Origin: a virus
Reading direction: 5' to 3' (one strand)
IMG/VR virus record: IMGVR_UViG_3300021131_000045
Span: 1 to 24,913 of that record
DNA: 24,913 bases
The stretch's first letter is position 1, and each line of letters starts with the position of its first letter. This document shows positions 1 through 24,913 of this stretch, piece by piece. The notes beneath the pieces were generated by a model. It did not search any database. It had not been told where the DNA came from and worked only from the letters and a program-made list of their open reading frames with translations. The position numbers and the translations under genes were made by a program.

Positions 1-704
1 GCTGCATTAGAACTTATCCAACTATTTTGAGTGGTATCAATTCCTTGAATTACTATTGTATTAGCAGATGCAGTATTTGCAACATTGAATGCTGCTTGAA
101 CGTAGCCGTTACTTACTGCTGATCTTTGAATTGTGCCATCACCAAAAGTCAGGTATGATGATGTGTTTAGGGTAATACTACTTGTAGTGACCCATGCTGT
201 AACATCATTTGCAAGTGTTCCACCTACAACAAACACGATGTTTGCATTAGCACTTGTTGTACCAAGAATCAGATTACCTTGATAACCGCTTGTTGTTGGT
301 CCTGCAACATACAGATAACCATCATATGGTCGATATGCTGAGAAAGTTGGATCAGAATAAGAAGGATTGTTGATACCTAAATCGATGTAGCTATTTGCAT
401 CTGTACCATCACTCGTTGTTGCAACATAGTCAACAGAACCAGTTCTACCAAAATTCTGCATATTTGTTTGCAAAAATCCTGCTGTATTACCTGAAAACTG
501 TGCAATAACGTTAGCTAATGTAATTGCATTATTACCAACAACCAAAGAGTTATTTGAATATAAACCTGTAGCGAGTGTTGTAGCAGTTATTTTTCCAGTT
601 GTCGGAGTACCCGATGAGAGATCAACTGCAACAAGCAAAGTATTTGCTGTATTAGAGTTAAGCTGCGGTATAGTATTTAATTCAGAAATTTTTACTGTTG
701 ACAT
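1..704 (-). CDS. Fibre-like virion structural protein, N-terminal part (cut by window edge)
   Basis: The frame is open from the ATG at 702-704 to the left edge, giving 234 codons with no stop, so the C-terminus lies outside the window. The protein starts MSTVKISELNTIPQLNSNT and continues with a segment resembling the short ISELP...LLVAVDLS...GTPTTGKIT opening found on many fibre or baseplate-attached proteins of aquatic T4-like phages. That resemblance is from memory. The rest is rich in Ser, Thr, Asn and Gly, with beta-prone stretches and a VQAAFNVANTA segment of a kind common in phage fibre shafts. It begins 3 nt after the stop of the 941-residue structural gene and is the last visible gene of the baseplate operon. 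A role as tail fibre or fibre-connector is inferred; no receptor-binding domain is visible in this part. Confidence 0.6.
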   Translation of the reverse strand, partial: MSTVKISELNTIPQLNSNTANTLLVAVDLSSGTPTTGKITATTLATGLYSNNSLVVGNNAITLANVIAQFSGNTAGFLQTNMQNFGRTGSVDYVATTSDGTDANSYIDLGINNPSYSDPTFSAYRPYDGYLYVAGPTTSGYQGNLILGTTSANANIVFVVGGTLANDVTAWVTTSSITLNTSSYLTFGDGTIQRSAVSNGYVQAAFNVANTASANTIVIQGIDTTQNSWISSNA

Positions 705-707
705 TGT

Positions 708-3533
708 TTACCCCAATAGGATAGTTCTACCATCTTCCGTTGTTAATGTTCTACCATCTTCAGTAGTCAACTCAGCAATATATATTGTTCCGAGAGGACC
801 ATAAATTTTTACACTCGATGTACTAAATGTTCTGCTGACCGACAAGAGTGAATTTGATGTTGTTGATGTAATGGCAGTATTTACTGTGATTGTTCCAGCA
901 ACAGGATTTACACCCATTACTGCAACACCATAAGTGTTTGATCCTAATTTTACCGTATCACCAGGATACACAATATCATAAAGTGGATATGCAGTATTGC
1001 TATAGTTCTTGTTATTGACAATATCATATGCACCAGTCAGTGACAGGATATTTATCACGTTTATACCAGAGTTTGCACTCACCCAAGCAACATTAGGATA
1101 TGTCAACCAAGTATTTGAAGCAACAGTGACAGTATTTAATGTTGGATTTATTGAAACAACTTCTGAACGTACATTAGGACCATTTGTAGGTGTAATTTCA
1201 ATGATGCTATTTGAAAAGACTACATTAGCAAGATTTACACCTGTACCAAGACTCTTGAAGTTTATTATATTGTTGCTTTTTGTGGTGAAATCTGTAGTAA
1301 TTGTAACATATGCACCTGTGCTAGGAAAATAATGTGCTAATGTTGTCCCAATATACACCGCATCGACAGAATGAAAATCATATTCGACGTTAGCTTTCAG
1401 TGCAAAACGACCTAAAACTTTCATTCCAGCAGGATGTATAAGATTTAGAAGTACATCTCTGTACTTTGCAATTTCTTTTTCTACAGTAATTTCATAAGTG
1501 TAATTATTGTATGTGTCACTCTGTAGAACATCAAATGAACTTGGCTGACCTCTTGTATTCAGATATTGCCCTTGACCAAGAGTAAGACCATTCAAAAATG
1601 TAGCAGTAGCTTTTGCTGATCCGTCACCGTAATTTCTGATACCGTTTGCATTATATGTACTATCATATGCGTAGTTTGCCATTGTCAGTGTTATCGATTT
1701 ACCATTGACAAGTAACGAAGATGCTGGTACAGGATTTGAATTGTAATTATATACTCTCAGAACATATACTGATTGTGTTGGATCACTATTTGGAACCAAT
1801 AAAGTTATTGAATAGACATAAGAATTATATGTTGATGTTGCATATGATGCGCCTTGATACAGTATATCTCCATTTTGTGGAAGATTTGATATTGAAACAT
1901 TTTTGACAAGAATGTCTTGTACCTTCAATGATACATTCGCAGAAGAAATGTAATCTTGCCCAGGTGTTAGTAAATTGATTGTTTGGATAGCACCAGTCTG
2001 GTTCACTGAAAGAGTGAATGTGGCACCATCTCCAAGAATGCTTGGAACGCTCAAGGATGCACCAGATGCTTGTACATTTGCGGAGCTAACTGTCACATTA
2101 GGCAATGCACTGGATCTATATCCCATACCACCCAAAGGATAACTGTGTGTCGCTACAGATGATGTGTACACATAAGCCACATTTGTAATTGCGCCTGTAG
2201 CGGAAACAGTAGTTACGATTGCATTTGCACCATAACCTGAGCCACCAGTGAATACAATCTGATCATTTGCTCTATAGCCGGTTCCAGCATTTACAATCTG
2301 AATTGGTGCTAATATTCCCAGTGATGAAAGGTACGCAGTATTGATTGCAGTATTTGCATTATCAGTAGTTATCAGAGATGCTGCTGTAACTTGTGGCACT
2401 TGTGTGATACCACTACCAAAATTGGTCAAAAGTACCGATGAAATTGGATATGCATTGAATGCTATGAAACTGAATGCATTCGCTAAAGAAGCATTTACAT
2501 TTGCAGAAGTATTAGCAGAGAAAAATGAATATCTGTTATTACCAATTGGTACATTTTGTGCTGCTGCAATACTGTTTACTGGCACCATTGTCACATTTGC
2601 AGTATTTGATGCTGCTGGATTTATAGATGCAACATATGCTGTTGCGGTAGTACCATTTACAATATTGATTGTTGTATTAGGGCTTAATCTGTAACCTTGA
2701 CCACCATTTATTACATTGATTGCTTGAATAGAACCAGCAGTTGTTGTTCCAACGGCAGCAGTAGCTCCAATAGGATTTGAAATATTTGCATTCAACCCAC
2801 CATAAATGACCACTGGATCATTTGGTTGATACAACAAACCTCTATTATTTGGATCAATATTTACTTGACCAATCTGCCCTACAACCTTTGCTCTCAATAC
2901 ATTACCATTGATTAATAAGTCTTGATTGTTGGTATCTTTGATTCTTACATATTCACCTGATTGAAACTGTCTCTCTATATTTGAAATGAACAGTTGTATT
3001 TTTGAATCAGATTTGGTAACATTTTCGATTGTAGCAAATGATTTAGATGTTTCACCAAAAACAATATAGTTCTTGGTGTTTAGAAAATTTGTGTCTGTTG
3101 TCGAAAGATTTAGGCTTTTTGGTACATACCAAATACCATCTGATGCTCGTAGAACTGCATCTTTAGTATTGAATAATTCAACATCAGTGCCATATAAAAT
3201 TCTAAACAAGAATGCATATGATGCTGGTGTACCTTTGCTTTGATACAGTTCTTTTGCAATCTTGATTACTTTTCTTTTGTCTGCCAGTATATTTTGTGGA
3301 AAATATGACATGAAATCATTCACAAAATACTGCAAGAATTGTTCTGATGTTGTGTCAACATCAATATTCGTCAATATACTTTTTGTAACATCCAATACAT
3401 TGTTTTGTTGTTCCAACCATTCATAGTATGCCTGAAGAAAAAGAACAAAATTTCCATACGCAGGATCTTCACTAATAAATTTAGGAAGTTGGTATGGAAC
3501 AAGTAGCGAAGTTTTTTGATTACTTTGTATCAT
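708..3533 (-). CDS. Large T4-like baseplate wedge/virion structural protein (941 aa) with Gly-Tyr repeats
   Basis: The first ~140 residues are a compact, probably helical domain (LVPYQLPKFISEDP..., QAYYEWLEQQ, LADKRKVIKIAKELYQSKGT, ASDGIWYVPKSL) that I recognise as the conserved head of a large structural protein following gp6 in aquatic T4-like phages. The exact T4 equivalent is uncertain. The middle consists of beta-rich repeats built around NGGQGYR (~residue 278), NFGSGI (~372), NAGTGYR (~417) and TPGQDY (~524). A further segment near 690-720 (KYRDVLLNLIHPAGMKVLGRF) looks like another folded domain. The C-terminus carries TTEDGRT twice in a row. The gene starts 4 nt after gp6 ends, so it is probably a wedge component translated with gp6. 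It is not recognisable as T4 gp7 or gp8 by sequence alone. Confidence 0.72.
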   Translation of the reverse strand: MIQSNQKTSLLVPYQLPKFISEDPAYGNFVLFLQAYYEWLEQQNNVLDVTKSILTNIDVDTTSEQFLQYFVNDFMSYFPQNILADKRKVIKIAKELYQSKGTPASYAFLFRILYGTDVELFNTKDAVLRASDGIWYVPKSLNLSTTDTNFLNTKNYIVFGETSKSFATIENVTKSDSKIQLFISNIERQFQSGEYVRIKDTNNQDLLINGNVLRAKVVGQIGQVNIDPNNRGLLYQPNDPVVIYGGLNANISNPIGATAAVGTTTAGSIQAINVINGGQGYRLSPNTTINIVNGTTATAYVASINPAASNTANVTMVPVNSIAAAQNVPIGNNRYSFFSANTSANVNASLANAFSFIAFNAYPISSVLLTNFGSGITQVPQVTAASLITTDNANTAINTAYLSSLGILAPIQIVNAGTGYRANDQIVFTGGSGYGANAIVTTVSATGAITNVAYVYTSSVATHSYPLGGMGYRSSALPNVTVSSANVQASGASLSVPSILGDGATFTLSVNQTGAIQTINLLTPGQDYISSANVSLKVQDILVKNVSISNLPQNGDILYQGASYATSTYNSYVYSITLLVPNSDPTQSVYVLRVYNYNSNPVPASSLLVNGKSITLTMANYAYDSTYNANGIRNYGDGSAKATATFLNGLTLGQGQYLNTRGQPSSFDVLQSDTYNNYTYEITVEKEIAKYRDVLLNLIHPAGMKVLGRFALKANVEYDFHSVDAVYIGTTLAHYFPSTGAYVTITTDFTTKSNNIINFKSLGTGVNLANVVFSNSIIEITPTNGPNVRSEVVSINPTLNTVTVASNTWLTYPNVAWVSANSGINVINILSLTGAYDIVNNKNYSNTAYPLYDIVYPGDTVKLGSNTYGVAVMGVNPVAGTITVNTAITSTTSNSLLSVSRTFSTSSVKIYGPLGTIYIAELTTEDGRTLTTEDGRTILLG

Positions 3534-3537
3534 TTAC

Positions 3538-5610
3538 TTAATTTTTCTTTGCATTGACGGTTACATTAACTGCCACAGAATCATAAGGATCAATTGATAT
3601 GATATTATTGAACGTCGATGATATCAAAGTTGTTGTAGGTTTAACAGAAACCGTCAACTCACCTAAATCATTATCAACTGATACTGGTGAAATATTAGTC
3701 AATGTTACTACACCATTCAAGTAATCAATTGTTCCAGCACTATTTGAAAGTATGACTTTACCTTTTGTTGGATCATTGTAATAACTTCTGATAGTGCCGT
3801 ATTGGCCCTGTAAGTTGACTACGACTGATGCACCAGTTCCTGAAGTATCTCCTGTAACAGGTACAACTGTTGCTATCGCTGTTGTATATCCTACACCTGC
3901 ATTAGTTACGGTAATGCTGTTTAATGCTCCATTTACGATAGTTGCAGTTGCAGTGGCGCCAGTACCATCACCATCGATGACAACGCTTGGAGTGCTTGTA
4001 TAATTGTATCCTTGCGTAACGATTGATATTGATTCTACACCATTAGTTGTTGTTGGCACTTCTTCAAAATATACACCAGAGATTGTATTTGCTGAATTAT
4101 TTGGATTAACAATTGAAATATCAGGATATGTTGTCAATGAACTTCCATACAAACCACGTTGCAGTGGTGTGTTATAATACATGTTGTATGTAGAACTCTG
4201 ATTCAATAAAGGATAAATTTTCTTTTGAATGTTGATAGTAAAATCTGAAGAAACTATAGAACTATCGGTTGAATTGATTGCACTCAACAAATCATATGAA
4301 CTGAATGTTGAATTGAATGTGTTCAAATTATTCAATGAATAAGCATAAATTGAATTCTGAATTGCTGTTTGCAATGAACTTGCTGATAGATTTGTTTGTG
4401 ATGTTTGATAAATTACATCTGCATTCACTTGAATGAATGTATAGTTTGGATCAATAATCGTAGGTTCTAAAGTTATCACACTGATAGGTTTGATTACCTG
4501 CTCAAGGATAAGATTCTTTTGTGCTGTTGTTAAGTTGTATGCACCTGCTGGTTTCAGTGAAATGAATACTTGCCCATAAACTGGAGGATTGTTTTCTTCT
4601 CCGCCCCAAACCGAAACAGCATCAAAAGGTATACCTAAATTGTTTTGTTGAATCGCAGTAATGTAATCATTCTTGCTTACTGCACGACCTTGGGCTGCAA
4701 AAGCCTTAGGTGCTTGAAATTTGATAGAGTCTATTGATTCTTTGTCTGTTCCCTGAGATGCTTGCTGGTAAGTGGTCACAACTTGCCCTGTACCACCAAC
4801 GGAATCCATAATAACAAAGCTATTGGCTAAACCGCCGGCTGAACCTTTTGTTGAAATATAAGTTACATTGACAATATTTTGGTCAGATAATTGATTACCT
4901 AAAACACCATCTCCAAAGTATATTTGATAGTTACCATCAATAGCTTCTTGAAGGAAATATACAGTTGATGTTGAATCTAATGCAAGATAATCTGTAGTTG
5001 GAGTGTATACTTGTACACTGCTGTTTGAAATTGATTGTTGAACAGTAACATAAAGTGTAGTAGTATCAATATTTGGATCAGGAATTTCAAAGATGCAACT
5101 TGGATTTGTTGTTGTATCTACAGTAAACTTGTAAGACTGTTTTGTTCCTTGTTTGATCTCTATTGCATTGAAATTTGCTTGCCCATTGACTACTGGAGCA
5201 GTTGTGGTTTCTGTTGTCACATAGTTGTAGTTGATACCATTGATAGCTTCAGACAAGAAGTTGGTATACTGTGGAAGAGTCAATGTCGATGTACTTACGC
5301 CACTGAATGCAATATTGATAAGTGCAGTAGCACCAATTGCAGAAAGTGGAACATAATTCATGAGTTTTGCGTGTGAGATGACCGATGATCTTTGCAACGC
5401 AGAATCAAGAAACATTTCATTTGAAACCATGTTCAAATAGAAACTGTTGTACATTGTATTGTATGCAAGAACGTCCAGCAAAGTGGACATTGCTGAACCA
5501 GTGAAATTGTAATCTTTAAAGGTGTTCTGTGATTGCAGATAATTGATAAAATTCTGCTTGATACCCGAAAAATCTAAACTAGCGACTTGAATGTTGGTAT
5601 TAGATGCCAT
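3538..5610 (-). CDS. 6: Baseplate wedge protein gp6
   Basis: The N-terminus (SLDFSGIKQNFINYLQSQ, FKDYNFTGSAMSTLLDVLAY, NSFYLNMVSNEMFLDSALQR) is the hallmark of the T4 gp6/P2 gpJ-type baseplate wedge family. gp6 forms the ring that joins the six wedges. The 690-residue length is close to T4 gp6 (660). A segment around residues 300-345 (GTDKESIDSIKFQAPKAFAAQGRAVSKNDY) is the conserved gpJ-like core. The C-terminal third carries an extra beta-rich insertion with Gly-Tyr repeats (TQGYNYTSTPSVVIDGDGTG, then NAGVGYTTA) related to those in the next gene. The start overlaps the gp25 stop in a TAATG arrangement, so translation is probably coupled. Confidence 0.93.
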   Translation of the reverse strand: MASNTNIQVASLDFSGIKQNFINYLQSQNTFKDYNFTGSAMSTLLDVLAYNTMYNSFYLNMVSNEMFLDSALQRSSVISHAKLMNYVPLSAIGATALINIAFSGVSTSTLTLPQYTNFLSEAINGINYNYVTTETTTAPVVNGQANFNAIEIKQGTKQSYKFTVDTTTNPSCIFEIPDPNIDTTTLYVTVQQSISNSSVQVYTPTTDYLALDSTSTVYFLQEAIDGNYQIYFGDGVLGNQLSDQNIVNVTYISTKGSAGGLANSFVIMDSVGGTGQVVTTYQQASQGTDKESIDSIKFQAPKAFAAQGRAVSKNDYITAIQQNNLGIPFDAVSVWGGEENNPPVYGQVFISLKPAGAYNLTTAQKNLILEQVIKPISVITLEPTIIDPNYTFIQVNADVIYQTSQTNLSASSLQTAIQNSIYAYSLNNLNTFNSTFSSYDLLSAINSTDSSIVSSDFTINIQKKIYPLLNQSSTYNMYYNTPLQRGLYGSSLTTYPDISIVNPNNSANTISGVYFEEVPTTTNGVESISIVTQGYNYTSTPSVVIDGDGTGATATATIVNGALNSITVTNAGVGYTTAIATVVPVTGDTSGTGASVVVNLQGQYGTIRSYYNDPTKGKVILSNSAGTIDYLNGVVTLTNISPVSVDNDLGELTVSVKPTTTLISSTFNNIISIDPYDSVAVNVTVNAKKN

Positions 5611-6002
5611 TATCTGGACCTTTGAAGAAGAAGATTTACATTTGTTGCCTGTGTATTATTACCAATGTATACACTCAAAAATACACTAAACCCATTACCA
5701 TCATTAGTTACTGTTACCTGTATTGTATTGATTGACACTCTTGGTTCAAAGTTAGTCAAAACATTTCTAATTTCATCTGCAATAATGCTTGCAGTAATTT
5801 GTGTTGCTGGTTCAAACAATAGTGCATTCAGATTAGAACCAACTGTTGGTTGAAATGGTCTTTCATAAAAGTTAGTCAATAACAGATTTCTTACGGAAGA
5901 AACGACTGCTTGGTCATCATAACGCAAAGCAACATCTCCACTGCCTGGCAGTTTATTGAATGTCAGGTCTAAATCTGAGTATATTTTCTGTAAATTTGCC
6001 AT
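5610..6002 (-). CDS. 25: Baseplate wedge protein gp25
   Basis: A 130-residue protein with the gp25/GPW family pattern: SDLDLTFNKLPGSGDVALRYD at the N-terminus, VVSSVRNLLLTNFYERPFQP in the middle, and IADEIRNVLTNFEPRVSINTIQV near the end. T4 gp25 is 132 residues and sits at the inner wedge core next to gp6 and gp53, where it links to the sheath. The gp25-gp6 pair is conserved across contractile tails and is kept here with a 1-nt overlap. The family was once called lysozyme-like, but no peptidoglycan hydrolysis should be assumed. Identification is secure from motif, length and position. Confidence 0.95.
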   Translation of the reverse strand: MANLQKIYSDLDLTFNKLPGSGDVALRYDDQAVVSSVRNLLLTNFYERPFQPTVGSNLNALLFEPATQITASIIADEIRNVLTNFEPRVSINTIQVTVTNDGNGFSVFLSVYIGNNTQATNVNLLLQRSR

Positions 6003-6009
6003 GTGATAT

Positions 6010-6804
6010 TTATGAGTTTAGTTTAGCAACAAATGCTGGTGTCCCTATCACATTTTTAATTAAATAATTACTTGTTCCACCCATGTTGTTGAATTGCATC
6101 AAGAAACCATAATCTTGTGACACTTGTACTGAATTTTGATAGAAAGACCAATCTGCTGTTCGTCTGGTATCTAATATGGATGCAGTATTTGTACAATAGT
6201 TTGTGATGTTCACGATTTCTGAATTTGAAATATTGGGTATAGCATTAGCTGTCATTTCTGTTGCATAATATGTCAATTGTATGGTGTTAGCTTGCAGAAT
6301 ATCTGGTATGAATAGACTTGTAAAGCTACCGAGAATTGGTGTAGTATCTGTCAGTGTATTTGCACCATCAGTCTTTGAAATTGTCAGAAAGTTTTGCAAT
6401 CCTATTGATGATGCTGTACTATAAGATGGAACATTTGGATTTGAAACAGTAGTAATACCTGAAATATTATCTGTATGTGACTTGAAACTATTCAAAGAGA
6501 TGATGAGGTTGTTTCCTGCATTAGCTAATGATGCATAATTATTACTATTAGCCGATATTGCTGCATTCACAATTGTGATAGTAGAACTCAACATACTAGC
6601 TAAATTGCTTGCTGTTGGATTATACAGATAGTTTGTCTTTACAATACCTCCAGCCGCAAGGTCTGTTTTCAACCAATTGGAAACTGGAGGTGTACTGTTG
6701 GCTATAGTAGCCATTGTATTTGCTGCACCTGAACTTGGATTGGCAGCATTTCCAAAACGTTTAGTATCAAAATTGTAACCTAAGCGTGAATAAACTGTTG
6801 TCAT
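6010..6804 (-). CDS. Unrecognised baseplate-operon protein (264 aa)
   Basis: I do not recognise this family. It lies between the gp5-type spike and gp25 in a block with gaps under 10 nt, and starts after an AGGATTATATT leader nearly identical to those of the two genes upstream, so it is almost certainly a late virion or tail-assembly protein. The sequence begins MTTVYSRLGYNFDTKRFG and contains Ser/Asn/Ala-rich stretches with predicted helix (NLASMLSSTITIVNAAI) and a C-terminal segment TRRTADWSFYQNSVQVSQDY followed by NNMGGTSNYLIKNVIGTPAF. There is no signal peptide, membrane segment or catalytic motif. Its position next to the spike suggests a hub- or wedge-associated part, which is inference. 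Confidence 0.7.
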   Translation of the reverse strand: MTTVYSRLGYNFDTKRFGNAANPSSGAANTMATIANSTPPVSNWLKTDLAAGGIVKTNYLYNPTASNLASMLSSTITIVNAAISANSNNYASLANAGNNLIISLNSFKSHTDNISGITTVSNPNVPSYSTASSIGLQNFLTISKTDGANTLTDTTPILGSFTSLFIPDILQANTIQLTYYATEMTANAIPNISNSEIVNITNYCTNTASILDTRRTADWSFYQNSVQVSQDYGFLMQFNNMGGTSNYLIKNVIGTPAFVAKLNS

Positions 6805-6813
6805 AATATAATC

Positions 6814-7662
6814 CTAAGGAAGAGGCATCATTGGTATTGGTGTTGACGTTGGTCCAGTTGGAGCAATATGTATATGACTGTCAAAGACTGATCGGACCAA
6901 AGGTACGCCACCCATTGGGTCTAAAAGCATAGAACCATATGTCATCGTAGAACCGATAATTAGAGGAGAAATAACATCCATCGATGACATGATGGAACCA
7001 GGAGAAGCAATTGGTAAACCAGCAGAAACACCTCCCGTTAGTGTGACAAAACCCAATATACCTGCACTCATTCCTGTTGCTGCATCAACTCGACCAGTTG
7101 AAGTGATCTGATCAGCAGTGATTGATCCTTTTACCTCAACATCAGAATTCATCATTACATGATCACCTGCTTGAATGTTCAAACTTCCTGTTGCAGATGC
7201 GCCGGCAGAAATTGACATATCACCTAGACATGTAATACGGGCTAATCCTTCTATGGTTTGTGAGAAATTGCCTTTGATATGTTGTTCTACATTCCCATCA
7301 ATTTCTTCAATTTTATCGCCTTTCACATTCAAATATGCGTCACCATATACAGTAATGTTAAGTTTCTTTGCTTTATTACCATCATCAATACCAATTTGAA
7401 TATTGTTATCACCTAAAACAATATGATATCCATCACCAAAAATCTTATGCACCTCATCGCCGTTTGGATGCATCTCAATGAAAGTGTTTGATCTATGTTG
7501 AAGTCTGATTCTTTCGCGTGTTGGAGTGTCATCCATCTCAAGTGAATGACCTCCCTTTGTGTGTGCTATTACATTGTTGTATGGATAAATTGGTGGATAA
7601 TCAGTGTTTGCTGCTGATTCTGGTTCTGTCCATGCAGTTACGAAACTTGGTTTATCTGACAT
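6814..7662 (-). CDS. 5: gp5-type central spike (beta-helix needle) with metal-binding tip, no lysozyme domain
   Basis: Residues ~35-150 read GGHSLEMDDTPTRERIRLQH, then TFIEMHPNGDEVHKIFGDGY and further short repeats (YLNVKGDKIEEIDGNVEQHI), the pattern of the gp5/VgrG C-terminal triple-stranded beta-helix. The last residues hold a His-x-His pair (263 and 265) followed by APTGPTSTP, resembling the iron-binding HxH apex of P2 gpV and phi92 gp138, where three chains supply six histidines. T4 gp5 also has an OB-fold and a lysozyme domain. Here the OB-fold is a separate gene at 8592-8894 and no lysozyme domain appears. The protein probably trimerises into the membrane-piercing needle at the hub centre. 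The spike call is firm; the metal site is inferred. Confidence 0.88.
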   Translation of the reverse strand: MSDKPSFVTAWTEPESAANTDYPPIYPYNNVIAHTKGGHSLEMDDTPTRERIRLQHRSNTFIEMHPNGDEVHKIFGDGYHIVLGDNNIQIGIDDGNKAKKLNITVYGDAYLNVKGDKIEEIDGNVEQHIKGNFSQTIEGLARITCLGDMSISAGASATGSLNIQAGDHVMMNSDVEVKGSITADQITSTGRVDAATGMSAGILGFVTLTGGVSAGLPIASPGSIMSSMDVISPLIIGSTMTYGSMLLDPMGGVPLVRSVFDSHIHIAPTGPTSTPIPMMPLP

Positions 7663-7671
7663 TATATAATC

Positions 7672-8583
7672 CTAGGGCATTGGTGCTGGTTGTCCAGCAT
7701 TGGCAATATAACTATTATTGTTTGATGACCAGCTACTTATAACATCTGATATACTATTTGCAGAAGTAGAATTTGGTGAACCTATTACATTGATAACACT
7801 ACCAGGTAATGAATTATTTACACTTGATATTGATGATTGTAGTTGTGATATGTTTTGTGTAACAGAAGTTGAAAATTGTTGAGCAAGTATTTGTGCTTGA
7901 CCAACTGTTTGATTCTGTAAGTTTGCGGGCAAAGTCTGTAATGAAGTTGCAATTGATTTGAATGAGTTTTGAAAATTTGCTAAACAATTTTGAAGTAGTT
8001 GTTTAATTTTATCAGGTAAACTTTTGATCCAATTGATTAATTGAATGATTTGTTGTGCAAGAAATACCCATGTCAATACATCTTCTACTTGTTGTGCTGC
8101 CCATTTTATCCAATAATTTATCTCTCTCAAGTATTTTTTTGCAATTGTTATATTTAAAGAAAATTGCCCTGATGGATCAAAACTTAATGCCGTAATAATT
8201 GTATTGATTACGGCTCTCAATTCTTTCATCGCAGCCTGTGTTAATTGAGCGAGTTTAGCGGCCGCAGCCAGTTTTGCATTAGAGATTGCTTGCATCAACG
8301 CTGCATCTGGTAAAACAAAACCACCCAAATCAAAGTTGACACCAAAAATAAACTTGAAATCACAAACGTGTGATAGTTGACCATTCATTGCATTGATAGC
8401 TGAACCTGGAAGATAACCTCTAGATAATTGTGAGGTTGTTTGTACGCCAGGTTTATCAAATAGTGCTGAATAAGGTGAACCAGGTGGAAATACCGCTACA
8501 ATCGACCCATTAATTATTTCAGTGTTAGCCAAATTGACTGAATTGACAGTAATTCCTGTAGTTAATGAGTTTGATGATGGCAT
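7672..8583 (-). CDS. Helix-rich protein encoded between the two halves of gp5 (303 aa)
   Basis: The family is not recognised. The first ~90 residues include VAVFPPGSPYSALFDKPG and a segment with HVCDFKFIFGVNFDLGGFVLP. Residues ~93-235 are strongly helical and amphipathic, with long Ala/Leu/Gln/Ile runs (NAKLAAAAKLAQLTQAAMKE, WVFLAQQIIQLINWIKSLPD), and the tail is Ser/Asn-rich. Hydrophobic faces rather than clean membrane spans are seen. The gene sits precisely between the gp5 OB-fold gene and the spike gene with gaps of about 10 nt, which points to a hub protein that works with the needle: an adaptor, a plug, or a factor delivered ahead of the DNA. It has no sequence feature of a lysozyme. 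Function is inference from location. Confidence 0.72.
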   Translation of the reverse strand: MPSSNSLTTGITVNSVNLANTEIINGSIVAVFPPGSPYSALFDKPGVQTTSQLSRGYLPGSAINAMNGQLSHVCDFKFIFGVNFDLGGFVLPDAALMQAISNAKLAAAAKLAQLTQAAMKELRAVINTIITALSFDPSGQFSLNITIAKKYLREINYWIKWAAQQVEDVLTWVFLAQQIIQLINWIKSLPDKIKQLLQNCLANFQNSFKSIATSLQTLPANLQNQTVGQAQILAQQFSTSVTQNISQLQSSISSVNNSLPGSVINVIGSPNSTSANSISDVISSWSSNNNSYIANAGQPAPMP

Positions 8584-8591
8584 TGTATAAC

Positions 8592-8894
8592 CTATTGTGT
8601 TTTAGAAAAGAATGCAGGTATTCTTCCTAGCATCATTGGAAATTGTCCACTTTCTCCGTCCATAAAGAAACCTAGTACCCATTCTTTTAATTCTGGTGGA
8701 GAGAAACTATTTGGATTATTTAGTGGGTAAACCGCTTGCGCCCAAGGTAGTTCTACATCAGGTATCGTATCTGCGTGCCAGCCAAAAATTCTTACCTGAC
8801 AACGACCAATGCCCAATGAATCAGCATTGTTGACAACTTCACCTACCCACCATACAAAACCATTAAGCCCTGCAAAATTATTTACTGTTTTCAT
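8592..8894 (-). CDS. 5: gp5 N-terminal OB-fold domain as a stand-alone baseplate hub protein
   Basis: About 100 residues (FVWWVGEVVNN..., GRCQVRIFGWH, VELPWAQAVYPLNNP, EWVLGFFMDGESGQFPMMLGRIP), which is the OB-fold domain at the N-terminus of T4 gp5 and the gpV/VgrG group that seats the spike on the gp27 ring. T4 gp5 is 575 residues; this protein ends right after the OB fold. I place the start at the ATG at 8892-8894 (MKTVNNFAGLNG). The longer frame would begin at a TTG inside the gp27 gene. The ATG lies 2 nt past the gp27 stop, so coupling with gp27 is likely. The rest of gp5 is encoded downstream at 6814-7662. Confidence 0.88.
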   Translation of the reverse strand: MKTVNNFAGLNGFVWWVGEVVNNADSLGIGRCQVRIFGWHADTIPDVELPWAQAVYPLNNPNSFSPPELKEWVLGFFMDGESGQFPMMLGRIPAFFSKTQ

Positions 8895-8896
8895 GA

Positions 8897-10294
8897 TTAT
8901 TCTATCGCTTTTGTCCAACTACCTTTACCGTTAGGGTTAGCAACATAAGGTGAAGTTGCACTCTCTTTTGCTATTTCCATCACTGTTCTATATTGACTCT
9001 GATCTATCAAATGTCTGACTGCTGTTATTAGGTATTTGCCTGAATAATAAGCATTTGGTGCTTTATTGTTTGGGCTATTGGAAAGTAGATCAAAATTTAT
9101 AACCTTACCTACAGCTAAACCAGGATCACCAGGCACAGATATTCTAATTCTAGTATAATTCAACAAAGATAATTGTGCAGTTCTATAAGGAATATAGGTC
9201 TCTGCATAAATGTTTGGTGCAATAGAAGGATAATGAGTATTTTTGTCTGGATTTAACGCAGCCGAAAGTGCTGAAGCATTTGATGGGTCATGTTCATCAA
9301 AATTTGAAAACACCAATTTCAATGTAGCAGCACTACTTTGATTTAATTGATCACCATTTCTGTTGATATAATTATTAATTATAGGATATTTGTTTAGGCT
9401 TGCTGAATTATTCTTATATTTGAAATAATCAAAATCAGTTTGTTTAACTTTTCTTGTGAGAACATCCACAGAAATCAATTTGTTTGCAAATACACCTGCT
9501 GAAACACCCTTTAATGTATCAAAAGATTCCAAAAATTCATAAGTTATTGCATTGGTGAGTTCTTCTGAAAGATTTTGTCGAGTTGCAGGATAAATGTTTT
9601 TTGGATCATAATGATATGTGTTGTATACATTTGGATTTGATATTAAATTCTGTAATGATTTGAAATGAAAACCATCTCTATTCTCATAAAAAACCATATC
9701 CGCACTTTGATATTCAATTTTTGGTTGAGCGTATGTAGATAACCAATTTATAGCATCAAAAGGTTTCAAACCCGGTACAACAAAACTATATAAACCTTTT
9801 GTGTCATCAAAATCCAATTTCTTTGAAATTTTAAGATTTTTTAATCCATCACCTCCTGTTCCGTTTCCATTTTTTCCACATATATCAAGTATGATATCTT
9901 TTATACTTGTGTTAAAGTATGATTTTGATATTTTATATTGTTCTGAAATGAAAAGTTCTTCTGAACAGAAATGTAACCTATATGCTTCACCATACATATT
10001 TTCAGATAGTTTTCTATCATCAATCTTGTATATCCTAAACCAACCGGAAATTTGATTATTTCCTGTGCCGTCTTTGTCAAATGAGATATACAAGAACTCA
10101 CTTCCAGTTAAACTGAGTGATTCAACATAACCTTGCCCTTCAGTCACCATGACATAACCTGAAACTACATTATTGAACAGGTCTTCCTGCAATGATATTT
10201 CATTCATGATATATTTTATATCAATTACACCTGTTGATGTAAGGATAAAAAGATTTTTGAGATTAAAATCTCTTGGAAAACGTATACCGGCCAT
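8897..10294 (-). CDS. 27: Baseplate hub protein gp27
   Basis: A 465-residue protein of the gp27/gpD/VgrG-N hub family, which forms a trimeric ring adapting the six-fold tube to the three-fold spike. Visible features include an N-terminal beta section (VIDIKYIMNEISLQEDLFNN, GSEFLYISF), a central SIKDIILDICGKNG and PGLKPFDAINWLSTYAQP section typical of the hub fold, and a C-terminal beta part (RIRISVPGDPGLAVGKVINF, YYSGKYLITAVRHLID) typical of gp27-like proteins. T4 gp27 is 391 residues, so this one is longer. It is followed at once by the gp5 OB-fold gene, its structural partner, and preceded 1 nt away by gp53. Confidence 0.88.
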   Translation of the reverse strand: MAGIRFPRDFNLKNLFILTSTGVIDIKYIMNEISLQEDLFNNVVSGYVMVTEGQGYVESLSLTGSEFLYISFDKDGTGNNQISGWFRIYKIDDRKLSENMYGEAYRLHFCSEELFISEQYKISKSYFNTSIKDIILDICGKNGNGTGGDGLKNLKISKKLDFDDTKGLYSFVVPGLKPFDAINWLSTYAQPKIEYQSADMVFYENRDGFHFKSLQNLISNPNVYNTYHYDPKNIYPATRQNLSEELTNAITYEFLESFDTLKGVSAGVFANKLISVDVLTRKVKQTDFDYFKYKNNSASLNKYPIINNYINRNGDQLNQSSAATLKLVFSNFDEHDPSNASALSAALNPDKNTHYPSIAPNIYAETYIPYRTAQLSLLNYTRIRISVPGDPGLAVGKVINFDLLSNSPNNKAPNAYYSGKYLITAVRHLIDQSQYRTVMEIAKESATSPYVANPNGKGSWTKAIE

Positions 10295-10295
10295 A

Positions 10296-10949
10296 TTAAA
10301 TATTCAACAATGAAGTTAATTGACTTTCAATTTGTGGGGCATATGAAACATTCAACAGATTGATATTGCGTTTTGATTCATTCATTTCAACCTCATAGTC
10401 ATATATACTTTGTGTGTAAGCACTTACTGTTACAGTACAAATTGCACCTGAAGGGAACGAATATGTATTTGTTCCTTGAACAACTGAATTGTACGCTGTC
10501 TGATCGATGTAATAGATATTCATTGTTGATTCCAGTGAGGTACTATCAACAGTTGTGACACTTTTGACATAATTCTGTATTGTCAATTGTGTGTATGCAA
10601 ATACCTGTGCTAATGTAGGGGTTGCGGTGCTATAATATGTACCAGCAGCAGATGAATATTTGTCATAAAGATAATCATTAAACAGATTAGAATTCATTGG
10701 CCAGTCAGCAGCATTGTCAAATAACTGATTGCTATACATCGTCAACCAAAATCTACTGGTGTCTGTGTAATATTTTTGTGCAATTATGTCTGGTGTATCA
10801 CCATCTTTGATATTGTAAGAATAAAATAAACGAACATCATTCAAAAGAGTTGGAATAATATCAACTCGCTCTAGAATATTTGTCACTACAATCGAATTAC
10901 CATTATAATCTGTTGTTGTTATCAATGGAAATTGACTAAAATATAACAT
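10296..10949 (-). CDS. 53: Baseplate wedge protein gp53
   Basis: A 217-residue protein with the gp53 pattern: a LysM-like N-terminal module (LFYSYNIKDGDTPDIIAQKY followed by RFWLTMYSNQLFDNAADWPM) that in T4 binds the gp6-gp25 core and clamps the wedge. The extreme C-terminus (EVEMNESKRNINLLNVSYAP) also fits, since gp53 relatives end with a short NEXKR-type segment. T4 gp53 is 196 residues. The start ATG overlaps the stop of the upstream gp48-like gene (TAATG), giving translational coupling. Confidence is high from motif, length and baseplate context. Confidence 0.9.
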   Translation of the reverse strand: MLYFSQFPLITTTDYNGNSIVVTNILERVDIIPTLLNDVRLFYSYNIKDGDTPDIIAQKYYTDTSRFWLTMYSNQLFDNAADWPMNSNLFNDYLYDKYSSAAGTYYSTATPTLAQVFAYTQLTIQNYVKSVTTVDSTSLESTMNIYYIDQTAYNSVVQGTNTYSFPSGAICTVTVSAYTQSIYDYEVEMNESKRNINLLNVSYAPQIESQLTSLLNI

Positions 10950-11923
10950 TATCTTAATCCGCCAATATCAGTGTTGTAAGTATCTGAACCAGAATTTGTG
11001 GTTTTAATTCCACCATACAATTTATCTTTTGTAATAATTTCTGTCTCTCTAAACGACAGATTGAGTTGAGTTTGCACCGGTGAACCGTCATTATGTGCTG
11101 CGAATCCATTTGGTGAAAAGTTCACATCTATATCTGTTAATACACAATCACCATATCTAGGTAAAAAAATATTTTCTTGTCCATTGATCATGAATTCAAT
11201 ATTAAAGAAAGATGGAGGAATAAAAAACAGTCCATTTTGACTATTTTCTGCTGATAAAACTTGTGGAGCAAAATGATATTTGAATGTGTTTATTATTTGT
11301 AAAACATCTTGCGCTTCACTTGCACTTTTAGGGGTAAAAACAAATGTCAATTGAAAACTTCTAAAATCAACACCTCGATATAACATTTGAATTTGTGGAT
11401 TAATTGCAAAACCTTGTGATTGTAAGACGGCACTTGCAAAACTGTCACTAACTCCAGGTAAAGCTGCGGCACCTTTGGCAATACCTGCTGCTTTTAACGC
11501 TGATATCATCGATGCTGAATTCTTTCCAGTAGCAGAATCCATTACGGTAGATGCGTATTGGATACCTTTGATAGCGCCACCCATATCATTTGTCAAACTT
11601 AGCTGATCATATGATGCATTATATTTTGCATCTAGCGTATCGGGCATATATAAACAAATAACGGCCTCTGAATTATTTGTTGGTGGATTTGCTGAAAATG
11701 CGCCTGTTGACAATTGAAAAGCATTTGATAAAGTACCAACTATAGTAGAAGGACCTTGTTTTATTGTTTTAATCCAAAATTTGACATAATGATTTTTTGT
11801 GTCACTACCTAAATCATCAGGATACTTTAACAAAGTAATATTTTTTGAAGATTCTAATGTAGACAGTGGATTATTACGTCCTTCTGGATCAGACGATATA
11901 TTAGATATTTGTACAGGTGGCAT
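10949..11923 (-). CDS. 48: Baseplate tail-tube cap/initiator, gp48 type (gp54 possible)
   Basis: A 324-residue protein whose C-terminal half reads GVDFRSFQLTFVFTPKSASE, VLQIINTFKYHFAPQ, FFIPPSFFNIEFMINGQENI, RYGDCVLTDIDVNF and TQLNLSFRETEIITKDK. This is the tube-like fold of T4 gp48/gp54, the proteins that cap the hub and nucleate the tail tube. gp48 and gp54 are paralogues and cannot be separated reliably here, though size and sequence favour gp48 (T4: 364 residues). A middle Ala/Ser-rich segment (residues ~125-165) is variable. It is the first gene of the leftward baseplate operon, preceded by a candidate late promoter at 11951-11958 and a TAGGAC ribosome-binding site. Confidence 0.85.
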   Translation of the reverse strand: MPPVQISNISSDPEGRNNPLSTLESSKNITLLKYPDDLGSDTKNHYVKFWIKTIKQGPSTIVGTLSNAFQLSTGAFSANPPTNNSEAVICLYMPDTLDAKYNASYDQLSLTNDMGGAIKGIQYASTVMDSATGKNSASMISALKAAGIAKGAAALPGVSDSFASAVLQSQGFAINPQIQMLYRGVDFRSFQLTFVFTPKSASEAQDVLQIINTFKYHFAPQVLSAENSQNGLFFIPPSFFNIEFMINGQENIFLPRYGDCVLTDIDVNFSPNGFAAHNDGSPVQTQLNLSFRETEIITKDKLYGGIKTTNSGSDTYNTDIGGLR

Positions 11924-11950
11924 TTTTTGTCCTAGAACTGTTTTACTTAC

Positions 11951-11958
11951 TATTTATG
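11951..11958 (-). promoter_or_regulatory. Candidate T4-type late promoter for the leftward baseplate operon
   Basis: The minus strand reads CATAAATA, one base from the T4 late consensus TATAAATA, ending 27 nt before the gp48-like ATG. A similar GATAAATA box sits about 24 nt upstream of the gene at 20310-20873. The box overlaps the first codon of the divergent gp4 gene. No matching box is seen for the rightward operon in this 32-bp gap. Confidence 0.45.
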
Positions 11959-12393
11959 GCATATTCTGGAAAGTTTACTCCCAAAAATCCAAAGAAGTAT
12001 GTGGGTGATCCCACTAACATTATTTACCGTTCTTCATGGGAATGCAAGGTTATGTCTTGGCTCGACCGCAATCCTGATATTGTTTCATGGGCATCAGAAG
12101 AATTGACTATACCATATATATCTCCTGTTGATGGGCGCTACCATCGTTACTTCCCAGATTTCCTGGTCAAGGTTAAGAACAAAGATGGCAACATGAAGAC
12201 ACTTCTGATTGAGATAAAACCTAAAAAACAGACAACAGAACCCGTAAAAAAGAAACGTGTCACTAAACAATACATCAATGAAGTGACTACTTGGGGTGTC
12301 AACCAAGCGAAATGGAAGGCTGCTGAAGAGTATTCTGCTGATCGTGGTTGGGAGTTTATGGTACTTACAGAAGATCATTTAGGACTCAAATAA
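11956..12393 (+). CDS. 4: Head completion protein gp4 (nuclease-fold)
   Basis: I choose the ATG at 11956 (MAYSGKFTPKNPKKYVGDP); the open frame extends 13 codons further upstream but would run into the divergent gp48-like gene. The 145-residue product matches the T4 gp4 family: NIIYRSSWECKVMSWLDRNP, ELTIPYISPVDGRYHRYFPD, LLIEIKPKKQ, INEVTTWGVNQAKWKAAEEY. The E...D...EIKP spacing is that of a PD-(D/E)XK or TnsA-like nuclease fold. gp4 (gp50/65 group) completes filled heads before tail joining. T4 gp4 is 150 residues. The gene opens the rightward operon, diverging from the baseplate operon. Confidence 0.88.
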   Translation: MAYSGKFTPKNPKKYVGDPTNIIYRSSWECKVMSWLDRNPDIVSWASEELTIPYISPVDGRYHRYFPDFLVKVKNKDGNMKTLLIEIKPKKQTTEPVKKKRVTKQYINEVTTWGVNQAKWKAAEEYSADRGWEFMVLTEDHLGLK

Positions 12394-12400
12394 ATAGTAC

Positions 12401-13030
12401 ATGGCTACCGAATCTAAACTTACCAAAATTGCAGAAGAAAGAAAATCGACAGGGTTCAAAACCATGTCGAAAGACTCTATTTCTTGGCTCAAAGACAAGA
12501 TTGAAGAGGTCAAAAGACCTACTTCCATAATCAAGAGCATGAACAAAGAACTGATGCGTCAGGAATTTGTTCCTAATATTGGTATGTTGTATTGCTTCTA
12601 CTATGATCCAAAAACAAAGGCTGAGTTGCCATATTGGGATATATTTCCAATTGTTTTGATTCTTGAAAAGTATAATGATGGTTTCTTGGGGCTGAATCTG
12701 CATTACTTACCAATCAATTATCGAACTGCATTTTTGTCCAAACTGATGAAGTTTGCACAGATGACAAAAGATAATGATATCAAGAGAATGCGTATCTCGT
12801 ATGAGATTCTTGCTGCAACCAAACGATATGCAGAGTTCAAACCTTGCTTGAAAAGATACCTACATACACACCTAAGGTCAAGATTGCTCAAAGTGCAACC
12901 AAATGAATGGGATACTGCAATAATGTTACCTCTACAGCAGTTCAGAGGTGCAAGAGCAACAACTGTTTGGAAAGATTCGGTACAAGAGTATAAAGACCAC
13001 ATGGCACATTTCAAAAGGGATGAAGAGTAA
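12401..13030 (+). CDS. Conserved T4-like virion/head-completion protein, possibly DNA end protector (gp2 position)
   Basis: A 209-residue, Lys-rich protein. Its centre, PNIGMLYCFYYDPKTKAELP, then WDIFPIVLILEKYNDGFLGL and NLHYLPINYRTAFLSKLMKF, plus a C-terminal PNEWDTAIMLPLQQFRGA, is a pattern I associate with a conserved protein of T4-like phages encoded beside gp4. In T4 the neighbour of gene 4 is gene 2, the DNA end protector, so gp2 is the leading guess. I cannot confirm the homology by eye. It starts 7 nt after gp4 ends and overlaps the next gene by TAATG. No enzyme motif is visible. The basic N-terminus (~30% Lys/Arg in the first 45 residues) would suit DNA contact. Confidence 0.6.
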   Translation: MATESKLTKIAEERKSTGFKTMSKDSISWLKDKIEEVKRPTSIIKSMNKELMRQEFVPNIGMLYCFYYDPKTKAELPYWDIFPIVLILEKYNDGFLGLNLHYLPINYRTAFLSKLMKFAQMTKDNDIKRMRISYEILAATKRYAEFKPCLKRYLHTHLRSRLLKVQPNEWDTAIMLPLQQFRGARATTVWKDSVQEYKDHMAHFKRDEE

Positions 13031-13854
13031 TGCCATCAATAAGAAATTTCTTGGATTCATTCTCACAGAGTGAAGTTGCTAGAAGCAATAGGTTTGATGT
13101 TAATATTATTGTTCCTCCTGGTTTATTACAATATAAAAGTCAACTTAATGGTGGGCTGACGCTTCGTTGTGAGAATGCCAATCTTCCTGGAAGAACATTT
13201 GGTACAGTAGATCAAAAGTTTGGATCAAATCCAACTCAAAAGTTCCCAATGCACGCCTCATATGAAGACATAACATTTTCTTTTATTATTTCTGGAGATA
13301 TGCAAGAAAGAACTTTCTTTGATATTTGGATGGAATTTATCAATCCAACAAAAACTTTTGATTTTGCTTATAAACAAGATTATAGTTCTACAATAATAGT
13401 ATATCAATATGATCAATATGATAAAATGACATATTCTGTATCTTTGTATAATGCATATCCAATTTCAATTAATCAGATGGATTTAGATTGGAGTACAGAT
13501 ACACCACATAAACTTAGTGTTGTTTTTGCATATGATTATTGGCAACTTCAAGGTATTGAGAATTTGTATGGTGATCTTAATTATGCAAAATTAACACAAT
13601 CAGGTTTTCAAGCTAGTAGTGGAACATTATCAACCGGTAGATTAGGTCCATTAGCAACGGTTACACAATCTATTGCTGTTGCACCAACGCCAGCACCAGT
13701 ACCACCGGCACCACAGCCAGTAAGAAATAGACAAGTATCAGTTGGTTCTACCGGTACAACACAAACTAATGTATCAAATGAAAAAGATCAAAATAAAAAA
13801 GTATATGCAGAAACACCAGGAGGAGCTTTTATAGGTGGATCTAGTATTAGATGA
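13030..13854 (+). CDS. Tail-tube-fold protein (gp54 tube initiator or gp19-family)
   Basis: Residues 1-185 show the T4 gp19/gp54 tube pattern: FLDSFSQSEVARSNRFDVNI, GLTLRCENANLPGRTF, KFPMHASYEDITFSFIISGD, FFDIWMEFINPTKTFDFAYK, VSLYNAYPISINQMDLDWST, HKLSVVFAYDYWQ. Residues ~190-274 are a disordered-looking Ser/Thr/Pro/Ala tail with APTPAPVPPAPQP. A plain gp19 tube subunit is ~165 residues without such a tail, so baseplate initiator gp54 or a minor tube or terminator protein is more likely. The position just before gp26/gp51 (tape-measure chaperone type) supports a tail-core role. Codon use is A/T-ending as in its neighbours. The fold call is firm; the exact gene number is not. Confidence 0.75.
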   Translation: MPSIRNFLDSFSQSEVARSNRFDVNIIVPPGLLQYKSQLNGGLTLRCENANLPGRTFGTVDQKFGSNPTQKFPMHASYEDITFSFIISGDMQERTFFDIWMEFINPTKTFDFAYKQDYSSTIIVYQYDQYDKMTYSVSLYNAYPISINQMDLDWSTDTPHKLSVVFAYDYWQLQGIENLYGDLNYAKLTQSGFQASSGTLSTGRLGPLATVTQSIAVAPTPAPVPPAPQPVRNRQVSVGSTGTTQTNVSNEKDQNKKVYAETPGGAFIGGSSIR

Positions 13855-13901
13855 ACATAAAATTGATATATTTTTATTTGAATAATAATTAAGGAGATAT
13901 A

Positions 13902-14627
13902 ATGGCATTACCAAAAATTGATGCTCCAGTTTACGAACTGGATTTACCTTTGTCAAAGAAACATATTAGATTTCGACCATTCTTGGTTAAAGAACAAAGA
14001 AATTTATTGATGGCTATGGAATCTGAAGATAAAGATACAATGGAGAAAAATATCAAACAGATTCTCCATAATTGTACCTTGACAGAAAATATTGACATAG
14101 AAAAGTTGCCGATACTTGATGTTGAGTTTTATTTTCTAAATCTTCGCGCAAGGTCTGTTGGAGAAATTGTTGTCAACAAATATCGATGTGAAAATATTGT
14201 TGATGAAAAAGTATGTAATGCATTAATGGAAACACAAGTAAATCTTTTAGAATTGAAAGTTGAGTTTGATCCTAATACCAAAGACCTTATTCAATTGAAT
14301 GACAAGATTTATATCAAACTGAACTACCCTGAGTATTCAATTGTCAGCAAAATGAATAAATTTGACAATTCAACTGACATGGCTTTTGAAATGATTTTAG
14401 ATAGTGTTGAATATGTTTTTGATGGAGAACAGTATTATTATGCAAGAGAAACACCTAGAAATGAATTAATTGAATTTATAGATTCATTGAATCAAGAACA
14501 GTTCTCCATGATTGAAGAATTTTTTAATAATATGCCTAAATTGAGAAAGAATCTTGATATGAATTGCAGTAAATGTGGTTTTCATCATCATATTGAAATA
14601 GAAGGCCTTGAAGATTTTTTCGATTAA
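13902..14627 (+). CDS. 26: Baseplate hub assembly protein gp26 (T4_baseplate family), 0-frame product
   Basis: A 241-residue protein of the T4 gp26-type family: YELDLPLSKKHIRFRPFLVK, EQRNLLMAMESEDKDTMEKN, ILDVEFYFLNLRARSVGEIV, and a Cys pair (YRCENIVDEKVCN) matched by a C-terminal CSKCGFHHH, suggesting a zinc site. It has the strongest ribosome-binding site of this operon (AAGGAGATATA before the ATG). In T4, gp26 and gp51 are needed for hub assembly and, by position before the tape measure, correspond to the tape-measure chaperones of other tailed phages. The frame ends TTT TTC GAT TAA, and the T TTT TTC heptamer just before the stop allows a -1 shift into the gp51-like frame. The gp26 family call is secure. 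Confidence 0.9.
   Translation: MALPKIDAPVYELDLPLSKKHIRFRPFLVKEQRNLLMAMESEDKDTMEKNIKQILHNCTLTENIDIEKLPILDVEFYFLNLRARSVGEIVVNKYRCENIVDEKVCNALMETQVNLLELKVEFDPNTKDLIQLNDKIYIKLNYPEYSIVSKMNKFDNSTDMAFEMILDSVEYVFDGEQYYYARETPRNELIEFIDSLNQEQFSMIEEFFNNMPKLRKNLDMNCSKCGFHHHIEIEGLEDFFD
14615..14621 (+). promoter_or_regulatory. Probable -1 programmed ribosomal frameshift site (gp26 to gp51)
   Basis: The heptamer T TTT TTC is in register with the gp26 frame (TTT at 14616-14618, TTC at 14619-14621), two codons before the gp26 stop. This is a textbook X XXY YYZ slippery sequence. A shift of -1 places ribosomes in the gp51-like frame, which has no upstream start. A purine-rich GAAGG at 14601-14605, about 10 nt upstream, could act as an internal Shine-Dalgarno stimulator. 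Downstream GTCATGAC (14634-14641) is a perfect 8-bp palindrome, but no strong pseudoknot is evident. Confidence 0.75.
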
Positions 14628-14812
14628 CATTTCGTCATGACACATTAAGAAATTATTACACGACAAACTTTGCATTGATACAACACCATAAGTATAGTTT
14701 GTCAGAACTTGAGGCTATGCTCCCTTGGGAGAGAGACATTTACGTTACAATGCTTACGCAGTATATTGAAGAAGAAAACGAAAAACTTAAGCAGAAACAA
14801 AACAGTAGATGA
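14621..14812 (+). CDS. 51: gp51-like baseplate hub assembly domain, expressed as C-terminal part of a gp26-gp51 frameshift fusion
   Basis: The frame reads FRHDTLRNYYTTNFALIQHH then YSLSELEAMLPWERDIYVTM and ends in a Glu/Lys/Gln helix. The SLSELE-MLPWERDIY core is the signature of the T4 gp51-type hub assembly protein or catalyst. The frame is open only from 14612 (a TGA precedes at 14609-14611) and contains no ATG, GTG or TTG before TTG at 14675 and ATG at 14717, both inside the conserved domain. It is in the -1 frame relative to gp26 and is reached at 14615-14621. The fusion would be about 303 residues. The TGA stop overlaps the ATG of the next gene (ATGA), linking fusion translation to tape-measure translation. 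Coordinates given are the first post-shift codon to the stop. Confidence 0.8.
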   Translation, partial: RLTFRHDTLRNYYTTNFALIQHHKYSLSELEAMLPWERDIYVTMLTQYIEEENEKLKQKQNSR

Positions 14813-16671
14813 GCCAATTAGGAGTTTTATTAGGTGGTGGTTACCAGGAACCTTCTGTTAAACAGAAGGAGGTTCCTGCTATTCTGAAACCACGCAAGAG
14901 AGAAATATCTCCAGAACTAATAAAATCGATAGAGTCTTTTAAGAAGAAATTTGAAGCAGATCGAGTATCCAAATTTATGGGTGATCCTTCTGTATCTAAT
15001 ACAGTAGAAACTCTTGCCGGCAAAGATTCTATTAAAACTAAAAAAGAATCTCCTTCTGTAAGTCCTATACTAACTTCTTCTAAAAAAATTGGAAAAATTG
15101 ATACTGCCAAATACACAGCAATCAATGAAGATGGTATTACTCGCATAATGAAAAATGACGGTGCAGCAAATATCTTAGCCAAGATGATCAATACCATGAA
15201 GCGACATCACCGTTATATGATAGAACAACGTGAAATAGAAAGTAATTTCAAAGAAGAGCAACATGAGAAAGAAAAAAGAGAGTTGGAGCATATGCTCCAA
15301 CAACTCAAAAGTAAAGAAAAAGGTCCTGTTAGATTAGAAAAAGGTCCTGTTAGATTAGAAAAAGGTCCTGTTAGATTAGAAGAAGGTGGTTTAGAAATTC
15401 AAAAGGTGTCAGGCGGAAAAAAAGAACCATATCGTAGAAAACAGAAAAAACAAAGTAATTTAATAAGAAGAATTTGGAATTTCATAGAAAAACGCCCTGA
15501 AATATCTGGTATTGGTATAGGTTTAGGAAAAAATGCTTTTTCTGATATGTACAAATCTCTAAATGAACAACTTAATAAAATAGAACTTTACTTTAATCTT
15601 AAACCCATAACAGCATCTAAACCTTTTACTGGAACAAATAAAGAATATCTCGATCAGACATATCAAATTTTGTTGAAAGAAGCTAAAAAACAAGGCTTAA
15701 AAAATCCAGAAGTCATTGCACAATTGGGTGCGGCTCAGTCAGCACTTGAGACTGGTTATGGTAAACATATTGCACCAGGTAGTAACAATTATTTTGGCAT
15801 AAAAGATTTTTCTGGTGGAGGTGTATCTGCTCAAACAGAAGAAGTTGTTAACGGTAAAAGAGTTGTTGTAAGAGATAGATTTAGAAAATATGGAAGTATG
15901 GAAGAATCTGCTGCTGATTATATTGCTTTCTTACAGGAAAATTCTCGTTATAGACAAGTATTGAAATCTCAAACAATCGAAGAGGCTATTGCTCGACAAG
16001 CCCGTAGCGGTTATGCATCTGCATCTCCAGAACAGTATGAATCTTCTCTACGTTCTATTATTTCTAGAATGGCGACTACCTCGACACAACAATCAAATAA
16101 TAATAAAGAATATCTCGATCAGACATATCAAATTTTGTTGAAAGAAGCTAAAAAACAAGGCTTAAAAAATCCAGAAGTAATTGCACAATTAGGTGCGGAT
16201 CAGTCAGCACTTGAGACTGGTTATGGTAAACATATTGCACCAGGTAGTAACAATTATTTTGGCATAACAGAAGAAGTTGTTAATGGTAAAAGAGTTGTTG
16301 TAAGAGATAGATTTAGAAAATATGGAAGTATGGAAGAATCTGCTGCTGATTACATTGCTTTCTTACAGAAAAATCCTCGTTACCGTAGCGGTTATGCAAC
16401 TGCATCTCCAGAACAGTATGAATCTTCTTTACGTTCTATTATTTCTAGAATGGCGGCTACCTCGACACAACAATCAAATGCCTTAACTACAGATTTATCT
16501 AGATTATCTCAACAAAATATGGAACAGACACAAAGATTTAATGAAGCTGGACTTTTTAGTGCAATTATTGATGAATCGAGAAAGATTTATAACACAATAA
16601 CTCATAGATCAATCAATATTACTCAAGAACCTGCAAAATCAGATGTGCCAGCCATAATCGAACATCACTAA
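14809..16671 (+). CDS. Tape-measure/hub-like tail protein with two tandem glucosaminidase domains
   Basis: A 620-residue protein. Residues 1-170 are charged and helical, with a segment at ~94-145 (IDTAKYTAINEDG, GAANILAKMINTMKRHH) related to the next gene product. Residues ~171-191 are KGPVRLE repeated three times. Residues ~277-430 form a glucosaminidase (PF01832/FlgJ-type) domain: PEVIAQLGAAQSALETGYGK with the probable catalytic Glu, SNNYFGI, FRKYGSMEESAADYIAFL, SGYASASPEQYESSLRSII. Residues ~432-557 repeat this domain almost exactly but with 11- and 17-residue deletions. Such domains cleave peptidoglycan and would let the tail digest the wall locally; the gp5 spike here lacks its lysozyme domain. 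The location right after the gp26/51 chaperone pair argues for a tape-measure role (gp29 position). The enzyme call is firm; the tape-measure role is inferred. Confidence 0.82.
   Translation: MSQLGVLLGGGYQEPSVKQKEVPAILKPRKREISPELIKSIESFKKKFEADRVSKFMGDPSVSNTVETLAGKDSIKTKKESPSVSPILTSSKKIGKIDTAKYTAINEDGITRIMKNDGAANILAKMINTMKRHHRYMIEQREIESNFKEEQHEKEKRELEHMLQQLKSKEKGPVRLEKGPVRLEKGPVRLEEGGLEIQKVSGGKKEPYRRKQKKQSNLIRRIWNFIEKRPEISGIGIGLGKNAFSDMYKSLNEQLNKIELYFNLKPITASKPFTGTNKEYLDQTYQILLKEAKKQGLKNPEVIAQLGAAQSALETGYGKHIAPGSNNYFGIKDFSGGGVSAQTEEVVNGKRVVVRDRFRKYGSMEESAADYIAFLQENSRYRQVLKSQTIEEAIARQARSGYASASPEQYESSLRSIISRMATTSTQQSNNNKEYLDQTYQILLKEAKKQGLKNPEVIAQLGADQSALETGYGKHIAPGSNNYFGITEEVVNGKRVVVRDRFRKYGSMEESAADYIAFLQKNPRYRSGYATASPEQYESSLRSIISRMAATSTQQSNALTTDLSRLSQQNMEQTQRFNEAGLFSAIIDESRKIYNTITHRSINITQEPAKSDVPAIIEHH
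15319..15381 (+). repeat. Perfect 21-bp tandem repeat, 3 copies
   Basis: The unit AAAGGTCCTGTTAGATTAGA plus A occurs three times without a mismatch at 15319-15339, 15340-15360 and 15361-15381. It is in frame and encodes KGPVRLE x3. Perfect identity at the DNA level points to recent slippage expansion in a linker of the tail protein. Confidence 0.97.
15637..16479 (+). repeat. Tandem duplication of a glucosaminidase-coding segment (462 and 378 bp)
   Basis: Copy 1 is 15637-16098 and copy 2 is 16102-16479. They are nearly identical in DNA apart from two in-frame deletions in copy 2: 33 bp removing the residues after FGI, and 51 bp removing the helix between RYR and SGYA. Only scattered substitutions separate the remaining sequence, so the duplication is recent or kept similar by recombination. 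Confidence 0.95.
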
Positions 16672-16681
16672 GAGAAAAATA

Positions 16682-18703
16682 ATGGAAAAAGACCGTTCGA
16701 TAGAATATTCAAGAGCAAATAGAATAAACAATTCTTCTTTGAAATCTTTGATAGGAAATAATTATATGAATGATAGGGGTATTGTTGGTTCTGTAACAAA
16801 AGCTATTTCCGATAAAACTGCGGCTAAAGCTACTCGTATAAAAGAAACACTTGATCCACTCAATATTATTAGTTCTTTACCTATTTTTGGTAACATATTG
16901 GCGTATGGTTTAGGTAAAGCAATGAATAGAAGTCAAAGAGATTTATATTATTTTACTGGAAGAGGAAAACCAAGAAAGCAACGTGAGAAGAAGGAAAGTG
17001 TAACAGAAGAAACGAAAAAGAAAACACCATCTCTTGGTAGGGTTATAGGTGGTTTAGATACTGCTTCATATACCTCAGTCTCTGAAGGTAACCAACAGAA
17101 ATTCAGAAGAGGTGATGGTCTTGCAAATTTGTTGGCTCGCCAATTGAATTTGATGAAAGCATACAACGAAGAAGAAAAAAAGTGGCGAAAACAAGAAATT
17201 AAAGCACAAAAAATTCGTGATAATGAGAGAATGGAATGGAATAAAAAGATATTATCTGCCGCAGGTATATCTTTTGCTGGTGGTCCAAATGAAAAAGAAG
17301 AAGAAGATGATGATGATAGTATTCTTGGTGACATATTATCAGCAGCCGGAGCCGCAGCAATAATTAAAAAAATGTTGGGCTGGGCTAAAAAATTATCTAG
17401 AAAAATAAGAAGATCCATATTTGGTCCATCAAAAAGAGAATTAGCTGAAGAAGATGAAAGAAGACGTACTACAACTCAAGAAGAGGAAAAACGTAGAGCC
17501 ACTACTGCAAATGAAGAACAGCGTCGGAGTACAGTAACCGAAGAAGATGAAAGAAGACGTACTACAACTCAAGAAGATGAAAGAAGACGTACTACAACTC
17601 AAGAAGAGGAAAACCGTAGAACCACTACTGCAAATGAAGAACCGCGTCGAAGTGCAGTAACCGAAGATGAAGAAGAAAAAAAGAAAAAAACATATAAAAA
17701 AATAACTTCTCCTTCTAAAGAACCTACTGAAATAAAAGTCAAATTAACCGCTGAAGGTAAATTTGATGAGAAGGCATATAGAACTGAAAGAATGCGTGAA
17801 ATGGTTTCTAGAAATGAATCATTGCGCCAAGATCAAAGATTAGGCCAAAAGAGAAGAATAGAAATAATTGATAAAGAAGTTCGTGATATTAAAAAGAACT
17901 TCAGTGAAGTTAAACAAAATGCTGTTCAAATGACACCAGAAGAAAAAAGAATAGCAAAACAAGAAGATGTTAGAAGAAGAATAATTGAACAAGAGAGGGG
18001 TGCAAGACCAGAACTTTCAGGTAAATCTGTTGCTGAAGCAAGAGCATCTGTTCAGAGTAAAGTCGATAATGCACCGAATGTTAGACCAGAAAAACCTGTA
18101 ATGCCTACACCGGTTACTGAAGGTGAACCTGCTTCCAAAACTGGTATTGAACCCGAAAAAATGGCAGCCAAATTTGCAACAAAAGTGTTATTAAAATCAC
18201 TCATTCAGGATATACCTGTTGCTGGTCAACTTTTAACATTAGGTTTTTCTGGATATAGAGCAGTACAAGGTGATTATAGTGGTGCGCTATTGGAATTAGG
18301 TGGGTTAATACCAGTTTTAAATACGGCAAGCAACCTAGCCCTTATGGTACATGATTCAGTAAAATCACTTCCTGAACAAAAAACAGAAGATGATGCCAGA
18401 CCAAGGGGTAATAAACCAGATTTACCACCTGCATTTTTGCCACCAGGAGAAAGACCTTCTGCAACACCAATGCCTGCTACACCAAATCCAGTAACACAAA
18501 AGGCTGTGCAAGAGATAAGAAGAAATCAAGACGAAAAAAGGAATGCAGCAGCAAGACCCACATTGGGTGTTATTGATAATTCACAGTCGCAAACCAATGT
18601 CATGAAAGGTAAAGATAATGTTTCTTATGGTGGAAGTTTCAATGTCCGCAATAAAGAAAGCACCTTTGCTTGGGTTTCAAAAATGAGTACCCGTCAGGTA
18701 TAA
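16682..18703 (+). CDS. Second tape-measure/hub-like tail protein (673 aa)
   Basis: A very charged, helical protein. Residues ~120-175 (GLDTASYTSVSEG, GDGLANLLARQLNLMKAYNE) resemble the same region of the preceding gene, so the two share an N-terminal module. An acidic patch at ~204-212 precedes a hydrophobic helix (LGDILSAAGAAAIIKKMLGW, ~213-233). Residues 257-328 are a repeat region built on EDERRRTTTQ. Residues ~500-565 form a hydrophobic, Gly-rich segment (LIQDIPVAGQLLTLGFSGYR, GALLELGGLIPVLNTASNLA) typical of tape-measure C-terminal parts that enter membranes. The end is Pro-rich, then STFAWVSKMSTRQV. It starts 10 nt after the previous gene and ends this operon. Tape measure or gp29-like hub protein is the best guess; no homologue was checked. 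Confidence 0.72.
   Translation: MEKDRSIEYSRANRINNSSLKSLIGNNYMNDRGIVGSVTKAISDKTAAKATRIKETLDPLNIISSLPIFGNILAYGLGKAMNRSQRDLYYFTGRGKPRKQREKKESVTEETKKKTPSLGRVIGGLDTASYTSVSEGNQQKFRRGDGLANLLARQLNLMKAYNEEEKKWRKQEIKAQKIRDNERMEWNKKILSAAGISFAGGPNEKEEEDDDDSILGDILSAAGAAAIIKKMLGWAKKLSRKIRRSIFGPSKRELAEEDERRRTTTQEEEKRRATTANEEQRRSTVTEEDERRRTTTQEDERRRTTTQEEENRRTTTANEEPRRSAVTEDEEEKKKKTYKKITSPSKEPTEIKVKLTAEGKFDEKAYRTERMREMVSRNESLRQDQRLGQKRRIEIIDKEVRDIKKNFSEVKQNAVQMTPEEKRIAKQEDVRRRIIEQERGARPELSGKSVAEARASVQSKVDNAPNVRPEKPVMPTPVTEGEPASKTGIEPEKMAAKFATKVLLKSLIQDIPVAGQLLTLGFSGYRAVQGDYSGALLELGGLIPVLNTASNLALMVHDSVKSLPEQKTEDDARPRGNKPDLPPAFLPPGERPSATPMPATPNPVTQKAVQEIRRNQDEKRNAAARPTLGVIDNSQSQTNVMKGKDNVSYGGSFNVRNKESTFAWVSKMSTRQV
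17450..17665 (+). repeat. In-frame nested repeats, 93 + 30 + 93 bp
   Basis: A 93-bp unit (17450-17542) recurs at 17573-17665 with a few substitutions. Between them, at 17543-17572, lies an extra copy of the first 30 bp of the unit. The 30-bp submotif encodes EDERRRTTTQ, so the protein has an imperfect 10-residue helical repeat. The spacing keeps the reading frame. Confidence 0.93.
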
Positions 18704-18730
18704 AAAAAAGACCCGCATTGCGCGGGTCTT
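18702..18730 (-). terminator. Rho-independent terminator of gp32
   Basis: The minus strand forms a 9-bp stem (AAGACCCGC / GCGGGTCTT) with a 5-nt loop, followed directly by a run of eight T. It sits 24 nt after the gp32 stop. In the plus direction only TCTT follows the stem, so it should terminate the convergent tail operon weakly, if at all. Confidence 0.93.
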
Positions 18731-18753
18731 GAATACCAAATATCTAGTATTGG

Positions 18754-19647
18754 TTAGTCGGCTTCAGCCAACTTAGAGAAGTAAGACAGATCATCCTCAT
18801 CTTCACTAGAAGCGATACTAACTTCAGCCTTGGGCTTTCGTGCTTCTTCACGGGCCGTCTCACGGATAGTCTCCACCGTAGTCTTGGGAGCAGGTGTTTC
18901 ACCATTTAGACCAAGAGCCTTTTCAAGGCGACCTTTCAGTTCATCATAAGTCTTGAATTCCTTATCAGAGATAAGTTCCTTCAATGAGAATTCTGCATTG
19001 AAAACCTTTTCCATCTTTGCATCATCATTGAAAAGAGGAGCAGGATCTTCAAACTCCGAACGGTCATAGTTTTGATAACCTTCGACCTTACGAATCTTGA
19101 TCTTGAAGTTAGCACCGTTCCACAGATCAAACGGATTGATGGGCTTTTCATCATCAAATTGAGGATTCATTGCTTCAGTGATCTTGTCGAAAATCTTTGC
19201 ACCGAAACGGAACAGTTTGACCTGCCCTTCATTTTCGGGATGCTTTGGATCAGAAACAATATACACATTGGCGATATAGTTCAGCTTACGCTTTTGTTCA
19301 CGGACAATCGCCTTGTTAGCCTCGATGCCAGAATTCCACAGTTTGTTGTTATGCTCACAAACAGGGCATTGCTGGTTACGGGTAGTAAGGCAGTTGTCAA
19401 TCAGCCAACCACCAGGTCCCTTGAAACCGTGCTTGAAAGTCTTGATCCAAGGAAGTGAATCATCACCATCAATACCAGGTGCAGGGAGAAAACGAATCGT
19501 AGCCATACCATTTCCAGCCTTGTCTACTTCAGGCTTCCAGAAATTGTCTTTGCTATCGGATGCTTCGGTGTTTTGGAGGGAGGTAATTGCTTTGGCGAGT
19601 GCATCGAAATTACCAGATTGACGCTTGAGATTTGCAAATGAAGACAT
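18754..19647 (-). CDS. 32: Single-stranded DNA-binding protein gp32
   Basis: A 297-residue homologue of T4 gp32 (301 residues). It has a basic N-terminal cooperativity region (FANLKRQSG), the core opening KDNFWKPEVDKAGNGMATIR then FLPAPG, and a zinc-binding section FKHGFKGPGGWLIDNC followed by QQCPVC, matching the His-Cys-Cys-Cys set of T4 gp32. Further core motifs are VYIVSDPKHPENEGQVKLFR and NPFDLWNGANFKIKIRK. The C-terminus is acidic (SSEDEDDLSYFSKLAEAD), the region that recruits gp59 and other replication proteins. GC content and codon choice are higher than in the tail genes, fitting high expression. The leader carries three 11-bp repeats next to the ribosome-binding site. It has its own terminator. 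Confidence 0.96.
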   Translation of the reverse strand: MSSFANLKRQSGNFDALAKAITSLQNTEASDSKDNFWKPEVDKAGNGMATIRFLPAPGIDGDDSLPWIKTFKHGFKGPGGWLIDNCLTTRNQQCPVCEHNNKLWNSGIEANKAIVREQKRKLNYIANVYIVSDPKHPENEGQVKLFRFGAKIFDKITEAMNPQFDDEKPINPFDLWNGANFKIKIRKVEGYQNYDRSEFEDPAPLFNDDAKMEKVFNAEFSLKELISDKEFKTYDELKGRLEKALGLNGETPAPKTTVETIRETAREEARKPKAEVSIASSEDEDDLSYFSKLAEAD

Positions 19648-19656
19648 AATTTTTCC

Positions 19657-19689
19657 TTATTAACGGATTATAAACGGATTATTAACGGA
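19657..19689 (-). promoter_or_regulatory. 32: Triple 11-bp leader repeat upstream of gp32, candidate autoregulatory operator
   Basis: On the minus strand TCCGTTAATAA, TCCGTTTATAA and TCCGTTAATAA follow head to tail, the last running into GGAAAAATT and the gp32 ATG at 19647. T4 gp32 represses its own translation by coating an unstructured A/U-rich leader with short repeats, so an equivalent operator is plausible. The repeats are directly visible; the role is inferred. Confidence 0.6.
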
Positions 19690-19715
19690 ATGTATCACAA
19701 ACTACTCATAATCAA
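19689..19715 (-). promoter_or_regulatory. Possible promoter of gp32 (extended -10)
   Basis: The minus strand shows TTGATT, a 15-nt spacer and TGATACATT (extended -10 form). Spacing is short and the match imperfect. If used, the transcript would begin within or just before the triple repeat. An inverted repeat AGTGTA-N5-TACACT at 19720-19736 lies just upstream, directly after the esterase stop. Confidence 0.35.
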
Positions 19716-19737
19716 CTACAGTGTATATACTACACTA

Positions 19738-20262
19738 CTATTTAGCCTGTGTCAAGAACTTTATAACCAGGCTAAAATCTTTTTGAAACCTGTGATCAGC
19801 ACCATCGACAATAGTATATGGTGCACCAACTGCATGACACCTTGCAACTGACATAGTGTGATCGATTACATCATCATGCCTTGCAAAGAAGTATACATTG
19901 TTCTTGCTTATTGATGCATCTTCATACTTGTCGAGGATTTCTTGAGGAATACCATACCTTGCAAGAGAAAATTTGGGGCTCATGCAAGGATTGATAATGA
20001 CTGCACCTGCACCATATGTTTCTGCAAGACGGGTTGCTGTCCAACCACCAAGGGATGTACCAACAAAAACAAGTTCGATATCTTCATGCAGACGGTCGAT
20101 AAGGAGCATATCCACTTGATCTGTGATGTACTGATATGCTACATCAGGGTCAATGTCAGCATCAAATGAGTATGCATCCAAACCTGCATCCTTGAGCATT
20201 TGCAGCTTGTCAGAGTTAGCAGATGAAGCATATCCGTGGCAGTAGATGACAACTTTATTCAT
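19738..20262 (-). CDS. YqiA/YcfP-like alpha/beta-hydrolase (putative esterase)
   Basis: The start is the ATG at 20260-20262 (MNKVVIYCHGYASS), preceded by a strong GGAGG; the longer frame begins at a TTG overlapping that site. The 174-residue protein has the small-hydrolase signature: IYCHGYASSANSDK near the N-terminus, the nucleophile elbow GTSLGG, an acid in ARHDDVIDH and a terminal His in GADHRF, giving a plausible Ser-Asp-His triad. The length and the YCHGY...SDK opening match the YqiA/UPF0227 esterases. The substrate is unknown. It is transcribed from a consensus sigma70 promoter at 20285-20313 and lies upstream of gp32, suggesting early expression. Such enzymes are not standard T4 core genes, so it is an accessory gene probably taken from a bacterium. 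Confidence 0.82.
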   Translation of the reverse strand: MNKVVIYCHGYASSANSDKLQMLKDAGLDAYSFDADIDPDVAYQYITDQVDMLLIDRLHEDIELVFVGTSLGGWTATRLAETYGAGAVIINPCMSPKFSLARYGIPQEILDKYEDASISKNNVYFFARHDDVIDHTMSVARCHAVGAPYTIVDGADHRFQKDFSLVIKFLTQAK

Positions 20263-20284
20263 AAAATCCTCCAATCACAGTTAC

Positions 20285-20313
20285 ATTATAACACACGTTC
20301 GGCTACTTGTCAA
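20285..20313 (-). promoter_or_regulatory. Perfect-consensus sigma70 promoter for the esterase gene
   Basis: The minus strand reads TTGACA, exactly 17 nt, TATAAT. It overlaps the stop codon of the upstream gene (20310-20312) and lies about 20 nt before the esterase ATG. It likely also drives gp32. This is an unmodified host-type early promoter. Confidence 0.85.
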
Positions 20314-20873
20314 TCTTCTTTTGGGTGACCCATCATGATCTTGGTATGCATATGCCCACCAATTTCTCTTTCATAATGTTCACCATCTTCGTGGGGCTTG
20401 ACCTGTTTGTTCAATAACTTACCTGCTTTGTTTGATGGAATAACTGGCACACCAATCTTCTTCTTCAGATGTTCAGCAGCACCAGAGAATTCACCCCATG
20501 CTCTCTTTTGTTCATGGTCTTCTAGGGTTGTTTTTCTCCAATCCTTCTTACCTTGTTCTGAGCCATCTGTTCCTGAACCAATAGACTTTCTTCCATGCTG
20601 TTTCTTGTATAGATTGACTGCGCTGATCTTGCCATTGCGGCGAACAGCCTTGATTGCAGCATGAGAAATGTCATGATGGATAGCATCCGATTCTTCTTTT
20701 GAACCGGATTTTTTTCCACCATAACCACCAATGTTTGCATACGATTTGTGCAAGATATCATGGATTTCCTGACGATGCTGTTCACGAAACTTCTCATGAT
20801 TTGGATTGATACCAATGGACAGAACTCTTTCCAAAAGTAAATCTTCGTTCAGGAACGATTTAAAGGTATGCAT
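20310..20873 (-). CDS. Unrecognised protein with T4-type capsid-targeting N-terminus (putative co-packaged internal head protein)
   Basis: The product (187 aa) begins MHTFKSFLNEDLLLE. This fits the capsid-targeting sequence of T4 internal proteins, of the MKTYQEFIAEA type, which ends in an (L/I)-x-E site cut by prohead protease gp21; here the cut would follow LNE. The body contains SYANIGGYGGKKSGSK, GKISAVNLYKKQHGRKSIGS and HYEREIGGHMHTKIM, is basic and His-rich, and has no membrane segment. A loose resemblance to phage acetyltransferase-like proteins around the GKISAVNLYK part is noted but not relied on. A GATAAATA late-type box lies 24 nt upstream, fitting late expression and packaging, unlike its early-type neighbours. 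If correct, it would be injected with the DNA. Function is unknown. Confidence 0.65.
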   Translation of the reverse strand: MHTFKSFLNEDLLLERVLSIGINPNHEKFREQHRQEIHDILHKSYANIGGYGGKKSGSKEESDAIHHDISHAAIKAVRRNGKISAVNLYKKQHGRKSIGSGTDGSEQGKKDWRKTTLEDHEQKRAWGEFSGAAEHLKKKIGVPVIPSNKAGKLLNKQVKPHEDGEHYEREIGGHMHTKIMMGHPKED

Positions 20874-20897
20874 TGGTATCTTCCAGTAAATAATGAA

Positions 20898-20905
20898 TAT
20901 TTATC
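20898..20905 (-). promoter_or_regulatory. Candidate T4-type late promoter upstream of the putative internal head protein
   Basis: The minus strand reads GATAAATA, one base from TATAAATA, 24 nt before the ATG at 20873. It overlaps the stop codon of the upstream nucleotidase gene. Spacing is close to that of the CATAAATA box before the gp48-like gene. Confidence 0.45.
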
Positions 20906-21389
20906 CGTAAAGAATACTGTCTAGCATAGCGATAGTAGTCAATGCATCTTTGTGGTGAATTGCAATACCACCAGCCTTGCGCCAGTCATCAATGACCGAT
21001 TCTGTATCATCAATAATGATGGATTGTGGATCTGCCCACATCTTCTTTTTTGATTTACCCGGAGTAAAATTACGCGGATAAAAAATAGAATGCTTGTCTA
21101 ACCAAAAACCCTTTTGCCTGCACAGTTCTGCATGGCTGTCTTCCCTTGCAGTAGAAGAAAGAATCTCTACTGGGCAATGTATTGTCATCAGATGAGACAG
21201 GAGAAGAGGTGCATCAGGCATCATTTCCAAAGTTGCAAAGTTCTTACCTTTGATGAATTCTGCAAAGTTTTTACCAAACTCCTTTGAGTTGGTGTGTCTC
21301 TCAGGAAAATTACCAAAGAGTTCCCTGTATCTCTTTGCAAAGTTACAGATTACACCATCCATGTCTAGAAAAATTGTATAGTTACGCAT
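20901..21389 (-). CDS. HAD-family 5'(3')-deoxyribonucleotidase-like phosphatase
   Basis: I choose the ATG at 21387-21389 (MRNYTIFLDMDGVICNF); it overlaps the gp59 stop by 8 nt, whereas the longer frame would run far into gp59. The 162-residue product has the HAD motifs: DMDGV (nucleophile and acid Asp), LSSTA (motif II Ser/Thr), a Lys-rich KSKKKMW region, and IIIDDTESVIDDW (motif IV acidic pair). Size and motif layout fit the NT5C group that dephosphorylates (deoxy)nucleoside monophosphates, though the substrate is not provable from sequence. A role in adjusting nucleotide pools during phage replication is likely, given co-transcription with gp59 and the gp33 candidate. Confidence 0.8.
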   Translation of the reverse strand: MRNYTIFLDMDGVICNFAKRYRELFGNFPERHTNSKEFGKNFAEFIKGKNFATLEMMPDAPLLLSHLMTIHCPVEILSSTAREDSHAELCRQKGFWLDKHSIFYPRNFTPGKSKKKMWADPQSIIIDDTESVIDDWRKAGGIAIHHKDALTTIAMLDSILYG

Positions 21390-21981
21390 ATGACACTGCT
21401 TCCTTGAGAATGTTCTTGAATTTTGGTTTATCGTAGACCATAAATGGTGTATACTTTTCAACTTTCATACACCAGTTTGGCCAAATAATATCATCATTGA
21501 TCTTTTTATTCCACATGGGAAAAAACTTCATCAGATCATTCAGTATTGCCAGTGTTTCTATTGCAACATCACCTGCCATCGTCTTGTGCAACAATACAGG
21601 ATACTGCCCATCGACAACCTTCAACATGGCTTCAGGATCATCTTCAATCAAGTCTTCCAGATCACTCTTGAATTTATATGTCAATGATTGGTTCACCTTC
21701 TGCCATTTCATGTAACAGGCTTCACCTTCGGTTGTCATAATATCACCAATCCATTTTGCATCTTGATATACAAAGTTCGACACATAGTAATTCTTCAGTT
21801 CATCCATAGAATACTTCCGAGAAAGTTTGTAGAAACTATACTTTCCCTTGTTCTTCATGAACATATCCTGAGTTACATTTGTCTTGGCATTATACTTGAA
21901 GTAATTATAGGACTTTGTGGTGAAATGCAATTTGATGGCATTGAATAGTGCAAAAGCACCAAATCCAGTTCCGTCACTCAT
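21382..21981 (-). CDS. 59: Replicative helicase loader gp59
   Basis: A 199-residue basic protein matching the T4 gp59 family (217 residues): FALFNAIKLHFTTKSYNYFK, a central KGKYSFYKLSRKYSMDELKN, NFVYQDAKWIGDIMTTEGEA and LAILNDLMKFFPMWNKKIND, with a WPNWCMKVEKYTPFM end. gp59 loads the gp41 helicase on gp32-coated forks. T4 also keeps genes 32, 59 and 33 together, and here gp59 overlaps the gp33 candidate by ATGA and is followed by the nucleotidase. Confidence is high from motif plus context. Confidence 0.9.
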   Translation of the reverse strand: MSDGTGFGAFALFNAIKLHFTTKSYNYFKYNAKTNVTQDMFMKNKGKYSFYKLSRKYSMDELKNYYVSNFVYQDAKWIGDIMTTEGEACYMKWQKVNQSLTYKFKSDLEDLIEDDPEAMLKVVDGQYPVLLHKTMAGDVAIETLAILNDLMKFFPMWNKKINDDIIWPNWCMKVEKYTPFMVYDKPKFKNILKEAVSYA

Positions 21982-22199
21982 AGCGGCAGCTTAGATGTTT
22001 TCTTCAATAGGTTGATAGACTGGGCTTCTTCACGAATACGGGCTTTGAGTTTTGTGGTAATCAGTGTTGCTGCTACTTCGATCTCAATACCCGTATCTTC
22101 ACAATACTGGACGATTGCTTCCATACAATGTACATTCTGTTCATCCGCAAGTCTTTCTATCAGATGACTGAATTCAGTAATTTCATCACGGCTAGGCAT
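21978..22199 (-). CDS. 33: Putative late-transcription co-activator gp33
   Basis: A 73-residue helical protein (SRDEITEFSHLIERLADEQN, HCMEAIVQYCEDTGIEIEVA, TLITTKLKARIREEAQSINL, ending TSKLPL). This matches my memory of the small protein annotated as gp33 in aquatic T4-like phages. gp33 bridges RNA polymerase and the sliding clamp at late promoters. The location directly before gp59, as in T4, supports the call, but a protein of this size is easy to mis-assign. It is the first gene of an operon driven by a consensus sigma70 promoter at 22221-22249 and overlaps gp59 by ATGA. Confidence 0.6.
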   Translation of the reverse strand: MPSRDEITEFSHLIERLADEQNVHCMEAIVQYCEDTGIEIEVAATLITTKLKARIREEAQSINLLKKTSKLPL

Positions 22200-22220
22200 A
22201 ATATAACCTCAAAAAATTAT

Positions 22221-22249
22221 ATAATAGCAAACAAAATGCAAAATGTCAA
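22221..22249 (-). promoter_or_regulatory. Consensus sigma70 promoter for the gp33-gp59-nucleotidase operon
   Basis: The minus strand shows TTGACA, 17 nt, TATTAT, ending 22 nt before the gp33-candidate ATG. The -35 box overlaps the end of the SleB-like gene. A TTGAGG sequence between the promoter and the ATG supplies the ribosome-binding site. Confidence 0.8.
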
Positions 22250-22728
22250 GTTCTGAATTCAGAGTAAAAAATATGATTTCCAATTTGTGTAACTTTTTTT
22301 AATTTCCAGTTAGGGTTAATTTTATTGTTGTGATAAAATAAAGCATTCTTTCTGTATAATCCAATATGCGTGTAACCATCCATTGCCTTTTTGGCAACGT
22401 ACATAGATTCTTCCCATGCATACTGATCTGTGATTTTTCTATTCTTCATGCCAGTCCATGAGAACTGATATGTTTTACCATTATTCTGGTAGACTACTTC
22501 ACAAACAGTTTTAGGAAATCTAGGATCATTAAGGCGATTCAATACGACCTGAGAGACTGCGCTCTTACCTTCAAAAGATTCATATGCTGCTTCATGGTAG
22601 ATATTCTTTGCCATGCAGTAGATTTCTTTATTCAATTCAGGTGAATAATTCAGTGGATCATTATTCAAGAACATACCAAACAAATAACAAACAGTGAAGG
22701 TAAATGCAGTGAATATAGGTTTCTGCAT
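22246..22728 (-). CDS. SleB/CwlJ-type cell-wall hydrolase (putative endolysin) with N-terminal hydrophobic segment
   Basis: A 160-residue protein with the Hydrolase_2 (SleB) pattern: MAKNIYHEAAYESFEGKSAV with the likely catalytic Glu in YHEA, SQVVLNRLNDPRFPKTVCEV, VYQNNGKTYQFSWTG, and C-terminal ALFYHN. These enzymes cleave the glycan strand of peptidoglycan (lytic transglycosylase type). Residues ~5-21 (IFTAFTFTVCYLFGMFL) form a hydrophobic segment with no clear signal-peptidase site, so a signal-anchor or SAR-type export is plausible. No holin is visible in the window. It follows the outer-membrane protein gene with a hairpin between them. This is likely the lysis enzyme, or a second wall-opening enzyme beside the tail glucosaminidase. 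Confidence 0.85.
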   Translation of the reverse strand: MQKPIFTAFTFTVCYLFGMFLNNDPLNYSPELNKEIYCMAKNIYHEAAYESFEGKSAVSQVVLNRLNDPRFPKTVCEVVYQNNGKTYQFSWTGMKNRKITDQYAWEESMYVAKKAMDGYTHIGLYRKNALFYHNNKINPNWKLKKVTQIGNHIFYSEFRT

Positions 22729-22754
22729 TGTTTTCTCTTGTAGTTAAAGAAGGT

Positions 22755-22779
22755 GGCCGTTTTCAAAGAAGAAACGGCC
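22755..22779 (-). terminator. Hairpin between the outer-membrane protein and SleB-like genes
   Basis: The stem GGCCGTTT / AAACGGCC (8 bp, 9-nt loop) stands 17 nt after the outer-membrane protein stop. On the minus strand it is followed by ACCTTCTTTAAC, only a weak T tract, so it may be a leaky terminator or an mRNA-stabilising hairpin. Confidence 0.5.
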
Positions 22780-22795
22780 AAACTTATCTACATGA

Positions 22796-23230
22796 TCAGA
22801 AGCTATACTTCAGACCAGCAGCAACGACATTCCCACGGAGATTACCGTGATTTTGAATGTCTATATTATGCATCACAGTTCCAACAACCGAAACGCTCTT
22901 GGTGATAGGATATGCAACAGCAAGACCACCACCTGCAACAAATCCATCAACACCGTGTTCCATATTAACCTTGGTAACACTCACGCGGGGACCAATGGTA
23001 AATGCACCAAATCGAAAATCTTTACCAACACTGGCACTATAAGTACGATAAAGATCCTTGGCATAACCAAGTTCACCTGCAACTGCAAGACCTGCAACTT
23101 CTGTGCCCACAGCAACACCAGTAAAGTCCTTATGGAAAGCATTATCATGCCCAGCGAGTACAGAAATATCTGCACCAAAGGCAACTGAAGATGCGAACAA
23201 CAGCGAAATACCAATCATAGACTTCTTCAT
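22796..23230 (-). CDS. Phage-encoded small outer-membrane beta-barrel protein with signal peptide
   Basis: The N-terminus MKKSMIGISLLFASSVAFGA is a textbook Sec signal peptide with cleavage expected after FGA. The mature ~124 residues alternate in beta-strand fashion with repeated Gly-rich turns (GVAVGTEVAGLAVAGELGYA, FRFGAFTIGPRVSVTKV, GFVAGGGLAVAYPI) and end in KYSF, the terminal Phe recognised by the BAM machinery. This predicts an 8-strand OmpA/Ail/Lom-size barrel. Such phage proteins can alter the host surface, for example by blocking superinfection, but no specific role is shown. It has a good ribosome-binding site (AAGGAG) and lies directly downstream of the tmRNA, with which it may share a promoter. 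It is not a T4 core gene, so it is probably acquired. Confidence 0.85.
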   Translation of the reverse strand: MKKSMIGISLLFASSVAFGADISVLAGHDNAFHKDFTGVAVGTEVAGLAVAGELGYAKDLYRTYSASVGKDFRFGAFTIGPRVSVTKVNMEHGVDGFVAGGGLAVAYPITKSVSVVGTVMHNIDIQNHGNLRGNVVAAGLKYSF

Positions 23231-23258
23231 AACAACTCCTTAAAGATTTAAGAAAATA

Positions 23259-23287
23259 CCAGGTGATTGGGTAAAAAGGACACCTGG
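23259..23287 (-). terminator. Hairpin at the 3' end of the tmRNA gene (processing site or terminator)
   Basis: The minus strand forms CCAGGTG / CACCTGG, 7 bp with a 15-nt loop, followed by TATTTTCTT. It lies 12-40 nt after the P5-like tag hairpin. It could be an intrinsic terminator or a structural helix of the tmRNA; the loop is long for a terminator. Confidence 0.5.
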
Positions 23288-23429
23288 CGAAACCCCTTGA
23301 GATTAGGCCGCTAGGGCGTAAACCTCGTAATTAGATGCGTTTGCATTTAAGTTTTTTTACTTTTTACGACTATCTGTGTCGGGTTGTCCACTCTGTTACT
23401 TATTGCCCAATCGAAACCATGGCAGGCCC
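23288..23429 (-). ncRNA. ssrA: tmRNA coding piece: D-domain, mRNA-like region and degradation tag
   Basis: It begins with G1 at 23429 (expected RNase P cut). GGGCCTG is followed by CCAT and the conserved D-domain GGTTTCGAT. A small hairpin CGAC-N7-GTCG at 23367-23381 occupies the place of pseudoknot PK1. An A-rich stretch leads to the tag frame at 23344-23303: Ala-Asn-Ala-Ser-Asn-Tyr-Glu-Val-Tyr-Ala-Leu-Ala-Ala then TAA. The last codons and stop lie in a hairpin (GAGGTT / AATCTC with an inner CGC / GCG) at 23299-23326, matching helix P5 of other tmRNAs. The exact 3' end is not known. Confidence 0.9.
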
Positions 23430-23567
23430 ATCAACAAGAAACTTTGGAATATACGGGCAGTGGATCATACTAACAACATTACCATTTTCATCAAGGTTTA
23501 CGATTGTTTCGTAATCTTTGATTTCATAGTATGTTCCTTTGTCGATCAACTCTTTATCATTATTCAT
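23400..23567 (-). CDS. 55-codon ORF within the tmRNA spacer, overlapping the tmRNA coding piece
   Basis: The ORF starts 12 nt after the tmRNA CCA with AGAGGAAATTT ahead of the ATG at 23565-23567, and ends TAA at 23400-23402, thirty nt inside the tmRNA coding piece. The product begins MNNDKELIDKGTYYEIKDYE, continues with IVNLDENGNVVSMIHCPYIP, and its last ~10 residues (GPAMVSIGQ) are encoded by the conserved acceptor/D-domain of the tmRNA. I do not recognise the protein. Length and amino-acid composition look coding, and a 55-codon open frame with a Shine-Dalgarno site is uncommon by chance at this AT content, but it is not proven to be translated. Cleavage of the tmRNA precursor would destroy this message. 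Confidence 0.5.
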   Translation of the reverse strand: MNNDKELIDKGTYYEIKDYETIVNLDENGNVVSMIHCPYIPKFLVDGPAMVSIGQ

Positions 23568-23578
23568 AAATTTCCTCT

Positions 23579-23643
23579 TGGTGGACCTGGCGGGAATCGA
23601 ACCCGCGTCTTGAACACCTTTCTCTTTGCTTCATACAACCATA
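23579..23643 (-). ncRNA. ssrA: tmRNA acceptor piece (T arm and 3' CCA)
   Basis: It spans the predicted transcription start (about 23643) to the CCA at 23579-23581. It contains the P2 strand TGTTCAA, then GAC, the T arm at 23590-23606, the acceptor strand CAGGTCC, discriminator A and CCA. The GACGCGGGTTC and TCCCGCCAG blocks closely match the 3' end of bacterial tmRNAs. With no 5' acceptor strand upstream it cannot be an ordinary tRNA. The 5' end GGTTGT could also pair with ACAACC at 23382-23387 of the coding piece. Confidence 0.9.
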
Positions 23644-23649
23644 AACAAC

Positions 23650-23678
23650 ATTGTACTGCAAATTTATTTAGTTGTCAA
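23650..23678 (-). promoter_or_regulatory. Sigma70 promoter of the permuted tmRNA
   Basis: TTGACA, 17 nt, TACAAT on the minus strand. The -35 region overlaps the last codons of the nuclease gene (stop at 23664-23666). Transcription should start near 23643, which gives an acceptor RNA of about 65 nt, in the size range of known two-piece tmRNAs. Confidence 0.85.
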
Positions 23679-24329
23679 GTTCTTTTTATAATATTGTATT
23701 GCTTCTACCAAACCATCAACATGATCTTCAGTTTTTTCAATGAAGATCAATGGCGCATGATTTTCTACTGCCATCATTATGACTAGTTGGTTGATAGGAA
23801 TTCCAATCATCTCCTGGTACATAATCGAATATGCAGTAGCTTGCCAGAAGTAATCCAAGATATCATCTCTCTGCTTGACTCTTTTAGAAGTCTTGAAGTC
23901 GATGACAGATAATACACCATTATATTCTGCAATACAGTCTACCCGACCTGCCATACCAAGAGTCTTTGACCAAAGGGCTTGTTCTTGATAATGAATATTG
24001 TTGATACCTGATTGAATCAGAGGCTTGATACCTAAAAACATTTCCATAGCGTCAGGCATTGCTTCACCACTCTTTTCATTATTCAGAAACTTCTCACAAA
24101 GAGTATGGACACCAGTACCTCGACTAGATGCTATTCTGGAAACTCTATTAGCCTCTTCTTCACCTACTCTTTTGCGCCATTCCATAATAGACTGTTTCTT
24201 CATGGCACCAAGAACAGTAGTTACTGAGGGTAACTTGGTGCCATCTTCAAGAGTGTAGTAACGCTTTCCATCAGGGAAAGTTTCAGACTTCAAATCATTT
24301 AGATTCTTTGGTGGGCAAAATGTGAACAT
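23664..24329 (-). CDS. RecB/Cas4/MGME1-like PD-(D/E)XK exonuclease
   Basis: A 221-residue nuclease. Motifs in order: LPSVTTVLGAM at ~34, RGTGVHTLCEKFLN with the conserved His at ~75, GMAGRVDCIAEYNGVLSVID with the metal-binding Asp of GRVD and the Asp of VIDFKTSKR (D-x-K core), and a C-terminal QATAYSIMYQEM (Q-x-x-x-Y motif). This set defines the single-strand exonucleases of the RecB-like/MGME1 group. Similar genes occur in T4-like aquatic phages. A role in DNA recombination, repair or degradation of host DNA is likely; which one is unclear. Its 3' end carries the tmRNA promoter. Confidence 0.87.
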   Translation of the reverse strand: MFTFCPPKNLNDLKSETFPDGKRYYTLEDGTKLPSVTTVLGAMKKQSIMEWRKRVGEEEANRVSRIASSRGTGVHTLCEKFLNNEKSGEAMPDAMEMFLGIKPLIQSGINNIHYQEQALWSKTLGMAGRVDCIAEYNGVLSVIDFKTSKRVKQRDDILDYFWQATAYSIMYQEMIGIPINQLVIMMAVENHAPLIFIEKTEDHVDGLVEAIQYYKKNLTTK

Positions 24330-24347
24330 AATATAGTCAGTTTAGAA

Positions 24348-24599
24348 TTATGAAGGAATTGGTGCGTTCTCAGGAAGTGCAATAATTGATGAAGTTGATG
24401 GGTCATAATAGAATTTGTCTGCAACTACCGTATCTGCACAAGATACCCAAAATAGAGGTGGTGCAACTTCAAATGGTGTTGCAGATACCTCAGCAACTCT
24501 TTGCCCTATTTTCGTAAAAATTGGAATAGGAGATTTTTCAGAAGTGTTCCAAGAAGAAATATATCTAGCTTTTTCATTAGGTGAAATTAATGCATTCAT
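24348..24599 (-). CDS. Small unrecognised phage protein (83 aa)
   Basis: The sequence opens MNALISPNEKARYISSWNTS and has a conserved-looking C-terminal part PPLFWVSCADTVVADKFYYD followed by PSTSSIIALPENAPIPS. I recall similar short proteins next to fibre genes in aquatic phages, without known function. It starts 1 nt after the glycine-rich fibre gene ends, so it is probably co-translated with it and could be a fibre chaperone or minor virion protein. This is inference from position. There is no signal peptide, membrane segment or catalytic motif. Confidence 0.65.
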   Translation of the reverse strand: MNALISPNEKARYISSWNTSEKSPIPIFTKIGQRVAEVSATPFEVAPPLFWVSCADTVVADKFYYDPSTSSIIALPENAPIPS

Positions 24600-24600
24600 T

Positions 24601-24913
24601 TTAATACTCCAATATAACTACACCGGGACCAGCTGGACTTGTTGCACCACTACCTGCAGAACCAACTACGATAGTTATAGTGTTACCATAACTTACTGTA
24701 AAAAATCCTATTGCAGTACCGCCAGCGCCACCACCACCGGCATAGAACCCACCTCCTCCGCTTCCTGCTCCATATGTCCCCGAAGAATCGCCCTGTCCGC
24801 CGCCGCCCCAATAGCTAGCACCACCGCTAGCCGCTGTAGCGTAAGCATATCCATTTCCGCCACTCAAATTAATAGTACCACCAGAAGCTGATCCTCCGGT
24901 ATATGCTGCGGAG
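24601..24913 (-). CDS. Glycine-rich C-terminal end of a fibre/adhesin-like protein (cut by window edge)
   Basis: The frame is open through the right edge with no start codon needed, so only the last ~103 residues are seen. They consist of repeated Gly-rich loops (GGASYWGGGGQGDSSGTYGA, GSGGGGFYAGGGGAGG) followed by a beta segment TVSYGNTITIVVGSAG and the end GPGVVILEY. Gly-rich tips with a final VVIxEY/W strand are common on phage receptor-binding fibres, and polyglycine layers form the adhesin of some T-even relatives (gp38 of S16). A host-recognition role is therefore likely. The full protein and its trimerisation domain lie outside the window. Confidence 0.7.
   Translation of the reverse strand, partial: SAAYTGGSASGGTINLSGGNGYAYATAASGGASYWGGGGQGDSSGTYGAGSGGGGFYAGGGGAGGTAIGFFTVSYGNTITIVVGSAGSGATSPAGPGVVILEY

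Follow-up and report, generated by a model that had tools for sequence, protein, structure and literature searches.

A permuted tmRNA of a T4-like phage with a predicted small-protein gene in its intervening segment

Introduction

That phages can carry permuted tmRNAs is already known. Melnitz and 53 two-piece phage tmRNA structures, mostly aquatic, were reported earlier (PMC9004378), and according to the accessible text of the 2025 tmRNA database paper, that collection contains 79 phage sequences (PMC11915505). Among sequence records, that of Pelagibacter phage Mosig annotates SsrA and that of Stenotrophomonas phage Marzo a tmRNA, and covariance-model matches to permuted tmRNA are found in Stenotrophomonas, Xanthomonas, Alcaligenes, Bordetella, Caulobacter, Synechococcus and Pelagibacter phages. 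Rfam permuted tmRNAs stand unannotated in the cultured-phage records ON615601 (L300), OQ427096 (L301), PQ569993 (L620), MF663786 (L622), MH588545 (L623) and KU682439 (L624), and in BUCT-ZZ01 a hypothetical CDS overlaps the permuted tmRNA.

The two pieces of such a tmRNA are separated in the gene by an intervening segment (IVS). The accessible text of the database paper describes one IVS with a tRNA-Ala gene and one with a repeat element, makes no mention of a protein gene in an IVS, and refers to homing-endonuclease genes in group I introns, tmRNA introns included (PMC11915505). We found no literature report of protein genes in tmRNA IVS; our coverage of older tmRNA papers is incomplete, so that this absence is not certain. 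Small proteins encoded in the IVS of a tmRNA precursor thus appear to be new.

Here we analyze a stretch of viral DNA of 24,913 nucleotides, referred to as the window, whose tmRNA gene has a long IVS. Its tmRNA is of two pieces, like those of Melnitz, Mosig and the Stenotrophomonas phages, and the order nuclease - hypothetical - SsrA - late transcription accessory in Mosig is T4-like, as in the neighborhood of the window's tmRNA. Unlike the window, the cultured phages that we examined have an IVS that is short or structured and without a convincing gene (the Mosig IVS is not delimited). The permuted tmRNA of betaproteobacteria (RF01850) has the covariance model, tag type, P2 and acceptor in common with the window; however, the three strongest permuted tmRNAs from 150 Burkholderiales genomes, after exclusion of RF04321 matches below the cut-off, span 205-223 nt as against 338 in the window, which leaves no room for an open reading frame (ORF). 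A tmRNA from Achromobacter (L310) has an IVS of 131 nt, but unlike the window no ORF within it. ORFs encoded in introns are similar in that a protein gene lies within a segment removed from a functional RNA; the IVS differs from introns in that there is neither splicing nor ligation, and its cargo is 24-65 amino acids long, with no endonuclease-like member.

Results

An initial annotation of the window, made from its letters alone, had proposed a two-piece permuted tmRNA with halves about 150 nt apart, and had named the Rfam permuted-tmRNA covariance models as the means of checking it. In that search, RF04321 (tmRNA_permuted) matched positions 23640-23303 of the minus strand with 124.9 bits (cut-off 47) over the complete model (1-213), and RF01850 (beta_tmRNA) matched with 93.6 bits against a gathering cut-off of 84, indicating the betaproteobacterial subtype. 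The 3′ half lies upstream of the 5′ half; that is, the order is permuted, in a match that scores above the RF04321 cut-off. ARAGORN found no tmRNA in the window, a miss that may be explained in part by the long spacer. Judged from sequence and predicted structure, the RNA encoded here belongs to the permuted, two-piece tmRNAs of the betaproteobacterial type, and the phage that carries it is T4-like.

All elements of this RNA are on the minus strand. The upstream piece (23579-23643), delimited by RF04321, RF01850 and covariation, carries the T arm, the 3′ acceptor strand, CCA and the 5′ strand of P2, i.e., the 3′ half of the tRNA-like domain. The downstream piece (23250-23429), delimited by the covariance model, carries the 5′ acceptor strand, the D-domain, the 3′ strand of P2 and the mRNA-like part; its 3′ end is placed approximately, on account of a hairpin read on the sequence at 23287-23259 (strands 23287-23281 and 23265-23259). 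The acceptor stem is formed by GGGCCTG (23429-23423) with CAGGTCC (23589-23583) and includes G3-U70; the T stem is GCGGG/CCCGC (23606-23602/23594-23590), ACCA is encoded at 23582-23579, and the D-domain reads GGTTTCGA (23418-23411). P2 pairs TGTTCAA (23616-23610) with TTGGGCA (23410-23404) in seven of seven positions. The tag reading frame (23303-23344), supported by the sequence and the covariance model, is GCA AAC GCA TCT AAT TAC GAG GTT TAC GCC CTA GCG GCC TAA, or (A)NASNYEVYALAA*, with a resume codon and a hydrophobic -ALAA end. The initial annotation had placed every one of these elements correctly, and the distance between the halves is 149 nt.

Upstream of the RNA, a promoter scan identified a -35 box, TTGACA (23673-23678), and, after a 17-nt spacer, a -10 box, TACAAT (23650-23655), both on the minus strand. 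Together the two boxes (23678-23650) match the sigma-70-like consensus at 11 of 12 positions, against a background of about two weaker sites per shuffled region. The spacing predicts a transcription start near 23643, 7 nt downstream of the -10 box, and the RNA ends proposed initially (23579, 23429 and 23643) fit this arrangement.

To this we can add covariation. Across 67 non-redundant viral permuted tmRNAs, the positions of P2 are paired in 58-67 of 67 sequences, with up to six pair types, and those of the T stem in 65-67; both results are independent of the search pattern, whereas the pairing of the acceptor was partly imposed by it and is weaker evidence. Variation among the relatives is thus compensated, as the initial annotation expected of a genuine tmRNA.

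The window encodes the T4-type proteins gp32, gp59 helicase loader, gp33, baseplate wedge, tail-tube cap, DNA end protector and tail tube. The upstream neighbor of the tmRNA is a phage exonuclease of the PD-(D/E)XK/Cas4-like type (23664-24329, minus strand; phrog_298, 1e-68) in conserved synteny, and relatives repeat the arrangement exonuclease - tmRNA - endolysin - gp33 - gp59 - gp32. The assignment of a permuted tmRNA to a T4-like phage therefore holds, but not as a novelty, since phage-borne ones had already been described. The capture of a betaproteobacterial-type tmRNA by the phage is plausible. The initial annotation also proposed a takeover of ribosome rescue during infection; no gene for SmpB was found in ten related contigs (five of 160-236 kb, several of them fragments), and such a putative takeover would therefore need host SmpB. 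Two other genes of the window, both on the minus strand, may be mentioned here: one for a UPF0227/YqiA-like alpha/beta hydrolase (19738-20274), without a PHROG match, and, directly downstream of the tmRNA, one for a small protein with a signal peptide (22796-23230) whose likeness to YfaZ/OMP_b-brl beta-barrels is weak and below the cut-off.

The initial annotation had treated the spacer between the halves as empty, and here it has to be revised. The IVS (149 nt, 23430-23578, minus strand, bounded by the covariance model), expected to be removed on maturation, opens with a Shine-Dalgarno sequence that starts right after CCA, (CCA)AGAGGAAATTTATG..., and carries a small gene of 55 codons plus stop (23400-23567, minus strand), which encodes MNNDKELIDKGTYYEIKDYETIVNLDENGNVVSMIHCPYIPKFLVDGPAMVSIGQ*. 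Its stop codon, at 23402-23400, lies within the downstream tmRNA piece; the last codons overlap the tRNA-like domain, and the ORF extends 30 nt, stop included, into the mature piece. A single RNA molecule therefore cannot be a message with the whole ORF and a finished tmRNA at once.

Four relatives of the encoded protein were found in viral contigs. L325 and L326, 89% identical to it, occupy the IVS of an alpha-type permuted tmRNA; L328 (the same locus as L297), about 40% identical, is in a beta-type IVS; and L327, 82% identical, is a free-standing gene with no tmRNA match. The dN/dS values are 0.22 (window/L325), 0.16 (window/L327) and 0.11 (L325/L327), so that selection acts on the amino-acid sequence. 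AlphaFold predicts a small beta protein with a mean pLDDT of 82, and of about 90 or more at residues 11-40; confidence collapses in the residues that are encoded by tmRNA sequence, i.e., the confident part stops where the tmRNA begins. Neither PHROG nor Pfam contains a family matching the protein, and a fold search with the model gave no convincing match (best E 0.45-1.0). On the reading frame, its homologs, dN/dS and the structural model, the ORF is very likely coding.

The two ends of the IVS pair with each other and thereby lengthen the acceptor stem. The 5′ strand, AGAGGAAATTT (23568-23578, minus strand), contains the Shine-Dalgarno sequence and pairs in 10 of 11 positions with the 3′ strand, AAGTTTCTTGT (23434-23444, minus strand), which is complementary to it. 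At 73 ORF-carrying loci, the pairing score of an IVS end with its own partner is 10.1, compared with 7.2 +/- 0.2 for swapped partners. IVS that lack an ORF also have the helix (9.9), which is thus not specific to ORF carriers. The probability that the Shine-Dalgarno sequence and start codon are unpaired is 0.52 in the nascent RNA and 0.21 in the full precursor, and is higher in the nascent form at 71 of the 73 loci. Part of this difference is trivial, since there are always fewer pairing partners in a shorter RNA.

To collect further examples, viral contigs were scanned with the pattern CCACCA-(gap)-GATGGG...GGNTTCGA, with acceptor and T-loop filters. Tandem tRNAs, which also matched in the first scan, were removed by the acceptor pairing filter. 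At least 335 distinct viral permuted tmRNAs were collected, those with an IVS below 120 nt being a sample, among the matches listed. Where the IVS is 120 nt or longer, an IVS-spanning ATG ORF is present in 77 of 104 cases, whereas 2.9 are expected from shuffled IVS; an earlier set gave 46 of 69 against 1.9. Below about 90 nt, the number of ORFs is close to the shuffle expectation, among the matches listed. Between these ranges, IVS of 92-107 nt carry either a conserved 31-residue CxxC peptide or membrane peptides with a single span and a length of 24-27 residues (L385, L399, L404, L405, L411, L453; L391, L407, L425, L468, L481), and these peptides end exactly at the UGA before the acceptor.

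The 73 ORF loci studied in detail share an architecture. The distance from CCA to the start codon is 7-22 nt, with a cluster at 7-15 nt and most often 10-12 nt. A Shine-Dalgarno motif is present in 47 of these IVS as against 3 of 58 others; some ORF-carrying IVS are without a clear one. The stop codon is at -4 in 29 loci, as the UGA of UGAU|GGG directly 5′ of the expected RNase P site, at -16 to -10 in 21, and within the mature RNA, at +24 or farther, in 23, the window included. In a larger set, the -4 stop is used by 44 of 119 ORFs, with UGA immediately before that site (for IVS below 120 nt, among the matches listed). T4-like neighbors are kept at 36 of the 73 loci.

Among the matches listed, the ORFs fall into at least about 50 mutually unrelated families, 21 of which have more than one member; 14 predicted single-span membrane peptides and some CxxC proteins are among them, and the encoded proteins are diverse, with lengths of 24-65 residues. 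In families other than that of the window, diverged pairs have dN/dS values mostly of 0.05-0.37, and a few near-identical pairs have uninformative values of 0.7-2.0. Where pairs have diverged, the ORFs are mostly under purifying selection. Several families occur also as ordinary free-standing genes; that of L277, for instance, is phrog_13558, present in Synechococcus and Stenotrophomonas phages. The possibility that the cargo is homing or mobile-element DNA was rejected, as no family is endonuclease-like.

Among cultured phages we found none that has an ORF in its IVS, and tblastn of 13 joined IVS proteins against such phages gave no match, in a procedure validated by a positive control. A scan of about 85,000 bacterial genomes, with a narrow pattern of 121-151 nt, returned 22 matches and two verified tmRNAs, L310 from Achromobacter and L314. 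The IVS ORF of L314 is homologous to the L216 family; its contig is within an Alteromonadales MAG, and we take it to be phage DNA binned there. Within the data searched, ORF-bearing IVS look phage-specific.

A comparison of IVS and tmRNA bodies, ignoring pairs with bodies cut by contig ends, shows that the IVS moves as a cassette between diverged tmRNA bodies. L291 and L298 have IVS that are 100% identical in bodies that are 68% identical, and the figures for L235 and L242 are 97% and 78%; in addition, the ORF family of the window is present in both alpha- and beta-type tmRNAs. Some long IVS without an ORF resemble structured RNA and recur almost unchanged in different bodies (L093, L098, L213, L226; L061 compared with L023/L051), e.g. 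AAAGTAATCACC...GATTACTTT. Non-coding IVS may therefore be exchanged cassettes as well, and not every long IVS is a socket for a gene. In L013 and L022/L028 the tRNA-like part and IVS are identical while the tag regions differ (ANDSKFALAA and AANDSRFALAA), suggesting recombination inside the mRNA-like half. Within the IVS at L085:1687-1850 and L218:1152-1400 there is sequence resembling the T arm of a tRNA, or an additional acceptor-like copy; these may be nested tRNA or tmRNA fragments.

Discussion

We consider it likely, on sequence grounds, that the tmRNA precursor doubles as an mRNA for small cargo proteins. We infer translation from the precursor, its timing, the processing steps and any function of the proteins as follows. 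Transcription from the promoter at 23678-23650 would give a single precursor, which would serve both as the source of the tmRNA and as an mRNA. The IVS would be a socket for a small gene, with the Shine-Dalgarno sequence right after CCA, then the ORF, and a stop at or just beyond the IVS end. Ribosomes would probably bind while the RNA is still being transcribed and the 3′ strand of the helix has yet to be made, and folded precursors would proceed to processing. There, RNase P and 3′ trimming would excise the IVS of 149 nt, so that both tmRNA pieces remain, joined by P2 and the acceptor stem. The simplest reading, we suggest, is that nascent precursors are translated and folded ones mature. 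A single locus would thus supply the phage with both a small protein and a tmRNA, with the cargo swapped between tmRNA genes.

Other explanations of the reading frames were weighed against this one. Chance, or a by-product of RNA structure in the IVS, is extremely improbable as their origin: spurious frames near the shuffle expectation do occur in IVS shorter than 90 nt, among the matches listed, but the 77 frames against 2.9 expected in IVS of at least 120 nt, dN/dS mostly well below 1 and the free-standing homologs contradict it. Nor does the tmRNA look like a decaying copy with inserted genes, in which the small protein alone would matter. The acceptor, the T arm, P2 and the tag frame have all stayed intact, and covariation is seen in P2, in the T stem and in the IVS helix as well; even with a host tmRNA that would be available, and with an ORF that in the window overlaps the tRNA-like domain, we regard decay as very unlikely.

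The ORF could also be a cis-acting leader, such that its translation regulates the folding or processing of the precursor and the peptide is immaterial. In its favor, the Shine-Dalgarno sequence is part of the helix that prolongs the acceptor stem, so that ribosomes loading there must compete with the folding of the tRNA-like domain, and 23 of 73 ORFs stop inside the mature tmRNA. Yet the peptides, unrelated among some 50 families (among the matches listed), are conserved within families, and several exist without a tmRNA, for which a pure leader has no need; a leader is in our estimate unlikely. Possible but rather unlikely is a self-policing form of the dual-use precursor, in which each molecule is either translated or matured, and cleavage turns ORFs that stop beyond the RNase P site, such as that of the window, into a nonstop message whose product is tagged by the new tmRNA. 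If so, tmRNA output would shut down its own cargo; the arfA nonstop mRNA, which lacks a stop codon and is policed by tmRNA (PMC10107115), may be a parallel for these ORFs.

If the precursor indeed serves as an mRNA, tmRNA spacers, so far treated as waste, would act in many phage genomes as a socket for conserved small proteins, with a ribosome-binding site built into the very helix that holds the tmRNA precursor together. Such a dual locus for mRNA and structural RNA would be a natural system in which to study the competition of translation with RNA processing over a single transcript. The spacers are also a reservoir of unannotated phage small proteins, with about 50 families among the matches listed, some being single-membrane-span peptides of 24-27 residues. 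The free-standing copy of the window ORF (L327:807-960) has at its end TTGATGGGGATG, which by eye resembles a leftover 5′ acceptor strand of a tmRNA; this gene may be a former tmRNA resident that has since departed.
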